Shown here: positions 1-64,000 of the stretch, piece by piece
How positions within the stretch are numbered: position 1 is the first letter of the stretch
Layout: each line of letters starts with the position of its first letter
Assembly (NCBI RefSeq): GCF_037081775.1
Contig: NZ_JBAMHQ010000001.1
Location: forward strand, 558,001-622,000
DNA: 64,000 nucleotides
Direction of reading: 5' to 3'
Source: Haladaptatus sp. ZSTT2
GTDB taxonomy: Archaea; Halobacteriota; Halobacteria; Halobacteriales; Halococcaceae
Made by a program: the position numbers and the translations under genes
The notes under the pieces: model-generated
What the model was told of the DNA's origin: nothing
What the model saw: the letters and a program-made list of their open reading frames with translations, nothing else
Databases searched by the model: none

Positions 1-194
1 GTATACGAAAACCACTCTGCGTCGCGGATGCTACACAGTTCAGTCGTACAAATCGGGCTGAAGTCGAACGGGTAAAACAACAGCAGGATTATCGACCCAT
101 CAGCCGTGTAGTCCGTGAGGCTGAATCTCGTTTGTTCCTCATCCTCGACACCGACCAGCGAGAAAGATGGTGCCTGTGCCCCCATTTGTGGCAT
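1..194 (-). CDS. Peroxiredoxin (AhpC/TSA, Bcp-like), N-terminal part
   Basis: Only the first 64 or so codons are inside the window; the gene runs off the left edge. The protein starts MPQMGAQAPSF and reaches the motif YPFDFSPICT, which is the peroxidatic-cysteine loop of thioredoxin-fold peroxiredoxins (P-x3-T/S-x2-C-T). Such enzymes reduce peroxides in the cytoplasm using thiol donors, and a thioredoxin reductase is encoded further along this window. An alternative in-frame ATG lies 9 bases downstream. The family is clear, but the subfamily (Bcp/PrxQ versus others) cannot be settled without the C-terminal half and the resolving cysteine. Confidence 0.85.
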   Translation of the reverse strand, partial: MPQMGAQAPSFSLVGVEDEEQTRFSLTDYTADGSIILLLFYPFDFSPICTTELCSIRDAEWFSY

Positions 195-302
195 AGAAAC
201 ACAATCGCAGCAATCATGTGAATAGTCTGGCTTTTCCACCCTCCTTGTGTGTGGTGGTGGGTATTCGCACAGCGTTGGGCGGTCTACGACCGAAATCCGC
301 AG

Positions 303-310
303 ATTAAAAC
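303..310 (+). promoter_or_regulatory. TATA box of uridine kinase gene
   Basis: The AT-rich octamer ATTAAAAC lies 26 to 33 bases before the ATG at 336. That is the distance from TATA box to start codon in leaderless haloarchaeal genes. This supports choosing the ATG at 336 over an upstream ATG at 249. Confidence 0.5.
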
Positions 311-335
311 TACCGGGCACCCGACTCCGGAAACA

Positions 336-995
336 ATGATTCCCTCGTTCGTCATCGGCATCGCAGGCGGCACCGGTGCCGGAAAGACGACTGTCGCCCG
401 CGAGCTCACCGAAGGGGCGGGCGATTCGGTCACCCGCATCCCGCTCGACAACTACTACAAAGACCTCTCACACCTCGACATGGACGAACGCGCCGAGGTC
501 AATTACGACCACCCAAACGCCTTCGAGTGGGAACTCGTCCGCGAGCACATGGGGGCGCTCATGGAGGGTCAACACGTCGAGATGCCCCAGTACGATTTTA
601 CGATTCACAACCGCCGTGAGGAACGCATCACCGTCCAGCCAACGGACGTCATCGTCTTAGAAGGCATCTTCTCGCTGTATGACGAGCAGTTAAACGACAT
701 GATGGACCTCCGCGTGTACGTCGAGACGGATGCAGACGTTCGCATCCTCCGGCGCATCCGCCGCGATGTCATCGACCGCGGGCGCGACTTAGACGGCGTC
801 ATCCAACAGTATTTGAACACGGTCAAACCAATGCACGAGCAGTTTGTCGAACCGACGAAAAAACACGCAGACCTCATCATTCCTGAGGGTGCAAACCGAG
901 TGGCGGTGAACCTGCTCGCGGATAAGGTACACGCAGAGATCAACGGGACGGCGACGGAGTTGCGCGAGGCATCGAGCCCCGGTCGGCCAGAATAG
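336..995 (+). CDS. udk: Uridine kinase
   Basis: 219 residues, cytoplasmic. It phosphorylates uridine and cytidine to UMP and CMP in the pyrimidine salvage pathway. The P-loop GGTGAGKT is at residues 11-18. It is followed by the nucleoside-binding DNYYKDLSHLDMDER region and VIVLEGIFSLYD, all typical of the PRK/uridine kinase family. An upstream in-frame ATG at 249 would add 29 residues that look non-coding. The ATG at 336 fits the family length and a well-placed TATA box. The family also contains phosphoribulokinases, but the 219-residue length and the ERAEVNYDHP motif favour uridine kinase. The convergent gene starts 2 bases after its stop. Confidence 0.93.
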   Translation: MIPSFVIGIAGGTGAGKTTVARELTEGAGDSVTRIPLDNYYKDLSHLDMDERAEVNYDHPNAFEWELVREHMGALMEGQHVEMPQYDFTIHNRREERITVQPTDVIVLEGIFSLYDEQLNDMMDLRVYVETDADVRILRRIRRDVIDRGRDLDGVIQQYLNTVKPMHEQFVEPTKKHADLIIPEGANRVAVNLLADKVHAEINGTATELREASSPGRPE

Positions 996-996
996 C

Positions 997-1317
997 TTAC
1001 GCCTTTTGCTTGTCGGGGTTTTCGACGTTCGTATCGTAGTCCCAGAAGCCACCGCGACGCATGCCGCGTCCGACGGCTTTGTGGAACTCGACGAAGTCAG
1101 CGAAGTTCTCCTCGGGGACGTGTTCGAAGATGTCCGCGACGCTTACGACGCGCTGGTAGTTGATGCGGATTGGGTGGTCGCCGTACTGCGCTACGTAGTC
1201 AGCTTTGGCGAGCGGGAAGTCTTCGTCTTCGTTGATTTTCTTGGCAAGGATTGCGTGGCCGTATTTACGCATGCCCTCGCTGCCTTCCTCACCGTCTGGG
1301 TCGTGGGGCCAGTCCAT
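997..1317 (-). CDS. Conserved haloarchaeal protein (DUF5785-like)
   Basis: 106 residues starting MDWPHDPDGEEGSEGMRKYG. I recognise it as a small conserved haloarchaeal family, which I believe is DUF5785; no function is known to me. It is soluble and acidic, with a conserved-looking N-terminus and no metal-binding cysteines or membrane segment. The frame is open further upstream to 1464, but the extra residues look random, and the ATG at 1317 begins the recognisable part. It converges with udk, the stop codons being 1 base apart. Confidence 0.72.
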   Translation of the reverse strand: MDWPHDPDGEEGSEGMRKYGHAILAKKINEDEDFPLAKADYVAQYGDHPIRINYQRVVSVADIFEHVPEENFADFVEFHKAVGRGMRRGGFWDYDTNVENPDKQKA

Positions 1318-1450
1318 GCGTTGTGACAGTTCCCGACTCTCAAAAGGGTTTATGTTCCGGCGGTGGGCGGACGTTTGGAGGGGTTTGTCAGAATGGTAAA
1401 TAGAACCGTGACGGGAGTCTGTAGCAATGCCCCCAGCATGACGTGTCCCC

Positions 1451-2101
1451 ATGAAATACCTCAAGTTTACCCTCGCACCGACCGAACGCGCGCTGCACCC
1501 ACTCGATGAAACAATCGGATGTCACCCCCACGTCACCCGAGAAGCGCTCTTGCACGTCGATTTACTCGCAGATGGCCTGCAAATTCTCCTCTACCGCCTT
1601 CGCGGCGACGCAGACTCCTTCACGGCGATGCTCGCCGTTCACCCGGACGTACGCTCCTACGAACTGGTCGACGTAGACGGCGAGCGGTTCCACATCTACA
1701 TCCAGGTCGAGGCCGACGAGGTCGGCGGTGAACTCATCTCACTCGTTGACGACCACGCTCTCATCATCGACGGCCCGCTCGAATTCACCGCGAAGGGCCT
1801 TCGCGTGACCGTGGTTGGAACCCACGACAAACTCAGGGACGCCCTCGCCTCGATGCCCGAAGCGATAGACATTTCCATCGAACAAGCGGGCGACTACGCA
1901 CCCGACCGCAAAGACGTGCTGTCACCGCTCACGGCCCGGCAGCTCGAAGTGTTCGAGGCAGCCGTCGAGTCTGGCTACTACGACGTGCCACGCAGAGCAA
2001 CGCACAAGGAACTCGCAAAGAACCTCGATTGTGCGCCGAGCACGGTCGATGAACACCTCCGCAAAGCCGAGGCACACGTCGTTTCCGGACTGCTCGGCTG
2101 A
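1451..2101 (+). CDS. Bat-type HTH transcriptional regulator (HTH_10)
   Basis: 216 residues. Residues about 157-216 form the C-terminal helix-turn-helix of bacterio-opsin-activator type regulators: LTARQLEVFEAAVESGYYDVP, then THKELAKNLDCAPSTVDEHLRKAE. The first 150 residues are a sensor-like alpha/beta domain without PAS or GAF features that I can name. Proteins of this family are abundant haloarchaeal DNA-binding regulators with mostly unknown targets. Its start is divergent from the 997-1317 gene, and the HpcH-type aldolase gene follows 43 bases downstream, so it may be co-transcribed with it. Its ligand cannot be inferred. Confidence 0.85.
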   Translation: MKYLKFTLAPTERALHPLDETIGCHPHVTREALLHVDLLADGLQILLYRLRGDADSFTAMLAVHPDVRSYELVDVDGERFHIYIQVEADEVGGELISLVDDHALIIDGPLEFTAKGLRVTVVGTHDKLRDALASMPEAIDISIEQAGDYAPDRKDVLSPLTARQLEVFEAAVESGYYDVPRRATHKELAKNLDCAPSTVDEHLRKAEAHVVSGLLG

Positions 2102-2144
2102 CATGGACTGGCACATTTTAGTCGTTCCCCCGAGAGCATTCTGT

Positions 2145-2921
2145 ATGACCGCTGACCTTCGGGCCGCGTTCCACGCCCGCGAACCAGTGTGTGGCAGTTG
2201 GATTTCACTCGCAGACCCCGCCGTCGCAGAAGCTACGGCAAGTCTCGATTATGACTTCCTGCTCATCGACACCGAACACGCTCCGCACTCGGTTGAGACC
2301 GTCACCGACCTCGTCCGTGGCGTCGATGCCGCACCGGGCGACACCGCACCGTTCGTCCGCGCAGCGTGGAACGACCCCGTTCGCATCAAGCGCCTGCTCG
2401 ACGTCGGCGTCTCTGGCATCATGGTTCCGATGCTCGAAAGCCGCGCCGACGCCGAAGCGTTCGTGAGCGCGACGCGCTATCCCCCTGAGGGTGAGCGCGG
2501 CATCGCCGCAAGCCGCGCCGCCCAGTACGGCCTCGACTTCGAGGAGTACGTCGCCCGTGCGAACGACGAACTCGTTACGATTGGACAAATCGAGACTCGC
2601 GCCGGGCTCGATGCCGTAGAAGAGATTGCGACCGTCTCCGGCCTCGACGCGCTGTTCATCGGCCCCGCAGACCTCTCTGGCGCACTCTCAGTGTTCGGGG
2701 AATGGGAAAGCGACGAACTCCACGAGGCGATGGAGTCGGTGCTTTCGACCGCTCACGCCCACGACGTGCCGGTTGGCACGCTTGCGAGCACGAACGACCA
2801 AATCGACAATTGGCTCTCACTCGGCTTTGATTACCTCATCGCGGGCATCGACGTGAGCCATATGCTCGCCGGAAGCGTGGCCGCAAAAGAGCGCTTTGAC
2901 AATGCGATGGCAGAGCGGTAG
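2145..2921 (+). CDS. HpcH/HpaI aldolase family protein
   Basis: 258 residues, a TIM-barrel class II aldolase of the HpcH/HpaI/GarL family, which cleaves or forms 4-hydroxy-2-oxo acids using a divalent metal and pyruvate. Seen directly: DYDFLLIDTEHAPH near residue 40, GVSGIMVPM, GQIETRAGLDAVEEI (the metal-ligand glutamate region) and FIGPADLSGALSVFG. These are signatures of the family. The true substrate is unknown; garL, hpcH and yfaU homologues look alike. The ATG at 2145 starts the family-like N-terminus. A longer frame from 2031 overlaps the regulator gene and is unlikely. Confidence 0.85.
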   Translation: MTADLRAAFHAREPVCGSWISLADPAVAEATASLDYDFLLIDTEHAPHSVETVTDLVRGVDAAPGDTAPFVRAAWNDPVRIKRLLDVGVSGIMVPMLESRADAEAFVSATRYPPEGERGIAASRAAQYGLDFEEYVARANDELVTIGQIETRAGLDAVEEIATVSGLDALFIGPADLSGALSVFGEWESDELHEAMESVLSTAHAHDVPVGTLASTNDQIDNWLSLGFDYLIAGIDVSHMLAGSVAAKERFDNAMAER

Positions 2922-2930
2922 AACGAACGA

Positions 2931-4235
2931 CTACGACCCGACATCCACCTGATAATCTTTCAGGATGTCGCGGCCGATGATGACCGGGTAGCTCATGTGG
3001 CTCCGGTCTTCGACGCTCGCCATGAGCGTGTGCGTCCGCCCGTCGATATCGATTGTGATGTCCACGACGGGGCGTGTTTTCCCCGTCTTGTTGCTTCCCG
3101 AAACGATGCGCGTGCGGTCGGTGATTGGCCCCGCTCCAATCTCTGCAGCTAACGAGATGTCGATGCTCGTCCGCGTCGCGCCCGTGTCTGACTTTGCGGT
3201 GACGGTTTTCGCGCCCGACGTGCCGTAGACGGTCACGTCTTTCGTGTAGCCAATGACCGGACGCTCTGCGGGCAAATTCTCGACCGCCTCCTCGGTGATG
3301 AACGCCGGCGTCGAGTCGTCGAGGTCGGTCGCCAGTTCCGCGACGAGTTCTGGCTCGACCTCGCCACCTGCTCGCTCGATCGCGAGTGCAGCGATGTACG
3401 GTGCGGGGCTGATTCCCGTCGCCCCGAACAGACCTTTGAATCCCGCGGTCGGATTCACTTCGAGGACGTACCAGCCGTCGTCGCCGCAGATGAGGTCGAT
3501 ACCGGCGTAGTCGAGGCCAATAACCTCGGTGGCTCGCAGCGCAATGTCTCTGACTTCGGCTGGCAGGTCGGCGGTTGCATCTTCTGTGTCCCCGCCAAGG
3601 GCGACGTTCGTCCGCCAATCCCCGTCAGGCGCATGGCGCGTCATCGCCGCGATAACCTCGTCGCCGACCACGTACACCCGGAGGTCGCGGTGTCGGTCTG
3701 CATCGACTTCAATGAACTCCTGTAAGAACGCCCAGCGGTTTCCGACTTGGGGCGAGAGCAACTCCTCTGGCGATACCTTCCACGTCCAGCCACCGTGCGT
3801 CCCGATTGCTGTCTTGTACACTGCCTCCTCGTCGAACTCACCACGCGCTTCGTTCAACCGACCAGGGTCGAGCGCGAGCAGTTGGTCTGGAACGGGAATG
3901 CCCGCTTCGGAAAGGCGCACCGCCGTCGAGTACTTGTGCATCGCCGTGAGCACCGTCGTCGGGTCGTTGAGCACCGGGACGAGCCCTTTTACCGTGTCTG
4001 CAAGACAGAGCGCCTCGGTGGCGTAGTCGGCTTTCGAGAGCAACAAGCGGTTGATGACAATGTCAACGTCCGGTTCGAGCGTCGCCTGCCCTGCTCGAAT
4101 GCGGACTTCGATGTTGTCGCGCCGGAGCCACTCGGGGTCGTGGCCCAGTGCTTCGATGGCGTTGAGAATCGCCTTCGTCTCTTTCGAGGTATGGAGGCTC
4201 AACACGCCAATTCGGAGCCGTCCGGCTTTCGTCAT
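2931..4235 (-). CDS. RimK-type ATP-grasp ligase fused to RimB-like protease domain
   Basis: 434 residues in two parts. Residues about 1-290 are a RimK/LysX ATP-grasp ligase: VYKTAIGTHGGWTWKV is the ATP lysine loop, and GLDYAGIDLICGDDGWYVLEVNPTAGFKG carries the Mg ligands Asp, Glu and Asn. Residues about 315-434 resemble the family called ATP-dependent zinc protease (RimB-like, retropepsin fold), with KSDTGATRTSID as the aspartic D-T-G-A motif and YPVIIGRDIL as the second strand. RimK adds glutamate or similar amino acids to carboxylates, and RimB-type domains trim such additions. Fused, they could be a make-and-trim pair. The substrate is unknown. It converges with the aldolase gene, 9 bases apart. 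Confidence 0.8.
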   Translation of the reverse strand: MTKAGRLRIGVLSLHTSKETKAILNAIEALGHDPEWLRRDNIEVRIRAGQATLEPDVDIVINRLLLSKADYATEALCLADTVKGLVPVLNDPTTVLTAMHKYSTAVRLSEAGIPVPDQLLALDPGRLNEARGEFDEEAVYKTAIGTHGGWTWKVSPEELLSPQVGNRWAFLQEFIEVDADRHRDLRVYVVGDEVIAAMTRHAPDGDWRTNVALGGDTEDATADLPAEVRDIALRATEVIGLDYAGIDLICGDDGWYVLEVNPTAGFKGLFGATGISPAPYIAALAIERAGGEVEPELVAELATDLDDSTPAFITEEAVENLPAERPVIGYTKDVTVYGTSGAKTVTAKSDTGATRTSIDISLAAEIGAGPITDRTRIVSGSNKTGKTRPVVDITIDIDGRTHTLMASVEDRSHMSYPVIIGRDILKDYQVDVGS

Positions 4236-4379
4236 GGCTTGATTTAGAAACTCACGACACTTGAATCAATCTCCGAAACGATATTAAGCGCGCTCCGGGT
4301 GAACGGCGTGGCGGTCGTTCGGAGACGTTACCAGAGAACCGTACGGAAAACCTGTGAAAAATTCTATCCCCTCAACAGG

Positions 4380-4388
4380 CGTATTTAG
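4380..4388 (+). promoter_or_regulatory. TATA box of SnoaL-like gene
   Basis: CGTATTTAG lies about 40 bases before the ATG at 4427, in a 190-base gap between divergent genes. It is the best TATA match there. The rest of the gap (4236-4426) holds the promoters of the two divergent genes and nothing else I can see. Confidence 0.35.
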
Positions 4389-4426
4389 CGATAGTCATGT
4401 CCGCACTGTGGACTGACCGATAGATA

Positions 4427-4843
4427 ATGAGCTCAATTGCACAACGGACTCCTGAGAGCCTGGCTCAGCGCGACCTCCAGATTTGGAACGACGGTGACGT
4501 GGATCAGCTAGACGAGATTTATTCAACCGATGCGATGTTCGTCGATGCGTTCGGAAAAGACCACGAAATCGACTCGTGGAAAGCATACCTACTGCTGATT
4601 AGAACCGCTTTCCCAGACCTCCACGTTCGCGTCATGGAATCCATCACCGAAGGCGACATGGTGGTAACACGGTTTGTGATTGGCGGGACAATGGAGGGTG
4701 AGTACCGCGGATTCAAGCCGACAGGACGGCCGTTCGAAATTCACGGACTCATCTCCCATCGTATCGAGGATGGGGAAATCGTCGAAGCGTGGAACGCGGT
4801 GAACTCGTTGGCGATACTCGAACAAGTCGGCGTGTGGGAGTAA
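4427..4843 (+). CDS. SnoaL-like ester cyclase family protein
   Basis: 138 residues with the SnoaL/NTF2 cone fold: an N-terminal helix, then LQIWNDGDVDQLDEIYSTDA, AFPDLHVRVMESITEGDMVV, and a strand ending FKPTGRPFEIHGL that is very characteristic of the predicted ester cyclase group (COG5485). Members act on small polyketide-like or unknown substrates; function in archaea is not established. No signal peptide or membrane segment. A paralogue sits at 16810-17253 on the other strand. The gene stands alone before the tRNA-Ser region. Confidence 0.82.
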   Translation: MSSIAQRTPESLAQRDLQIWNDGDVDQLDEIYSTDAMFVDAFGKDHEIDSWKAYLLLIRTAFPDLHVRVMESITEGDMVVTRFVIGGTMEGEYRGFKPTGRPFEIHGLISHRIEDGEIVEAWNAVNSLAILEQVGVWE

Positions 4844-4857
4844 CTGTCCAGCCGTCG

Positions 4858-5193
4858 GTCGAATCCCGTGGTTCACGCTTTTCACGCTCACCGAGTGCAG
4901 AGCGAATGCTCTGTGGAGGTGTTCGCGGTAAAAGGCGGTGAGAATGGGAGCGAGCGAAACCACTAGTTTCGCGAGCCACGAAGCAATCACTGATTGCTTC
5001 GGAGGGGAGCAAATCCGTTGGATTTGCGAGCTTCAAAGCGGTCTGCGACCGCTTTGGAATTTGAACTTCAGTCATTTCGCTCGCTTGCGCTCGCTTCACT
5101 CCTTAGTTCAAATCCTGCGATTCACGCTTTGCTCCTCACGGAGTGGCGAGCACACGCTACGCGGTGCTCGCCGGTGATGTTCGTCGGAAAAGG
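4858..5193 (-). repeat. Gene-free 3' flank of tRNA-Ser: duplicated unit and inverted-repeat array
   Basis: 336 bases without a credible gene. Two related units lie at about 4858-4949 and 5106-5207. Both contain TTCACGCTTT, a CTCAC-GAGTG segment, a hairpin, TGTTCG and the end block AAAAGGCGGTGAGAATGGGA. Between them are inverted repeats with unrelated stem sequences: 4954-4972, 4980-5000, 5009-5027, 5034-5056 and 5059-5113. The centres of the first four lie at 4963, 4990, 5018 and 5045, about 27 bases apart. Unit hairpins are at 4898-4913 and 5145-5172. Read from the tRNA strand, the array is the tRNA 3' trailer. It could be the scar of an integrated element or a structured RNA. Confidence 0.7.
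4930..4949 (-). repeat. 20-bp direct copy of the tRNA-Ser 3' end (att-like)
   Basis: AAAAGGCGGTGAGAATGGGA here is identical to 5188-5207, which covers the last 14 bases of the tRNA-Ser gene and its first trailing bases. The copies have the same orientation and lie 258 bases apart. A short repeat of a tRNA 3' end is what tyrosine-recombinase integration leaves, but no integrase gene lies between them. Confidence 0.6.
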
Positions 5194-5277
5194 CGGTGAG
5201 AATGGGATTTGAACCCATGAAGCCTTGCGGCTACCAGTTTTCAAGACTGGCGCATTTGGCCACTCTGCCATCTCACC
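5194..5277 (-). tRNA. tRNA-Ser (anticodon TGA)
   Basis: 84 nucleotides on the minus strand. The 7-bp acceptor stem pairs GGTGAGA (5271-5277) with TCTCACC (5195-5201), with G as discriminator base. The anticodon stem-loop is CCAGT-CTTGAAA-ACTGG, giving anticodon TGA, which reads UCA serine codons (and probably UCG or UCU by wobble). A long variable arm (TAGCCGCAAGGCTTC) follows, as expected for tRNA-Ser, and the T arm is GGGTTCAAATCCC. The 3' CCA is not encoded. The 3' flank is unusual and is described separately. Confidence 0.95.
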
Positions 5278-5321
5278 AACAGTCCGTCATACCGCGTCAT
5301 CCGATTAAGGCCTGTCGCTTT

Positions 5322-6077
5322 TCAGTCGCGCGAGAGAACGAGGTCGCCGTCCTCCGCGACGACCGTCAGGCCGATGTCATCAAAGAAGGCCGCAGCATGC
5401 CGAGGATAGATGCGCCCGGCCTTCTTTCGCGCGTTGATGAGCGTGAGCGCCGTCACGAGGTCTGAAGCCGTCTCCACCACGGGGAGGTTCGGCAGGAAAT
5501 CGACCTCAAAGCCAGCGTCCAGCCCGCGGTCGGTGAGCGTCTCGACCGCCGGTTGAGTGTACGCCGCCTCGAAGTTGATAGGGTCGTCGAACCCTGCGTA
5601 GTAGACTCGTCCGTCAGTGGATGGGCCGAGAATCACGGGATGGCGGCGGAGTTTCATCGCCCCGTTGTCGATTTCCTTGCGCGTGAGGAACATTGCGGTG
5701 GGTTCGACCGCCGCCGCAGTCTGGACTTCTTCGCGGTCGAGCAGATGGGTGAGCGTGTTCCCGACGCGCCCGGAGAACGTTTGCCCGACTTGCACCTCGA
5801 ATCGAGCGTCTGCAGGCGATTTGAGACACTCGTCTGCGAGGTCGCGGAGTTCCGACTCGACCGACTGCGCGGTCTGGTGTTCCTCCGGCAAATCCTCGTC
5901 TGCGCGGTAGTTCACGAGCAGCTCGCCGCCGCTGTTCTCGACGGCGCGAAGCACGTCTTTCAACATAGCGGCGTAGAGGTCTGCGGTCTCTTCTTCGCTG
6001 AGTGGCGTCGTCTCCGCCAACTCAGTGAGCACGAGTCCCGGTCGCGGTGGGTCTGCGAGAACGGCAACCGTCGTCAT
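5322..6077 (-). CDS. DUF2064-like (GT-A fold) protein
   Basis: 251 residues. The N-terminus MTTVAVLADPPRPGLVLTEL, followed by LSEEETADLYAAMLKDVL, matches the layout of DUF2064/CofC-like proteins with a nucleotidyltransferase (GT-A) fold, where the early segment is the nucleotide loop and the second is a conserved helix. A middle segment, MFLTRKEIDNGAMKLRRHPVI, looks like a variant of the usual Asp-based site. Some DUF2064 members act in arsenosugar synthesis, but no such neighbours are here. Function is unknown. The gene ends 44 bases from the tRNA-Ser, which is on the same strand and downstream of it. Confidence 0.6.
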   Translation of the reverse strand: MTTVAVLADPPRPGLVLTELAETTPLSEEETADLYAAMLKDVLRAVENSGGELLVNYRADEDLPEEHQTAQSVESELRDLADECLKSPADARFEVQVGQTFSGRVGNTLTHLLDREEVQTAAAVEPTAMFLTRKEIDNGAMKLRRHPVILGPSTDGRVYYAGFDDPINFEAAYTQPAVETLTDRGLDAGFEVDFLPNLPVVETASDLVTALTLINARKKAGRIYPRHAAAFFDDIGLTVVAEDGDLVLSRD

Positions 6078-6137
6078 GGAAAACCCTGCGTCCGGCGAAC
6101 CCTTGAACCCGCCGCTTGGTGCTCCGTAGCTACGGCG

Positions 6138-7712
6138 TCATTCTAACGGCTCAGAAAGCGCCACGGCGAGGGCGTCGTCCAGTACACCGTCTCTGAGCAG
6201 GTCATTGACGGCGGCCATGTCAATATGGAGTTCTCGGTCGTCGGTGAGTGGCGAGACCACGTCTCGAATCACATCGTAGGCGGCGGCTGTGCCGACGCCA
6301 TGGGTGAGGTCGTCTTCGATGAACTCCGCGGCCTGTGCGCCACAGAGCAGTTCGACGGCGACGACCATCCGCGCGTTTTCGAGCGTTTTTCGGGCGTTGT
6401 GGGCCGCCTGCGCGCTCATGCTCACGTGGTCTTCTTGGTTGCCGCTCACGGGCGTGTTGTCCGCAGAGGCACGGCCGAACGAGCGACACTCGTTGAGCAG
6501 CGACGCGGCGGTGTACTGGGCAATCATCAACCCCGAGCGCAGGCCGCTGTGTTCGGTCAGGAACGGCGGCAGGTAGTCCTCTTGGATGTTCGGGTTCACC
6601 ATACGGTCGGTGCGCCGCTCGCTGATTGCGGCGAGTTCGGTGAGCGCATTTGCGACGTAATCGAGCCGGAGCGCGAGGACTTCACCGTGGAAGTTCCCAC
6701 CCGAGAGCACGGCCGCAGACTCCGTGCCGCTGGCCCGTGAATCCACCTGCCCACCGGGGAAGATGAGCGGGTTGTCGGTCGCGCTGTTGAGTTCGATTTC
6801 CACTGTCTCTCGAAGGTGGCGGACGGCCTCGCGGACTGCGCCGTGGACCTGCGGGAGACACCGAATCGAGTAGGCGTCCTGCACGCGATCGCAGTTGCGG
6901 TGAGATTCGACGATTTCTGACTCCGCCGTCAGACGCTTTACGTTCCGCGCGGAGGCGGCCTGTCCGGGATGTGGGCGCACCGCAGAGAGCGCCGGGTCGC
7001 ACGAGGCGGTGGTTCCCATCGTCACTTCCGTGGTGAGCGCCCCCGCCGTGTCAGCAGCGCGGAGCAACGATTCTGCGTCCACGACGAGCAACGCACCGAG
7101 GCCGACGGTAAGCTGCGTTCCGTTGATGAGCGCGAGGCCTTCTTTCGACGCGAGCGTGAGCGGTTCGAGGCCGACACGGGCGAGTGCCTCAGCCCCGCTC
7201 AGCCGTTCGCCGTCGACGTGTGCTTCGCCCTCGCCGAGGAGCACGAGTGCCATGTGTGCGAGGGGGGCGAGGTCACCGCTCGCGCCGAGGCTCCCGCGCG
7301 ATTTCACGACGGGGTGGACACCTTCGTTCAGCATCGTCACGAGGTGGTCGAGAACGATTTCTCGGATGCCAGAGAAGCCTTTCACGAGCGCGTTGATGCG
7401 CGTGAGCATCATCGCTCGTACCTCCTCTCGGCTGAGTTCGCGGCCCGCACCCGCGGCGTGACTCCGAATGAGATTGGTCTGGAGTTGCTCGATGTCCTCG
7501 CGCGGGATGCGCTCGTTCACGAGTTGGCCAAAGCCGGTGTTCACGCCGTAGACTGCGTCTCCGGCATCGACCACGTCGGCAACCCGCTCGCGGGCGGCGC
7601 GGACGGCCTCACGAGCCTCGTCGGAGACGACGACTGAGACATCCTCTCGGGCAACGCGCGCGACGGCCTCCGGCGTCAGCGAGGCTCCATCGAGCGTAAT
7701 CGGGTCACTCAT
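6138..7712 (-). CDS. hutH: Histidine ammonia-lyase
   Basis: 524 residues, full length for the family. It deaminates L-histidine to trans-urocanate and ammonia. The MIO-forming triad Ala-Ser-Gly is in KSRGSLGASGDLAPLAHMAL. GVNTGFGQLVN near residue 60, LINGTQLTVG, and GNFHGEVLALRLDYV (active-site region) are all present. In many haloarchaea hutH is the last gene of a hutU-hutG-hutI-hutH operon. Here the upstream neighbour is an unrelated divergent gene and no other hut gene is in the window, so urocanate must be processed by genes elsewhere or the product is used differently. Phenylalanine ammonia-lyases are related, but the His-type loop and length favour HutH. Confidence 0.93.
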   Translation of the reverse strand: MSDPITLDGASLTPEAVARVAREDVSVVVSDEAREAVRAARERVADVVDAGDAVYGVNTGFGQLVNERIPREDIEQLQTNLIRSHAAGAGRELSREEVRAMMLTRINALVKGFSGIREIVLDHLVTMLNEGVHPVVKSRGSLGASGDLAPLAHMALVLLGEGEAHVDGERLSGAEALARVGLEPLTLASKEGLALINGTQLTVGLGALLVVDAESLLRAADTAGALTTEVTMGTTASCDPALSAVRPHPGQAASARNVKRLTAESEIVESHRNCDRVQDAYSIRCLPQVHGAVREAVRHLRETVEIELNSATDNPLIFPGGQVDSRASGTESAAVLSGGNFHGEVLALRLDYVANALTELAAISERRTDRMVNPNIQEDYLPPFLTEHSGLRSGLMIAQYTAASLLNECRSFGRASADNTPVSGNQEDHVSMSAQAAHNARKTLENARMVVAVELLCGAQAAEFIEDDLTHGVGTAAAYDVIRDVVSPLTDDRELHIDMAAVNDLLRDGVLDDALAVALSEPLE

Positions 7713-7851
7713 CGCATTTCACCCACACAGAGAGATTCGCCATGCATAGTGTGAGAATCACGACAGACCGTGAAGTCGTTTTCGAGGCATTTGAGAGCGG
7801 AGAAAACAGAAAGCCCGCACAGTTATGTGCTCGCCGCGCGCGAGTTCGCAC

Positions 7852-8055
7852 ATGACGTGGCAACAGTGGCTCGTTCGACTCGTCCTCTTTTTGACTGGAC
7901 TGTTCTTGCTCGGCGCGCTCGTCAGCCTCGGCCTCAACGGCGAACTCACAAATCCGGCCGCGCTCGTGACGCTCGGCCTCGTCGGCGGGAGCGTCCTCGC
8001 CGTCATCGTGGTTGCACGAAAATCCGCGGCGTGGCTCGCCAATCCGTACTGGTGA
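7852..8055 (+). CDS. Small two-TM membrane protein
   Basis: 67 residues. Two hydrophobic segments are visible: about residues 8-27 (LVRLVLFLTGLFLLGALVSL) and 37-55 (LVTLGLVGGSVLAVIVVA), with a short polar loop between and a basic end. Good haloarchaeal codon use supports it as a gene. I do not recognise a family beyond small conserved membrane proteins. It diverges from hutH, with 139 bases between, and converges with the UDG-like gene 1 base after its stop. Confidence 0.65.
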   Translation: MTWQQWLVRLVLFLTGLFLLGALVSLGLNGELTNPAALVTLGLVGGSVLAVIVVARKSAAWLANPYW

Positions 8056-8056
8056 C

Positions 8057-8692
8057 TCAGCGCCCGCGTCGGCCTTTCGTCTGGCGGTAGTCGCGGCCCA
8101 TCTCAGCCGAGAGGTGTTCGACGAACGCTTCGTACTCGTCGTCGTCCATGTTTTCAGGAGCGAGCATCGGAATCAACTCGAAGCCCCGCCCGCGGAGGGT
8201 CGTGGCGTGACACGCTTCGATGTCGAGGTCGTCGGGCTTTTTCGTCGTGTACTCGAAGGCGAGCGCAGAGAGCGCTTCTTGCCCGACGGGGATGATGAGT
8301 TGGGGGTTTATCATCCGCAATTCTGCGGTCAGATAGCCGTCACAGGCCATGCGCTCTGTGTCAGTCGGCCCGCGCTCGGGGTGGCGACACCGGGTGACGT
8401 AGGTGAGAAAGACGTTTTCGAGCGACGGTTCGGTGGTGTCCGCGGGTGAGTCGCTGAAGCCAACGCGTCCGAGGAGTTCTTGGACGCGCTCGCCGTCTGC
8501 GTCGCCGGTAAAGGGGATACCCGTCTCGTCTGCGCCCGCGCTTGGCTGGCCGCCGACGAAAACGAACTCAGCGGACACGTCGCCGTAGCCATGAACCACG
8601 TTCGTCCGGGTCTCACAGAGCGCGTCGCAGTTCGCACACGCCTCGTCCATGTTGAACGGGTTCTGGAGGTTGTCGGGGTTCGCCGCCATCAC
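8057..8692 (-). CDS. Uracil-DNA glycosylase superfamily protein, divergent
   Basis: 211 residues with the order of motifs of Fe-S (family 4/5-type) uracil-DNA glycosylases: CANCDALCETR (cysteines for a cluster), VFVGGQPSAGADETGIPFTG in place of the usual GEAPG loop, LTYVTRCRHPERGPT, and INPQLIIPVGQEAL. The usual catalytic His motif (HPS) near the C-terminus is replaced by LIPMLAPENM. The fold call is secure, but uracil-removing activity is not. The alternative start at 8689 lacks one Met. The gene overlaps the aroC stop by 4 bases, so it is co-transcribed after aroC. Confidence 0.8.
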   Translation of the reverse strand: MMAANPDNLQNPFNMDEACANCDALCETRTNVVHGYGDVSAEFVFVGGQPSAGADETGIPFTGDADGERVQELLGRVGFSDSPADTTEPSLENVFLTYVTRCRHPERGPTDTERMACDGYLTAELRMINPQLIIPVGQEALSALAFEYTTKKPDDLDIEACHATTLRGRGFELIPMLAPENMDDDEYEAFVEHLSAEMGRDYRQTKGRRGR

Positions 8693-9843
8693 TCGATGTT
8701 TGCCGGGTTGCGTGGGTGGTAGTTGGTGTCGTATTCGCCGACCTTCCCGTCGAGGCGGTCTGGGTTCATGCGCCCGGAGAGCAGCATGTAGTCGAGAATC
8801 GTGAGCGCGAGCATCGCTTCGACCACGGGTACTCCGCGCGGGGGCAACACTGGGTCGTGGCGGCCGATGACCTTCTCCTGTTTCTCCTCGCCGGTCTCCC
8901 AGTCAACCGTCGTCTGGGTTTTCGGGATGGACGTAGGCGCATGAAGCGTCACCTCGCCGTAGATTGGCTGGCCGGTCGTGATGCCGCCTTGAATCCCGCC
9001 GTGGTCGTTGCCGACAGGCGTTGGGTCGCCGTTCTCGTCGAACATCCAATCTTCGTTGCGCTCGAAGCCGGTGTAGGTCCGCGCCTCGCGCCCGAGGCCG
9101 AATTCGAAGGCAGAGGCGGCGGGGACGGCCATCATTGCTTGGCCGAGGCGAGCGGAGAACGAATCGAAGCGCGGTGCGCCGAGGCCGCGCGGGACGCCCT
9201 GGGCCTCGAAGTAGACGCTGCCGCCGATGGAGTCGCCTTCTTCTTGGTACTTGTTGATCAGATCGCGCATCTCGGCTGCGGTTTCTGGATGGGCACAGCG
9301 CACCTCGTTTTCTTCTGCGTGTTCGAGCATCTCCTCGAAACTCACGTCGGGCGAAACAACGTCGCCAATCTGGTTGACGTGGGCTTTCACCTGAATATCT
9401 TGGGTGGCGAGAAGCTTCTTCGCAATCGCGCCTGCAGCGACCCAGTTGACCGTCTCGCGGGCAGACGAACGCCCGCCGCCGCCCCAGTTGCGCGTGCCGA
9501 ACTTCGCAGAGTAGGTGAAATCGCCGTGGCTCGGGCGTGGTGCGGTGATGAAGGGCTCGTACTTCCCCGAGCGAGCGTCTTTGTTCTGAATCGTCATTCC
9601 GATGGGCGTGCCGGTGGTGTAGCCGTCTTGGACGCCGCTGTGGATTTTCACTTCGTCGGGTTCGCCGCGGCTCGTCGTAATCATCGACTGGCCGGGTTTG
9701 CGGCGGTCTAAGTCGCCTTGAATGTCTTCTTCTGTGAGTTCCAGCCCGGCGGGACACCCGGAGACGGTGACCCCCATCGCGTCGCCGTGGCTCTCGCCGT
9801 AGGTGGTGACGCGAAAGAGTCGGCCGAATTCGTTACCGTTCAT
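8689..9843 (-). CDS. aroC: Chorismate synthase
   Basis: 384 residues. It converts 5-enolpyruvylshikimate-3-phosphate to chorismate, the last common step of the aromatic pathway, with reduced FMN. Family signatures are clear: FGRLFRVTTYGESHG at the N-terminus, LDRRKPGQS, GTRNWGGGGRSSARETVNWVAAG and GNDHGGIQGGITTG. The ATG at 9843 starts the family-like N-terminus MNGNEFGR; an upstream in-frame ATG adds only 8 odd residues. It follows the alkaline-phosphatase-fold gene and aroA on the same strand, so the order is aroA, phosphatase-like, aroC, UDG-like. Confidence 0.96.
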   Translation of the reverse strand: MNGNEFGRLFRVTTYGESHGDAMGVTVSGCPAGLELTEEDIQGDLDRRKPGQSMITTSRGEPDEVKIHSGVQDGYTTGTPIGMTIQNKDARSGKYEPFITAPRPSHGDFTYSAKFGTRNWGGGGRSSARETVNWVAAGAIAKKLLATQDIQVKAHVNQIGDVVSPDVSFEEMLEHAEENEVRCAHPETAAEMRDLINKYQEEGDSIGGSVYFEAQGVPRGLGAPRFDSFSARLGQAMMAVPAASAFEFGLGREARTYTGFERNEDWMFDENGDPTPVGNDHGGIQGGITTGQPIYGEVTLHAPTSIPKTQTTVDWETGEEKQEKVIGRHDPVLPPRGVPVVEAMLALTILDYMLLSGRMNPDRLDGKVGEYDTNYHPRNPANIE

Positions 9844-9903
9844 TGCAGGCCACTCAGGTGGCCGCACATTTAGTGTTTACAGGACATGGCGCAAAGTTGC
9901 CGC

Positions 9904-11175
9904 TTACTGGAGGGCAGAAAGACGGCAAACCGCAAACGGACAGAGCATTTCGTCGGGGGTCAGCCCGCCGTGTGAGCCGATTTGGTCGAGTTCGCCGTCG
10001 TCGTACCAGACGAGTTTGTCGCGCGGAACGGCCACGAGGTGGGGGGCGTGGGCTTCAAAGTGCGCCGATGGCTCTTGGTCGCCGAACAGCCCACGCGCCG
10101 TGTACTCCTTGCGGTCGAGGGTGAGCACGTCCAGCTTGGCTTCGAGCAGTTCTCGCAACGATTCGACGTGCCCCTCACGGACGTGGAACTGGAGGTTCCG
10201 CCCGCTGCCAACCGCGGGAATGGGGTCGCCGTCGGCGTCTCGTTTCAGATGCTCGTTGAGGCCGTCGATAGTGTCGAGGCTGACGTTCGTCTCGGGGTCT
10301 GTATCGAGATGGCCGTGGTCTGCGGTGACGACGAGGAGCGTGTGTGCTGCCACCTCGGGAGCCAGCCGCGCTACGAGTTCGCGCTGAATGTGTCCCGTGA
10401 CTTTCGAGACCATCTTCTCGTACTCGGGCGACTTTGTGCCGTGCTGGTGAGAAACCCCATCGACGTGCGGAACGTAGGCGTAGGTGTAACTCGGTCCAGC
10501 CGCCGATTCGAGCGTTTTTCGGACGAGCCGACCCATGTGCGCGAGGTCGCCGTACCCCGAGACGTCCGCGCCAGCCATGGCGAGTTTCGAATGTTCAGAC
10601 CGAGAGATGCGTTTGGGCATGACCACGGTCGGCGTGACGCCCGCCTCGTGGGCGCGTTCGTACACCGTCTGTTCGGGCGGCGAGAAGAGGAACCGTCCGT
10701 CCAGCCCGTCGAATTTCTCGGGGGCGTACTCGCCGTCGAGTGTCGAAAACGGGAGCGTCAGAAGCACCTGCGAAAGTTCTTCGTAGTACTGAAACCAGCC
10801 GAGTAGGCAGTGTTCGACCGGCTGGGTTCCCGTCGAAACGGTCGTTATGGCGGCCGAGGTTTCGGAGGGATAGGTGGAAGTGAGCGGCGTCACCGTCCCC
10901 TGCTCGGTGAGCCTGTCGAGAAAGCCGTGTTTGTTCTGGTCGCGCGCCCACTGTTCGTAGCCGAAACCGTCTACGAGCACCACGACGACGTTCTCCACGT
11001 CCGTCTCGACGCCCGCGAACACGTCGTTCGGGAGGGTACGACGCGTCGGCGCGTCAAAGAGTGAAAGAATCGTATCCGGGACGTTCGCAAAGGAGTAGTC
11101 TGCGTAGTCCGGAAACAGAAAACCGTCTCCCAAGAACCGGTCGCGGAGGTCGGCGACAACGTCGTCCTGTCGCAT
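9904..11175 (-). CDS. Alkaline phosphatase/nucleotide pyrophosphatase family protein
   Basis: 423 residues from the ATG at 11175 (two GTGs lie just upstream). It belongs to the type I phosphodiesterase/nucleotide pyrophosphatase group of the alkaline phosphatase superfamily. VVVVLVDGFGYEQW is the first metal strand, LTSTYPSETSAAITTVSTG carries the Thr/Ser nucleophile, and VVTADHGHLDTDPE plus GSHGGLTPDEMLCPF give the Asp-His and His ligands. No signal peptide is visible, so it is likely cytoplasmic. The substrate is unknown: nucleotides, phosphonates or a sugar phosphate are possible. It lies between aroA and aroC, but nothing ties it to the shikimate pathway. Confidence 0.85.
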   Translation of the reverse strand: MRQDDVVADLRDRFLGDGFLFPDYADYSFANVPDTILSLFDAPTRRTLPNDVFAGVETDVENVVVVLVDGFGYEQWARDQNKHGFLDRLTEQGTVTPLTSTYPSETSAAITTVSTGTQPVEHCLLGWFQYYEELSQVLLTLPFSTLDGEYAPEKFDGLDGRFLFSPPEQTVYERAHEAGVTPTVVMPKRISRSEHSKLAMAGADVSGYGDLAHMGRLVRKTLESAAGPSYTYAYVPHVDGVSHQHGTKSPEYEKMVSKVTGHIQRELVARLAPEVAAHTLLVVTADHGHLDTDPETNVSLDTIDGLNEHLKRDADGDPIPAVGSGRNLQFHVREGHVESLRELLEAKLDVLTLDRKEYTARGLFGDQEPSAHFEAHAPHLVAVPRDKLVWYDDGELDQIGSHGGLTPDEMLCPFAVCRLSALQ

Positions 11176-11226
11176 TGACACCACGTGGACGAGGGAGCGA
11201 AAAGAGGATTCCGGTTAGGCAGATAG

Positions 11227-12519
11227 TTAGCCGATTTTCTGGTCTACGCGCGCACCCAAGTCGTACAGCACGTCGAAGAAGTTGGGGAACGACACGTCAA
11301 CGTGTTCTGCGCCTTTGATTTTCGTCGTTCCCTCCGCGGCGAGGCCCGCCACGGCGAGGGCCATGATGATGCGGTGGTCGTTCTTACCCTCTACGACCGC
11401 CCCCGACAAGTCCGACTCACCGCCGCGGATGATGAGTTCGTCCTGGCGTTCGGTGACGGATGCGCCCATTTTCGTGAGTTCTTCTGCCATCGCGCTCACG
11501 CGGTCAGTTTCCTTGAAGCGAACGTGTTCGCAGTTGGTGATTCGGGTTTCGCCGTCTGCGACCGCACCGAGCGTGGCGATGGTGGGCAGGAGGTCGGGCG
11601 TGTCGCCCACGTCGAATTCGATGCCCGAGAGGTCAGATTGCCTGACCGTGATGATGCCGTCATCGTCGTCCCACTCGATGTCTGCGCCCATGCCGAGGAG
11701 TACGTCCACGATGGCGCTGTCGCCCTGTGCGCTCGGGTGTGCGCCCGTGACGATGAGTTCGCCTTCGGCGGCGAGTGCGCCCGCGGCGAGCAGGTAGGAC
11801 ATAGACGAGAAATCGCCGGGGACGTGGTACTCGCCGTCTTCGGGTTCGTAGGTCTGGCCGCCCGCGACCGCGAAGCCGTCGGGTGTGGGTTCTGCGTCGA
11901 TGCCGAACGCGGCGAGCACTTCGAGCGTGATATCGACATACGGTGCGCTCTTGAGGTCAGTTTCTAAGTGGACGCCGATACCCTGTTCGGTGGTCCCACC
12001 GGCCATCAAGAGCGCGGTGATGTACTGTGAGGACACGTCGCCGGGAATGGAGACCTCACCCCCCGCGAGTGGGCCGCGAATCGCAAGCGGGGCCTGCCCG
12101 TTGTCGCGGGTGCTTTCTGCGCGCGCGCCGAGTTCGGTGAGCGCGGAGAGGAGCGGGCCTTGTGGGCGGGAGCGAAGCGAACGGTCGCCTGTGAGCACGG
12201 TGATGCCATCTGCGAGCGCGGCGGTGGCCGTCACGAGGCGCATCGTCGTCCCGCTGTTGGCGCAGTCGATGATGTCGCCAGGTGTGCCCGGTTTGCCACC
12301 AAACCCGGAAACATCGAGACCGCCGTCGATTTCTTCGACGCTACCGCCGAAGGCTTCGACCGCGCGGATGGTCGCCTTCGTGTCGGCGCTCATGAGCGGG
12401 TCGTAGATGAGCGCGCCGTCGGCGTAGCCCGCGGCGAGGATGGCGCGGTGGGAGTAACTCTTCGACGGCGGAGCCTTTGCTCGCCCGGCAACGGTCGAGT
12501 TCGAGATGTCAACGTCCAT
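11227..12519 (-). CDS. aroA: 3-phosphoshikimate 1-carboxyvinyltransferase (EPSP synthase)
   Basis: 430 residues. It joins phosphoenolpyruvate to shikimate-3-phosphate. Signatures: [16 protein letters not shown] (shikimate-phosphate lysine), [36 protein letters not shown] and [11 protein letters not shown] near the C-terminus. The start MDVDISNS at 12519 matches the family; an upstream frame extension to 12561 is not supported. It precedes the phosphatase-like gene and aroC on the same strand and diverges from the M24 peptidase gene. Confidence 0.96.
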
Positions 12520-12630
12520 GGGTGGGTAGATGGGACGACCCGGTATCAGGATACCGGACACGGAGAGGTCTGCCAGCCGCTACGGGGTCGCCCCGGTAGG
12601 ATTTTAGCCATCGCTCACGCACCCGTGAGT

Positions 12631-13803
12631 ATGCAACCGGACTTTGCCGACCTCGACGCCGCCCTCGCAGAATCGGGGGTCGATGGCTTTCTCATCTACG
12701 CCGCAAGCGACGACTCGAATCAGCGCTACCTCTCCGGATTCGACGCGCCAGACCCGTTTCTCACGCTCTACGACGGCGAGGTGCACCTGTTCGTCTCGCC
12801 GCTCGAATACGGCCGAGCCAAGAAAGAAAGCGGCGCGACCACCCTCTCCCGCGGGAGTGAGTTCGGTTACGGTGACCTTGTAGACGAATACGGCCCGACA
12901 GAGGCGACCCACCGCGTCTGGACGAAGTTCCTCGACTCCCACGACGTCTCCTCCGTGCTCGTCCCCACCGACTTCCCGCTCGGCCACGGCGACGGCCTCC
13001 GCGAACAGGGCATCGAGGTCACCGCGGACGACGATGACGTGCTCCGCGACATTCGCGCCGTCAAACTCCCCCAAGAAATCGCCCACATCCGCGCCGCCCA
13101 GAAGGCGAACGAGCAGGCGATGAAAACCGCAGAGACGCGCATCAGCGAGTCCACCGTCGATGACGGCGTCCTCCACTACGAGGGCGAGCCGCTCACCTCA
13201 GAGCGCGTCCGCCAAGAAATCGAGCTGACCCTCCTGCGCCACGGCTGTGCGTTAGACGAAACCATCGTTGCCTGCGGTGCGGACGCCGCAGACCCCCACG
13301 ACCGCGGCAGTGGGCCACTCCTCGCAAACGAGTCCATCATCGTGGATATCTTCCCGCGCGACAAGGAGAGCAAGTACTTCGCGGACATGACCCGGACGTT
13401 CGTCAAAGGGACGCCGAGCGACGAACTCCAAGAATGGTACGACATCACTGATGAAGCACTCGAAGCGGCCCTCAACGCCGTGAAACCGGGCGCAACCGGC
13501 AAAGACGTCCACGACGTGGTCTGTGACATCTACGAGGAAGCGGGCTACCCGACGCTTCGGGCAGATGAGACGACAGAAGTCGGGTTCATCCACTCGACGG
13601 GCCACGGCGTTGGCCTCGACATCCACGAGATGCCGTCGATTAGCCCACGCGGCGAGGAACTCAAACCCGGTCACATCATCACCATCGAGCCGGGCCTCTA
13701 CGACCCCGACGTGGGCGGCGTGCGCATCGAGGACATCATCGTCGTCACCGAAGACGGCTACGAAAATCTGACCGACTACCCGAAAACGTTCGTCCTCGAC
13801 TAA
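12631..13803 (+). CDS. M24 family aminopeptidase (Xaa-Pro type)
   Basis: 390 residues with the creatinase-like N-terminal domain (about 1-145) and the pita-bread metallopeptidase domain (about 150-390). Metal ligands are seen in IVDIFPRDKESKYFADMTRTF (two Asp), HSTGHGVGLDIHE (His), TIEPGLYDP (Glu) and GGVRIEDIIVV (Glu). It is likely to remove an N-terminal residue before proline, or cleave Xaa-Pro dipeptides, in the cytoplasm. Xaa-Pro aminopeptidase and prolidase are hard to tell apart. The ATG at 12631 is chosen because the family N-terminus begins there; the frame is open far upstream through aroA antisense. Confidence 0.88.
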   Translation: MQPDFADLDAALAESGVDGFLIYAASDDSNQRYLSGFDAPDPFLTLYDGEVHLFVSPLEYGRAKKESGATTLSRGSEFGYGDLVDEYGPTEATHRVWTKFLDSHDVSSVLVPTDFPLGHGDGLREQGIEVTADDDDVLRDIRAVKLPQEIAHIRAAQKANEQAMKTAETRISESTVDDGVLHYEGEPLTSERVRQEIELTLLRHGCALDETIVACGADAADPHDRGSGPLLANESIIVDIFPRDKESKYFADMTRTFVKGTPSDELQEWYDITDEALEAALNAVKPGATGKDVHDVVCDIYEEAGYPTLRADETTEVGFIHSTGHGVGLDIHEMPSISPRGEELKPGHIITIEPGLYDPDVGGVRIEDIIVVTEDGYENLTDYPKTFVLD

Positions 13804-13842
13804 ACGAACCCCTTTTTGCTCCCGCGCGGATACGTCGCAGAC

Positions 13843-14574
13843 ATGGAACTGCTGGTCGTCGGTGCGGGCGCGATGGGACGCTGGTTTGCAGAGAGCGTCG
13901 CCGACGAATGCGAGCTGGCCTTCACGGATGCCGACCCCGCGGCCGCCGAGCGAGCGGCCGCCGAAATCGGTGGCCGGGCCGTCTCACTCGATACCGACGA
14001 CCACTTCGACGCCGTCTGCGTTGCGGTCCCCATCTCCGTCGTCGAACAGGCCATCGCCGCACATGCAGACAAGGCAACCCGGGCGCTCCTCGACCTGAGC
14101 GGCGTGATGGACGAGCCGCTCACCGCGATGGCGACTCACGCCCCCGACATAGAGCACTTTAGTCTCCACCCGCTGTTCGGGCCGGATAACGCTCCCGGGA
14201 CGATTGCCGTCGCCTCTGCCAACGCGGGGCCGGTCACCGCCCGACTCAGAAAGGCCCTCGAAGCCGCGGGCAACACGCTGTTCGAGACGACCGCAGAAGA
14301 ACACGACACGGCCATGGAGACGGTGCAGGCGAAAACGCACGCCGCCATCCTCGCGTTCGCCCTTGCCGCAGACGACGTACCCGACGAATTTCACACGCCC
14401 ATCTCAGAAGGCTTGTTCGACCTTGTCGAGCAAGTCACCTCGGGGACGCCGCGAGTGTACGCAGAGATTCAAGAAACCTTTGCGGGCGCAGAGGAAGTCG
14501 CAGTCGCTGCCCGAAAACTCGCAGACGCAGACGCAGAAACCGTAGAACGCCTCTATCGCGAGTCACGACGATGA
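13843..14574 (+). CDS. tyrA: Prephenate dehydrogenase
   Basis: 243 residues. The NAD(P) Rossmann motif VVGAGAMGRWFAE is at residues 4-16 and SLHPLFGPDNAPG is the conserved prephenate dehydrogenase motif with its His. It oxidatively decarboxylates prephenate to 4-hydroxyphenylpyruvate for tyrosine. The protein is short and has no fused chorismate mutase; a separate aroQ gene is at 27223-27528. It starts 39 bases after the peptidase gene and overlaps the next gene by 4 bases (ATGA), which indicates one transcript. Confidence 0.9.
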   Translation: MELLVVGAGAMGRWFAESVADECELAFTDADPAAAERAAAEIGGRAVSLDTDDHFDAVCVAVPISVVEQAIAAHADKATRALLDLSGVMDEPLTAMATHAPDIEHFSLHPLFGPDNAPGTIAVASANAGPVTARLRKALEAAGNTLFETTAEEHDTAMETVQAKTHAAILAFALAADDVPDEFHTPISEGLFDLVEQVTSGTPRVYAEIQETFAGAEEVAVAARKLADADAETVERLYRESRR

Positions 14575-15968
14575 AACAGGAACAACGCACGCAAATCGTA
14601 GAGAACGCAAAGTATCTTCGCGCCGTCAGACCAATCGACCCCGACGAAATTTTCGAATACGTCGATGGCGAACCACACCCCGCAGTCGTCCGGCAGGTGC
14701 TCCGAGAACATTCCGTCGAACTCGGCATCGTCGAGGCCGAAGACGGCACGTTCGTCCCCGCTTCTGACGAGCCGATTTCGACCACGTTCCACGGCGTGAA
14801 GGCGTTCCCGCCGGAACACTCAGCGCGCCTAGAGGACTTCATCGTGAACCGCTTCGGCGCGGGCTGGCCTGATGGTGAGGGCGGTGACGTGCTCCGCTAC
14901 AACATCCGGAAGCTGAAAGAGGACTACTTCGCCCAGAACCCGGTCGAATACGACGAGGACGCCGCGCTCGGCTACGCCGTGTACCACCTCCCTGACTACT
15001 ACGCGACGGCACAGTACGTGTTCGCAGATATGCTCCGCCACGGCTTGCTGAGCGAGCACACCCGTATTCTCGATGTGGGCGCGGGGGCGGGCGGCCCGGC
15101 GCTCGGCATCCACGACCTGTTCCCCGACGACGCGCTCGTGGACTATCACGCGCTCGAACCGAGTGCGGGCGCAGACGTGTTCGAACACATGCTCGGGGAG
15201 ACGCGCGACACCTTCAGAACCGAACTCCACCGCGAGACTGCAGAGGCGTTCGCGCCGAGTGAAACCTACGACATCGTCCTGTTCTCAAACGTCTTGAGCG
15301 AGCTCGACGACCCCGTAGCCGTCGTCAAGAAGTACGCCAAACACCTCGCAGACGACGGCTCGATTGTCGCCATCGCGCCCGCCGACAAAAACACGAGCAT
15401 CGGGCTTCGCGAAGTCGAGCGTACGGTCGAAGACGGCCTGTCGGTATGGGGGCCAGCGGTTCGCATCTGGCCCAGCTTCGTGCCCGCAGACGAGGGCTGG
15501 TCGTTCGACGTGCAACCAGACCTCGAAATTCCGGCCTTCCAGCAGAAACTCGACGAGGCGGGCGGTGACTACGGCGAGTTCATCAACGAAGACGTCCAGT
15601 ATTCCTGGACCGTCCTGCGCAAAGATGACAAACAGCGCCTCGACATCGAGCCGAACATCAGCCTGTTCGCGCGGATGAACGAGATGGAAAAGCACGTCAC
15701 CAAACGCATCGACGTGCTCGCCGTCAAATTGAGCCACTCGCTGTCGTCGGGCGACGCCCACCAACTCTACAAGATTGGCGACGGCTCAGAGCAAACCGAC
15801 CACTACGCGGTGCGCACCCAGAAGACGACGACGAACGCCGCGCTTGAAGACGCCGAGTACGGTGACCTCCTCATCTTCGAGAACGTCCTTGTGCTCTGGA
15901 ACGACGACGAGGAGGCGTACAACCTCGTCGTGGACGGTAAGACGACGGTCGACGCGATGCCCGCCTGA
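14571..15968 (+). CDS. Rsm22-like class I SAM methyltransferase
   Basis: 465 residues. N-terminal 110 residues are mostly helical. YAVYHLPDYYATAQYVFADML leads into the SAM motif ILDVGAGAGGPALGI near residue 165, and IVLFSNVLSELDD is the motif IV region. The C-terminal 60 residues look like an OB-fold. This layout is that of the small ribosomal subunit Rsm22 family, which modifies or helps assemble the small ribosomal subunit in mitochondria. The rRNA target in archaea is not established. It overlaps tyrA by 4 bases and is followed 39 bases later by surE, all in the same direction. Confidence 0.8.
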   Translation: MKQEQRTQIVENAKYLRAVRPIDPDEIFEYVDGEPHPAVVRQVLREHSVELGIVEAEDGTFVPASDEPISTTFHGVKAFPPEHSARLEDFIVNRFGAGWPDGEGGDVLRYNIRKLKEDYFAQNPVEYDEDAALGYAVYHLPDYYATAQYVFADMLRHGLLSEHTRILDVGAGAGGPALGIHDLFPDDALVDYHALEPSAGADVFEHMLGETRDTFRTELHRETAEAFAPSETYDIVLFSNVLSELDDPVAVVKKYAKHLADDGSIVAIAPADKNTSIGLREVERTVEDGLSVWGPAVRIWPSFVPADEGWSFDVQPDLEIPAFQQKLDEAGGDYGEFINEDVQYSWTVLRKDDKQRLDIEPNISLFARMNEMEKHVTKRIDVLAVKLSHSLSSGDAHQLYKIGDGSEQTDHYAVRTQKTTTNAALEDAEYGDLLIFENVLVLWNDDEEAYNLVVDGKTTVDAMPA

Positions 15969-16007
15969 GGGCGGGGTGTTTTTGCGGCAGGCGGCCGCAT
16001 GAGGAGT

Positions 16008-16784
16008 ATGAGCATGGAGATTCTGTTGACCAACGACGACGGCATCGACAGCACCGGATTTCGCGTGCTGTACGATGCCCTCTCTGCGGTGGGGTCGGTG
16101 ACGGCCGTCGCCCCCAAAGAAGACCAGAGTGCTGTGGGGCGCAAGATGTCGCGGGAGGTGCGCATCCACGACCACGAACTCGGCTACGCAATCGAGGGCA
16201 CGCCAGCCGACTGCGTCGTCGCGGGGGTGCAGTCACTCACCCCCGACCCCGACCTCGTCGTCGCTGGAATTAATCGCGGCGCGAACCTCGGTGAGTACGT
16301 CCTCGGGCGCTCTGGAACGGTGAGCGCCGCCGTCGAAGCCGCCTTCTTTGGCATCCCCGCAATCGCCGTTTCGCTCTACATTCCCGGCGGGTGGAATGCC
16401 TTTAAGAAGCACCAAGAGACAGCCGATTCCTACCGCGAGGCCGTCCGAGCGGCCGAATATCTCACGACTCATGCGCTCAACGCGGGCGTGTTCGACCACG
16501 CCGACTATCTCAACGTGAACGCACCGATGCCCGGCGAGGAACCGGCAGACATGGAAATCACTCGGCCGTCGCACGTCTACCAGATGGACGCAGAACAGAA
16601 CGGCGAGACCGTGACGCTCCACGACCGCATCTGGGAGAAGATGGCAGCAGGCGACATCCCCGACCCACGCGGGAGCGACCGTCGGGCAGTCGTTGACGGA
16701 CGTATCAGTGTCTCGCCGCTCACGGCACCCCACACGACCGAACACCACGAGGCGCTTGACGCACTGGCTGAAACGTACCTGTAG
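16008..16784 (+). CDS. surE: 5'/3'-nucleotidase SurE
   Basis: 258 residues. SurE is a metal-dependent nucleoside 5'-(and 3'-)monophosphate phosphatase. The metal site LLTNDDGID is at the N-terminus. VVAGINRGANLGEYVLGRSGTVSAA holds the conserved Asn and Ser-Gly-Thr. Three in-frame ATGs exist at 15999, 16008 and 16014; MSMEILLTNDDG or MEILLTNDDG fits the family, and I chose 16008. It is the last gene in the run peptidase, tyrA, Rsm22-like, surE. Confidence 0.94.
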   Translation: MSMEILLTNDDGIDSTGFRVLYDALSAVGSVTAVAPKEDQSAVGRKMSREVRIHDHELGYAIEGTPADCVVAGVQSLTPDPDLVVAGINRGANLGEYVLGRSGTVSAAVEAAFFGIPAIAVSLYIPGGWNAFKKHQETADSYREAVRAAEYLTTHALNAGVFDHADYLNVNAPMPGEEPADMEITRPSHVYQMDAEQNGETVTLHDRIWEKMAAGDIPDPRGSDRRAVVDGRISVSPLTAPHTTEHHEALDALAETYL

Positions 16785-16809
16785 TCGCAAAAAGCCGTCT
16801 GAGACGGTG

Positions 16810-17253
16810 TTAGCTCGTCGGAATCTGCACACCAATCTGGCCGAGAAGGGTCGTCATACTCGCGCCGTCTGTCATTTCAACAACCCGCCCGTCTTTGATT
16901 TTCCAGAAGCTGAATCCATCGACGGCAATCTCATTGCCGGTTGGCTTGTAGCCGCGAAACTGTCCGGTGTGCGTGCCGGTTATCGTCCACCACGCGAACA
17001 CCACGTCACCCTCTGCGGCCAGTTCGTTTACCGTGACGGTTGCGTCCGGGAACCCCTCGTCCCACTCACGGTGAATCGCTTTGATGTCATCAAGTGTGAC
17101 GAGTGGCGTCGAATCGCCCATCCGCCGAGTTCCGATTTTCACGTCGGGGGCGTACAATTCATCGAGTACGTCGAGTTTGTCTTCGTTCCATACCTCGGTC
17201 ATCTCGCGTTGAACCAGCGCTTTGTTCGCGCTGAGAACGTCTGTCGTTGCCAT
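16810..17253 (-). CDS. SnoaL-like ester cyclase family protein, second copy
   Basis: 147 residues with the same fold and landmarks as the gene at 4427-4843: an N-terminal helix with MTEVWNEDKLDVLDELYAPD, DEGFPDATVTVNELAAEGDVV, then GQFRGYKPTGNEIAVDGF. It belongs to the predicted ester cyclase group of the NTF2-like superfamily. Substrate unknown. The two copies in this window differ a lot outside the shared motifs, so they are old paralogues and not a recent duplication. It converges with surE and diverges from the AAC(3)-like gene. Confidence 0.82.
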   Translation of the reverse strand: MATTDVLSANKALVQREMTEVWNEDKLDVLDELYAPDVKIGTRRMGDSTPLVTLDDIKAIHREWDEGFPDATVTVNELAAEGDVVFAWWTITGTHTGQFRGYKPTGNEIAVDGFSFWKIKDGRVVEMTDGASMTTLLGQIGVQIPTS

Positions 17254-17391
17254 GAGTCACCTCTTTCAGCTCACACGAGCAGAAGAGTGTATTGGTGGGA
17301 AACGGAGAAGACTGTTGAGCAACCGTCCGAGAATTGTGAATTTTCGGACGCAGAAACAAACACTGAAGGCACGCCTTGGTGACGAGTTCGT

Positions 17392-18198
17392 ATGTCCGAA
17401 TATGACGCCATCGAGATGGTCGAGTCACCCGCGACCGTCTCGTCGCTTGCTGCGGATTTTCGCGCCCTTGGTATCGAGGCTGGTGACACGCTCATCGTCC
17501 ATTCGTCGCTGAGTTCACTCGGATGGGTCGTTGGCGGGCCAACCGCCGTCATCGACGCGCTCCAGGAAGTGCTCACAGAACGTGGCACGCTCGTCATGCC
17601 GTCGTTCACCTCACAGTACTCGAATCCAGAAAACTGGGAAGCACCGCCGGTTCCAGACCACTGGGTCAAAATCATCAACGACGAAATGCCGCCGTTCCGG
17701 CCGGAAAGCACCCCAACGCGCGGCATGGGGGCGATTGGCGAGTGTTTCCGGAACTACGCGGGCGTCGAGCGAAGCGCCCACCCAATCAACTCCTTTGCGG
17801 CGTGGGGTGCGGGGGCGTCCACGATAATTTCCGACCACGAGTTCGACTACGGCCTCGGCGAAGGGTCGCCGCTCGCGCGCATCTACGACCGCGGCGGGAA
17901 AATCCTCCTCCTCGGCGTCGGCCACGCGAACAACACGTCGCTCCATCTCGGGGAATACCCCGCGAGCTTCGAGAAAGAAATCATCACTGAGCGCGCGCCC
18001 GTCGAGCGGGACGGCGAACGCGTCGTCGTCGAATACGAAGACATCGAAACGAACACGGACGATTTCGAGGAACTCGGAGCCGATTTCGAGGCGGAAGTCG
18101 GCGTCACCGAAGGCACGGTCGCCGCCGCGGACGTGAAACTCATCGACCAACAAGCGATTGTCGACTATGCGGTCGAGTGGTTCGAAGCCCACCGATAA
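17392..18198 (+). CDS. Aminoglycoside N(3)-acetyltransferase family protein
   Basis: 268 residues of the AAC(3)/YokD fold. Characteristic parts: GIEAGDTLIVHSSLSSLGWVVGG (acetyl-CoA loop), VMPSFTSQYSNPENW, FRPESTPTRGMGAIGECF, RSAHPINSFAAWG (catalytic His region) and LARIYDRGGKILLLGVGHANNTSLH. These acetyltransferases use acetyl-CoA. In archaea, whose ribosomes are mostly insensitive to these antibiotics, the natural substrate is more likely an amino-sugar or small amine. It stands alone in a region of accessory genes. Family call is firm, substrate is open. Confidence 0.85.
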   Translation: MSEYDAIEMVESPATVSSLAADFRALGIEAGDTLIVHSSLSSLGWVVGGPTAVIDALQEVLTERGTLVMPSFTSQYSNPENWEAPPVPDHWVKIINDEMPPFRPESTPTRGMGAIGECFRNYAGVERSAHPINSFAAWGAGASTIISDHEFDYGLGEGSPLARIYDRGGKILLLGVGHANNTSLHLGEYPASFEKEIITERAPVERDGERVVVEYEDIETNTDDFEELGADFEAEVGVTEGTVAAADVKLIDQQAIVDYAVEWFEAHR

Positions 18199-18221
18199 CG
18201 CGACAGTGTTTCAAAACGAGG

Positions 18222-18647
18222 CTACGCTCGCCTGACGAATGCACTCAGGAGCACGGAGGCATACGCCAACAGCAACATGCCACCGAAATAGGGCGCGGAC
18301 GCAGACACCATGTTCGGGATCACGGCCTCAAACTGGGCCATGACCACGGTGTCGAGGACCATCCCGGGTAACACGAGGGCAATCGCCGCCGGCAACCGTG
18401 CCGCTCCCGACACGCGCCGCCAACGATAGAACACGAGCGCGAGGCCAATCATTGCCGGGACGGTTACGACGTACAACGCGCCGATGACGAGCGGCGCGTT
18501 TGGATTCAAGAGAAATTGCCCGGCGACTCTGAACGCGAGGGTGGCGACGAGCCAGACGACGAATCCGAGCAGGAAAAAGGCCTGCATCGTCGGTGTCGTG
18601 AGCGACGGCGTGCGTTCGACACCGTCTGCTGCGGTTCCAGTTGCCAT
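18222..18647 (-). CDS. Four-TM membrane protein (DUF5367-like)
   Basis: 141 residues with four hydrophobic segments near residues 22-44, 52-72, 85-105 and 117-137. The pattern resembles the DUF5367 family of small integral membrane proteins, but I could not confirm this. No catalytic motif is visible. It lies between the AAC(3)-like gene (convergent, 23 bases away) and the ABC-2 permease gene on the same strand. Function unknown. Confidence 0.6.
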   Translation of the reverse strand: MATGTAADGVERTPSLTTPTMQAFFLLGFVVWLVATLAFRVAGQFLLNPNAPLVIGALYVVTVPAMIGLALVFYRWRRVSGAARLPAAIALVLPGMVLDTVVMAQFEAVIPNMVSASAPYFGGMLLLAYASVLLSAFVRRA

Positions 18648-18725
18648 AGCAAACCTACCCTGGCTTGGTCTATCAAGTGGCTGGTGAGGGCTGCAGGTTT
18701 GTGGCGGCTTACCTCTGCCACCCCA

Positions 18726-20216
18726 CTACTCGGTTCGGTTCTGAAACAGTCGGGCGAACACGAGCAAGAAAAGCAGGTGAACGACTATCCCGACGAGCAC
18801 GTATCCGACCCAGAGCGGGTCGTCCGAGACGCCCGCGACGTAGGCTTTGACCGGCCAGTAGGTGGGGGACACACCGGCGAGCAACTGGAGTGGCTCCGGG
18901 ACAAGGGCGATAATGAGTGCGGGGCCGAGGAGAACTGGGTTCAACAATTTGCTGATGGCGATGCCTTCGATTGTGTTAGACGCGAGGCTGCCGAAGGTGA
19001 ACGCGAGCACTGGCCCGCCGAGGGCAGCGACTGCGGCAACCCCGAGAACGACGAGCGGTGGTGCGGGAACCAGCCCGACGACGACGAGCGCGGGCAGTGT
19101 CGCTCCGAGGCTCAGCGCGTATGCCGTCCCGGCACGATACAGGAGGTAGCCGCGAGCCGAAAGGGGGCTAGTGCGGTAGGCTGCGAGCACGCCCTGCTCG
19201 CGGTCTTCGAGGACGAACATCCCCGCGACGAAACCGTAGATCGCGGGGCCGAACACCGCCATCGTGCCCGCAATCACCGGGTAGTACGGCTCCAGTGCGA
19301 CTGCGGGGGCGGCCATTTGCGTTACTGTTGGCATACCAACTCTGATAATGCTGGAAAGGAGGAGTGGGGCAACCGCGACGAACGCGAGCATCGGGTCTCG
19401 AAGCCAGTTTCTCACGTCGGTTCGAATCAGCGCAACCACGGGTAAACGAGCCGCGGACACTGCTCCACGCGGCTGGTTCGTCTGCCTGTGGTGACCGAGT
19501 TGTGCGCCCGGGTCTCCCCCGCTGACGATGTGACGGCGAAAGGCGCGACTCGCCCACACATATGCGACGACATTGCCAAGGAGGAGATAGCCGAGTGCGT
19601 AAGCAAGTTCCCACGCAGCAATCGGGCTGAATCCCGCGTGGACGAGCACGATGGCCGGCTTTGCAGGCAGCAGATAGAACAGGGGTGTCTCGACGAATCC
19701 CACGTACTCGAACAACGGGAGAAACAGTACGGTCCCCCAGCCAGCGGCGCTGATGAAGTAGGCGTTGATGGAATCGAACCGGGCGACGGCGACGAATCCG
19801 ATGAGCACGAACAGCGCGGCAGAAAGCAAGATGCCGACGACCAACACCGGGAGATTCGAGACCGCGCCGTGGCCGAGGACAGCGGCGAGGGTTCCACTGG
19901 TCGTCGCCAGCAGTGCCAGCGAGAGCACCTTCGAGGCGAGATAGCCGCGGACGCCAAGCGGCGAGACGACGAGCGCATCGAGGACGCCTTCACCCTTCTC
20001 GAACAGGACGAGCGAGGCGATGAAATAGAAGCCAAGAACGGTTGGGTCGGTCACGATGAGGAGCACCGCAGCGTCGGTGCGTAACCCAGGCCCGAGCACC
20101 CGAAGTCCGAGGATGAATCCCACGGTCAATATCGCGTACACCGCATAGAAGCCGTAGCGAATCTGCAGGCGAACGTCCCAGCCAAGCATCGCCCGAAACG
20201 AGTTCACGAAGCTCAC
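18726..20216 (-). CDS. ABC-2 type exporter permease, internally duplicated
   Basis: 496 residues with about twelve hydrophobic segments. It consists of two similar halves. In the first half FEKGEGVLDALVVSPLGVRG matches LEDREQGVLAAYRTSPLSAR in the second; these are the conserved cytoplasmic turn of ABC-2 permeases. A polar linker (about residues 235-255) joins them. One chain could therefore supply both transmembrane halves of the exporter. The ATPase gene just upstream overlaps by 4 bases. The cargo is unknown; drug, lipid or antibiotic export are all possible for this class. Confidence 0.85.
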   Translation of the reverse strand: MSFVNSFRAMLGWDVRLQIRYGFYAVYAILTVGFILGLRVLGPGLRTDAAVLLIVTDPTVLGFYFIASLVLFEKGEGVLDALVVSPLGVRGYLASKVLSLALLATTSGTLAAVLGHGAVSNLPVLVVGILLSAALFVLIGFVAVARFDSINAYFISAAGWGTVLFLPLFEYVGFVETPLFYLLPAKPAIVLVHAGFSPIAAWELAYALGYLLLGNVVAYVWASRAFRRHIVSGGDPGAQLGHHRQTNQPRGAVSAARLPVVALIRTDVRNWLRDPMLAFVAVAPLLLSSIIRVGMPTVTQMAAPAVALEPYYPVIAGTMAVFGPAIYGFVAGMFVLEDREQGVLAAYRTSPLSARGYLLYRAGTAYALSLGATLPALVVVGLVPAPPLVVLGVAAVAALGGPVLAFTFGSLASNTIEGIAISKLLNPVLLGPALIIALVPEPLQLLAGVSPTYWPVKAYVAGVSDDPLWVGYVLVGIVVHLLFLLVFARLFQNRTE

Positions 20217-21067
20217 CGCAGCACCTTGCCCGTGACGGCGATGAACACGTCTTCTAAGGTTGCTTCGTCGGTGTGAATCGTCTCCACCTGCCCGCGAGAG
20301 AGGAGGGTCGTGAACGCCTCATCCGTGCCGAGCGTCGATAGCGGGAAGGTTCGGCTCTGGAGCGCGCTGTCAGTCCGAAACTCGACGCGGACGGTGGCTT
20401 CGCCGTGGGCCAACTTGAGCGCTCGCGGCGTATCCACCACCGGGAGTTCGCCATCGACGATGAAGCCAACGCGGTCACACAACTCGTCTGCAACCGTCAT
20501 GTCGTGGGTGGTGAGAAACACCGTCGTCCCGCCGTCTCTGAGGTCTGCGATGAGCTGTTTGACCGAGCGGGCGGTGCCGGGGTCGATGCCGGTTGTTGGC
20601 TCGTCTAAGAACACCAACTCAGGGTCGTGGAGCAACGCCCGCACGAGGTTCAGACGCATCTGCATTCCCTTCGAGTAGGTTCCGACGCGGCGGTCTACGG
20701 CATCTGCGAGCCCAACGCGTTCGAGGAGTGGCTCTGGGTCGCGGACGGCACCGCCGTGCAGCGAGGCGAACAGCGTGAGATTTTCTCTCCCGGTCAGTTT
20801 GCGGTAGTGGTTCGGCGTCTCCGCTGAAACACCGATGCGTCGGTAGAGGTCGCGCCCCCAGTCGGAAACCTCGCGGTCGAAGAGTTTGACCTCGCCTCCA
20901 TAGTCGTCGAGCAGCCCGACTAACACCTTTTGTGTCGTGCTTTTCCCGGCTCCACTTGGCCCGAGAAAACCGAACACTTCGCCCGAGTCGGCCGCAAAAT
21001 CGATGCCTCGAAGTGCCTGCTGGTCTGCCCCGGCGTACGTGTATTCGAGGTTGCGGACGCGTATCAA
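20213..21067 (-). CDS. ABC transporter ATP-binding protein
   Basis: 284 residues. Walker A GPSGAGKSTT near residue 36, ABC signature YSKGMQMRLNL (a variant of LSGGQ), Walker B LVFLDEPTTGIDP and the switch His in LTTHDM are all present. The last 70 residues are the accessory domain common in ABC-2 ATPases, ending in EATLEDVFIAVTGKVLR. It powers the permease encoded directly downstream, with which it shares a 4-base overlap. Cargo unknown. The 200 bases upstream (21068-21266) hold only promoter-like AT tracts such as ATCATATAGC near 21181. Confidence 0.9.
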   Translation of the reverse strand: MIRVRNLEYTYAGADQQALRGIDFAADSGEVFGFLGPSGAGKSTTQKVLVGLLDDYGGEVKLFDREVSDWGRDLYRRIGVSAETPNHYRKLTGRENLTLFASLHGGAVRDPEPLLERVGLADAVDRRVGTYSKGMQMRLNLVRALLHDPELVFLDEPTTGIDPGTARSVKQLIADLRDGGTTVFLTTHDMTVADELCDRVGFIVDGELPVVDTPRALKLAHGEATVRVEFRTDSALQSRTFPLSTLGTDEAFTTLLSRGQVETIHTDEATLEDVFIAVTGKVLR

Positions 21068-21266
21068 TACGAAATATCACACGAGAACAATAGAAAAAGG
21101 TGCTGTCGAGAGGGGGACACCACGGCCACACACGAACCCGAAGACAGTCCGTGACCAGCGCGTCCACGTCGGCGAGAAGGATCATATAGCTTCCTCGCCA
21201 ATAGAAAGGGAAGTTCATGGGGAGGGGACCAAACGAGGGTGAGCGAAGACCACACAACGACGCACC

Positions 21267-21533
21267 GTGCGCCAGTGGGTGTTTCTGTACGGGAATCGAC
21301 GATGGATTGCACTGTTTCTCTCCGCGCTGATTTTCTGCTTCCTTCTTGGAGTTGGGGCGATTTGGGAGTTCGAGATGGAGCGGCTAGTGGTCGAAACCCG
21401 AGCCGTCCAGACGCTGTTCAATACGCTGCTCGGTGGTGTGATTCTGTTTCTCGAAACACTCGCTCGAATCGACCGGCTTTACGCTCAACGACGAGGAACT
21501 TCGACTCCGCCCATAACGATGCTAGACGGCTGA
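21267..21533 (+). CDS. Short membrane protein, probably truncated
   Basis: 88 residues with a GTG start. Residues 1-60 (MRQWVFLYGNRRWIALFLSA, then RAVQTLFNTLLGG) look like the beginning of a haloarchaeal membrane protein family whose usual members are several hundred residues long, with a first TM helix and then a conserved LF-x-LLGG turn into a second TM. Here the reading continues as a short polar tail and stops. I therefore read it as a truncated or decayed copy, though a genuine short protein cannot be excluded. Confidence 0.45.
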   Translation: MRQWVFLYGNRRWIALFLSALIFCFLLGVGAIWEFEMERLVVETRAVQTLFNTLLGGVILFLETLARIDRLYAQRRGTSTPPITMLDG

Positions 21534-21574
21534 ATCCGTCGCGTGTCCGTTGTACAGTTGAAAATCACCAAGAG

Positions 21575-21583
21575 TTATTTTTA
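21575..21583 (+). promoter_or_regulatory. TATA box of carbonic anhydrase gene
   Basis: TTATTTTTA lies 23 to 31 bases before the ATG at 21606, the right distance for a leaderless transcript. Confidence 0.5.
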
Positions 21584-21605
21584 CCGTGACGAACTGGTAT
21601 AGCCA

Positions 21606-22286
21606 ATGCATTCGGCGTTCATCGAACTACTACAAAACAATTTGGAGCACGCAACCGAGTTCCAGAACCGGTTCGACCACGTCCAAGACGCCCAACACCC
21701 GGCCGTCGTCACGGTGTGTTGTTCTGATTCGCGCGTCCTCCAAGACCACATCTGGGGCAACGACGAACCTGGCCAGATCTTCACCTGCGGGAACATTGGC
21801 AACCGCGTCGTTCAACAGACAGACGCCGGTGAAGTCGTCTCCGGCGACGTGCTCTATCCGGTCGAACACACTGGGACAGACATCATCGTCGTCGTCGGCC
21901 ACACCGGGTGTGGTGCCGTGACGGCGACCTACGACGCACTCACTGGCGAAATCTCTGAACCGGCAGGCATCGAACACTGTTTGTCGCTGTTAAAGCCACA
22001 CCTCGAATCCGGCGTGGACGCCCTGCCAGACGACGTGAGTCGAACCGAGGCTGTCAACCGGCTGGTCGAATACAACGTCGACCGGCAAATCGCGTTCCTC
22101 GACGCGAACGAGACGATTCCCGACGACGTGGATATCGTCGGCGTCGTCTACGACTTCCAAGACGTGTACTCAGACCGTCGTGGGGAAGTCCACGTCATCA
22201 ACGTAAACGGCGAGATGAACGTCGAAACCCTGCGCGAGGCCCACCCGGCCATCGACGCGCGGATTCGTCGGCTCTGGGAGTACTGA
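21606..22286 (+). CDS. Beta-class carbonic anhydrase
   Basis: 226 residues. It interconverts carbon dioxide and bicarbonate using zinc. The ligands of the beta class are visible: Cys39 with Asp41 and Arg43 in CCSDSR, then His99 and Cys102 in GHTGCGA. The spacing is right for a functional site. There is no signal peptide, so it should be cytoplasmic and could supply bicarbonate to carboxylations. It has its own promoter and converges with the acyltransferase gene 31 bases downstream. Confidence 0.93.
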   Translation: MHSAFIELLQNNLEHATEFQNRFDHVQDAQHPAVVTVCCSDSRVLQDHIWGNDEPGQIFTCGNIGNRVVQQTDAGEVVSGDVLYPVEHTGTDIIVVVGHTGCGAVTATYDALTGEISEPAGIEHCLSLLKPHLESGVDALPDDVSRTEAVNRLVEYNVDRQIAFLDANETIPDDVDIVGVVYDFQDVYSDRRGEVHVINVNGEMNVETLREAHPAIDARIRRLWEY

Positions 22287-22317
22287 GCCGCCTGTCTACG
22301 GAGTCGACGGGGAACGG

Positions 22318-23106
22318 TTATTCGGCTATCGTGTCGAGTCCGTGGGCCGATTCGACCAATTCCTTTAGCTGGGTGAGAAAGCGCGCTGCTGGCGCGCCAT
22401 CAACGACATCGTGGTCGAACGTTGCGGTGACCGAGAGATAGTCTCGAATCTCGATATCGCCGTCTTTGACGCCGGGTTTTGTCGAAATTCCCCCAAGCGT
22501 TAGCTGGAGTGGGTAGTTCGTCGGCGTGATTCCCCACCCACCGCCAGCACCGAACATCCCCACAGCCGAGACGCCGACCGTTCCGGCGAGTTGCTTCCAT
22601 CGACGGGGAGCGAGTCGAGGAAGCCGGTAAATCTGCCGTCTGAGCACGCCGGGTAATCGGAAAAAGAGCGGCGCGAACCGGGAAAATTGTGGCACGTCAG
22701 AAGTCGTCTGTGCGCGTCGAATCTCTCGATGAATGGAGTGAAGCGATCGACGATTCGCCGCCCGGATGACGTGGGGCACACCGATTCGTTCGCCGGATAC
22801 GGTCGTCTCAACGATGACCATCACGTCAACGTCGTCGAACCGCACGACACGACCCAACGCGTCCCGATACGCCTGAACGTGTGGCTGAGCGTCGATTGCT
22901 TGTGCCAGACAGAACACGATGAAGGCAGTGAAAGAAAGCCGCTCTCCAGTTGCGTGCTCCAACTCGTCAATGCGGGTTCTCGCGTCGGTCACGTCGAATT
23001 CGACGAGGCCGTGAATATCGCTGCGTCGTCCGGCCATCCGCATGGAGTCCACCGTCGCCCGGCGTCGCAGAGAGAACGGTTCGACTCTCTCACCCCTCGT
23101 ATCCAT
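22318..23106 (-). CDS. Stand-alone 2-oxoacid dehydrogenase acyltransferase domain protein
   Basis: 262 residues that cover only the E2 catalytic domain. FSLRRRATVDSMRMAG is its start, FSLRRR being the usual P-L-x-x-x-R-R region. SVTATFDHDVVDGAPAARFL carries the active His and Asp-Gly (usual form DHRxxDG). No lipoyl domain or peripheral-subunit binding domain is present, and no E1 or E3 gene is near. A CoA acyltransferase with a free, non-lipoyl acceptor is possible. The ATG at 23106 starts the conserved part. Codon use looks normal. It converges with carbonic anhydrase. Confidence 0.78.
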   Translation of the reverse strand: MDTRGERVEPFSLRRRATVDSMRMAGRRSDIHGLVEFDVTDARTRIDELEHATGERLSFTAFIVFCLAQAIDAQPHVQAYRDALGRVVRFDDVDVMVIVETTVSGERIGVPHVIRAANRRSLHSIHREIRRAQTTSDVPQFSRFAPLFFRLPGVLRRQIYRLPRLAPRRWKQLAGTVGVSAVGMFGAGGGWGITPTNYPLQLTLGGISTKPGVKDGDIEIRDYLSVTATFDHDVVDGAPAARFLTQLKELVESAHGLDTIAE

Positions 23107-23123
23107 ATCTAGAAGAGGATTGC

Positions 23124-23219
23124 AAACGCGATAGCGTTTCGTTACCACCGTCGGCGCGTTCCGTCTTCGACTTGCAAGCGGGGCGCGAAAGTGCGTTGTT
23201 GCCCAAACGCGAGAGCGTT
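23124..23219. repeat. Two copies of an inverted repeat AAACGC-n4-GCGTT
   Basis: AAACGCGATAGCGTTT at 23124-23139 has 6-bp arms, and AAACGCGAGAGCGTT at 23205-23219 has 5-bp arms of the same sequence. Both sit in the gap between the divergent acyltransferase and DUF1059 genes. The first lies 18 bases from the acyltransferase start. They look like paired binding sites for a dimeric regulator, but no protein can be named. Confidence 0.45.
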
Positions 23220-23262
23220 CAGCGACAGTCAGGAAAACGGTCTGGTCACAAAATCTCTAAGA

Positions 23263-23314
23263 ATTTTTATTCTCTCCCCAGTCGTCTAGTATGTCGCCCT
23301 CTCAGTGAGAGGGC
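23263..23314 (+). promoter_or_regulatory. TATA box and leader palindrome of DUF1059 gene
   Basis: The TATA-like ATTTTTATT is at 23263-23271. About 25 bases on begins a perfect inverted repeat, GCCCTCTCA-G-TGAGAGGGC (23296-23314), only 10 bases before the ATG at 23325. If transcription starts where expected, the palindrome is at the extreme 5' end of the mRNA. It could act as an operator at DNA level or as a hairpin covering the ribosome site. Confidence 0.45.
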
Positions 23315-23324
23315 GGGAACAACG

Positions 23325-23504
23325 ATGACGCTAGAAGTTGCGTGTGACACAGCCGTCAATGGCTGTTTATTCATGATGCGAACGGAAGATTCCGATAAAG
23401 ACCGCCTCTTGAAAGTCACCCAAGAGCACGTCAAAGAACAGCATGGAAAGGAGTTCTCGCTCGAAGAAATCGAGAGCAGGTACGTAAAGATCGTTTCAGT
23501 CTGA
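23325..23504 (+). CDS. DUF1059 family small protein
   Basis: 59 residues: MTLEVACDTAVNGCLFMMRT at the start, then VTQEHVKEQHGKEFSLEEIE. The pair of cysteines near residues 7 and 14 and the H-x3-x-H helix fit the small DUF1059 family, thought to bind metal. Function unknown. A longer frame upstream does not look coding. The gene has its own promoter with a palindrome in the leader. It converges with the SLC13 permease gene, which ends 76 bases away. Confidence 0.75.
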   Translation: MTLEVACDTAVNGCLFMMRTEDSDKDRLLKVTQEHVKEQHGKEFSLEEIESRYVKIVSV

Positions 23505-23580
23505 GACCTGCGACGAGATTTTTTGTTTGATTCGTGACCCGACAAGCGTACCCACAAGGCCCGACGCCAGCCACCTGTTC

Positions 23581-25452
23581 TTAGACGCGGACGCCCCAGA
23601 AAAAGGCGATGCCGAGCACCGTGACAATCGAGAGGAGCAACTGGAGGGGCGCGCCGACACGGATGAAGTCGGAGAACGTGTAGCCACCTGGCCCGTAGAC
23701 GAACAGGTTGGTCTGGTAGCCAACGGGCGTCATGAACGCCGTCGAGGCGGCGAACGTCACCGCAAGCACGAACGCGAAGGCATTTGCGCCAATCGACTGG
23801 GCGGCGCTCGCCGCGACAGGAATCATGAGCACCACACTCGCGTTATTGCTGATGACGCTCGTCAACAGCCCGGTTGCTAGATACAGTACCCAGAGTACGC
23901 CAATGGCGGGCAGGAACGTCGCAGTAGAGGCGACGGCGTTGCCGAGAAGCGCGGCCGCGCCGGTCTGCTGGAGGGCGATGCCGAGTGGAATCACGCCCGC
24001 GAGCAGGAAGATGACGTTCCACTCGACGGATTTGTAGAGTTCGTTCGGTTTGAGGACGCCGCTCAAAATCATCGCCACCACACCGCCGAGTGCGGAGACG
24101 ACGATGGGAAGGATGTTGAGTGCGGGGAGCGCCACGACGCCGGCGACGATGGCGACGGCGAACGGGATTTTCTCGCTGCGATAGGTCACGTTCTCGAACT
24201 CGTGGGCAACGATGAAATCCTCGTTTTCGACGAGGCGGGTGAGGCTGTCGGGTGGCGCTTGCACGAGGAGCGTGTCACCCACGCGAATACGAATCTCCTC
24301 GAATCGGTCTCGGACGACTTTCCCCCGGCTTCTGAAAGCGAGGACGTTCGCGTCGTAGCGCTGGCGAAACGTCGAGCTGGCGAGGTTTTCGCCGACGAGG
24401 AACGACCCCGATGGGATGACGACTTCGACGAGCACCGGCTCTTCCTCGCCGGGATGCAGGTCGTCTTCGGTTCGCGGCCCACCAGCGAACTGGACGCCCT
24501 CTGCGTCCATGAGCTGTTCGAGCGTCTCGCGGTTCGTCCTGACGCGGAGCGTGTCGTTTTCGTGAATCTCCTTGCGGGCGAGGGGCTCTGAGAACTGCTC
24601 GCCGTAGCGAATCAACTGGAGCACGTCGATGTCGAGTTCGTCGCCACCGAGCGCTTCTTCTACGGTCTTGCCGATCAGCGAGGAATTGGCTGGGACGACG
24701 ACGTCTGCGAGGTACTCTTGGAGGGCGTATTCTTCGACCAAGTCCTCCTCTGCAGGCACGCGTTTTGGAATCAGCCAGACGCCCACCGTCATGAGATAGA
24801 GCGTCCCGACCGCGAATACGACGATACCGAGTTTGGTGAACTCGAACATCCCGAAAGCGTGCAACCCGCTTTCGGGGGCTTCTGCGCCAAGTCGCGCCAC
24901 GATGTCACTCGCCAGAATGTTCGTAGACGTGCCGATGAGGGTCAACGTCCCGCCGAACATCGACGCGAACGAAAGCGGCATGAGCAGTTTTGAGGGCGAG
25001 GTTTTCCCCTTGTGGGCGAGGTCAGCGATGACGGGAACCAAGATTGCGACGACGGGCGTGTTGTTCACGAACCCAGAAATCGGTCCAGTGACGCCGATGG
25101 TGGCGGCGAGTTGTTTTCGTTGGTCGGTGCCAGCAAACGAGGCCATCTTCCGGCCGAGGAGTTGGACGATACCGGTACGGTTGATGCCTGTGCTCAAGAT
25201 GAGCATGGCGAGGACGGTGATGGTGGCCGGACTCGAAAACCCCGAAATACCTTCCTGTGCAGAGACCTGCGTCCACGGTTCAAGCACCATCAACAGCACC
25301 ATAACGATGATGGCGGTGACGTCGATGGGGAACCACTCGGTTGCAAACAAAAAGAGAGCGAGCGCAATGAGAGCGAAGACGACGAGCATTTCACCCGTCA
25401 CTGGCGTCGAGGCAACCGCGGCCACGGCCAGCGCGGGCGCTAAGAGAGACAT
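23581..25452 (-). CDS. SLC13 family permease with two TrkA-C (RCK_C) domains
   Basis: 623 residues. Two membrane blocks (about residues 10-215 and 430-615) are split by a cytoplasmic region of about 200 residues that contains two TrkA-C-type domains, seen as VVVPANSSLIGKTVEEALGG and VVIPSGSFLVGENLASSTF. GFVNNTPVVAILVPVI and IGTSTNILAS are the two substrate-site helical hairpins of the divalent anion:Na+ symporter family. Substrates of this domain layout include sulfate and other anions in bacteria. The RCK_C domains probably bind a regulatory ligand. The substrate here is not decidable. Confidence 0.9.
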   Translation of the reverse strand: MSLLAPALAVAAVASTPVTGEMLVVFALIALALFLFATEWFPIDVTAIIVMVLLMVLEPWTQVSAQEGISGFSSPATITVLAMLILSTGINRTGIVQLLGRKMASFAGTDQRKQLAATIGVTGPISGFVNNTPVVAILVPVIADLAHKGKTSPSKLLMPLSFASMFGGTLTLIGTSTNILASDIVARLGAEAPESGLHAFGMFEFTKLGIVVFAVGTLYLMTVGVWLIPKRVPAEEDLVEEYALQEYLADVVVPANSSLIGKTVEEALGGDELDIDVLQLIRYGEQFSEPLARKEIHENDTLRVRTNRETLEQLMDAEGVQFAGGPRTEDDLHPGEEEPVLVEVVIPSGSFLVGENLASSTFRQRYDANVLAFRSRGKVVRDRFEEIRIRVGDTLLVQAPPDSLTRLVENEDFIVAHEFENVTYRSEKIPFAVAIVAGVVALPALNILPIVVSALGGVVAMILSGVLKPNELYKSVEWNVIFLLAGVIPLGIALQQTGAAALLGNAVASTATFLPAIGVLWVLYLATGLLTSVISNNASVVLMIPVAASAAQSIGANAFAFVLAVTFAASTAFMTPVGYQTNLFVYGPGGYTFSDFIRVGAPLQLLLSIVTVLGIAFFWGVRV

Positions 25453-25594
25453 ACCTAACCGAAGGGATAACGAGGGAAAAACGCTGGTATCCGCGCCGGC
25501 CCCAGACCAGTCTGGTCGTACGCACAGAGGGTTCTTGGCCCCTCCCGGGCGGTGACGTGTGGCGGGTGGCCGAGCGAAAAGGGGCAGTGCGCGG

Positions 25595-26062
25595 CTACTC
25601 GATGGATTGGACGAACGTCACCTGCTTTTCTTCGAAGCCCGTGTTCGTGTAAAACCGTCGCGCATCAACGTTGTGCCACTCACAGGAGACCTTGAGGTGG
25701 TCGCAGTCGGCCGCACGCGCCAGTTCTTTCACCTTCTCTACGACGCGCGTGCCATGACCACGATTTTGGAAGGCGTCTTTGATGTAGAGGTTCACAATCA
25801 TGAGATAGCGCGAGTACTGGCGCGAGGAGTGTTCGCCGTCGCGGAGGGTGACGAAGCCGATGGTTTCCCCCTGTACCTCGACGAGGTAGTTGGTGATGCC
25901 GTCACGTTCTAACTGGTTTCTGAACCCGTCTGCTGGAACCTCGGCTTGGCTGTCGTAGACCAGTTCGTTGAACCGAGAATACGGCTCGTTGTCGGTAGCG
26001 AGTGCGTACCAGTACTCGATGAGTGTGGGAATATCGGCTTCGGTGGCTTCGCGTAACTCCAT
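25595..26062 (-). CDS. GNAT family N-acetyltransferase
   Basis: 155 residues of the GNAT fold. YLMIVNLYIKDAFQNRGHGTRVVEKV is the acetyl-CoA motif A (R/Q-x-x-G-x-G/A), and VSCEWHNVDARRFYTNTGFEEKQ is the C-terminal motif. It transfers an acetyl group to an unknown amine. It stands divergent from hisH, with 117 bases between. Upstream of the neighbouring SLC13 gene (25453-25594) nothing else is seen. Confidence 0.88.
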   Translation of the reverse strand: MELREATEADIPTLIEYWYALATDNEPYSRFNELVYDSQAEVPADGFRNQLERDGITNYLVEVQGETIGFVTLRDGEHSSRQYSRYLMIVNLYIKDAFQNRGHGTRVVEKVKELARAADCDHLKVSCEWHNVDARRFYTNTGFEEKQVTFVQSIE

Positions 26063-26179
26063 CTGTCGTGTGCTCGCAGTGTCAGCGCAGCTATCTATCT
26101 TTTTCCCTGACGGCGTTTCACAGCCGAGAAATTCACCCGGAGGTCAACAGATAAACCTCACCATCTCAAATCCTCGCGT

Positions 26180-26824
26180 GTGAACGTCACCATTATCGAC
26201 TACGGCGTCGGTAACCTCCGCAGTCTCAGGCGCGGCCTCGAACGGGCCGACGCGACCGTGACCGTCTCCGACGACCCCGACGCAATCGCCGCGGCGGACG
26301 CGCTCGTCCTCCCCGGCGTCGGGGCGTTTGGCGAGTGCGTTCGGAACTCGAAGCCGTTCCACGACGTGCTCATAGACGCTGCAGAAGACACGCCGATACT
26401 CGGCATCTGCGTCGGACTCCAACTCATGTTCACCGAGAGTACCGAGGGCGCACCAGACGGCGAAACCATCGACGGCCTCGATCTGATTCCCGGCCGCGTC
26501 GAACGCCTGCCGAGCGACGAAGTGAAAGTGCCACACATGGGCTGGAACGAACTCACCGTCGAACGTGACCATCCGCTTGTTTCTGGGATTGAGAACGGTG
26601 ATTACGCCTACTTCGTCCATTCCTACTGCTCTGCCGTCGCAGCCCACACCGTCGCCTCCTGTGACTACGGCTTCGACTTCGCCGCCATCGCCGCAAACGA
26701 GGCAGGAAACGTCATGGGAACCCAATTCCACCCCGAAAAAAGCGGCGAGACGGGACTCACCGTGCTCAAAAACTTCGTGGACTATGCAGCGCAGTATCGA
26801 GAAGAATCGCTCGCCGCGGAGTGA
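26180..26824 (+). CDS. hisH: Imidazole glycerol phosphate synthase, glutaminase subunit
   Basis: 214 residues with a GTG start, since no ATG is in a suitable place. HisH splits glutamine and passes ammonia to HisF for the fifth step of histidine synthesis. The class I amidotransferase triad is visible: Cys in LGICVGLQLMF near residue 77, and the His-x-Glu in GTQFHPEKSG near residues 182-184. The oxyanion region PGVGAFGECV is present. No other his gene is in the window, which is usual for haloarchaea, where his genes are scattered. Confidence 0.94.
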   Translation: MNVTIIDYGVGNLRSLRRGLERADATVTVSDDPDAIAAADALVLPGVGAFGECVRNSKPFHDVLIDAAEDTPILGICVGLQLMFTESTEGAPDGETIDGLDLIPGRVERLPSDEVKVPHMGWNELTVERDHPLVSGIENGDYAYFVHSYCSAVAAHTVASCDYGFDFAAIAANEAGNVMGTQFHPEKSGETGLTVLKNFVDYAAQYREESLAAE

Positions 26825-26859
26825 CCAAGTGCTCGATTTTTCAGAGAGTCCCTAGCCAC

Positions 26860-26973
26860 TCAAAGGCTGTCAGTGGACGAGTCAGTACCCCGCTCTAACT
26901 GCTCGGAGAGATAGTACGAATACCCCACCGTATCTGCGCTCGTCACCAGCGCGGGCACGAGCATGAAGTAGAT
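26860..26973 (-). pseudogene. C-terminal fragment of an unidentified protein
   Basis: On the minus strand a reading frame with good codon use encodes AIYFMLVPALVTSADTVGY, continues through SYYLSEQLERGTD and stops at 26860. It opens at about 27046 just after a stop, without a usable start codon, and gives about 40 plausible residues. I take it as the tail of a lost gene. The parent family is not recognised. It abuts the acetyltransferase remnant on the opposite strand. Confidence 0.35.
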
Positions 26974-27192
26974 GGCGTCCTCGCCTTCGAGCGACTCGAC
27001 CTCGATCTCGTGGCGATTCCCGTCGAAGACGGAAACGAAAACTCACGACGAGCGGTCGAGAAGTACGTCGACGCACACGGCGGCCAGTACGACGGCATCA
27101 TCCGCAATTCGACGGTTCGGCCGAGCGGCGACATCATCGACCACCATCTCTATTCGATTACGGCCGAGCAGTATCGGGAAACAGTTCAGTAG
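26974..27192 (+). pseudogene. C-terminal remnant of a GNAT acetyltransferase
   Basis: About 72 codons: LAFERLDLDLVAIPVEDGNE, NSRRAVEKYVDAHGGQYDG, then VRPSGDIIDHHLYSITAEQY and a stop. This matches the last third of haloarchaeal RimL-like acetyltransferases (the V-x-D-x-N-E-x-S-R-R-A-V-E-K motif). The acetyl-CoA binding motif A and everything before it are missing, and the frame upstream is not coding. It cannot be functional as such. It lies in a 400-base gap (26825-27222) between hisH and aroQ together with another fragment, so this patch is a rearrangement scar. Confidence 0.6.
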
Positions 27193-27222
27193 AACACAGA
27201 CAGGTCTCGGACTGTCCCCTTG

Positions 27223-27528
27223 TTATCGCTTTTCGCGCTGTTCGACCTTGTTCAACTCGATGAGCAACCGGAAAATCGCTTTCACGAGGTTCGCGTCTAC
27301 CTCGAAGCGCTCTGCGTTCTTCCCGGCGCGCTCCATCACTTTGTCCTCTTGGGCCTCGTCGGTGGTCGGTAGGTCGAGTTCGGCTTTGACCTGTGCAATC
27401 GTGTCTGCGACGTAGGTGCGCCGGGCGATGAGTTCGACCAACTCGCGGTCGATGTCTTCGATTTCCTGGCGGTGTTCGTCGAGCGTCACTTCTGTGTCGC
27501 GCCGTGATTCTGTGTTGTCGTTAGCCAT
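27223..27528 (-). CDS. aroQ: Chorismate mutase (AroQ type)
   Basis: 101 residues, mono-functional. It rearranges chorismate to prephenate. The AroQ helix motifs are visible: EIEDIDRELVELIARRTYVADTI (the first long helix with the catalytic Arg), VMERAGKNAER and LVKAIFRLLIELNKVEQREK. The N-terminal 15 residues are variable. It starts inside the end of aroK on the same strand (43-base overlap), so the two are translated from one mRNA. Its product goes to TyrA (13843-14574) or to a prephenate dehydratase not seen here. Confidence 0.92.
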   Translation of the reverse strand: MANDNTESRRDTEVTLDEHRQEIEDIDRELVELIARRTYVADTIAQVKAELDLPTTDEAQEDKVMERAGKNAERFEVDANLVKAIFRLLIELNKVEQREKR

Positions 27529-28331
27529 GTGTGTCCAGCTCGGTTGCTCCAGCGGTCTTCGAGTTGTTCCAGTGTCTTTCGGTCGCCAATCGCCGTAAAG
27601 CTCGGCCCAGTCCCCGACAATGAGACGCCCCGCGAGAGGGGCATCGCTTCGACCAGCGGGTCGGTCGGGAAGTCGAGGGCGGCGCAGAAGGCGAGGCCGT
27701 TTACCGTCATCGCGCGTTCGTAGTCGCCTGCGAGGGCGAGGTCGGCCACCAGTTCAGCCATCGGGGCGATTTGCTTGCATCGGGCCACGTTTGCGTCCGC
27801 GCTGAAGGATTGTTCGTCGGGCGTCCAGACGAGCACGTCCCACTCGACTTCTTCGCGGTGGAGGAGTTCGTCGCGGGTGTTGTCGGTGACGGTGACGCCG
27901 CCGAGCATGCTCGCGCTCGCGTCGTCGAACGCGCCGGTGACAGTGACGCCCACGTCGCGGGCGGCGGTGACGCCGATGCGCGCGGCGTCTGCTCTGTCTA
28001 TGTCGGTGTCGAGGGCGGCGAGTGTGGCGAGCACCGTCGCGTTCGCAGCGGCGCTCGAACTCTTCAGTCCAGAGGCCATCGGCACGTCGCTCTCGGTGCG
28101 AACGTGGCCACCTTCGCCGTTTCCGTACTCGGCGGTGACGAGTTCGACACATCTCTCGATGAGTCGCGTGTCCGCGTCCGGTGCGCCGTCTACCTCGCCG
28201 GTCACGCCCGCCCCGTCGTCGAGGGTGACGTGTGCGGTGGTGTAGCGGTCGATGGCGAACGCCGCGCCCGTCCCCGTTGCGAGTGCGTTGAGGATAGTTC
28301 CGGCGGCGGGTGCTTTTGCCGTGCCCTCCAT
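27486..28331 (-). CDS. aroK: Shikimate kinase, archaeal GHMP type
   Basis: 281 residues of the GHMP kinase superfamily, the archaeal replacement for the bacterial P-loop shikimate kinase. It phosphorylates shikimate with ATP. Motif 1 is near ALATGTGAAFAID, the ATP loop is SDVPMASGLKSSSAAANA (residues about 80-97), and motif 3 is SLSGTGPSFTAIGD. The gene overlaps aroQ, which confirms its place in aromatic synthesis. The two other aromatic genes aroA and aroC are about 15 kb away in the same orientation. Confidence 0.93.
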   Translation of the reverse strand: MEGTAKAPAAGTILNALATGTGAAFAIDRYTTAHVTLDDGAGVTGEVDGAPDADTRLIERCVELVTAEYGNGEGGHVRTESDVPMASGLKSSSAAANATVLATLAALDTDIDRADAARIGVTAARDVGVTVTGAFDDASASMLGGVTVTDNTRDELLHREEVEWDVLVWTPDEQSFSADANVARCKQIAPMAELVADLALAGDYERAMTVNGLAFCAALDFPTDPLVEAMPLSRGVSLSGTGPSFTAIGDRKTLEQLEDRWSNRAGHTWLTTTQNHGATQK

Positions 28332-28436
28332 GATACAGGTTCTCCTCCCCTACCCGCCTACTTACGCGTGGCGGTTGACGCGGATTTAGCCGCCTGACAA
28401 CGCCGGGTTTTTGGCGCGTAGGGCAGTACGGATTGT

Positions 28437-28877
28437 ATGAGCCTTCGCAACGACATCTCGCCCGAAACGCTCGGTATCGAACTCACCGAGGGGGGCATCG
28501 TCGTCCACTACACCGACGGCAGAGAGGTGTTCTACAACGGGATTCCAGCGAAAGTCGAGGGGACGGTCAAAACCGCACCGGCCAAAGACGTTCACATCCT
28601 CGTCACCGACCCGACGGAGACCGAAGGTGTCGTCGTCTACGTGAACGACCGAAACACGGCAGACGAGATCCTCGAATCGACGGGCGTCGGGCGCGTCCTT
28701 CTGGCGGAGGGCGAAGAGACCACTATCTTCCCCGGCGTGACCATCCGCGACGCTGGTGGCTTTCGCGTCGAAGTCGACGCAGACCCAGAGACGGTTCGCG
28801 GTCGCGTATTCGTCTTTGAAGAGGACGACATGGGCGAACGCTCGTTCGAAATCGTGGCCCCACCCACGGACGACTGA
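28437..28877 (+). CDS. Conserved haloarchaeal protein (DUF5796-like)
   Basis: 146 residues, soluble, mostly beta-strand. Stretches such as LTEGGIVVHYTDGREVFYNG, HILVTDPTETEGVVVYVNDR and RVFVFEEDDMGERSFEIV fit a haloarchaeal family which I believe is DUF5796; function unknown. No metal or nucleotide motif is visible. It diverges from aroK (105 bases) and converges with the small zinc finger gene, the stop codons being adjacent. Confidence 0.72.
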   Translation: MSLRNDISPETLGIELTEGGIVVHYTDGREVFYNGIPAKVEGTVKTAPAKDVHILVTDPTETEGVVVYVNDRNTADEILESTGVGRVLLAEGEETTIFPGVTIRDAGGFRVEVDADPETVRGRVFVFEEDDMGERSFEIVAPPTDD

Positions 28878-29012
28878 TTACTGGATATAGTCGGCTTCGT
28901 CACCCTCGCAGTTTTCCTCGTGTTGGCGCGCGTCTTCTTCGACATCGAACATGAGACCGCAGTGGTCACACTCGTACCAGGTCATGTTGTCGCGCTCGGT
29001 CGTAGAGACCAT
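28878..29012 (-). CDS. Tiny C2HC zinc-finger protein (DUF7128-like)
   Basis: 44 residues: MVSTTERDNMTWYECDHCGL, then MFDVEEDARQHEENCEGDE and ADYIQ. The C-x2-C and H-x3-C pairs give a complete C2HC zinc site. I believe this is the haloarchaeal DUF7128 family; function unknown, and nucleic-acid or protein binding is possible. A shorter start at 28985 (MTWYEC) exists, but the longer ATG at 29012 gives the family-like N-terminus. The stop codon directly abuts that of the convergent 28437-28877 gene. Confidence 0.7.
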   Translation of the reverse strand: MVSTTERDNMTWYECDHCGLMFDVEEDARQHEENCEGDEADYIQ

Positions 29013-29030
29013 AGGTATGAACTGTCGTGT

Positions 29031-29040
29031 GTCGATAAAT
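29031..29040. promoter_or_regulatory. Shared TATA element of cdc48 and the zinc-finger gene
   Basis: CGATAAATTC reads as a TATA-like element in both directions. It lies about 20-28 bases from the zinc-finger start at 29012 on the minus strand and about 50 bases from the cdc48 ATG at 29090 on the plus strand. The 77-base gap has no better candidate for either gene. Confidence 0.35.
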
Positions 29041-29089
29041 TCGTTTCTCCGAGCGAACGGTAAAGAGCGCGGGGGAGAAAGAGGGTAGT

Positions 29090-31204
29090 ATGAGTTCGGG
29101 TGTGCGAGACGAGGGCCTCACGCTCACGGTGCAGAGTGCCGAAAAACGCGATGCGGGACGGGGTGTCGCGCGCCTCCCCGAAACCGCTCGCCGGCGACTC
29201 GGCGTCCTGAGTGGCGACACCGTCATCATCGAAGGAACCGCCTCGACCGTCGCAAAGGTGTGGCCCGCGGGCGCGGGACTGTCGAAGAAAGCGGTCAGAA
29301 TCGACGCCGACACCCGCGCGAACGCCGGCGTCAACATCGGCGACGAGGTGCACGTCCGGAAAGTCGACGTGGCCGATGCCACGATGGTCGAAATCACGCC
29401 CGACCGCGAGTTTGCCGACGACGATGAAGCGACGAGAGCCATCCGCGACGCGCTCGTAGACCGCCCGCTCACCGCAGGCGAACAGCTTCACGTCCCCCGA
29501 CTCGGCAACGGGTCGCTCGCCGTGACGCGAACCCAACCCGACGGAATGGTGCGCGTGACGGGCCAGACGCGTCTCGTCTTGCTCGAATCGGGTTCGGCCG
29601 CGTCGAAGCCGGCTGCAAAAGCCGTCAATAAAGATGATTCGGGCGTCAACTACGAAGACATCGGCGGCTTAGACGACGAGCTAGAGCAGGTCAGAGAGAT
29701 GATTGAGTTGCCGCTCGCAGAGCCGGAGCTGTTCACCCAGTTGGGCATCGACCCGCCGAAGGGCGTTTTGCTCTACGGGCCGCCCGGCACCGGAAAAACG
29801 CTCATCGCCAAAGCGGTGGCAAACGAGGTGAACGCCCACTTCACGGTGATTTCCGGCCCGGAAATCGTCTCGAAGTACAAGGGTGAATCAGAGGAAAAAC
29901 TGCGCGAAGCGTTCGAGACGGCAACCGCGAACGCCCCGGCCATCATCTTCATCGACGAAATCGACTCGATTGCAGGCACCCGCGACGACGACGCCGACAT
30001 GGAAACCCGCGTCGTCGCCCAGTTGCTCACCTTACTCGACGGGCTCGAAGACCGCGGTCAGGTCGTCGTCATCGGCGCGACCAACCGCGTCGACGCCATC
30101 GACGCCGCGCTGCGCCGCGGCGGGCGGTTCGACCGCGAAATCGAAATCGGCGTCCCCGGCATCGAGGGTCGCCGTGAGATTCTCGACGTTCACACGCGCG
30201 GGATGCCGCTCGCAGACGACGTGGAGGTTTCACTACTCGCAAAGCGCACCCACGGCTTCGTCGGCGCGGATTTGAAAACGCTCGCCACGGAGGCGGCGAT
30301 GCACGCGCTTCGTCGCCGGGAAGACGGAACGCCGCTCACCGTCTCGCGCGCCGACTTCGAGGCTGCGCTCGCGGTGGTCGACCCGTCTGCGATGCGCGAA
30401 TACGTCGCAGAGACGCCGAACGTGGACTTCAGCGCGGTTGGCGGGCTTGAAGACGCAAAGCAGACGTTAGAGGAGGCGGTCATCTGGCCGCTCGAATACG
30501 GCGCGCTGTTCGAGGCGGCGAACACCGACCCGCCCTCCGGTGTGCTGTTGTACGGCCCACCGGGAACCGGAAAGACGCTGCTCGCTCGCGCGCTCGCCGG
30601 AGAGAGCGAGGTAAACTTCATCCGCGTCGCCGGGCCGGAACTGCTCGACCGCTATGTGGGTGAGTCGGAGAAAGCCGTCCGCAAGGTGTTCGACCGGGCA
30701 CGACAGGCCGCCCCTGCAATCATCTTCTTCGACGAAATCGACGCCATTGCCGCGCGCAGAGACGACAGCCACGAAGTGACCGAGCGCGTCGTTTCCCAAC
30801 TGCTCACCGAAATGGACGGCGTCGTCGATAACCCGAATCTGATGGTGCTCGCGGCGACGAACCGCCGCGACGTGCTTGACCCCGCGCTCGTTCGCGCAGG
30901 TCGCCTGGAGACGCACATCGAAGTGCCTGCACCCGACGAGGCAGCCCGCCGGGCGATTCTTGCGGTACACCTCGCGGGCAAGCCGCTTGCAGCCGACGTC
31001 GATGCCGACACATTGGCCACGGACACCCGTGGTTACTCGGGTGCAGACTTGCGGTCAGTGGTTCGGCAGGCCGCGATGTACGCGATTCGAGAGTTCGCCG
31101 CAGAAATCGGCCCGGAAGCCGCGACCAGCCGGGCAGCCGAGTTAGTGATTCGCGAATCCCACTTCGCACAGGCTCTAGAGCAAGTAGAACCCTCGTTGAC
31201 CTGA
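29090..31204 (+). CDS. cdc48: Cdc48/VAT-type AAA+ ATPase
   Basis: 704 residues. Residues 1-90 form the double-psi barrel N-domain (LTVQSAEKRDAGRGVARL), 95-180 the second N-subdomain, then two AAA+ modules. Walker A GPPGTGKT occurs near residues 230 and 488, and the Walker B motifs are IIFIDEIDSIAGTR and IIFFDEIDAIAARR. The SRH arginines are in GRFDREIEIG and GRLETHIEV. As a hexamer it unfolds proteins and hands them to the proteasome, whose alpha subunit is at 56902-57648. It has its own promoter and is followed by a two-component gene. Confidence 0.95.
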   Translation: MSSGVRDEGLTLTVQSAEKRDAGRGVARLPETARRRLGVLSGDTVIIEGTASTVAKVWPAGAGLSKKAVRIDADTRANAGVNIGDEVHVRKVDVADATMVEITPDREFADDDEATRAIRDALVDRPLTAGEQLHVPRLGNGSLAVTRTQPDGMVRVTGQTRLVLLESGSAASKPAAKAVNKDDSGVNYEDIGGLDDELEQVREMIELPLAEPELFTQLGIDPPKGVLLYGPPGTGKTLIAKAVANEVNAHFTVISGPEIVSKYKGESEEKLREAFETATANAPAIIFIDEIDSIAGTRDDDADMETRVVAQLLTLLDGLEDRGQVVVIGATNRVDAIDAALRRGGRFDREIEIGVPGIEGRREILDVHTRGMPLADDVEVSLLAKRTHGFVGADLKTLATEAAMHALRRREDGTPLTVSRADFEAALAVVDPSAMREYVAETPNVDFSAVGGLEDAKQTLEEAVIWPLEYGALFEAANTDPPSGVLLYGPPGTGKTLLARALAGESEVNFIRVAGPELLDRYVGESEKAVRKVFDRARQAAPAIIFFDEIDAIAARRDDSHEVTERVVSQLLTEMDGVVDNPNLMVLAATNRRDVLDPALVRAGRLETHIEVPAPDEAARRAILAVHLAGKPLAADVDADTLATDTRGYSGADLRSVVRQAAMYAIREFAAEIGPEAATSRAAELVIRESHFAQALEQVEPSLT

Positions 31205-31300
31205 GCAGAGGACTGTGACGGCTCCGTTTTGCCTGTTTAAGATGACAGTAATAAAAACAGTAATGCTTTGACAGTGGGGACGAACGTTGAAATAGAACTG

Positions 31301-31891
31301 ATGGGTGACGAAGATAGGCCAGTCATTCTCGTTGTCGAAGACGAAGCTGACGTGGCAGAAACGTACGAGATTTGGCTCAGTGGCAAGTACGACGTAACCG
31401 TGGCACAAAACGGTCGTGAAGCGCTTGCAGCTATCACCGAAGCGGTTGATGTCGTCCTCTTAGACCGGATGATGCCGGGGCTTTCCGGAGACGAGGTACT
31501 CTCGACTATCCGTGAACGCGACCTCAACTGTCGCGTGGCGATGGTGACCGCCGTAGAGCCGGATTTCGACATCATCGATATGGGATTCGACGCCTATCTC
31601 AGCAAGCCAGTAAGCAAAGCCCAGTTGCACGACACCGTCGATAGTCTTGTAGAGCGGGCGACCTACTCTGCGCTCTTACAGGAATACTACGCGCTCGCAG
31701 AGACGAAAGCGGCACTGATGACCGGGAAGCGTATCGAGAAACTCGAACAAAACGACGCATACAACGAACTCGAAGCCAAGCTAGCGGACGTGAAAGCACG
31801 GTTGAATGAAACGCAGGGTGGTTTCACGGACGAGACGTCGTTCATCAGCGCACTTCGGGATTTGGGGGGTACGAATGGAGACCAATCGTAA
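31301..31891 (+). CDS. HalX-type response regulator
   Basis: 196 residues. The receiver domain (about 5-120) has the acidic pair in VVEDEADVAE, the phospho-acceptor Asp in VVLLDRMMPGLSGDE and the Lys in YLSKPV. The C-terminal 70 residues are the HalX domain of haloarchaeal regulators, with helix-rich LLQEYYALAETKAAL and LEAKLADVKARLNET. HalX proteins have no DNA-binding domain that I can see and probably act through partners. The ATG at 31301 is chosen; a TTG at 31268 would extend it. A TATA box (TAATAAAAA) sits near 31249. It overlaps the RecA-fold gene. Confidence 0.9.
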   Translation: MGDEDRPVILVVEDEADVAETYEIWLSGKYDVTVAQNGREALAAITEAVDVVLLDRMMPGLSGDEVLSTIRERDLNCRVAMVTAVEPDFDIIDMGFDAYLSKPVSKAQLHDTVDSLVERATYSALLQEYYALAETKAALMTGKRIEKLEQNDAYNELEAKLADVKARLNETQGGFTDETSFISALRDLGGTNGDQS

Positions 31892-32567
31892 CACTGACAC
31901 TGACCAAGTAGGCTACGAGCTGGAGGGCGTTCTCCCCGAGGAGACACTCCGCGTCTCACCGGGTACGAACATTCTGATAGCCGGTCCGCCGATGAGCGGG
32001 AAGCAAGATCTCGCCTTATCTATCCTCGCACAGGGGGCCACAGACGGAGAAGGCAGCGTCATCGTCTCGACAGACCGCAGTGCTGACTCCATCAACAAAG
32101 AGTTCACAAAGCGGGTACCGAATCTCAATCACGACTCGTTTGGTATCGTGGAGTCGCGCGAGTCGGGTGGTTCTGCGAAAGACGAGTTCGTCCACTCGGT
32201 GGCCTCACCAGGAGACCTGACGGGTATCGGTATCGGCATATCGCAGTTCATGCAGCGATTCAACCAGTCTGGCATCACGCAAACGAGACTCGCCCTCGAC
32301 TCCATTTCGACGCTCCTGTCCTACGTCGAAGTGCGGACGGTGTTCAAGTTCTGCCATGTGCTCACCGCCCGACTCGAAGCGGTTGGCTATCTCGGCGTGT
32401 TCACCCTCGATACCGGCGCACACGACGAACAGGCCGTAAACACCATCAAACAGGTGTTCGACGGCATGATAGAACTCCGGGAGAGCGACGCCGGCATCGA
32501 GATGCGCGTGGTTGGACTCGGCGGCAAGCGCACGAAGTGGACGGCGTACGAACCCAATCACTCTTAG
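31875..32567 (+). CDS. RecA-fold (RAD55/KaiC-like) ATPase
   Basis: 230 residues. A P-loop GPPMSGKQDLAL sits at residues about 36-47, followed by GSVIVSTDRSADSI, which is KaiC/RAD55-like. LALDSISTLLSYVE is the Walker B region, and a core continues to residue 225. The N-terminal 25 residues are polar. These single-domain ATPases are common beside HalX regulators in haloarchaea and are presumed to be signal-transduction partners; the mechanism is unknown. The start codon lies inside the response regulator gene (17-base overlap), which supports coupled translation and a shared task. Confidence 0.82.
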   Translation: METNRNTDTDQVGYELEGVLPEETLRVSPGTNILIAGPPMSGKQDLALSILAQGATDGEGSVIVSTDRSADSINKEFTKRVPNLNHDSFGIVESRESGGSAKDEFVHSVASPGDLTGIGIGISQFMQRFNQSGITQTRLALDSISTLLSYVEVRTVFKFCHVLTARLEAVGYLGVFTLDTGAHDEQAVNTIKQVFDGMIELRESDAGIEMRVVGLGGKRTKWTAYEPNHS

Positions 32568-32593
32568 GCGATGGCGCGCTACCTCGCAGTCGA

Positions 32594-35023
32594 ATGAGTG
32601 ACCAGCCGGGGGTGGCAGAAGTTGACGACGCAGACTGGCGCGACTACTTCGGCTTCGACACCCCCTACGACCAGCAGGCGAAGGTCATAGAGCGCACCAT
32701 CCGGACGGCAAAGGGGAAGGGCTACTTCGTCTTCGAAGGCCCGTGTGGCACGGGCAAGACCATGGCCGCGCTCACCGCCGCGTCGTATCTCATCCGCGAA
32801 ACAGACCTCTACGACCGCGTGGTCGTCGTCACGCCGGTCAAACAGCAACTCGCGCAGTTCGTTGCCGACATGCGCGCGCTCAACGACGGCCGCGACGACC
32901 CGCTTTCTGCGGTCGCCCTCGACAGCAAGGGTGACCTCTGTCCCTACGAGCGCGAAGGAATCTTCCCCGGCGATGCGAGCGTCCACGACCGATGTGAAGA
33001 CTTGAGAGACCACACCAGTTCGCTCGTGAAACTCAACGACGGCGAAAAGGGCGGCCTCCCGAAAGAGAGCGCCATCCCGGGCGTGCGCGAGGACGCAGAG
33101 AAGTGGTGGGACCCCGCCCGCGCAGAGAAGCTCGCCGCCGCGGCGAGACAGGACGCAGAAACGTGGCAATCGCTCAACACAGCCACGCTCGAAACGGCCG
33201 GAGCCAAATCGCCGTATCCGACCCACCAGCCAACCGCGCCCGACGAGGTGCTCGATACCGACACCGGCAACGGCCCACTCTACTGTCCGTTCGAGGCCGA
33301 CTGGTACGCCCGCGACAAAGGGTCGCCCGTCGGCTTCGAGCACGGCGAAAACGGCGTCGTAACCATCTCAGAACTCCTGCCCCAGTCGGTCGAACACGGC
33401 ACCTGTCCCCACCGCGTGATGCAAGTGCTTCTCGGGAACGCAGAGGTCGTCATCGGGAACTACATGCACCTGTTCGACGGCCAGACGCGGGTGCTCACCG
33501 ACGCCATTTTGGACGAGAACACGTTCGTCATCGTGGACGAGGCCCACCGCGTCGAAGAGCGCGTTAGAGACATCCTTTCTGACCGCGTTGGCCTCCACTC
33601 GCTGCGACGGGCGCGCGGCGATTTGCAGATGCTCACCAAACACGCGAGCAAGACGCGCGAGCACAAAATGGAGGTGAACGAAGCCCTCGGGACCTACGAG
33701 GTATCCTTAGACCACGTTCACCGCGCCATCGAGTTTTATAACGCCGTCATGGACTGGATGGACGAGCGCATCACCGCCCATCTCGACCAAGAATTCGACG
33801 ACTGGCACCGGTTGATTCAGTACGACGAGTTCCCCGAAGAAGACATCGAGATTCCGCTCAGACCGCCCGAAAGCGAGGAGATAGACGCCCTCTCGACGTG
33901 GGCCAAAGCGGAGGGGTACGGAGAACGCCTCTGGCAGGCGATGGGGCCACTCGGCGTGGCCGTCGATGCCGTCCTCGAAGAAATCGAGCCAAACCGGAGC
34001 ACGGTCTGCGGTGCGGTTGGCACGCTCATGACCAACTGGTGGGAGAACAGTCGAGCCACCTATTTCCGCGAACTCGTACTCGAATACTCGCCAAAGGAAC
34101 TCGGCGAGACGGCGAACGTCTGGGAACGGGCGTTCACGCCCGCGCTCACCATGTACAACTGTCTCCCGTCGGCAGAGTGCCGAGAGATATTCAACACCGT
34201 CGGCGGCGGCGTGCTGATGAGCGCGACGCTCGAACCGCTCTCCGTATTTACCGAGGTGGTTGGCCTCGCTGACTTCGACCCCGAGCGGCCGGTCGATGCC
34301 CACACCTTCGACTTGCGCTTCCCACCCGAAAACCGTGCGACGTGGGGCGTCGACCTGACGCCCTTTACCGCGCGAAATCGCGGGTCGCCAACCGCAGGCG
34401 AGGACAACGCAGTGCGCGAAGAGTACGCCTACGCGCTGCGCGAACTCGCCCGCAGTCCCGGGAACGTCCTCATCTGTATGCCGAACTACCGGGAAGCGAC
34501 GTGGGCGGCAAGCCGGCTGCGTGAGGAGGTCTCAAAGCCAGTGCTCGTGGACGAAAGCTCCTCGAACGAGGACACAGAGGCGCTCAAACAGACCTTCTTC
34601 GATGGCGGCGAGAAGGTGCTCGTGACGAGCACGCGGGGAACACTCACCGAAGGTGTCGATTACGACGGCGACAAACTCGCCACCTGCGCGGTCGTGGGCG
34701 TCCCGCTCGTGAACACGCGCTCACCCCGGGTTCGAGCGGTTCGCTTCGCCTACGCGGAGGCCTTCGGCTCGGAGAATGCCTTCACCTATGCGCTTACGGT
34801 TCCGGCGGTTCGTCGGACGCGCCAGGCGCTCGGTCGCGTGATTCGTGGCCCGGACGAACGTGGCGTGCGTGCGCTTATCGACCAGCGGTACTGTGAGACG
34901 ACGAGACGCGATGACGTTCGTGCGTGTCTGTCTGCAGAAGAGCGCACTGAACAGGTACGAATGACCCCGATGTTCCTGTCCGCGCAGATTGAACAATTTT
35001 GGAACAACGTGGGAGATTCGTGA
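32594..35023 (+). CDS. XPD/Rad3-type Fe-S DNA helicase
   Basis: 809 residues, superfamily 2 5'-3' helicase. Walker A GPCGTGKTMAAL near residue 49, DEAH box in VIVDEAHRVEER near 313, and motif VI in RRTRQALGRVIRGPDE. Four cysteines that would hold the 4Fe-4S cluster are in DLCPYERE (about 116), DRCEDL (133), YCPFEADW (230) and GTCPHRVM (270); the spacing between the second and third is longer than in standard XPD. It should act in DNA repair, perhaps excision repair. The start at 32594 (MSDQPGVAE) lies 26 bases after the RecA-fold gene. Confidence 0.93.
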   Translation: MSDQPGVAEVDDADWRDYFGFDTPYDQQAKVIERTIRTAKGKGYFVFEGPCGTGKTMAALTAASYLIRETDLYDRVVVVTPVKQQLAQFVADMRALNDGRDDPLSAVALDSKGDLCPYEREGIFPGDASVHDRCEDLRDHTSSLVKLNDGEKGGLPKESAIPGVREDAEKWWDPARAEKLAAAARQDAETWQSLNTATLETAGAKSPYPTHQPTAPDEVLDTDTGNGPLYCPFEADWYARDKGSPVGFEHGENGVVTISELLPQSVEHGTCPHRVMQVLLGNAEVVIGNYMHLFDGQTRVLTDAILDENTFVIVDEAHRVEERVRDILSDRVGLHSLRRARGDLQMLTKHASKTREHKMEVNEALGTYEVSLDHVHRAIEFYNAVMDWMDERITAHLDQEFDDWHRLIQYDEFPEEDIEIPLRPPESEEIDALSTWAKAEGYGERLWQAMGPLGVAVDAVLEEIEPNRSTVCGAVGTLMTNWWENSRATYFRELVLEYSPKELGETANVWERAFTPALTMYNCLPSAECREIFNTVGGGVLMSATLEPLSVFTEVVGLADFDPERPVDAHTFDLRFPPENRATWGVDLTPFTARNRGSPTAGEDNAVREEYAYALRELARSPGNVLICMPNYREATWAASRLREEVSKPVLVDESSSNEDTEALKQTFFDGGEKVLVTSTRGTLTEGVDYDGDKLATCAVVGVPLVNTRSPRVRAVRFAYAEAFGSENAFTYALTVPAVRRTRQALGRVIRGPDERGVRALIDQRYCETTRRDDVRACLSAEERTEQVRMTPMFLSAQIEQFWNNVGDS

Positions 35024-35065
35024 ACAAACCGATACCTTAGTATATAATCACATCAACCATGTACT

Positions 35066-35212
35066 ATGTGGGATGGACACACCCCTGACACTGAGCAACA
35101 GCGCTGTTGCCCAATCTGCAACCGGCCCGTCACTGGAACCGTCATCAGCGGGCCCGAGAACGCTGCGTTCCGTCCGTGTGGCCATCATATCCATCCGGTG
35201 AAACTCGACTAA
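35066..35212 (+). CDS. Small CxxC/CxxH zinc-binding protein
   Basis: 48 residues: MWDGHTPDTEQQ, then RCCPICNRPVTGTVISGPEN and a terminal block FRPCGHHIHPVKLD. C-x2-C and C-G-H-H-x-H supply a possible four-ligand zinc site. I recognise the sequence as a small haloarchaeal family but no function. Start ATG at 35066 follows AT-rich ATATAATC at 35041-35050, which serves as TATA. Its stop shares bases with the stop of the convergent helicase gene (TAA at 35210-35212 against TAG at 35209-35211). Confidence 0.7.
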   Translation: MWDGHTPDTEQQRCCPICNRPVTGTVISGPENAAFRPCGHHIHPVKLD

Positions 35213-38058
35213 TCCCAGAACGATTTGGTGCGGGCGTACTGGCGTTCTTGTCCCAGAATATCGCGATAGAACTCGTCTTCGTTTTCGCGTAACTTGCCGA
35301 TGATACGCGCGGCGTTGTGCGGTCCGACGCCGCGGGCGGCGAGCGCGATAATGGCTTGCTTGCCGTGGCTCTGGACGAGGCTTGCAGACCGATAGGCTCG
35401 ACGGGTCATTTTCTCTTGGTCGTCGTCCTTCTCGCGTGCTTTGACCGCCGAAACAACTTCGTCGGCCCACGGATTGAGCGCGGCAATCCGACTCGATTCG
35501 CACAGGGGACACTGTGGCTGGTCGGGGATTCTCCGCACCTTTTGTGTGCGTTCCCACTCCTGACAGTGGAGACAAAAGAGCAGCAGCTGGTCTTCCTGAA
35601 TGCGTTCTTTCACCGTCTGGATAACGCTCGCATCCGCATTTTCGGGCGCGAGCAGTTCCCGACCAGACGAGCGCCCGTCAATGCCAATCGCCGTTCGGCC
35701 GCCAACGGTGACGAGCTCGATGTCGCCCGACTGCATCCGCGAGAGCACCTCGGCCGCCCGTCCCACGTCCAAATCCTCGTGGAGGATTTCGCGCACGGCT
35801 TCGTCGTACACGGGGGTTTCATCCAGTGCGGCGAGCAGGCGGCCGAGGCCGAACTGACGGCGCGAATCGCCCTGCCAACTCTGGAGCGAGCCGAACTTTG
35901 CTGCGACCTGTGCGAGCTTGAACTTGAGCGCGTCTGCGTTTTTCAGGCTCAACTCAATGAGTGGCTTAAGGTGGTCAGGGTCGGTCGATTCGAGCACTTC
36001 AACCACCGTACGCGCCGTCACGTCGCGGGGCACTTCGAGTTCGATGCGGTAGGGGTCTACGTCGAGGCCGACCGACGAACCAGTGCGCTGGCCAATCAAT
36101 GCAGACAGCACGCGCCCGAGCGTTTCGTTCACCTTGTGGCCGAAACAGGCGTTGACGACCAGCGTCCGACCCTGGAATTCGATGACGACACGGTCGTCCG
36201 TCGGCACGGGATGGTCCTGTTCTCGCTGTCGAACGAGCGGCTTGAGCGCTTCTTCGATGGTTCTGCGGTCTGCGGGGTAGCGTTTGCCGAGGAAGCGCGC
36301 GACGGCTTCGCGGTCGTCGTTTCCCTCTACCTGGCTGGCGGCGACTTCCCGAACCTCACCGACCTCTTGGGCAACCTCGAACGGCACTGGAATCTCGCTT
36401 CCCGTCCACGACGGCACTTCGCCGGAGGGGTCTTCGATGGGTGTCACCTGCACGCGTTGTTCTTCCTCGTCGATTTCGGTGATGCGCCACATCTCGCCGC
36501 GCTGGATGAACACCTCACCCGCCCCAGCGAAGTTCACGACGAAGCGCTCGTCTAGCGTGCCGACCTGCCGCCCACTCGCCATGTCGTACACCTCGAACGT
36601 CTCCTCGTCGGGAATCATCGAGAGGTTCGCGTAGAAGTACCGCCACGTTCCCCCACCCTTCGAGAGCAGGTCTTTCTCCTCGTCCAGCCAGAGGATGCGA
36701 TTGTGCGAGAGCTCTTTTATGACTTCCTTGAACTGCCCTTCGGTGAGGTCAGCAAACGGGTAGGCGCGCGTCACGATTTCGTAAGCCTTGCGCCCCGAGA
36801 TGTCACCGAAGTCCATCACGATGCCTGCAATCTGGTTTGCGACGGTGTCGAGGCTGCCATGATGAATGTTCGTCTCCTCGACGTCGTTCACCCCGGCCCG
36901 GCGGGCGATGACCATCGCCTCGAAGGTGTCGTCCGGCCGGGTCGTGATGATGGTTCCGTAGGAGGTGGCATCCCGTCGGTGTCCGGCCCGGCCGACGCGC
37001 TGGAGCATCCGCGAAACCTCGCGCGGGCTCGAATACTGGATGACGTGGTCAACACGCCCCACGTCGATACCGAGTTCCATCGAGGAAGTACAGAGCAGGG
37101 CATCGAGTTCTCCGGCTTTGAACTGGTCTTCGACCTCCACGCGGGCGTCTCTGGAGAGCGACCCGTGGTGGACGCCGATGTTCAAGTCGAGTTCGTTGAA
37201 GCGTGAGCCAAGCGCCTCTGCGGTCTGGCGCGTGTTCACGAAGATGAGCGTCGATTCGTGGCCGTCCACGAGGTCGCGGATGGCGCGCACGTGGCTTGCG
37301 ATGTCGGCTTCGGTCATCAGCCGTCCCGCGAGTCGGTCGTCTTCGGCCGTGATTGCTGGCTCGAACACGGTCAAATCGACGCGACTGCCCACGTCCACTT
37401 CGACGATGGCACAGCCGCGGTCGCCGGTTAGGAATTTCCCCACCTCTCGCGGGTCGCCCACAGTCGCAGAGAGGCCGATTCGTTGAAATGGCCCGGCGAG
37501 TTCGCGCAGGCGCTCTAAGCCAATCGTCAACTGTGCGCCGCGCTTCGAAGCCGCGAGTTCGTGTACCTCGTCTACGACGACGTGCGACACGTCGGAGAGG
37601 GCCTGGCGGAGCTTTTTCCCCGTGAGCATTGCTTGGAGCGTCTCCGGCGTCGTCACGAGCACGTCCGGCGGGTCGTTCGCCTGCTTGGTTCGCTGGTACT
37701 GCGTGGTGTCGCCGTGACGCACGTCCACCGTTACATCTAACGTGTCGCCCCACCAGTCAAGGCGACTGCGCATGTCGCGGTTCAGCGCGCGAAGCGGCGT
37801 GATGTAGAGTGCGGAGATTCCGGCGCGTTCCTCGGGCGGTTTTTCCACGATGGCGTCGAACACCGGAAGCATGGCCGTTTCCGTTTTTCCCGTTCCGGTC
37901 GGCGCGATGACGAGCGCGTCGCGGCCGGAGGCGAGCGGCGGGATTGCTCGGCGCTGAGGGGCGGTGGGCGTCGAAAATCCGCGCGCAGAAAGCGCCGTGC
38001 GCACCGCCTCACCGAGATACGTAAACGCGTCCGCACCCGCGACCTCACCGTCTGACAT
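35209..38058 (-). CDS. Lhr-type ATP-dependent helicase
   Basis: 949 residues of the Lhr family (superfamily 2). IAPTGTGKTETAMLP is Walker A, ALYITPLRALNRDM motif Ia, VVVDEVHELAASKRG the DEVH box, VSRMLQRVGRAGHRRDAT motif VI. The region after 420 holds the winged-helix and beta domains of Lhr. Near residues 825-855 four cysteines (FCLHCQEW and CPLCESS) form a zinc ribbon that distinguishes this archaeal form. Lhr proteins are 3'-5' helicases in DNA repair. The start ATG at 38058 fits the family; the frame is open to 38160 without a gene-like sequence. Confidence 0.92.
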   Translation of the reverse strand: MSDGEVAGADAFTYLGEAVRTALSARGFSTPTAPQRRAIPPLASGRDALVIAPTGTGKTETAMLPVFDAIVEKPPEERAGISALYITPLRALNRDMRSRLDWWGDTLDVTVDVRHGDTTQYQRTKQANDPPDVLVTTPETLQAMLTGKKLRQALSDVSHVVVDEVHELAASKRGAQLTIGLERLRELAGPFQRIGLSATVGDPREVGKFLTGDRGCAIVEVDVGSRVDLTVFEPAITAEDDRLAGRLMTEADIASHVRAIRDLVDGHESTLIFVNTRQTAEALGSRFNELDLNIGVHHGSLSRDARVEVEDQFKAGELDALLCTSSMELGIDVGRVDHVIQYSSPREVSRMLQRVGRAGHRRDATSYGTIITTRPDDTFEAMVIARRAGVNDVEETNIHHGSLDTVANQIAGIVMDFGDISGRKAYEIVTRAYPFADLTEGQFKEVIKELSHNRILWLDEEKDLLSKGGGTWRYFYANLSMIPDEETFEVYDMASGRQVGTLDERFVVNFAGAGEVFIQRGEMWRITEIDEEEQRVQVTPIEDPSGEVPSWTGSEIPVPFEVAQEVGEVREVAASQVEGNDDREAVARFLGKRYPADRRTIEEALKPLVRQREQDHPVPTDDRVVIEFQGRTLVVNACFGHKVNETLGRVLSALIGQRTGSSVGLDVDPYRIELEVPRDVTARTVVEVLESTDPDHLKPLIELSLKNADALKFKLAQVAAKFGSLQSWQGDSRRQFGLGRLLAALDETPVYDEAVREILHEDLDVGRAAEVLSRMQSGDIELVTVGGRTAIGIDGRSSGRELLAPENADASVIQTVKERIQEDQLLLFCLHCQEWERTQKVRRIPDQPQCPLCESSRIAALNPWADEVVSAVKAREKDDDQEKMTRRAYRSASLVQSHGKQAIIALAARGVGPHNAARIIGKLRENEDEFYRDILGQERQYARTKSFWD

Positions 38059-38101
38059 TGTGGCTGGGTAACGGCCAGAGGAGGTTAAACCGCGCGGCCA
38101 G

Positions 38102-38845
38102 TCAGATGGTCGAATAGTCTCCGAGGCGCGTGCCGTCGAGAAGGTACGCCTCGCCGTCACGGAGGCCGTCGGGCAAAAACGGCGAGAGAAAGCCGTCTTT
38201 TTGCGCGTTCACCCAGGTTCCGCCGACGAGGTCGTTGAACGCGGGAAAGATGACGAACGGCGCGCCGTCGTCGAACGCCCGGCCGTGAAACTTAGCAAAC
38301 GGTTCGGGGTTGACCGTCCCGCGAAGCCAGACGCGTTCGGTGCGCCCGCCACCGACTTCGTCGGTGAGATTCACTTGCGGGTGTTCGTGTGCAGTACAGA
38401 GAACGTCGGCTTCGAGCACGTCGGGCGAGGGCCAGGTGTGTCCGTGGGCGAAGCCAACCTCACCGATGCGGATGCCGTGGGCGGGTGTCACCTCGATGCT
38501 CTCGATGTGTTCTTCGATGTCGCCGTCGTGGTTGCCTTTCACGACGGTCACGGGACAGTCGAGGGCCGAAAGCAAGTCGTGAATCTCGGCGATTTCCTCT
38601 TCCGGGCCTGCTCCGATGGCGTTGCCGAAATCACCCAAAATGATGACGCGGTCTGCGGCCGTTTCTGCTTTCAGTTCGAGGAGTCGGTCACGGCGCTCGC
38701 CCGCCTTGCTCGGGACGGACACCCCATCCCAGCGGAGGGCGACTTCGAGGCCCGCGTGGTAGTCGGCCACGACGAGCGCGCGACTCCCGGAGAGGTCGGC
38801 TATCGCCGCCGCCTGTCCGGGAATCGGCTCGACCGAACTCGCCAT
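38102..38845 (-). CDS. rpe: RPA-associated metallophosphoesterase
   Basis: 247 residues of the calcineurin-like family: VVADYHAGLEVAL (Asp-x-His), VIILGDFGNAIG (Gly-Asp), VVKGNHDGDIEE (Gly-Asn-His-Asp) and CTAHEHPQVNL hold the two-metal site. The gene overlaps the RPAP gene by one base. In Haloferax volcanii a phosphoesterase (rpe) follows rpa1 and rpap1 in the operon, and this gene is in the same place. Its activity is not known; a nuclease or phosphatase role in DNA repair is a reasonable guess. The start at 38845 gives MASSVEPIPG. Confidence 0.85.
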   Translation of the reverse strand: MASSVEPIPGQAAAIADLSGSRALVVADYHAGLEVALRWDGVSVPSKAGERRDRLLELKAETAADRVIILGDFGNAIGAGPEEEIAEIHDLLSALDCPVTVVKGNHDGDIEEHIESIEVTPAHGIRIGEVGFAHGHTWPSPDVLEADVLCTAHEHPQVNLTDEVGGGRTERVWLRGTVNPEPFAKFHGRAFDDGAPFVIFPAFNDLVGGTWVNAQKDGFLSPFLPDGLRDGEAYLLDGTRLGDYSTI

Positions 38846-40329
38846 CAGATTGCGGTGAGCGTCGATTCGTCGGGTTCGTAACACTGCCCGTCCATCAGCG
38901 CGTCTTGAATCGCGTCTTCTACGGCCTCGACGGAGACGCCGTGTTCATCGACCACGGCGGCGATGATGGCTTCGCGGTCTGCGCCGTCGCCGTCATCTAA
39001 GTCACGCATCGCGGTCAAGACGGCGTCTTCTAAGTCTACGTCTGCGTCGTCAGCCGCCGAATCGTCGCCGGTCTCTGCTTCGGGTTCTGGCTCAGCCTCT
39101 TCCTCGACGTCTTCTGGCTCTGGAACCTCGATACCGGCTTCACCTGCTGGGCCGACCTCGGAGCCGGTCGAGAACTCGGTGCCGAACTCCTCTTCGACCT
39201 CTTTTCGCTCCTCGTCGTCCATCTCGTACATCTCGTCGAACTCGCCAGGTTCGAAGTCTTCGAGGTCATCGTCTTCCTCGAAGTCGCCGAGTTCGTCGTC
39301 CACGTCGTCTGCGGGTTCTGCCTGTTGGGTCGCTGTCGCGTCGGCTGCGTCAACGGGTTCTGCTTCGGGGACGGTTCCCGTCGCGTCTTCCTCCGGTGGT
39401 TCGGTGTCGATTTCTGGTTCGGATTCCACGACCTGTTCTTCGACTTCTGGCTCGCTGTCTTCGACGACCGCTTCGTCTGTTTCGACCGTCTCAGATTCCG
39501 CTTCGGCCGTCGGTTCGGGTTCCGTATCCTCGGCATCAAGTTCGGCTTCGACTTCGGCTTCCACGGATTCGATACCCTCGTCGGCCGCGTCAGTCACCGT
39601 TTCGACCGACTCGAACGAGGCGACGCGAGTTGGCGATTCCGGCCCGGCCATCGACGGAGCAGCGTCGAACGACGGCACCGAATCGCGGTCGCCCGTGACC
39701 ACTTCGAGCGCCTGCGTTGCGAGCGTCTCCATCGCCGCGAGATAGGCAGTCGTCGTGCCGTAGTGGTCGATTGCCTTCGGGATACCCGCGGCAAGACTCT
39801 CGCTTACGCCCTGGGCCGCGAGTTGCGCGGAGAGGTCGTCGCCGCGCGAGTCGAGCGCGAGTGCGCCTGCGAAGGTTTCGATGCGCTCTAAGGTGCGCTC
39901 TGCGGTCGTGACCGTCCACCGCTCGCGGGTTTCGGCATCGACTTCGCTGATGCTCTCAGGGCGGATTGAGGTGTAGACGCGGTCTGAGTCCGCTGGCTCG
40001 AACGTGCGCGCCTTGCCCGTCACGGCGACGAACGTTGGCACGGATGCGTTTTCGAGGAAGGTGAGCGCCTCTGGCTGATACTGCCCTGCGTACACGACGA
40101 ATGCACCGGTTGGGTCGACGATGCGGGCGCGAAGCTGGTCTTCGTTCACCGTATCGACTTCCGTGAGGACGCCCACGGCGAACATCCGGTTTACGCGCGC
40201 GCCGGTCGGCGTGACGACGTAGTTCGGGGCGCGCTCTTCGTCGGATTCCGAGTAGGACATCGACGCGGCGTCGAACTCCGCGGCGAACAGACGGTGGGCG
40301 ACTTCGCGCCCCACAGGAGTTGCGCTCAT
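38845..40329 (-). CDS. rpap1: RPA-associated protein (RPAP)
   Basis: 494 residues. The N-terminal 150 residues form an OB-fold: APNYVVTPTGARVNRMFAVG, then RARIVDPTGAFVVYAGQYQP. Residues about 245-430 are a long Glu/Asp-rich, low-complexity linker. The last 65 residues (LEDAVLTAMRDLDDGDGADR and after) form a winged helix, as in the eukaryotic RPA32 C-terminus. RPAPs bind the RPA subunit encoded upstream and help single-strand DNA repair. The gene overlaps rpa by 4 bases. The acidic linker is longer than I would expect but not odd for a halophile. Confidence 0.9.
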   Translation of the reverse strand: MSATPVGREVAHRLFAAEFDAASMSYSESDEERAPNYVVTPTGARVNRMFAVGVLTEVDTVNEDQLRARIVDPTGAFVVYAGQYQPEALTFLENASVPTFVAVTGKARTFEPADSDRVYTSIRPESISEVDAETRERWTVTTAERTLERIETFAGALALDSRGDDLSAQLAAQGVSESLAAGIPKAIDHYGTTTAYLAAMETLATQALEVVTGDRDSVPSFDAAPSMAGPESPTRVASFESVETVTDAADEGIESVEAEVEAELDAEDTEPEPTAEAESETVETDEAVVEDSEPEVEEQVVESEPEIDTEPPEEDATGTVPEAEPVDAADATATQQAEPADDVDDELGDFEEDDDLEDFEPGEFDEMYEMDDEERKEVEEEFGTEFSTGSEVGPAGEAGIEVPEPEDVEEEAEPEPEAETGDDSAADDADVDLEDAVLTAMRDLDDGDGADREAIIAAVVDEHGVSVEAVEDAIQDALMDGQCYEPDESTLTAI

Positions 40330-41594
40330 GCGTCCACCCCCGAGAGGACGGCCGTCGCACGTGCGGCCGGGTCGTCGTCGGATTTGCGGAACGAGGTTGC
40401 ATCGAGGTTCGCGCCGTAGTCATCGACGCTCAGACTGCCCCGAACCACGAACTCGCCGCCCACGACGTTCTCGCGAATGGCGTCCGCGACGACCTCTTGG
40501 TCCATCGCCTCGCGGGCGGCGTCGAGGGCATCTTCGAGCGACCCGCCGTACACCTGTTCGGTGAGGTCGCGGTCTAAGATGACGGTGAGCGCGCCGGTGC
40601 CGTCGTCAAGAATCGCCTTTACGCGCAGGTCGTCGTAACCGTCTACCTGTCCGTGCGAGCGACACTGGCCTTTCTGGGTGACGCGATTGCACTCCGGACA
40701 TCGTTGGATGAGGCCGGAGCCATCGCGCACCGACAGCAGGTTGCCAACAATTTCTACGTCGAACAGCCCACCCATCCCGACGGCTTCGTCGATGCGCTTT
40801 CGCGGCGCATCGTCGCTCACTTCGAGGTCTGTGTCGAGCGCTTCGACGGCCGAGAACTCCGAGATGTTGACCGACGGAATCCCGCGGAACTCGCGGACGT
40901 ACGCGCCGGTGATGCGGACGGACGCGCCCGCTTCGAGTTCCCCGTGTGGGTTCCAGTCGGTAAACGGCAAGCGACCGGAATCGTCAGCGAGGACGCCAGA
41001 GAGGATGGTCGTCTCACCGTCGCGGCCGCTGATGGTTTTTTCCTCCACTTCGCTGACCACGGCATCGACGTTGACGCCGCGGTCCCCAGGTTTGAGGTCG
41101 GTGAGCGGCTTGTCACCGCCTACGTCGAACGGTACCTCGATGGCTTCTGCCGGGTCAACCGAGGAGCTGTCTCCGAGGTTGAGTTCGGGATTCCCCTCCC
41201 ACTCGCGGACGCCGGCGTTCGTGACGGTGACGGTGTCACCAGCTTTGAGGCCGAAGTCGTGCCAGTCGGTGTAGGAAATCTTCCCCGTCTCGTCTGCGAG
41301 TTCCCCCTCGTGGATGAGGTGGTCCTCGTTCTGGTAGCGAATCGAGCGCTTGCCCACGGTGAGCACTTTGGCCGTCACCGTGACGTTGGAACTGTCCGTT
41401 CCGATGTCCGCGATGGAGACGGTTTCGGGCGTGGGCGCGCCACCCCCGCCACCGCCGTACTTTCGGCGGACGCTCTGTTTCGCTTCCTCCAGTGGAACGC
41501 TGTACTGGACGAGGTTTTCTAAGTCGCGTTTGACCTCCGCTTTGTCTGCGCCGAGAGCGGAGGCAAGCTCTTCGGCGGTGTCTTCGAGACTCAT
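40326..41594 (-). CDS. rpa1: Replication protein A large subunit (RPA1-like)
   Basis: 422 residues, archaeal single-strand DNA-binding protein. After an N-terminal helical part (residues 1-70) there are three OB-folds, at about 70-165, 170-270 and 275-385. GKISYTDWHDFGLKAGDTV and GRLPFTDWNPHGELEAGASV are the paired conserved stretches in the first two. A zinc site follows the third with CPECNRVTQKGQCRSHG. The arrangement and the rpap/rpe neighbours match the Haloferax RPA1 operon, so I use rpa1. The ATG at 41594 (MSLEDTAEEL) is chosen; an extension upstream is not conserved. Confidence 0.93.
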   Translation of the reverse strand: MSLEDTAEELASALGADKAEVKRDLENLVQYSVPLEEAKQSVRRKYGGGGGGAPTPETVSIADIGTDSSNVTVTAKVLTVGKRSIRYQNEDHLIHEGELADETGKISYTDWHDFGLKAGDTVTVTNAGVREWEGNPELNLGDSSSVDPAEAIEVPFDVGGDKPLTDLKPGDRGVNVDAVVSEVEEKTISGRDGETTILSGVLADDSGRLPFTDWNPHGELEAGASVRITGAYVREFRGIPSVNISEFSAVEALDTDLEVSDDAPRKRIDEAVGMGGLFDVEIVGNLLSVRDGSGLIQRCPECNRVTQKGQCRSHGQVDGYDDLRVKAILDDGTGALTVILDRDLTEQVYGGSLEDALDAAREAMDQEVVADAIRENVVGGEFVVRGSLSVDDYGANLDATSFRKSDDDPAARATAVLSGVDA

Positions 41595-41684
41595 CACCGA
41601 ACCTTCGTGCGGATTCCATAAAAAGCGTTCGTGGGAGCCACCCCTACCGAAAGCTGTTTTCACGCGTCTGACCTATCATCTCCC

Positions 41685-42353
41685 ATGCGCGTCGTCGTCA
41701 ATGCAGCCATGAGCGTGGATGGAAAGCTCTCACACCGCCGCCGAAAGCAGGTGGTCATCAGCGGCGACGCCGATTTCGACCGCATGGACGCCATTCGTGC
41801 GGAAAACGACGCCATCATGGTCGGGGCGGGAACCGTCGTCGCAGACGACCCGAGCCTGACCGTCGATGACGAGACACGCCGCGCGGCACGCAAAGCGCGC
41901 GGCGTCCCTGAAAATCCGGCGCGCATCATCGCAGACTCCCACGCCCGCTGTCCGCGAGACGCCCAGATTTTCGACGAGCGCGCCCACACCTACCTGCTCG
42001 TGAGCGAAGCGGCCCACCCTACGCGAATCCGCAAACTCGAACGCAAGGGCGTCACCATCATCACCGCAGGCGAAGAGCGCGTCAATCTCACGAGCGCCTT
42101 CGACGCCCTCGCAGACCACGGCATCGAGTCGATAATGGTCGAAGGCGGCGGCGAACTCATCTTCTCGCTGTTCGAAGAGGGCCTCGTAGACGAACTCACC
42201 GTGTTCGTCGGTTCGATGATTATCGGCGGCCGCGAAGCCCCGACGCTCGCGGACGGCGAAGGATTTGTCGCTGGCTTTCCGAAACTGGAGTTGACGAACG
42301 TTGAACGGATGGACGACGGCGTCGTGCTGAGTTACGTCCCAGCGAAAAAGTGA
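41685..42353 (+). CDS. arfC: 2,5-diamino-6-ribosylamino-pyrimidinone 5'-phosphate reductase
   Basis: 222 residues, related to the C-terminal reductase domain of RibD. It reduces the ribosyl side chain to ribityl with NAD(P)H in archaeal riboflavin and F420 synthesis. MRVVVNAAMSVDGKLSHRRR, NDAIMVGAGTVVADDPSLTV, DSHARCPRDAQIF and SIMVEGGGELIFSLFEEGLV are family signatures. The start at 41685 follows a promoter-like gap of 90 bases from rpa1 (divergent). No other riboflavin gene is in the window. Confidence 0.92.
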   Translation: MRVVVNAAMSVDGKLSHRRRKQVVISGDADFDRMDAIRAENDAIMVGAGTVVADDPSLTVDDETRRAARKARGVPENPARIIADSHARCPRDAQIFDERAHTYLLVSEAAHPTRIRKLERKGVTIITAGEERVNLTSAFDALADHGIESIMVEGGGELIFSLFEEGLVDELTVFVGSMIIGGREAPTLADGEGFVAGFPKLELTNVERMDDGVVLSYVPAKK

Positions 42354-42425
42354 GGGTGTTGGTGAACTTTCTTCTCCACTCGCGGCGCTCTCGACCGGTG
42401 AAAAGCGAGAGAATGTGAAGACGAG

Positions 42426-42716
42426 TTAGTGGTCGTGACCGGTCATCTCGGCGAACGTCATGCCAAAGCGCTCTTCGAAGGTTTCGAGGACGCTCTCTTC
42501 GATGGCTTCTACGTCTGCGTCGAACTCGCCCTGTGCGTGGTGGACGAGGGCGTGAGCGCGCTGGGCGAAGCCGATGAGAACGACGTCTGCGACGGTTTCT
42601 GCGGTGGACTCCTCTTCTGAGAGCAGGGAAAGCAGTTCGGTTGGGAGTTCGACTTCGTCGGTCGAACCGTCCGAGGATTCGATGCTGAACGTGGCTGTCT
42701 CTACGGAATCAGACAT
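42426..42716 (-). CDS. Conserved small haloarchaeal protein (DUF7545-like)
   Basis: 96 residues: MSDSVETATFSIESSDGSTD at the start, DEVELPTELLSLLSEEES, AHALVHHAQGEFDADVEAIE and FEERFGMTFAEMTGHDH at the end. It is very acidic and helical. I believe this is the haloarchaeal family DUF7545 but I could not verify this. The two histidine pairs (ALVHHAQ, TGHDH) could bind metal. Function unknown. An extra Met three codons upstream is possible. Confidence 0.68.
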   Translation of the reverse strand: MSDSVETATFSIESSDGSTDEVELPTELLSLLSEEESTAETVADVVLIGFAQRAHALVHHAQGEFDADVEAIEESVLETFEERFGMTFAEMTGHDH

Positions 42717-42836
42717 GGGATTCACTTTGCGCGTGGACGTAAAGGGTCTGTGGAATCTGTGCTTCGTGCGTGCACACGCGGTGCGGTGGCTCGTGGGGTT
42801 GGAAAACAGAGAGAATCTGTGAGAGAAATCGAGCGC

Positions 42837-43898
42837 TTAGTCGTCGGATTCGGGGGCGGCGACCTGTTCTTTAGCGCGGTTTTCGCGGTCTAACTCCTCT
42901 AAGTAGTCGTCCGCGTCGATGGCGGCTTGACAGCCCATGCCGCCTGCGGTGATGGCCTGCTGATAGTGGAAGTCCACCACGTCGCCCGCGCCGAAGAGGC
43001 CGGGCACGTCCGTTGCGGTCTGTTGTGCGCCTTTGCCGTCTTTCGTGATGAGGTAGCCAGCGTCGTCCATCTTCGCGCCCGTGCCTTCGAGGTAGGCCGT
43101 GTTCGGCGTGTGGCCGATGGCGAGGAACACCGCGCCCGTCTCGAAGTCGAATTTTTCAGTAGCGGGGTCGTCGAGTTTCTCGGAGGGGTGGCCCTCGGGG
43201 TGGCGAATCATCGTGACGTGGCTCACGCCGTCTTCTGGCGAGCCGTGGATTTCCGTGACCTCGGTGTTGCGGAGGATTTCGATTTCGCCTTCTTCGACCT
43301 GTTCGTTGACGCGGTCGATCCAGTAGTCCTCGGCGCGGAACTCCTCGCGGCGGTGGACGAGGTACACTTTCGAGGCGAACTTCGTGAGGAAGGAGGCTTC
43401 CTCCATCGCGGCGTCGCCGCCGCCGATGACGACCATTTCTTGGTCGCGGAAGAACGCACCGTCACAGGTCGCACACGTCGAGACGCCGTAGCCCATGAGG
43501 TCGTCTTCGCCGGGGATGCCGAGCGTTCGAGCGCTCGCACCGGAGGCGGCGATGAAGGCGTCTGCGGTGATGACGTCGCCCGAGGTGAGTTCGATGCGGA
43601 ACGGGCGCTCCGAGGCGTCGACCGATTTGACGACGCGGTTTTTGACGGTCGCGCCAAAGCGCTTTGCCTGTGCTTTCATGTTGTTCACGAGTTCAGGCCC
43701 GCTGATGCCCTCGGGGAAGCCGGGGTAGTTGTCCACCTCGGTGGTCAAGGTGAGTTGGCCACCCGGCTCTGTGCCTTCGAGAACGAGCGGTTCGTTGTTC
43801 GACCGAGCCGCATAAATGGCCGCGGTGAGCCCCGCGATGCCGGACCCGGCAATCACGAGTCGGTGGTGCTCAACCTCGGCTGCGTCGCCTTTTGTCAT
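42837..43898 (-). CDS. trxB: Thioredoxin reductase
   Basis: 353 residues. FAD motif VIAGSGIAGLTAAIYAARS at the N-terminus, redox-active disulfide CATC in GYGVSTCATCDGAFFRDQ near residue 145, NADPH motif VVIGGGDAAMEEA, and GLFGAGDVVDFHYQQAITAG at the C-terminus for the FAD. It reduces thioredoxins with NADPH and could serve the peroxiredoxin at the left edge. Two starts are possible (43904 and 43898); MTKGDAAEV at 43898 is closer to the family. The 132 bases upstream (43899-44030) hold the promoter; nothing else is seen. Confidence 0.93.
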   Translation of the reverse strand: MTKGDAAEVEHHRLVIAGSGIAGLTAAIYAARSNNEPLVLEGTEPGGQLTLTTEVDNYPGFPEGISGPELVNNMKAQAKRFGATVKNRVVKSVDASERPFRIELTSGDVITADAFIAASGASARTLGIPGEDDLMGYGVSTCATCDGAFFRDQEMVVIGGGDAAMEEASFLTKFASKVYLVHRREEFRAEDYWIDRVNEQVEEGEIEILRNTEVTEIHGSPEDGVSHVTMIRHPEGHPSEKLDDPATEKFDFETGAVFLAIGHTPNTAYLEGTGAKMDDAGYLITKDGKGAQQTATDVPGLFGAGDVVDFHYQQAITAGGMGCQAAIDADDYLEELDRENRAKEQVAAPESDD

Positions 43899-44030
43899 GT
43901 GCACAAATTGACCGTGGACAAGTATTTACCTTGCGCTGTCTTGCGCAGTCAGCACGATTTCGTCCGGGTGTTCGGGCACAGATCTGCCGTCGGTGCCAAG
44001 GCCCATATTCGTCCCCGACAACGAGGTTCT

Positions 44031-44315
44031 ATGGCCGCTGATTTAGCAGAGAAGACCAACCGCTACGAACGACTGCTGGCGGAGGCCTTAGACGCCGCAG
44101 AAGACGTGAATCCGCCGAACACGCCACTCGGGGAGTCAGCCGCCGAGTACCGCGAGATGGCGCAGTCGTATCTCGACGACGGCCGCCACTTCAAGGCAAA
44201 TGACGACCTCGTGAACGCCCTCGCGTCGTTCTCCTACGGCCACGGCTGGATGGATGCGGGTGCGCGCATTGGGCTGTTCAAGGTTCCCGACGAGGGGCAT
44301 CTGTTCACTGTCTGA
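44031..44315 (+). CDS. DUF357 family protein
   Basis: 94 residues of helical protein: MAADLAEKTNRYERLLAEAL, then AAEYREMAQSYLDDGRHFKA and LASFSYGHGWMDAGARIGLF. It is a DUF357 member, a conserved archaeal family of unknown function. The Tyr-Gly-His-Gly-Trp-Met-Asp-Ala motif is the best conserved part. The ATG at 44031 is the only sensible start. It diverges from trxB. Confidence 0.8.
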   Translation: MAADLAEKTNRYERLLAEALDAAEDVNPPNTPLGESAAEYREMAQSYLDDGRHFKANDDLVNALASFSYGHGWMDAGARIGLFKVPDEGHLFTV

Positions 44316-44410
44316 CCGCGTGTCAAAGGAGGTGGAAGTGACCGACGGCGTGAATCTGACACCCTCCTCTGTCGATGGGCTTACATGGTGTGGGTGAGAG
44401 ATGCAGAACA

Positions 44411-44686
44411 ATGGAGGCCGTCCTCTGGTACGTGTTGACCGGTACCCGAGGTGGAGCCAACCGCGTTCGCCTGCTCAAGACGCTGAATCGGCAACCGCGG
44501 AACGCAAACCAACTAGCCGAAGACTTAGCCCTTAACTACAAGACGGTCAGACACCACCTCGATGTTCTCATGGATAACAACATTGTGACGACGAGCGGCG
44601 ATGAGTACGGAGCGATTTATCTCCCCAGTGAGAACGCCCGCCATCACTGGGATACGATAGAGCAAATCATAGCGCAGGTGGAGTGA
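44411..44686 (+). CDS. Winged-helix transcriptional regulator (ArsR-like)
   Basis: 91 residues. A winged helix is readable: GANRVRLLKTLNRQPRNANQ, LAEDLALNYKTVRHHLDVLM (recognition helix) and the wing NNIVTTSGDEYGAIYLPS. It is a small DNA-binding protein of the ArsR/DUF-type group common in haloarchaea. No metal-binding cysteines are seen. The gene for a 3-TM protein follows at 56 bases in the same direction, then a Tat-exported copper protein, so the regulator may control these. The ATG at 44411 is the likely start. Confidence 0.82.
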   Translation: MEAVLWYVLTGTRGGANRVRLLKTLNRQPRNANQLAEDLALNYKTVRHHLDVLMDNNIVTTSGDEYGAIYLPSENARHHWDTIEQIIAQVE

Positions 44687-44741
44687 TTATGGTCGAATTT
44701 GGGCTAGTCGTTATATGTGACAGTAAGGTAGGTGGAGGTAG

Positions 44742-45047
44742 ATGAGTATCTGGGTCACGGTCGCACAGGGCGCAACTGCACTAAACGTCCTCCTCCTCGC
44801 AGGACTCGGCTATGTGTGGGGTCGTAACTATCTGCAGTTCCGCTCTAAGCACACAATCGGTCTATTCATCTTCTCGTTGTTCTTGCTCGCTCAGAACGCG
44901 CTCACGCTCTACTACTACCTCATCGACCCCGACCTCTCTGCGTGGTACGCCTCTGCAGTGCCCGAAATCGTCTGGCAGGCGATGATGCTGCTCGCGGTGT
45001 TGCAGTTCATTGGCCTCCTGTTTCTCTCGTGGACGGCGTGGGACTGA
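44742..45047 (+). CDS. Three-TM membrane protein
   Basis: 101 residues with three hydrophobic helices, near residues 10-28, 38-62 and 74-97. No catalytic motif; a few aromatic and charged residues are between helices. It lies 55 bases after the winged-helix gene in the same direction, an arrangement I have the impression is recurrent in haloarchaea, but this needs a search. Function unknown. Confidence 0.7.
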   Translation: MSIWVTVAQGATALNVLLLAGLGYVWGRNYLQFRSKHTIGLFIFSLFLLAQNALTLYYYLIDPDLSAWYASAVPEIVWQAMMLLAVLQFIGLLFLSWTAWD

Positions 45048-45216
45048 CGGGAACTGAACAATCGCCATACGGAGAACTACCAGCGCGGTGACGCACACGA
45101 GTTTTCATGGGTTAAAAGCGGATTTCAACGCTCACTCCACCAGTTCATCTCCAGTATGCGGTATGTTACCTTGGCCACTGGATAATAACGGCCATTCACG
45201 GAAACATCAAGTCGCC

Positions 45217-46101
45217 ATGTCACGAGACACCGGCGAGAATTCGAGGTACAGCCTGCCAACGCGACGAACCGTCCTTCGGACGCTCGGCGTGGGAACCGCG
45301 GTGGCGGCGCTCGGTGGGGTCGCCGCTGGGGAAACAGGGGACGGGACGCAGACAAGTGCGAGGGGTGGGACACAGTCTACATTCCAAGCCGACAACGACT
45401 GTCCGCCGTGCATCGACGACCTGATGGGATATGCGTCGTTGACGACCGAACTCGACCTCCCAGAGGCGCTCATGCCCCAGCACACAGTTGAACTGCGGCT
45501 TGACGACGCGGACGTGTTGTTCCCCGAAGAGGGGGATAGTGACGAGCAGGCGGACGGAGAGGCCGAAGGCTTCCCTGATTTCTATTTCGACCCGGTCGGC
45601 CTCGCCATCAGTGTCGGCGACATCATCGAGTTCCCGAACGCCTCTGCTGACCTCCACACGGTGACGGCAATCCACCCACGATTTTTCGGCCTGCCACGGC
45701 GGATTCCCGAGGGAGCCGCACCCTTCTCCTCGCCCCCAGTCATGAGCGGGGAGAATTGGATTTATCAGTTCACGGAGCCGGGTGTGTACGACATCATGTG
45801 CCTCCCGCATTTCGATCTTGGAATGGTGATGCGCGTCGTCGTCACCGGGGATGGCTGTGAACAGCCCAAAGCACCTGCCGGAAGCGAACAACTGCCGCCG
45901 CCGGTGGCCACCGTGCTCGACGCAGAGTTACTCACGCCACAGAACATCATCGACAACGGTCCCATCGCGTGGGAAGACCTCAAAGGAGAGATTCCCACGT
46001 TCAATCCCGATGAGCTGTTCGCAGAGGGGGGCGAAGGCGGCTCAGAAACTGACGGAGAGGCAAATCTAGACGGCGAAGAAACGGGAACCGAAACCAGCTG
46101 A
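45217..46101 (+). CDS. Tat-exported cupredoxin (blue copper) protein
   Basis: 294 residues. A twin-arginine signal is at the N-terminus: TRRTVLRTLGVGTAVAALGG, residues about 16-35. The mature part has a cupredoxin fold of roughly 130 residues. His in SADLHTVTAIHP and the Cys-x2-His-x4-Met set in YDIMCLPHFDLGMVM are the type 1 copper ligands. An acidic insert (EEGDSDEQADGEAEGF) and an acidic C-terminal tail (about 20 residues) flank it. It should carry electrons or store copper outside the membrane. The ATG at 45217 is chosen for the signal peptide; a frame open upstream is not coding. Confidence 0.85.
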   Translation: MSRDTGENSRYSLPTRRTVLRTLGVGTAVAALGGVAAGETGDGTQTSARGGTQSTFQADNDCPPCIDDLMGYASLTTELDLPEALMPQHTVELRLDDADVLFPEEGDSDEQADGEAEGFPDFYFDPVGLAISVGDIIEFPNASADLHTVTAIHPRFFGLPRRIPEGAAPFSSPPVMSGENWIYQFTEPGVYDIMCLPHFDLGMVMRVVVTGDGCEQPKAPAGSEQLPPPVATVLDAELLTPQNIIDNGPIAWEDLKGEIPTFNPDELFAEGGEGGSETDGEANLDGEETGTETS

Positions 46102-46147
46102 GCGAACTGGAGTGACGCAGCACGTTCTACACTTTTTCACTGGCGGG

Positions 46148-46384
46148 TCACCCGGCCGCAAGGCTGCTTAGAACTGCCAAGCTGCCGACGAGTATCATTG
46201 CGATGTCGAGAACTCGTGTCAACAGGACGTTCCATTCTGCAGGTTCGACTTGGTCGCGCGGTGTCGTGCTGCCAATTGCATCGATGCGTTCGCTAAATCG
46301 TGCGAATCGATAGGGCCACCGCGCCGCGAGGAATCCCCCAAGCAGGAAGAAGATACCGACGGGGTTAATCATGCGTTTTCTCAA
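46148..46384 (-). CDS. Small two-TM protein
   Basis: 78 residues. Two hydrophobic segments, about 6-22 (INPVGIFFLLGGFLAARW) and 56-76 (VLDIAMILVGSLAVLSSLA), flank a polar, charged middle. A start at 46372 (MINPVG) is about as likely as 46384. I do not recognise a family. It lies between the cupredoxin and phosphoribosyltransferase genes, on the opposite strand to both. Confidence 0.6.
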   Translation of the reverse strand: MRKRMINPVGIFFLLGGFLAARWPYRFARFSERIDAIGSTTPRDQVEPAEWNVLLTRVLDIAMILVGSLAVLSSLAAG

Positions 46385-46504
46385 CCCGAGTCATTCGATA
46401 AATAGTTTCTGTCGAGGGAGACTGTGTGATGCGTGGCGTGTTTCGGTGCAACCCATTCGCGAGTCCAGACGGGGTTTAAGCCGCGTGCGCACCTATTTTC
46501 ATTG

Positions 46505-47137
46505 ATGTACCGAAATCGAACTGACGCGGGCGAGAAACTCGCGGCGGTCGTCGATGCCCACGACGTGGTGGCGGACATCGTCCTTGCGATTCCACGGGGT
46601 GGGGTGCCCATTGGCAAAATCGTCGCAGATTTCCTCGCCGTGCCACTCGACATTATCGTCGCGCGAAAGCTCGGTGCGCCCGACAACCCAGAGCTCGCCG
46701 TTGGCGCAGTCGCAGCAGACGGGAGCGTCTGGCGAAACGAACCGCTCATCCAGACACTCCGCGTGTCTGAAGAGTACCTCGAAGAGACGATTGCCCGCGA
46801 ACACGAAACCGCTCAAGCGAAGGCCAAACGGTATCGGGGGGAGCGCACGCCCCCCGACTTGACGGATAAGCGCGTCGTCATCGTCGACGATGGGCTGGCG
46901 ACCGGGGCGACGGCGCTCGCCTGCGTACGGCTGGCGAAGGCAGCGGGCGCGAGCCGCGTGGTTCTTGCGGTTCCCGTTGCGTCTGAATCGGGTGCAGAGC
47001 GGCTCATGAGCGAGGCTGATGAGGTGATTTGTGAGATGACGCCCGCGTACTTCAGCGCTGTGGGACAGTTTTATGAAGATTTCGGTCAGGTGAGCGACGA
47101 AGCGGCGATGGCGGCCCTCGCCACTTACGAGCGGTAA
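46505..47137 (+). CDS. Phosphoribosyltransferase family protein
   Basis: 210 residues of the type I phosphoribosyltransferase fold. The PRPP loop VVIVDDGLATGATALACV and the P-P loop PRGGVPIGKIVAD are both clear, and VPLDIIVARKLGAPDNPELA is typical of the ComF-unlike group often annotated as predicted PRTase, sometimes fused to a hydrolase elsewhere. Substrate unknown. The start at 46505 (MYRNRTDAG) follows the general family N-terminus. The AT-rich TATTTTCA just upstream serves as a promoter. Confidence 0.85.
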   Translation: MYRNRTDAGEKLAAVVDAHDVVADIVLAIPRGGVPIGKIVADFLAVPLDIIVARKLGAPDNPELAVGAVAADGSVWRNEPLIQTLRVSEEYLEETIAREHETAQAKAKRYRGERTPPDLTDKRVVIVDDGLATGATALACVRLAKAAGASRVVLAVPVASESGAERLMSEADEVICEMTPAYFSAVGQFYEDFGQVSDEAAMAALATYER

Positions 47138-47193
47138 ATCGGTTGTATATGGGTTGTGTCGTGTGGTTTTGGCCCGTTCCGTTTTGCGAAACA

Positions 47194-47201
47194 TTTATAA
47201 A
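47194..47201 (+). promoter_or_regulatory. TATA box of TFB gene
   Basis: TTTATAAA with purine-rich GCGAAACA just before it (BRE-like) is the strongest core promoter visible in the window. Transcription would start near 47225, giving a leader of about 60-70 bases to the TFB start. Confidence 0.65.
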
Positions 47202-47294
47202 CTTTACGCACTAACTATACGTAAGGTCAACACCCGGCTTTTTAGGGTTTCGTACCCCCCGGCAGACACCCGCCCTGGCCCAATGGAGACGCTA

Positions 47295-48269
47295 ATGAGT
47301 GACACAACAATCAGGACATACACCGGCGAACAGCCACAGGAGAAGCAGAAGAATCGAATCGTCGATGAAACCGAAGTGTGCCCAGAGTGCAGCGGTCCGC
47401 TCATGTCGGACACGGAACACGGCGAGACGGTCTGTCGCGACTGTGGCCTCGTCGTAGAGGAAGCAGAAATCGACCGCGGCCCGGAGTGGCGCGCGTTCAA
47501 CGCGAGCGAAAAGGACTCGAAGTCCCGTGTCGGTGCACCGACGACGAAGATGATGCACGACAAGGGGCTTTCGACCAACATCGACTGGCGAGACAAGGAC
47601 GCCTACGGCAAATCCCTCGGTGCCCGCCAGCGCGCGAAGATGCAGCGCCTCCGCACCTGGAACGAGCGGTTCCGCACGCGCGACAGCAAGGAACGCAACC
47701 TGAAGCAGGCGCTCGGCGAAATCGACCGCATGTCTTCGGCACTCGGCCTGCCGAGCACGGTTCGTGAGACGGCGTCGGTCATCTACCGGCGCGCGCTCTC
47801 TGAGAATCTCTTACCAGGTCGCTCCATCGAAGGCGTCGCCACAGCGTCGGTGTACGCCGCTGCCCGACAAGCGGGCATGCCCCGCAGTCTCGACGAGATT
47901 GCGACGGTATCGCGCGTCGATAAGATGGAACTCACGCGCACCTACCGCTACATCGTCCGCCAGCTCAACTTAGAGATAAAGCCCGCAGACCCAGAGAGCT
48001 ACGTCCCACGCTTTGCGTCTGACTTAGACCTCTCTGATGAGGCAGAGCGCACCGCCCGCGACCTGCTTCGCAACGCGAAAGAGCAGGGCATCATCAGCGG
48101 GAAGTCGCCGGTCGGCCTCGCGGCCGCCGCCGTCTACGCCGCCGCGCTGCTCTCGAACGAGAAAGTGACCCAAAGCCAGGTCTCTGACGTAGCGAACATC
48201 AGCGAAGTCACCATCCGCAACCGCTACAAAGAACTGCTCGAAGCCAACGGGAACTACCTCCCCGTATAA
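47295..48269 (+). CDS. tfb: Transcription initiation factor TFB
   Basis: 324 residues. The N-terminal zinc ribbon has CPECSGPLMSD and CRDCGLVVEEAEID. The B-finger/linker region is GPEWRAFNASEKDSKSRVG. Two cyclin-like repeats follow (about residues 115-205 and 210-305), with HTH pieces such as VSDVANISEVTIRNRYKELL. TFB joins TBP at the TATA box and recruits RNA polymerase. Haloarchaea carry several TFB copies. An ATG 12 bases upstream (47283) is also possible. The promoter is unusually good, and the gene converges with nothing. Confidence 0.96.
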   Translation: MSDTTIRTYTGEQPQEKQKNRIVDETEVCPECSGPLMSDTEHGETVCRDCGLVVEEAEIDRGPEWRAFNASEKDSKSRVGAPTTKMMHDKGLSTNIDWRDKDAYGKSLGARQRAKMQRLRTWNERFRTRDSKERNLKQALGEIDRMSSALGLPSTVRETASVIYRRALSENLLPGRSIEGVATASVYAAARQAGMPRSLDEIATVSRVDKMELTRTYRYIVRQLNLEIKPADPESYVPRFASDLDLSDEAERTARDLLRNAKEQGIISGKSPVGLAAAAVYAAALLSNEKVTQSQVSDVANISEVTIRNRYKELLEANGNYLPV

Positions 48270-48316
48270 GTCAGGCAACAAAGCTTTTCATTGCAGCCTG
48301 CGAACAGTGTGCACAC

Positions 48317-48496
48317 ATGGTGGAAGCATATGTTCGTCTACTCTGTCCTGAGTGCGGCAAAGATTGGGAATCGACGCCGGGTGACCTTCCGCCCTTGAAA
48401 ACCACCTTCCATTGTCCGAACTGTCACGCAAGTCGAATGCTTTCTGAGTTTATGCGTACCGAACACGACCTCGACACGGTCAAGCAGTTCGAGTAG
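48317..48496 (+). CDS. Small zinc-ribbon protein (DUF7836-like)
   Basis: 59 residues: MVEAYVRLLCPECGKDWEST at the start, FHCPNCHASR in the middle, FMRTEHDLDTVKQFE at the end. Two C-x2-C pairs (10,13 and 33,36) form a zinc ribbon. I recognise this as a widespread haloarchaeal family, I believe DUF7836; function unknown. It starts 47 bases after the TFB gene and may share its transcript, so a role around transcription is possible but unproven. Confidence 0.82.
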   Translation: MVEAYVRLLCPECGKDWESTPGDLPPLKTTFHCPNCHASRMLSEFMRTEHDLDTVKQFE

Positions 48497-48695
48497 GCGA
48501 CGCCCACTCGCAGTCCCGGCTTTTTTCAGAGACCCACGCTCGTATCGTCAGTCACGCGGAGTATACTGTGAGATATATAGTCAATGTATGCAGAATAGAC
48601 CAGTCAACTGAAAGAGACGTCGGCGTGAAATTCCGGCGAATACTGTCGATACAGCCCTTCTAATCCGGTACGTATGCTAACGAGACTCAAGATAG

Positions 48696-48704
48696 TAATA
48701 TAAC
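48696..48704 (+). promoter_or_regulatory. TATA box of UPF0058 gene
   Basis: TAATATAAC lies 26-34 bases before the ATG at 48730, as for a leaderless gene. The 233-base gap before it (48497-48729) holds a second AT-rich element, GATATATAG near 48571, and no gene. Confidence 0.45.
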
Positions 48705-48729
48705 CCTCCGCTTGTAAGAGGCTGTTGTT

Positions 48730-48966
48730 ATGAAGAAGCAGGAGCTCATCCACCTGCACGGCCTCCTCTCGGAGGTATGCAACCACTACGAAGCAGAGTA
48801 CGAAATCACAATTGAACACGAGGAATACGAGGCACTTGGGGTACGGCCGACCTCTATCCACAAATCCAAAACGGACCACAAAGCCGCAGTCTTTGCACTC
48901 GCAGACGGTATCACCGCAGAAATGACCGAGGCGGAATCCGAGAAGATCTCCGCCACGGCCGATTAA
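48730..48966 (+). CDS. UPF0058 family protein
   Basis: 78 residues: MKKQELIHLHGLLSEVCNHY and YEALGVRPTSIHKSKTDHKA followed by VFALADGITAEM. This matches the archaeal UPF0058 family of small, helical proteins thought to bind metal; the histidines at HLHGL and in SIHKSKTDHKA are candidates. Function unknown. It stands alone with its own promoter. Confidence 0.85.
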   Translation: MKKQELIHLHGLLSEVCNHYEAEYEITIEHEEYEALGVRPTSIHKSKTDHKAAVFALADGITAEMTEAESEKISATAD

Positions 48967-49080
48967 TCGCGTCGCGACCGACGCAGTCTCTCTGTCACCA
49001 CATTGACGAAAAGTGGCGACGCTCTCAGAGCGGTATCGTGCAAAAACTCCTCGCAGCCGCCGTCGGCTTTTATCGACGAC

Positions 49081-49464
49081 CTATTCGGCGTTGAGCGTCG
49101 CGCCTGTATCCGCATCGTCCTCACCTTCGCCAAGAATGCGGACGTCAATCACGTCGAGCGGGATATTGTGGAGGCGCTGACCAATCTCTTTGCGCGCGAT
49201 GCGCGCGGCGTGTTCTTCGCGTTCGACGTTGAACACGGTCATTTCGAGTTCGAGCGCGACGAGGCTCTCGTCTGCGCTCAAGAATGCGGGGTCTAACTGC
49301 TCGTGGCAGTGGGGACAGACGCGCTCACCCATGTTGATTTCGACGTAGTTCAAGTCGGGGTTGAGCATCTCGCCCGTCTTCGAGATGGCAATTCGAACCG
49401 CTTCGTCCGGCGTGCCGACGTCGTACACCGGGACTGCGGCTTCGACGACAACTCTGCAGTCCAT
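49081..49464 (-). CDS. UPF0212 (DUF555) family protein
   Basis: 127 residues. MDCRVVVEAAVPVYDVGTPD, then GERVCPHCHEQLDPAFLSAD and VFNVEREEHAARIARKEIGQ are typical of the archaeal UPF0212 family. The C-x2-C near residues 50-53 may be half of a zinc site. Function unknown. After the stop on the minus strand a T-run (GTTTTTGC near 49038) could be its terminator. It diverges from the DNA glycosylase gene, with 121 bases between. Confidence 0.85.
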   Translation of the reverse strand: MDCRVVVEAAVPVYDVGTPDEAVRIAISKTGEMLNPDLNYVEINMGERVCPHCHEQLDPAFLSADESLVALELEMTVFNVEREEHAARIARKEIGQRLHNIPLDVIDVRILGEGEDDADTGATLNAE

Positions 49465-49585
49465 GGACTATTATTCAGCGGCCTCCCGTAAGAAGGTTAG
49501 GCCAAATCAGCATACGTCGCCTTTGTGACCTGTTTGTCATGTTGAAAGCGAAAGCACAAACCGCACCCACTCCTCTACGGTGGTA

Positions 49586-50491
49586 ATGGAATCGGGCACC
49601 CTCGCACTTGCCAACCTCACGGGAGAATTTGACCTCCAATCGACGGTCGAAAGCGGCCAGTCGTATCTCTGGCGGCGCGAAGATAGCCGGATGTACGAAC
49701 AAACCCCAGCTTACGGCGGCGACGCGTGGTACTACACCGTCCTCCCGCGCGACGGCGACCCAGCAGTCGTGCGCGTCCGCCAGAAAGACGGCCACCTTGA
49801 ATGGGAATCGCAGTTCGACGCAGAATCGGCCCTCGTCCATCTCCTTCGACTGGACGACAACCTGCCCGCGATTTTCGACGCGATTCCCGACGACCCCCTC
49901 GTGTCCACCGCCTACGACGCCTACAAAGGAATGCGACTCGTCCGCGACCCGCCGTTTCAGACGCTCATCTCGTTTATCTGCTCTGCGCAGATGCGCGTCT
50001 CGCGTATCCACGACATGCAACTTGGCCTCGCGCGCACCTACGGCGAGAAACTCGAATTCGACGGGAAAACCTACCACGCATTCCCGACGCCCAAGGCGCT
50101 CGCACAAGCAAGCGAAGCAGAACTCCGCGACCTAAACCTCGGCTATCGCGCACCCTACGTCAAGCGCTCTGCCGAACTCGTCGCAACAGGCGAGGCTGCC
50201 CCCGAAGACGCCGTTGGACTGGAGTACGAAGCCGCCCGTGACGAACTGAAAACGTTCGTCGGCGTCGGCGACAAAGTCGCAGACTGCATCCTCCTGTTCT
50301 CGCTTGGCTACCTCGAAGCCGTCCCGCTCGATACGTGGATTCAATCGGCCATCGCAGACCACTATCCCGACTGCGAGAAGGGGAACTACCGCGATACGTC
50401 ACGGGCCATCCGCGCGCAGTTCGGCGGGAAATACGCAGGCTACGCCCAGACGTACGTGTTCCACTATCTCAGAACCGGCGGCGAGGCGTAG
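49586..50491 (+). CDS. ogg: OGG-type 8-oxoguanine/3-methyladenine DNA glycosylase
   Basis: 301 residues. The N-terminal domain (residues 1-105) has FDLQSTVESGQSYLW, as in OGG1 and AlkA. The HhH-GPD domain follows, with LISFICSAQMRVSRI at the start and the helix-hairpin-helix FVGVGDKVADCILLFSL, where Lys is the catalytic nucleophile. The Asp of PLDTWIQSAI completes the active site. It removes oxidised or alkylated bases. A GTG six bases upstream (49580) is possible, but the ATG at 49586 is the better start. The acylphosphatase gene follows at 37 bases. Confidence 0.88.
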   Translation: MESGTLALANLTGEFDLQSTVESGQSYLWRREDSRMYEQTPAYGGDAWYYTVLPRDGDPAVVRVRQKDGHLEWESQFDAESALVHLLRLDDNLPAIFDAIPDDPLVSTAYDAYKGMRLVRDPPFQTLISFICSAQMRVSRIHDMQLGLARTYGEKLEFDGKTYHAFPTPKALAQASEAELRDLNLGYRAPYVKRSAELVATGEAAPEDAVGLEYEAARDELKTFVGVGDKVADCILLFSLGYLEAVPLDTWIQSAIADHYPDCEKGNYRDTSRAIRAQFGGKYAGYAQTYVFHYLRTGGEA

Positions 50492-50528
50492 GGAGAACAC
50501 TTATTGACGGTTTTGCAGAATGGTTCCT

Positions 50529-50807
50529 ATGACCGAACGAGTGCGCGCACACGTCTTCGTGAGCGGGAAAGTACAGGGCGTCTACTACCGCGCGAACACC
50601 CGCGACAAGGCACAGGAACTCGGTGTCTCCGGGTGGGTGAAAAATCTGGCAGACGGCCGCGTCGAAGCCGTGTTCGAGGGCGACGAAAGCGAAGTAGACG
50701 CACTCATCGAGTGGTGTCACACGGGAAGTCCGGCCGCGGACGTAACCAGTGTCGAAGCGGAATACAAGTCTCCAGAGAACGTCTCTGGCTTCGAAATCAA
50801 GCGGTAA
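50529..50807 (+). CDS. acyP: Acylphosphatase
   Basis: 92 residues, the usual size. HVFVSGKVQGVYYRANTRD holds the phosphate loop with the catalytic Arg, and GVSGWVKNLADGRVEAVFEG holds the Asn. It hydrolyses acyl phosphates such as 1,3-bisphosphoglycerate or carbamoyl phosphate. ATG at 50529 gives MTERVRAHVF; an earlier one at 50520 adds three residues. The gene ends inside the 3' end of the convergent gene (11-base overlap). Confidence 0.92.
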   Translation: MTERVRAHVFVSGKVQGVYYRANTRDKAQELGVSGWVKNLADGRVEAVFEGDESEVDALIEWCHTGSPAADVTSVEAEYKSPENVSGFEIKR

Positions 50808-51285
50808 GCCGGTACTCTGCCAACCACGGCGGTTCGTCGGTGTAGTTCCACACAGCCCACTCCTTGTCGTTCGCGTAGTAGGTTCGGTAGGCGTCTACGA
50901 GGTCGTCCCGATAGTATTCTTCTGGCATGCACTGTGGCGGTTCGGTCGCACCGCGGGCGGGTATTGCAATCGCGTCGCGGTCGACTCGCTCGAGCATCTG
51001 CCAACTCGCGTGTGGCTCGTCATGGTCGAATCGCTCGACGAACTCCGCGTTCAGCGCGCCTGCAAACTCATAGAGGCGAAGCCAATTCTCCCGTGAGTGT
51101 GCCGCCCATTCGACGACGGGATGGCCGGTGTGGGTTGGCTGATAGAGAAATGCCTCGTCGTGACCGTGTTCACGGAGGGCAGTCGAGAGGATTTGGGCGG
51201 CTTCGAGCAGCATCTTGTTCACGTGCTGGTCACCGTGGTAGCGCGCCGCCCGTCGCGGATTTTCGTCTAGCCAGAAGACGTTCAC
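50797..51285 (-). CDS. Unrecognised protein with HxDxHVxKM-type motif
   Basis: 162 residues from a GTG start at 51285. The N-terminus VNVFWLDENPRRAARYHGDQ, then HVNKMLLEAAQILSTAL, has the look of a small conserved family also found in phages and viruses, where the sequence A-x2-H-x-D-K-H-V-x-K-M recurs. The conserved His/Asp/Lys set suggests a binding or catalytic site. Function unknown to me. The frame stays open to 51426, but the upstream part is not gene-like. It converges with acylphosphatase and diverges from the NAD(P)HX gene. Confidence 0.62.
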   Translation of the reverse strand: MNVFWLDENPRRAARYHGDQHVNKMLLEAAQILSTALREHGHDEAFLYQPTHTGHPVVEWAAHSRENWLRLYEFAGALNAEFVERFDHDEPHASWQMLERVDRDAIAIPARGATEPPQCMPEEYYRDDLVDAYRTYYANDKEWAVWNYTDEPPWLAEYRLTA

Positions 51286-51363
51286 AACTGGGTGAAAGGA
51301 GTGGAGGAAAATGACTGCACCGGCCCCCGCACGTTTAACCCACCCCGGAAACAACTCCCTGCC

Positions 51364-52800
51364 ATGATTTCGAGCGACCGAATGGCCGCCGTAGACGAGA
51401 ACGCGGCGGCCCTCGGAGTGCCTCAAAAACAGTTGATGGAGTCGAGTGGCAACGCCGTCGCTCGCGTCGTCCGCAACCTCGTCTCACCCGGTGCGACCGT
51501 CGCCATCGTCGCCGGGCGCGGGAACAACGGTGGTGACGCCTTCGTCGCCGCGCGATTCCTTGACGAATTTGACGTGACCGTTCACCTGCTCGGCCGCGAG
51601 GAGTCCATTTCGACCGACATCGCCCGCGAGAACTGGGACGCGCTCAAAGAGGCTGAATACGATACCCGAGAAGTCCGCGATTCGACGGCACTCGACCTCG
51701 GCACCCCCGACCTCATCGTAGACGGAATGCTCGGTACCGGCGTCACCGGCGAGTTGCGCGAACCCGAGAAAACCGCTGCCGAAGCCATCAACGCCTCGGG
51801 AGCGACGGTCGTTTCCGTGGACGTGCCGACGGGAATGGACGCAGACACGGGTTCCTCAGCCGGAATCGCCGTCGGTGCAGACCACGTCGTCACCTGCCAC
51901 GACATGAAACCCGGCCTCGAAAACCTCCCGAACGTCACCGTCGCGGACATCGGGATTCCCGCCGCAGCAGAGCTGTTCGTCGGGCCGGGTGACCTCCGCA
52001 CACTCACCCGGAAATCCGAGAGCCACAAGGGCGACCACGGCCGCGTGCTCATCGTCGGCGGCGGCCCGTACACCGGCGCACCGGCGCTTTCCGGGCAGGC
52101 CGCACTTCGCGCTGGCGCAGACCTCGTGCGCGTCGCTTGTCCGAAGTCGGTCGCCCGCGAGATACAGGGCTACAGCGAGAACTTGATTCTCCGACCGTTC
52201 GATGGCGACAGACTCGAACCGAGCCACGTAGAGTCCCTGCTCGACCTCGCCACAGGCCACGACACGGTGGTGTTCGGCCCCGGTCTCGGGAGCGCGGACG
52301 AGACGCTCGACGCGGTAGAAGAGTTCGTAAAAGCTTTCGACGGAACTGCGGTCGTGGACGCAGATGCGCTGCAGGTGGTTCCGACAATCGAAACGGAGGC
52401 GACGCTCATCTGCACGCCTCATCAGGGCGAACTCAAAAAGATGGGCGGGGAAACCGACACGGACTGGCACAGTCGGAAGGAGTTGGTTGAGGACTTCGCA
52501 AAAAGCCTCGGCCACACGTTGCTCGTGAAAGGAGCCTACGACGTGATTTCGGACGGTGAGACGACGCGCGTCAATCGGACTGGCAATCCCGGCATGACCG
52601 TCGGTGGAACGGGCGACGTGCTCGCGGGTGCGACCGGCGCGCTCGCGGCGACACAGGAACCGACACACGCAGCAGCCATCGCCGCCTACGCGACGGGACG
52701 CGCTGGTGATTTGGTGGTCGAGCAACGAGGGTACGGTATGATGGCAACCGATTTGCTTTCGACGCTGCCGGTCGCGCTCTGGGGTGAGCGCCGTGAGTGA
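51364..52800 (+). CDS. nnr: NAD(P)HX epimerase/dehydratase, bifunctional
   Basis: 478 residues. The N-terminal YjeF domain (about 1-215) has AGRGNNGGDAFVAARFL and VSVDVPTGMDADTG and epimerises damaged, hydrated NAD(P)H. The C-terminal domain (about 230-478) is ribokinase-like: GDHGRVLIVGGGPYTGAPAL, VVDADALQ and NPGMTVGGTGDVLAGATGAL, and it dehydrates NAD(P)HX using ADP or ATP. The start at 51364 (MISSDRMAAV) is chosen. The gene overlaps moaC by 8 bases, so they are co-transcribed. Confidence 0.94.
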   Translation: MISSDRMAAVDENAAALGVPQKQLMESSGNAVARVVRNLVSPGATVAIVAGRGNNGGDAFVAARFLDEFDVTVHLLGREESISTDIARENWDALKEAEYDTREVRDSTALDLGTPDLIVDGMLGTGVTGELREPEKTAAEAINASGATVVSVDVPTGMDADTGSSAGIAVGADHVVTCHDMKPGLENLPNVTVADIGIPAAAELFVGPGDLRTLTRKSESHKGDHGRVLIVGGGPYTGAPALSGQAALRAGADLVRVACPKSVAREIQGYSENLILRPFDGDRLEPSHVESLLDLATGHDTVVFGPGLGSADETLDAVEEFVKAFDGTAVVDADALQVVPTIETEATLICTPHQGELKKMGGETDTDWHSRKELVEDFAKSLGHTLLVKGAYDVISDGETTRVNRTGNPGMTVGGTGDVLAGATGALAATQEPTHAAAIAAYATGRAGDLVVEQRGYGMMATDLLSTLPVALWGERRE

Positions 52801-53272
52801 CGACCTGACGCACACGACGGAGTCGGGCGACGTGCAGATGGTCGACGTGGGCAAGAAACCAGACACCGCCCGCCGCGCCGTCGCACAGGGCGACATCCAC
52901 CTCAAACCAACGACCATCAACGCCATCCGCGAGAGCGAGATAGGCAAAGGCGACGTGCTCGCAACCGCCCGCGTCGGCGCGATTCAGGCGGTCAAACACA
53001 CGTGGGAGACCATCCCGATGTGCCACCAGATTCCGATTACGAACGTAGACACCGAGTTCGAGATTAGCGAGGAGAAAATCACCCTGACTGTGGCCGTCGA
53101 AACCACCGGCAAGACGGGCTGTGAGATGGAAGCCTTAGAGGGCGTAACGACCGGTTTGAACGTCGTCTGGGACATGGTGAAAGCCGTCGAGAAAGACGAA
53201 AACGGGCAGTATCCCGCGACGGAGATTTCGAACGTGCGCGTGCTCGATAAGGAAAAGCAGACGCTCGACTGA
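52793..53272 (+). CDS. moaC: Cyclic pyranopterin monophosphate synthase MoaC
   Basis: 159 residues from a GTG at 52793 (MSDDLTHTTE); another GTG at 52784 adds three. It makes cyclic pyranopterin monophosphate from the MoaA product in molybdenum cofactor synthesis. MVDVGKKPDTARRAVAQGDI, KGDVLATARVGAIQAVKHTW, IPMCHQIPITNVD and KTGCEMEALEGVTTGLNVVW are the family signatures. No other moa gene is in the window. Confidence 0.95.
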   Translation: MSDDLTHTTESGDVQMVDVGKKPDTARRAVAQGDIHLKPTTINAIRESEIGKGDVLATARVGAIQAVKHTWETIPMCHQIPITNVDTEFEISEEKITLTVAVETTGKTGCEMEALEGVTTGLNVVWDMVKAVEKDENGQYPATEISNVRVLDKEKQTLD

Positions 53273-53300
53273 CCGGAAAGCACTTCGAAAACTCGACTAC

Positions 53301-54590
53301 TCAGGCTGATTCTGCGAGCGGCAACTCACCGGCTTTCGACCGCGATTTCTCCACGATGGCGGGTCGGGCTTCGAAGTCCACGATGACTTGCTCGCCGTAG
53401 TCCACGTCGTTGACGCGGGCGTTGTCGTGAATCCACGAGACGAGGCTCATCGTCTCGTCGGTCATCGGGAGGACGAGCCGTTCGTGTTCGAACGGCGGGA
53501 GCGCGCGCTCGATGCGGTCTCTGAGCGCGTCCATATTCAGATCCTCTTTTGCGCTGATGACCACGGGGTCGGGGGCGAGCGCGGAGAGTGCCTCGATTTT
53601 CTCGGCAATCTCGGCGTCGTCAACCGCGTCTGCCTTGTTCAAGACGGTCACGATGGGCGCTTCGTTGCGCTCATACAGCGTGTCGTGGCAGGTGACGAGT
53701 TTCTCGCGGATGTTCTCGACCGGCTCTGAAACGTCCACGACGAGGAGGACGAGGTCTGCGTGGTACACCGCATCCAGCGTGGATTTAAACGATTCGACCA
53801 GCCAGTGAGGCAGGTTGGTGATGAATCCAACCGTGTCCGTGACGAGGACGTTTCGCTCCATGTCGGCGCGGCGGGTCGTCGTCCCGAGCGTGGTGAACAG
53901 GCGGTCTTCTGACTCGGCGGTGGCCTCGATATCCGGGTGGAGATCTTCGTTTTCGTCTACGTCCACGTCGCGGGCGAGTTGGCGCAGGAGTGTGGACTTC
54001 CCGGCGTTCGTGTACCCGGCGAGCGCGACGAGGTCGAAGCCCGTCTCCCGGCGGTGTTCGCGGCGCTGTTCTTCGCGGCGTTCAATGCGCGTGAGTTCGT
54101 CCCGAAGGCGGGCAATCTGGGATTTGATGTCGCGTTCGCGGTTTTGGTCGTACTCACCAAGCCCCATGAACCCCGGGCGCTCATCGCGCTTTGCGAGGCT
54201 GGCTTTCGCCTCTGCACGCGGGAGTTCGTATCGGAGGTTTGCGAGTTCGACTTGGAGTTGTGCCTTGCGCGTGCGGGCACGCTGGCCGAAAATTTCGAGG
54301 ACGAGTTTGAAGCGGTCTACGACCTCGACGCCCTCGGGCAGTCGTTTGCCGAGGTTGAACACCTGATACGGCCCGAGTCGGTTGTCGAAAATAACGATGC
54401 CTGCGCCCGTCTCTGCGACGAGCGCGGCGAGTTCGTCTGCTTTCCCTTCCCCGATGTGGAGGGCGGAGTCCGCTTCACGCGTTTGCGTGAGCGTCGCAGC
54501 GACGGTGTAGCCCGCCGCTGCTGCGAGATCGCAAATCTCTCCAACATCGGCACTCCCCCTGTCGACACGTTTGACGATAACGGCCTTCAT
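53301..54590 (-). CDS. hflX: GTPase HflX
   Basis: 429 residues. The N-terminal domain (1-180) has ALHIGEGKADELAALVAET and the Gly-rich motif FDNRLGPYQVFNLGKRL. The GTPase domain has G1 GYTNAGKSTLLR, G3 DTVGFITNLPHWLVESF and G4 VLNKADAV. HflX binds the large ribosomal subunit and splits stalled ribosomes. The C-terminal 60 residues are specific to this protein. MKAVIVKRVDRG at 54590 is the start. It converges with moaC (28 bases) and diverges from the FUN14 gene across an unusual intergenic region. Confidence 0.95.
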   Translation of the reverse strand: MKAVIVKRVDRGSADVGEICDLAAAAGYTVAATLTQTREADSALHIGEGKADELAALVAETGAGIVIFDNRLGPYQVFNLGKRLPEGVEVVDRFKLVLEIFGQRARTRKAQLQVELANLRYELPRAEAKASLAKRDERPGFMGLGEYDQNRERDIKSQIARLRDELTRIERREEQRREHRRETGFDLVALAGYTNAGKSTLLRQLARDVDVDENEDLHPDIEATAESEDRLFTTLGTTTRRADMERNVLVTDTVGFITNLPHWLVESFKSTLDAVYHADLVLLVVDVSEPVENIREKLVTCHDTLYERNEAPIVTVLNKADAVDDAEIAEKIEALSALAPDPVVISAKEDLNMDALRDRIERALPPFEHERLVLPMTDETMSLVSWIHDNARVNDVDYGEQVIVDFEARPAIVEKSRSKAGELPLAESA

Positions 54591-54633
54591 AGCAATTCCT
54601 CGCCAGCAGTGGCGGGGAGTGAAACACCCATTT

Positions 54634-54752
54634 CGACACGGCACGCCACCGTGTCGCGGTCTGTCTTATTGACGGCAGCCCACCTCCGCGACGCTACTGA
54701 CGTTCATGGCCGTCAGTATGCGCCCGCACATCTTCAATGTCACGGCGTGACA
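54634..54752. repeat. Three inverted repeats between hflX and FUN14 gene
   Basis: In the 222-base gap three inverted repeats occur in 120 bases. CGACACGG-n7-CCGTGTCG is at 54634-54656 (8-bp arms), TACTGACG-n8-CGTCAGTA at 54695-54718 (8-bp arms) and TGTCAC-n3-GTGACA at 54738-54752 (6-bp arms). Stems are unrelated to each other. They could be regulator sites for the divergent promoters or hairpins of a small transcript. Confidence 0.55.
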
Positions 54753-54812
54753 CTCTGGTTGAGGGGTGAATTTAGGACAAAAGTCTTAACAGTTACGTGC
54801 GGAGTGTACGCT

Positions 54813-55130
54813 ATGGTGGATATCAACCTCCAACAACTCGGCATCGAAGCCGGGGGTGGGGCACTCATCGGGGCGATTATTGGCTTTGCTGCGAAGAAAG
54901 TAGCAAAACTCATCGCCGTCATTATTGGTCTCGAACTCGCGCTGTTCAAGTTCTTAGAGTCGCGCCAGATTCTCACCGTCGATTGGGAGAAACTGACTGC
55001 TGGATTCATCAAAGCCGGCGAAGAAGCGACCTCTGCGACGCCCCCCTCGTGGATTACGACGATTTTAGAAACGCTCTCGGTGGGTGCAGGGTTCACCGCT
55101 GGCTTCTTGCTTGGCTTCCGCAGAGGATAG
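54813..55130 (+). CDS. FUN14 family membrane protein
   Basis: 105 residues. Residues 13-33 (EAGGGALIGAIIGFAAKKVA), then AVIIGLELALFKFLES and SVGAGFTAGFLLGFRRG at the C-terminus are the FUN14 helices, with Gly-rich packing. In eukaryotes FUNDC1 is a mitochondrial outer membrane protein; archaeal and bacterial roles are unknown. The ATG at 54813 starts the family-like MVDINLQQLG; a much longer frame antisense to hflX is a shadow. Confidence 0.82.
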   Translation: MVDINLQQLGIEAGGGALIGAIIGFAAKKVAKLIAVIIGLELALFKFLESRQILTVDWEKLTAGFIKAGEEATSATPPSWITTILETLSVGAGFTAGFLLGFRRG

Positions 55131-55161
55131 TTTCTGCATTCGATTTTTCGGTGGACAAGGG

Positions 55162-56025
55162 TTAGAGCGACTGCTCTACTCGAACCGCTCCCGAAAGTTC
55201 CTGCCCAGTCGGTGGTGAAAGCGTCAGTCCCGCCTCGACGAACCGGCGCTTTAACTGGCGTCTGAAATCAGAGCGCACCGTCGCAATGTTGCTCCCAGCG
55301 GGGTCGTCTACCCAGAACTCGGCTTGCACGGTGATCGCGTTCGGCCCGAGTTCCATGATGCGAGACGTGGGTGCCGGCTCTGCCAATGCGAGGTCTTGGC
55401 TCGCAGCGACCTGCCTGATTTCGAGGAGCGCGCGCTCTGTATCCTCGTCGTAGGGGAGATACGCCTGTTCGGTCACTCGAAACGTGTCGCGCCCGAACGG
55501 CCGAGTGAGCGCATTGGTCGTGAGTTCCGTGTTGGGGACGGTGATGGTCTCGTTGTTCGGGGAGCGAATTCGCGTCACTCGGAAGTCAACGGCTTCAACG
55601 GTTCCCTGCCCACCAGACCATGAAATCCAGTCGCCAACGTTGAAATCCGGGTCCGCAACGAGGAACATGCCACTGATGAGCGACCCGAACACTTCCTGCC
55701 CGGAGATACCAAGCAGAAACGTGAGCGCGGCGATGACGACCGCAGAGCCGGTGAGAACGCCCCCGTAGCCCGCGGCGACGATGCCCGCAAGCGTCGCCAA
55801 CAACGCGAACGCGACACGAAGATACGTTTCTGCTGCCGTCTCAATCGTGGGATTGTTGCGGTTGCGCGCCCGAACCACCCGCAACACGAGCGGGATAAGC
55901 AGAAAACGGCCAACGAGGTACACCATAAATGCCCCGCTCAGAAACCAGAACACCTCGGTGAGAACCTCTTGATACGCAGAGAGCGACTCGGGGAGGTTCA
56001 CCTGCAACAGGAATTGTCCGACCAT
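55162..56025 (-). CDS. Mechanosensitive channel MscS family protein
   Basis: 287 residues. Three hydrophobic segments near residues 22-45, 70-90 and 93-112 include the pore helix ALTFLLGISGQEVFGSLISG. Then comes the beta domain (FNVGDWISWSGGQGTVEAVD), as in MscS, and a C-terminal alpha/beta region from about 180. It should open on membrane tension and let solutes out after osmotic downshock, which fits a halophile. The pore sequence differs from E. coli MscS. The gene ends 31 bases from the FUN14 gene (convergent). Confidence 0.88.
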   Translation of the reverse strand: MVGQFLLQVNLPESLSAYQEVLTEVFWFLSGAFMVYLVGRFLLIPLVLRVVRARNRNNPTIETAAETYLRVAFALLATLAGIVAAGYGGVLTGSAVVIAALTFLLGISGQEVFGSLISGMFLVADPDFNVGDWISWSGGQGTVEAVDFRVTRIRSPNNETITVPNTELTTNALTRPFGRDTFRVTEQAYLPYDEDTERALLEIRQVAASQDLALAEPAPTSRIMELGPNAITVQAEFWVDDPAGSNIATVRSDFRRQLKRRFVEAGLTLSPPTGQELSGAVRVEQSL

Positions 56026-56072
56026 GTCCGTGCATCGGGACGAACGGGGAAAAAGCGACCGCCGAGAATCGC

Positions 56073-56798
56073 TTATCGCGTTTTGATGTCGTCTTCGTCT
56101 TTGATGATTTGGGTCTCTGCTTCGCCGCTCGACAGCTCGTTTACGAGGCTATAAAACTCGTTTTGCAGTCCGGCGGGGAAGGTGATGACGCCGACCCACG
56201 ACCCGTCGTTTTGCCACTCTTCTCGCTCTAAGTCGCCGAACTTGCGGATGCGCGCCTGTGCGCTGCCTGCGTACTGAGCCGGGATTCTCGCCGCGATGGT
56301 TACCGTGTCGAAGCGAATCGGGATGACGGGCCGAAGCGCATCGAGGGCGTCATCGACCTGTTCTTCGACCCGCTCCATCGGGTCTACCTTGAACCCCGCC
56401 TGTTCGAGCGCTGCCTCGATGCGGTCTGGCGGGTGGGGGGCGTTGTCCATCTGCGGGTTGATGGCGTTTCTCGCGATGGTCGCCACCAACTGCTTGCGCT
56501 TTTGTTCTTGCATCTCGCGGCGCTGGTCTGCGGTAATCTGAATCTCGCCGCGTTTGATGACCTCCGGGATAATTTCCATCGGGTCTGTCGTCCCGAACAC
56601 CTTCTCTAAGTCCTCCTCTGCGGGGCGGTCACCGCGTGAGGCGTCTTCGAACACGTCGTCTGCGGCGATGACATCCTCTAAGTCGCCTTTGAACTCGTCT
56701 CGTTTGATGGCCAGTGCAGCGTCCGGGTCAACGAGAACCTCAAATCGCGCACCGTGTGATTCGAGTCGGGCCGTGACGGCCTCGTCAAGTGAAATCAT
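56073..56798 (-). CDS. sdo1: SBDS family ribosome maturation protein
   Basis: 241 residues with the three-domain SBDS layout. Domain 1 has ARLESHGARFEVLVDPDAAL and FGTTDPMEIIPEVIKRGEIQ (near residues 70-95); domain 2 has helical HPPDRIEAALEQAGFKVDP; domain 3 has an alpha/beta fold ending in SSGEAETQIIKDEDD. It frees eIF6 from the large ribosomal subunit together with an EF-2-like GTPase. It is the last of the RNA-processing/proteasome gene row, 104 bases after psmA. Confidence 0.94.
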   Translation of the reverse strand: MISLDEAVTARLESHGARFEVLVDPDAALAIKRDEFKGDLEDVIAADDVFEDASRGDRPAEEDLEKVFGTTDPMEIIPEVIKRGEIQITADQRREMQEQKRKQLVATIARNAINPQMDNAPHPPDRIEAALEQAGFKVDPMERVEEQVDDALDALRPVIPIRFDTVTIAARIPAQYAGSAQARIRKFGDLEREEWQNDGSWVGVITFPAGLQNEFYSLVNELSSGEAETQIIKDEDDIKTR

Positions 56799-56901
56799 GG
56801 TACAAGATAGTACAGCACGGGTAAAGGGTGTTGTCCTCGGTTGGGCGAAAACTGGCCGAGCGCAACGGCTCGCTGGTGGGGAAAACGAAAGAACGGCGCG
56901 A

Positions 56902-57648
56902 TTATTCGTCGTCCGACTCGGTGTCGAGCAGGTCGAGTTCCGTGAGGTAGGATTCGACGGACTCGTCGTCTAATTCGGCAAAGTCCTCGTCTAAGGAGAT
57001 GGTGGCGACACCGATTCCTTCTGGGCGGAGTTTGCCGTCGTTGACCTCTGCGAGTGCCCGGAGGGCGAGTCCGACACCGGCGTCGAGGTCGAGTTCCTCG
57101 GAGTAGTTCGCTTCGAGGTAGTCTTGAATCTCGCCGCGGTCTGCGCCGACGGCGAGCGCCTTCCACTCGTACGGCGTCCCGGATGGGTCCGTTTCGTAGA
57201 GGCGTGGGCGGCCGTTTTCGATGCCGCCGATGATGAGCGCGACACCGAATGGGCGCGCGCCACCGACCTGCGTGTACTGCTGGATGTGGTCGGTGACTTC
57301 CTTCGTGAGCGTCTCGACGCCGATTGGCTCGCCGTAGCGCAGTTGGTTTATCTGCGCCTGACGGCGGGCAAAGTCGATGAGCTGGCGCGCGTCTGCGACG
57401 TGCCCGGCGCTCGCGATGCCGATGTGGTCGTCGGCCTTGTGAATCTTTTCGACGCTAGTGCGCTCCATGAGCGGCGAGCGAATGCGCTTGTCAACTGCGA
57501 GCACGATGCCGTCCGTCGTCCGGACACCGATGCTCGCGGTTCCTCGCTTGACTGCCTCACGGGCGTACTCGACCTGGTAGAGGCGTCCGTCCGGGGAGAA
57601 AATCGTAATTCCGCGGTCGTAGGCCTGTTGTTGGGCTTGTCCCTGCAT
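56902..57648 (-). CDS. psmA: Proteasome alpha subunit
   Basis: 248 residues. The N-terminal gate MQGQAQQQAYDRGITIFSPD and the PRS signature FSPDGRLYQVEYAREAVKRG are followed by the usual GTASIGVRTTDGIVLAVDKR. It builds the outer rings of the 20S proteasome, which opens for Cdc48 or PAN. The C-terminal 40 residues are acidic, as in halophiles. It is 6 bases after rnp2 and shares the transcript. Confidence 0.96.
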   Translation of the reverse strand: MQGQAQQQAYDRGITIFSPDGRLYQVEYAREAVKRGTASIGVRTTDGIVLAVDKRIRSPLMERTSVEKIHKADDHIGIASAGHVADARQLIDFARRQAQINQLRYGEPIGVETLTKEVTDHIQQYTQVGGARPFGVALIIGGIENGRPRLYETDPSGTPYEWKALAVGADRGEIQDYLEANYSEELDLDAGVGLALRALAEVNDGKLRPEGIGVATISLDEDFAELDDESVESYLTELDLLDTESDDE

Positions 57649-57654
57649 GTAGTA

Positions 57655-58134
57655 TCACTCGAGATCGAGTTCTGCCGCCCCCACAAACGCGCCATCTTGC
57701 CGCACGTCGAACCGGGAACCCCGTTCGACGGCGGTTACATCTGCGCCTGCAAAGACGACTTTTCTCTGTGTCGGTTTTACCCTTCGGCGACCTATATACT
57801 TTTCTTCACAAGCACGCACCGTCCCGCTGATTCCGGCGACGGAAACGCCAATGGTGTCGCCGTCTATTTCGTGGACGCAGGCGAGGGCCGCACGCGCTCG
57901 GTCTTCCTCGCCGCGGCGGGTGCGGACGATGGCGTGTCCATCCCCGTCTGCGAACGAAAACCGGATGACCTTCATGTCGAGGGCCGCCGCCCCCGGGTCG
58001 CCGTGAAGGTTCTGGGTGGCGTACCAGACGTGCCGCTGGAAGCTTCGGCGATTGAAACTCGTCTCCGGCCACGCTTCGAGGTGGACCGCAAGATACCGCC
58101 ACCGCGGGCGGATGTGCTTCGGGAGGTGCTTCAT
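57655..58134 (-). CDS. rnp2: Ribonuclease P protein component 2 (Pop5)
   Basis: 159 residues. MKHLPKHIRPRWRYLAVHLE is the family start and KVIRFSFADGDGHAIVRTRR is the RNA-binding core, with CEEKYIGRR near the end. It joins Rpp30 to activate the RNase P RNA that cuts the 5' leader of tRNAs. The gene begins inside the 3' end of rnp3 (4-base overlap). The ATG at 58134 is clear. Confidence 0.93.
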   Translation of the reverse strand: MKHLPKHIRPRWRYLAVHLEAWPETSFNRRSFQRHVWYATQNLHGDPGAAALDMKVIRFSFADGDGHAIVRTRRGEEDRARAALACVHEIDGDTIGVSVAGISGTVRACEEKYIGRRRVKPTQRKVVFAGADVTAVERGSRFDVRQDGAFVGAAELDLE

Positions 58135-58838
58135 TCTGAGACCTCCTCGTAGCGCCCACGAGTCACGCCGGGTTCGATGAAGGACTCGTCCATCACCTCG
58201 CGGTTGTGCGCCGCGATGGTTCCCCACTCTTCGAGCCCGGCTTTCATCTGGGCTTTCGAGAAGCCAATCGTCTCACCGAGAGCAACGAGGTCGCGCGGGG
58301 CGCGCAGGGCTAAGTGACTCTGTGGGTCGCCGCTCACCACGTACGGCACGTCGTAGTACTCGACGAGTTCGCGGAGTTTACGCAGGTTCTGGAGCGCTTG
58401 GACTCGGGGGCCGCCGTGGCGACGGAGCACGTCTCCGAAGTTGAACTCGATGCGGACGTTGTTGCGCGCTGCGGCTTTTGCGAGGACGTGGTTCAGGTCG
58501 CCGCGCCCGGCCATCGGGTGGGCAAGCACGTCCACGCGCTCTTGCTCGCACGCAAAGCGGTTTACCTTCGTGTTCCCGCCGTGGACGACGAGCATCGTCT
58601 TTTTTGGGCGGTAGTTGCCGACGTGGCCGCTGGCCTGTGCGGGATTGTCGGCGCGAATCTCGATGGCGTCCACGACGTTGATGCCGGTTGCGTCGCTGAG
58701 CGACTCGCTGTCGAACTCGGCTGGGGCGTCCCCGTGATTCCGGACGACGATTCCGTCGTACCCATACGACTTCGCCGTCGCCGCGAATCTGGCCACGGTG
58801 CTGTCGCCGTCGGGGTGTGCGTGGACTGCTTCGTACAT
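58131..58838 (-). CDS. rnp3: Ribonuclease P protein component 3 (Rpp30)
   Basis: 235 residues, a TIM-barrel without catalytic residues. YGYDGIVVRNHGDAPAEFD, then VHGGNTKVNRFACEQERVDV and RNNVRIEFNFGDVLRRHGG identify it, with DVPYVVSGDPQSHLALRAPR at the C-terminal side. It pairs with Pop5 on RNase P RNA. The start could be 58844 (MLMYEAV) or 58838 (MYEAVHAHPDG). A small zinc protein gene precedes it. Confidence 0.93.
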   Translation of the reverse strand: MYEAVHAHPDGDSTVARFAATAKSYGYDGIVVRNHGDAPAEFDSESLSDATGINVVDAIEIRADNPAQASGHVGNYRPKKTMLVVHGGNTKVNRFACEQERVDVLAHPMAGRGDLNHVLAKAAARNNVRIEFNFGDVLRRHGGPRVQALQNLRKLRELVEYYDVPYVVSGDPQSHLALRAPRDLVALGETIGFSKAQMKAGLEEWGTIAAHNREVMDESFIEPGVTRGRYEEVSE

Positions 58839-58906
58839 GAGCATCGAGCGGTGTCACTCTCGACTTTCCCGTCACCGAAAATAAAAGGCGCGACCCGGCC
58901 GCCGAC

Positions 58907-59056
58907 TCAGTGTGTCGAAAAGCCGTCGATTACGCCGCCACAATCCGGACACGAAACCATCTCAGACCCGGTTGTTTTTCGCCCACCGCCGGTTCTCGTC
59001 GATACTCGGCTACCAGTCCCGTTCAATTCAGAGTTACAGTACGGACACGCTTGCAT
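58907..59056 (-). CDS. Small zinc-ribbon protein
   Basis: 49 residues. MQACPYCNSELNGTGSRVST, then KTTGSEMVSCPDCGGVIDGF. Two C-x2-C pairs (at 4,7 and 36,39) spaced by about 30 residues make a zinc ribbon. I do not know the family. It lies on the same strand 68 bases before rnp3 and after the RNA-binding protein gene, so it may be part of the RNA-processing transcript. Confidence 0.68.
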   Translation of the reverse strand: MQACPYCNSELNGTGSRVSTRTGGGRKTTGSEMVSCPDCGGVIDGFSTH

Positions 59057-59138
59057 TCAATTGACGCCTCTTTCTCACACACACGGGGTGCCCCCATAAA
59101 CATTGGCACTAGATAACACGGGACATGTTTTTCGGGCG

Positions 59139-59555
59139 TCAGATAGCGTCTCTGACGATTTCGACTGCTTTCGCTTTTTTTGCGGGATACGCTTCGACCT
59201 TCCCCCGTAGCGAGAGCCCCTCACCGAGCTGTGCGATGCCTTTGAACGCCGCCTGCTTGTCGAGGTGGATGAAAAACGAGCAGTTGTCGTCTACGCGCTG
59301 ATCGATTTCTGCACGCACTTTGTCTATGTTTTCGAGTTCAGCGAGCTTGTCGAGCACCACCCGCACGTCGTCTGCCTTTTCGACGCGGGCAGAGAAGATG
59401 ACGATGCGGTCGCCGTGGTGGCCTTTCGTCTCCATGCGTTCGAGTTCGAATTCCTCGGGGAGGAATGCCCGAATAGCCTCTATTACGCGCTTTTCGTCCT
59501 CGGTCGCGTAGCAAAATGTGCGGAGGTCGATATAGTGAAACGGAACCTTCGACAT
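59139..59555 (-). CDS. RNA-binding protein (COG1325/PF01877)
   Basis: 138 residues. MSKVPFHYIDLRTFCYATED and EEFELERMETKGHHGDRIVI are the characteristic parts of the archaeal PF01877 family, which looks like ribosomal protein L5. Members are found beside RNase P and exosome genes. Here it is beside rnp3, rnp2 and psmA, so a role in RNA processing is likely. Its own target is unknown. Confidence 0.86.
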   Translation of the reverse strand: MSKVPFHYIDLRTFCYATEDEKRVIEAIRAFLPEEFELERMETKGHHGDRIVIFSARVEKADDVRVVLDKLAELENIDKVRAEIDQRVDDNCSFFIHLDKQAAFKGIAQLGEGLSLRGKVEAYPAKKAKAVEIVRDAI

Positions 59556-59589
59556 GGGCAGGCTTCGTGCCCGGTCGGTAAAAAGCGTC

Positions 59590-59781
59590 TTACTCGTCTT
59601 CGAGCCGTTCGAGTGAATCCTCGGAGAGACCCTGCTCTTGACCCTCGTCGAACATCACAGTGTACGTAGCGCCACCGAACATGTTTTCGATAACTTGGCT
59701 AATCGTACCGGATTGGCCGTCATACTCACTGTGCTTGTCGTGCAGGATAACTTGGTCTCCTTCGTCAAAGCTCATAGTCAT
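59590..59781 (-). CDS. Small SH3/KOW-like protein
   Basis: 63 residues: MTMSFDEGDQVILHDKHSEY, then DGQSGTISQVIENMFGGATY and VMFDEGQEQGLSEDSLERLE. The GDQV-x-L and GTISQV pattern with a following beta-strand fits an SH3-like barrel, as in KOW or DUF1918-type proteins common in haloarchaea. Function unknown. ATG at 59775 is a second choice. A TATA-like ACTTTTAG near 59800 supports the start. It is 35 bases before the RNA-binding protein gene. Confidence 0.7.
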   Translation of the reverse strand: MTMSFDEGDQVILHDKHSEYDGQSGTISQVIENMFGGATYTVMFDEGQEQGLSEDSLERLEDE

Positions 59782-60093
59782 CCTTGCAGCGACCCGGCTA
59801 AAAGTGTCGTGGTTCAGGTCTGTTTTGATGGCTCTCTGTGTGAGCCGCGCTCCAGGGCGACAGGGCACGGCAGTGAGTGGCTTCGCGGCCATTTCCGCCC
59901 CACGTAACGGACGCAGTACATGGTGAGAATCCCCACCGAACGGAGCGTGTGCCCGGGGTAGGCCAGTCAGATATGAAATATTAGTTGAGCGTAGAGGCAA
60001 TGAAATATGTCAAGAATAACTACTAAAATATACGGCGACCAAGAGTATAAACGACTGTAGCACAAATTCGAAAACTGTGATGAGGAATACATT
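59782..60093. other. Gene-free region between divergent genes
   Basis: 311 bases. The left half is GC-rich and the right half (from about 59970) is AT-rich. It carries the promoters of the SH3-like gene (TATA-like on the minus strand near 59800) and of the MarR-like gene (TATA box at 60045-60051). I looked for SRP RNA and RNase P RNA here because of the neighbours but saw no conserved core of either. No gene or repeat is evident. Confidence 0.5.
60045..60051 (+). promoter_or_regulatory. TATA box of MarR-like gene
   Basis: GTATAAA, 43 bases before the GTG at 60094, is the best core promoter in the gap. Confidence 0.45.
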
Positions 60094-60759
60094 GTGAGCG
60101 ACGACTGGGAGCACGTGCAATATGTCTCCAACTCAGCACACAGGACGGACGTTATGTATCATTTATTTGATAAGGGGCCTGCACAACCCTCCGAAATTGC
60201 GACAAGCGTGTCCCGACCGCTCCCACACATCTCTCGCAGTATCGCAGAGCTCAGAGAACGAGACCTCATCGATCTGCTCGTTCCTGAAGACACACTGAAA
60301 GGGCGCCTGTACGGGCTTACCCCAACTGGACGGGACGTCGTTTGGGATGTGTTCCGCAGAACCGAGGACATCAGCTTCACAACCGTCACCCGCGACGCAT
60401 TTCCATACGACGACCTGCTCTCATTTCTCATCGACCACGCGGGCACTGCGCTCCGTGGCGTCGTCGCCTACACGCGCGAAGCCGTCACGATGTACGTCCA
60501 CACCCCAGCAGCAGTGAGCCGGACAGAGTCGGCGGTGGCTGAGACGCTCAGCGACGTGGCGACGGACGTTCTCGCAGAGAACCCCAACCGGCTCAGCGAG
60601 AAACTCGGCTCGCTCACCTACGCCGTCCAAGGGTTCGACACGCAGACCATCTTGCAACTCCCCTTCACCGATAACCAACAAGTGCTCGTGTCGTTCGATT
60701 CGTCGGTCACGCTGTCGCTGCCGGCTATGGCACGCACCTGTCGCGCACAGCTCGCCTGA
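60094..60759 (+). CDS. Winged-helix (MarR/ArsR-like) transcriptional regulator
   Basis: 221 residues, GTG start. Residues 8-85 form a winged helix: RTDVMYHLFDKGPAQPSEIA, SVSRPLPHISRSIAELRERD (recognition helix) and LYGLTPTGRDVVWDVFRR. The C-terminal 120 residues form an unknown helical/beta domain, perhaps a ligand pocket, ending in MARTCRAQLA. It has a clear own promoter. The NUDIX gene follows 111 bases later in the same direction. Target unknown. Confidence 0.82.
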   Translation: MSDDWEHVQYVSNSAHRTDVMYHLFDKGPAQPSEIATSVSRPLPHISRSIAELRERDLIDLLVPEDTLKGRLYGLTPTGRDVVWDVFRRTEDISFTTVTRDAFPYDDLLSFLIDHAGTALRGVVAYTREAVTMYVHTPAAVSRTESAVAETLSDVATDVLAENPNRLSEKLGSLTYAVQGFDTQTILQLPFTDNQQVLVSFDSSVTLSLPAMARTCRAQLA

Positions 60760-60870
60760 ACTGGTCGAACATTTATTGCAGTGGCGACGCGAACAAACGG
60801 TAATGACTGCCACGATTTGCGCTCTCCCCTCTGCGTTTCATGCGATAACTACCCGGCCGACGTGGCGCAG

Positions 60871-61434
60871 ATGACGCCCGTAGACGACCTCTGGTTTCTC
60901 GCCTCAGAAGCAGACCAAGCCGCAGCACAGGCCTACCATCGACTCGCGGAGGCCCACGACGAGTACACCGAACACACCCGAACTCACCACGTCTCGCGCA
61001 ACCGGTTTCGGACGCTCGCCCGGCGAATCAACGAGACCGGTGCTCCCTACGGCGCACACACTATCGTCTACCAGCTGTGTGGGAAACTCTTGCTCTGTCG
61101 CCACGAAGGCGTCGACATGTGGGTGCTCCCCGGCGGCGGCGTAGACCCAGGTGAATCGTTCCACGAAGCCGCCCACCGCGAACTAGCAGAGGAAGCCGGT
61201 GTGGAAGCCACCTACGACGGGCTTGCGCTCCTCACGCGCATCCACCTTCGCTGTGGAAGCCACGAAACGTGGGGCATCCTGCCGGTGTTCGCCGCGAGTG
61301 CGGACACAACAGAGCCACAGATACGCGACCCGGATAACGAAATCTCGACCGCAGAATGGTTCGACCGCCTGCCCCCCGACACGCGCGACCGCGACGACCT
61401 TCTCACGTGGCGCGAACGCTCACTGTCCGTGTGA
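60871..61434 (+). CDS. NUDIX hydrolase
   Basis: 187 residues. The Nudix box G-x5-E-x7-R-E-x2-E-E-x-G is seen in GGVDPGESFHEAAHRELAEE, residues about 90-112. The N-terminal 60 residues are a helical domain (SEADQAAAQAYHRLAEAHDE) seen in some haloarchaeal members. It cleaves nucleoside diphosphates linked to another group, substrate unknown. A GTG start at 60781 would add 30 residues, but MTPVDDLWFLA at 60871 is more typical. The gene overlaps the convergent gene by 15 bases. Confidence 0.88.
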   Translation: MTPVDDLWFLASEADQAAAQAYHRLAEAHDEYTEHTRTHHVSRNRFRTLARRINETGAPYGAHTIVYQLCGKLLLCRHEGVDMWVLPGGGVDPGESFHEAAHRELAEEAGVEATYDGLALLTRIHLRCGSHETWGILPVFAASADTTEPQIRDPDNEISTAEWFDRLPPDTRDRDDLLTWRERSLSV

Positions 61435-62244
61435 CACGCCTTCTCTGTCTTCTGCTTTCATCCGCCTGAGCGCCGCCACCGCGTTCGAGGCGTCGTAGCC
61501 GAAGTAGACGTTGTTTGCGTAGGCATCTGCCACATCCGTCGCGTGGATGAGGTTGTCGATGTCCACGTCAACCGCGTAGAGTTCTACGCTAAAGGGCGTC
61601 GTGAGCAGGTCGAGGAAGCCGGTAACGATAATTTCGAGCCAATAGGTCGTCGTGTACGCCATGTCGTAGAGCGGGATGACGAACTCGTCTACGTGCTCCG
61701 CGAGTGCGTCGAGGTCGAGTCCCGCCCGTCGGTAGAGGTGACCGGGGTAGGGGTCTGGATACAGCGTCAGATACACCTTGCCCGGAATCCGGGCGGCGGC
61801 CTCGGCTACGAACTCGGTGATGACCGACGCGCGCCACTCGTTTCGGTCGTCGTACTCGCTCTCGTCGAACAGGCGGTTACACCGCTCACAGCGACAGTAG
61901 CCCTCGCGCGGGAAGCCCACGTCGTCTAAGCGCACGTCCTCGTTCTGCTCGACACAGTCGTCGATGATTTCGAGCAGTCCGGCGCGATACTGCTCGTTGG
62001 TCGGGCAGATGTACGCCCAGTCGAAATACGGTTGGTCGCGGGTGGCGAGGTCGCCGGCTTCGTTCACCGGAACGAGGTCGGGATTACCGTTTGCAGCCGC
62101 GTTGTCGCCGAAACACGAGACCATGTTGATGGCGTTCGGGAGCGGGGCAGCGGCCCGTCCGGTCACGTCTTTCACCTCATAGAACCCGCGGTCGAACTCG
62201 GTCAACTCGACCTCTGATGCGTTGCGTGTGACGACGCCGAACAT
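61420..62244 (-). CDS. Unrecognised protein, possibly TIM-barrel
   Basis: 274 residues. MFGVVTRNASEVELTEFDRG at the N-terminus, then FDWAYICPTNEQYRAGLLEI, VRLDDVGFPREGYCRCERCN (a Cys cluster C-x-C-x2-C) and KVYLTLYPDPYPGHLYRRAG. Strands and helices alternate, and the Asp/Tyr-rich loops look like those of barrel-shaped hydrolases, but I can name no family. The cysteines could hold metal. It lies 50 bases before the tiny membrane protein and pyrI on the same strand. It is an interesting target for a fold search. Confidence 0.6.
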   Translation of the reverse strand: MFGVVTRNASEVELTEFDRGFYEVKDVTGRAAAPLPNAINMVSCFGDNAAANGNPDLVPVNEAGDLATRDQPYFDWAYICPTNEQYRAGLLEIIDDCVEQNEDVRLDDVGFPREGYCRCERCNRLFDESEYDDRNEWRASVITEFVAEAAARIPGKVYLTLYPDPYPGHLYRRAGLDLDALAEHVDEFVIPLYDMAYTTTYWLEIIVTGFLDLLTTPFSVELYAVDVDIDNLIHATDVADAYANNVYFGYDASNAVAALRRMKAEDREGVSHGQ

Positions 62245-62294
62245 ACAAGCGGCTAGTCCGGTACAGGGGTAAGTGATTCGAAAACGGTGGGCGA

Positions 62295-62369
62295 CTACTT
62301 CTTTGCGACGAGTTTGACGAGCAGTGCAACGGCGATGAGGGCGAACAGGAATTTGAATTTTCGGGCCAT
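62295..62369 (-). CDS. Tiny single-TM protein
   Basis: 24 residues: MARKFKFLFALIAVALLVKL, then VAKK. Positive ends flank one hydrophobic helix. Similar short proteins are common in haloarchaea. It lies between pyrI (58 bases upstream) and the gene at 61420-62244, on the same strand. It is too short to judge by itself, so confidence is modest. Confidence 0.4.
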   Translation of the reverse strand: MARKFKFLFALIAVALLVKLVAKK

Positions 62370-62427
62370 GACAGTACGTTCGTTCGCCCAGAGTAAAATT
62401 GTTCGGGCGACGGCCGCACTCGCCGCG

Positions 62428-62889
62428 TTAGTCGTCGCTGATGTGTTCTGCGATGTTGTCCCGGACGATGGTCTCACAGTAGTCACAGCGAACCGCGTCG
62501 TCGAGGACGGTAAAGCGCGTTTTCACCGGTTCGCGCTCGTTGGTGATACACGACGGGTTCGGGCATTCGAGAACGCCCTGTACGGAGTTCGGACGTTCGA
62601 CGCGGTGTTTGCGTTGCACCTCGTAGTCGCGGATGATGTTGATGCTCGCCATCGGCGCAATGAGCGAGATAACATCCACTTCGTCTTGACTCAGCTCGCG
62701 ACTTTCGACTTTCACGATGTCCTTGCGGCCGAGACGGTCTGACGGGACGTTCATCCCGACGCTCACGGCTTCGCCCGTCGAACCGTCGATGCCGAGGATG
62801 GCGAGCACGTTCAGCGCCTGCCCGCCGGGGATGTGGTCGATGACGGTGCCGCTTTTAATCTTGCTGACGCGAAGTTCGTGGTCACTCAT
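62428..62889 (-). CDS. pyrI: Aspartate carbamoyltransferase regulatory subunit
   Basis: 153 residues. The N-terminal allosteric domain has [20 protein letters not shown], which binds CTP or ATP. The C-terminal zinc domain has [12 protein letters not shown] and CDYCETI with four cysteines. It controls PyrB, whose gene overlaps it by 8 bases. The archaeal and enteric type regulation (CTP feedback) is likely. Confidence 0.96.
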
Positions 62890-63793
62890 TGTCTAACATC
62901 ATGTCGAGCAGCGCCATGCGGACGGGAATCCCGTTGTGGGCCTGCTCGAAATAGTTTGCAAAGTCTGTTCCATCAACGTCGGCCGCAATCTCGTCAACAC
63001 GGGGCAGCGGATGCATGACGATGAGGTCGTCGCTCGCCGCTTCGAGGAGTTCGGCGTCGATTTGGTACTGTCCGGCGACGGCGCGATACTCGCTCTCGTC
63101 GGGGAATCTTTCGCGCTGGATGCGCGTGACGTAGAGCACGTCCAAACTCGGGAGAATCTCGTCTAACTCGGTGTGCTCTTTGACGTTCGCTCCGGCTTCG
63201 TGGAGGTCGTAGCGCACCCGACGCGGGAGTTTCAGGCTGTCGGGGCTGATGAAGTGCTGGCTCGCATCGACCTGCGTGAGCGCGTTTGCGAGCGAGTGGA
63301 CGGTCCGCCCGTATTTGAGGTCGCCCATGATGCCCACGGTCAAATCGTCGAAGCCGACGTTCTTGCGGATGGTGTAGAGGTCGAGCAGCGTCTGGGTGGG
63401 GTGCTGGCCCGCGCCGTCTCCGGCGTTTACGAGCGGCACGTCCACGTACTCTGCGGCCATGGTCGCAGAGCCCTGACTCGGGTGGCGAAGCACGATGCCA
63501 TCTGCGTAGCCCTCGATGACGCGAACGGTGTCTGCGAGGGTTTCACCCTTCTTGACGCTTGAGGCTTCGACCGAGCCCATGTCGATAACGTCGCCTCCGA
63601 GGCGCTTCATCGCCGTCTCGAAACTGAGGCGCGTCCGGGTACTGGGTTCGTAAAAAAGCAGTGCGAGGAGTTTGTCGGTGTGTCGGTCGGCGAACGCCGC
63701 CGGATTTTCATCGATTTCGGCGGCATGGTCGAGGACGGCGTCGATGTCCGCCCGCGACAGTTGTTTCGCGCTGACGAGCTGGTCGGTCCACAT
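62882..63793 (-). CDS. pyrB: Aspartate carbamoyltransferase catalytic subunit
   Basis: 303 residues. It joins carbamoyl phosphate and aspartate in pyrimidine synthesis. [19 protein letters not shown] is the carbamoyl phosphate loop, [20 protein letters not shown] holds the His and Gln, and [17 protein letters not shown] the aspartate loop. The gene overlaps pyrI. It diverges from the ParA gene. Confidence 0.97.
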
Positions 63794-63875
63794 CGTTTAG
63801 AGGGCAGACGCCAGCACTCTTGAAACTCCCGACACTTGCCGAAGGTTCATGTACCATGGCGGGACCACCGACGCC

Positions 63876-64000
63876 ATGCTCGCCGTCGCCGGAGGCAAAG
63901 GAGGCTGTGGAAAGACAACGACAACGCTCGGGCTCGCGGGTGCGCTCGCTCGCGCCGAGCGCGAGGTGGTCGCCGTGGACGCAGACCGCGCGATGCCAAA
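63876..64000 (+). CDS. ParA/MinD-type ATPase, N-terminal part
   Basis: Only the first 41 codons are in the window. MLAVAGGKGGCGKTTTTLGL has the deviant Walker A lysine (K-G-G-C-G-K-T-T) of the ParA/MinD family, and the second strand VVAVDADRAMP follows. These ATPases position DNA or proteins at the membrane or nucleoid. An in-frame ATG at 63849 would add nine residues. The rest of the gene is off the right edge. Confidence 0.85.
   Translation, partial: MLAVAGGKGGCGKTTTTLGLAGALARAEREVVAVDADRAMP

Follow-up and report, generated by a model that had tools for sequence, protein, structure and literature searches.

Structured non-coding modules linked to tRNA 3' ends in haloarchaea

The 3' end of tRNA genes is the usual att site of archaeal integrative elements, and the att core of haloarchaeal SNJ2-type elements is about 13 bp long (PMC8371274). 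According to the same review, tRNA integrases use two att sub-sites, namely the T-loop and the 3' end. The stretch directly behind the mature tRNA is also known from RNA work in Haloferax volcanii, where one study traced nearly all of its tRNA fragments to pre-tRNA 3' trailers, as described in PMC3544259 (for Heyer et al. 2012).

The locus considered here lies in a window of 64 kb (the whole stretch of DNA that was analysed) and consists of an array of inverted repeats behind a tRNA-Ser(TGA) gene. This array belongs, as a composite member, to a haloarchaea-specific family of non-coding modules linked to tRNA genes. In about 90 % of sampled haloarchaeal genomes such modules stood behind tRNA genes. 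Their sequence was tailored to the host tRNA, in direct as well as inverted orientation, and units were gained or lost precisely at the site that integration uses most in archaeal genomes. The family bears on the role of tRNA 3' ends as integration hot spots, on recombination guided by single-strand structure in archaea and on pre-tRNA trailer processing, and is directly testable in laboratory haloarchaea.

The array behind tRNA-Ser(TGA)

An earlier note made from the letters of the window had described four perfect inverted repeats at nearly regular spacing and a fifth, wider pair with 9-bp arms. All five were recovered (Table 1), the first four at a spacing of 27-28 bp, directly 3' of a tRNA gene called by both ARAGORN and Rfam. 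The arm lengths given for them (7, 10, 8 and 10 bp) were right except for the second, which measured 11 bp. The note had also proposed comparing fold and repeat density with shuffled sequence, and the array stood out in both respects. Positions 4949-5060 displayed four non-overlapping inverted repeats (arms of at least 7, loops of at most 6), against a mean of 0.059 and a maximum of 2 in 1000 dinucleotide shuffles; overlapping array spans aside, no 110-bp span elsewhere in the window was as dense. The 112-nt array folded with z-scores of -6.2 (tRNA strand) and -5.7 (opposite strand). No protein gene had been thought to fit here, and a protein-coding array was indeed rejected, as the overlapping ORFs were only short, mechanical and unsupported.

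The first reading missed a 20-nt exact direct repeat, TCCCATTCTCACCGCCTTTT, which bounds the array (5206..5187 and 4949..4930). It is composed of the last 13 nt of tRNA-Ser and CCTTTT (six trailer bases), and its copies lie 257 bp apart. Covariance model R1, built on the core of related modules, matched the core of the window with 47.9 bits and an E-value of 7.8e-9 (G000:C1:563055-563117). The direct copy of the tRNA was split in this module, with the T-loop part at 5056-5066, the acceptor part at 4937-4949 and the hairpin chain in between. Two points of the first reading were not supported as they stood. The array does not stand alone; it is a composite, and its component modules copy the tRNA 3' end and are gained or lost as units. 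Neither is shape quite the only thing repeated, as the array linkers were conserved (TC..TC round the hairpin) and the hairpin core AAGCGGTCnnnGACCGCTT recurred behind tRNA-Gly(GCC) of the same genome. The relic of a second module that follows in the window resembled the tail of the second module of a congener (L009). No integrase was encountered inside the 257-nt module.

Table 1. Features of the tRNA-Ser(TGA) trailer, in window coordinates
Feature	Position	Strand	Basis or remark
tRNA-Ser(TGA), host gene of the modules	5194..5277	minus	ARAGORN; Rfam RF00005, 61.6 bits
Direct repeat, first copy (last 13 nt of tRNA + CCTTTT)	5187..5206	minus	exact 20-nt match to 4930-4949
Direct repeat, second copy (tRNA nt 61-73 + CCTTTT), module end	4930..4949	minus	sequence; unit end at +258
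Whole 257-nt module: type I core + type III hairpin chain	4937..5193	minus	limits: tRNA nt 73 and copy end
Tail hairpin, 9-bp arms	5145..5172	minus	most listed module tails have tail hairpins
Type I core: inverted T-arm copy, G.A hairpin, partial T-arm copy	5055..5117	minus	model R1
Inverted copy of tRNA nt 54 onward, GGATTTGAACT (tRNA strand), outer arm of core	5105..5115	minus	pairs with 5059-5067
Partial direct copy, tRNA T-loop, GTTCAAATTCC	5056..5066	minus	sequence and model match
Array hairpin 1, 10-bp arms	5034..5056	minus	same core in tRNA-Gly(GCC) trailer
Array hairpin 2, 8-bp arms	5009..5027	minus	
Array hairpin 3, 11-bp arms, 1-nt centre	4979..5001	minus	
Array hairpin 4, 7-bp arms: 19-nt palindrome, TC..TC flanks, just before copy	4954..4972	minus	
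Relic of second module: tail, hairpin 4898-4903/4908-4913, relic inverted T-arm GGGATTCGACC (4857-4867)	4857..4929	minus	by eye
Perfect inverted repeat, 7-bp arms, centre 4963	4954-4960/4966-4972		
Perfect inverted repeat, 11-bp arms, centre 4990	4979-4989/4991-5001		
Perfect inverted repeat, 8-bp arms, centre 5018	5009-5016/5020-5027		
Perfect inverted repeat, 10-bp arms, centre 5045	5034-5043/5047-5056		
Perfect inverted repeat, 9-bp arms, wider fifth pair	5059-5067/5105-5113		

Apart from the tRNA, Rfam 15 returned nothing above gathering score on the window region. A sub-threshold match to the proteobacterial sRNA sX4 (29 bits, gathering 70) spanned tRNA and trailer (5129-5291, minus strand) and is probably tRNA likeness only. 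Between the tRNA and an ATP-grasp gene lay a small gene, SnoaL-like by eye and convergent to the tRNA (4427-4843). In the congeneric genomes G001 (L009) and G002 (L010) the ATP-grasp gene began directly after the tRNA region, and the SnoaL-like gene therefore looks like an insertion or a replacement. One protein of the window was ~70 % identical to the histidine ammonia-lyase of Haloferax and Halobaculum, which places the window in a haloarchaeon.

Module plan, host matching and distribution

Many trailers of the same genome displayed one plan, namely a short tail hairpin, an inverted T-arm GGATTTGAA, the core nnAGGGAGC - variable hairpin - GCGACCG and a copy of the 3' end of their own tRNA. 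Such type I modules comprise a tail hairpin, an inverted copy of host T54-65, a hairpin with conserved tandem G.A mismatches and a direct copy of host nt 53-73. Type III designates inserts ending in a copy of host nt 61-73, to which the hairpin chain of the window belongs. Type I units were uniform (90-140 nt), while modules overall measured about 65-260 nt and were non-coding.

Some modules (trailers L179, L184, L186 and L324) carried another core, type II, in which GCCnGACGAGTCGCAG..GACCGTCTCGGC takes the place of the AGGGAGC..GCGACC hairpin. Short type III units of 65-80 nt were seen at L314, L249 and L191; there the 3' strand of the acceptor pairs with an inverted acceptor copy, so that they share the direct-plus-inverted principle of type I. 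At L003 (1450-1920; G000:C1:1999926-2000394) two tRNA-Asp genes, separated by 396 bp, enclosed a module, and the stretch before the second gene repeated the tRNA-Asp 3' end. Judging from this arrangement, the module may have been the means by which the tRNA-Asp gene was itself duplicated.

Copies of tRNA 3' ends (at least 11 of 12 nt) were counted in three congeneric genomes, namely that of the window (G000), G001 and G002. Downstream of 50 of the 131 tRNAs 74 copies were found, none upstream, and the tRNA-swap control gave 0.00-0.10 copies per genome. Identity of the direct copy to the host was 0.96-1.00 from G53 to N73 but fell to 0.31 at nt 51 and to 0.65 at nt 74; as copies had been found via nt 62-73 and type I called via nt 54-58, the unbiased part of this result is the identity at nt 53 and nt 59-61 together with the fall beyond 53-73. 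The boundaries of the copies are therefore sharp. Among 104 type I modules, which came from 16 isotypes, 48 copies matched the 20 nt of the host (54-73) completely. Some false pairs delivered by the fuzzy module finder had been filtered before counting.

The inverted arm was likewise tailored to its host. Over these 104 modules, nt 62-65 agreed with those of the arm's own tRNA in 291 out of 416 cases, against a mean of 167 and a maximum of 199 in 1000 permutations. At nt 66-67 the match fell to chance level, which places its end at the border of the T-stem. Where hosts differed by A or G at nt 57, both the direct and the inverted copy followed.

The core covariance model was built from 12 seeds, all taken from trailers of the window's genome. 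Seed alignment A2 included two sequences edited by one base (Tyr +1, Gly -1) and served as model seed only; alignment A4 is unedited. In the genome of the window 20 matches were obtained at E<=0.011, all of them following a tRNA of their own strand at a distance of no more than about 230 nt, and one of them behind the intron-bearing tRNA-Trp; no strong match lay away from tRNAs at this threshold, a linkage that is partly circular within this genome since 12 of the modules were the model seeds. Haloarchaeal tRNA 3' flanks had been suggested in the earlier note as the place to search with such a model, and the core was indeed matched (E<=1e-4) in 264 out of 292 haloarchaeal genomes and 73 out of 77 genera, with up to 19 modules per genome. 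For the best 29 new loci, ARAGORN placed a tRNA just upstream on the same strand in 26. A sample of 120 genomes of the phylum displayed the core in 15 of its 19 haloarchaea and in none of the 101 others.

The core was absent from viral contigs, phages and plasmids. A 16-mer scan gave, among the matches listed, only chance bacterial ones on genome contigs, and 13 matches on viral sequences that were judged to be chance by length alone. Modules of different tRNAs within one family were slightly more similar (0.722) than modules of the same tRNA in different families (0.705), the effect being small. The earlier note knew of no named family with this layout, and no description of the module family was found in open-licence full texts, while older or closed literature may hold one. 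The family is apparently undescribed.

Fold, gain and loss of units, and possible origin

The earlier suggestion of selection on pairing with changing stems was supported by compensatory changes across 112 distinct related modules. The proposed pairing displayed 165 double-change cells against 50 after shuffling, and its covariation score (0.267) exceeded that of shuffled modules (0.124) and was far above that of slid pairings. Inner pairs, which are not tRNA copies, changed in step (C-G 84 / U-A 26; G-C 77 / A-U 20). In comparative terms this covariation supports a single-strand fold under selection. Type III chains told the same story, many tRNA trailers having a 19-nt palindrome in one constant place, just before the copy, with stems that differed between trailers and with TC..TC flanks in 21 out of 29.

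Two tandem G.A mismatches were nearly invariant in the type I core. A folded single strand would naturally have G.A on both of its arms, and a symmetric double-strand site would not. In type I the core and the tail carried the G.A motif on the tRNA strand, whereas type III displayed TC..TC there and thus G.A on the other strand. The folded strand therefore differs between types I and III, and such a type-dependent strand fits DNA sites better than one transcript.

The three congeners differed by whole units, precisely at the tRNA 3' end. Behind tRNA-Ser(GGA), G000 and G002 ran directly into TTTTCT(G/C)CAACGCAACAC without a unit, while G001 displayed a 203-nt insertion ending in a 3'-end copy, after which the same trailer resumed; G000 and G002 hence provide a precise empty site. 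This difference requires one insertion or two losses, and the other cases leave the direction unfixed. They included an extra unit of 106 nt at Leu(UAA) in G000, 345 nt extra (two units) at Gly(GCC) in G001, alternating units at Arg(GCG) and similar unit differences at Arg(CCU) and Lys(UUU). The tRNA-Ser(TGA) of the window was followed by two units in G001; in G002 it had no copy, and the flank was too diverged for an exact junction.

These observations might best be explained if modules were miniature att-flanked elements moved at tRNA 3' ends, their hairpins serving as folded single-strand recognition sites, a reading to which we give a rough probability of 0.45. Recombination between tRNA 3'-end copies would insert, duplicate and excise modules, either through direct-repeat recombination or through a tyrosine recombinase acting at one of the sub-sites, T-loop or 3' end, and gene conversion from the adjacent tRNA would keep both copies matched. 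In polyploid haloarchaea such conversion is plausible. The two copy types (nt 53-73 and nt 61-73) start at the two att sub-sites of tRNA integrases, and genes with a Phage_integrase domain were present in all three congeners. Against an att-like origin, no recombinase is tied to the modules, and viral contigs, phages and plasmids, the candidate carriers, lacked the core; presence or absence of units could also reflect deletion by homologous recombination rather than insertion. More tentatively, in a system spanning the lineage, a dedicated recombinase of Halobacteria might read the folded G.A hairpins and insert or excise host-matched modules behind nearly any tRNA, which would make them a new tRNA-anchored mobile or regulatory DNA without coding capacity.

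A long protein with a Phage_integrase domain (about 660 aa frame) was noted in G000 (C1:1452308-1452790) and G001 (C1:1189684-1190166). The two scored alike over a similar range of the profile, and G002 may hold a counterpart. It is a candidate for a link to the modules.

The main rival, which we consider rather unlikely, is a structured RNA trailer: modules would be transcribed with the tRNA, and their hairpins would serve 3' processing, transcript stability or small trailer RNAs, recombination merely drifting the copy number while selection acts on the RNA. The G.A motif of type I core and tail on the tRNA strand, the strong covariation, the better fold of module tails on the tRNA strand in 68 out of 94 and the trailer fragments of Haloferax volcanii all agree with it. 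However, G.T was not significantly in excess of A.C among stem exchanges (inner helix 17 v 8, p 0.11; outer helix 18 v 19), type III hairpins place G.A on the other strand, and nt 66-73 of the copy, which are unpaired, were as exact as its paired part, although RNA pairing would not demand this. A plain chain of RNA hairpins in one trailer, one of the two options of the earlier note, was not supported: the wobble statistics carried no significant RNA signal, and the G.A motif of the chain lay opposite the tRNA strand. Conserved G.A motifs and covariation do suggest a function beyond debris, possibly at the RNA level.

That the copies are old attR/attL of integrated viruses or plasmids whose coding part was deleted appears improbable, even though the duplications end at the tRNA end, the usual att site. 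Uniform type I units, a core spread over 73 genera and up to 19 modules per genome would be unexpected from such debris, and viral contigs, phages and plasmids lacked the core. The attP region of pleolipovirus HHPV4, an SNJ2-type virus, displayed a short match to a tRNA-Met end and no module, and such an attP was rejected as a source. Still less credit is due to a Cas1- or casposase-like insertion of short DNAs beside the tRNA, with the newest nearest to it. Target-site duplication would explain exact copies for any tRNA, but Cas1 (PF01867) was absent from G000, G001 and G002, the very congeners showing gains, while the control Haloferax volcanii scored, and this mode was rejected for these three genomes; moreover, the duplications measured 21 and about 13 nt and the inverted copy would be left unexplained. 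Ordinary terminators or chance hairpins of GC-rich DNA have next to no likelihood: although the hairpins lie downstream of a gene, the tRNA-end copies and an inverted-repeat density far above shuffles refute them as a full account, and the conservation across the class and the lack of a T-run after the hairpins also speak against them.

Relation to known systems

Modules are most readily compared to archaeal tRNA elements moved by tyrosine recombinases (SNJ2, pNOB8 and SSV types). Both display a direct repeat of the tRNA 3' end that starts at one of the two sub-sites, T-loop or 3' end, and runs to nt 73, and in both the tRNA stays intact, empty sites are precise and occupation may be in tandem. 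Modules differ in being non-coding, about 65-260 nt long and present behind many tRNA genes per genome, in their inverted host-matched T-arm and conserved structured core, and in that searches of viruses and plasmids did not find them. Integrative elements are recognised by an integrase of their own or by an integrase-bearing replicon; the module contained no integrase, and its core was absent from viral contigs, phages and plasmids.

Casposons and CRISPR arrays resemble modules in insertion beside a fixed site at a tRNA 3' end, in duplication of the site and in new units being nearest to the tRNA. In contrast to them, modules occur in three genomes without Cas1, have a longer duplication, include structured rather than unique inserts and carry an inverted host copy.

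Haloferax volcanii trailer fragments occupy the same position, 3' of the mature tRNA, and, as described in PMC3544259, they are reported as RNA fragments only. The T-run that directly follows the hairpin of an intrinsic terminator was lacking behind the array hairpins.

Integron attC sites, REP/BIME and the end hairpins of IS200/IS605 share with modules variable stems of constant shape and strand-marking mismatches, a combination to be expected where a site is recognised in its folded single-stranded form. Unlike these, modules are always tied to tRNA 3' ends and have no cassettes: cassette-like genes, as would accompany attC, were not seen in module units, and in place of the intergenic dispersal of REP/BIME, matches in the window's own genome (E<=0.011, 12 modules being seeds) all lay behind tRNAs.
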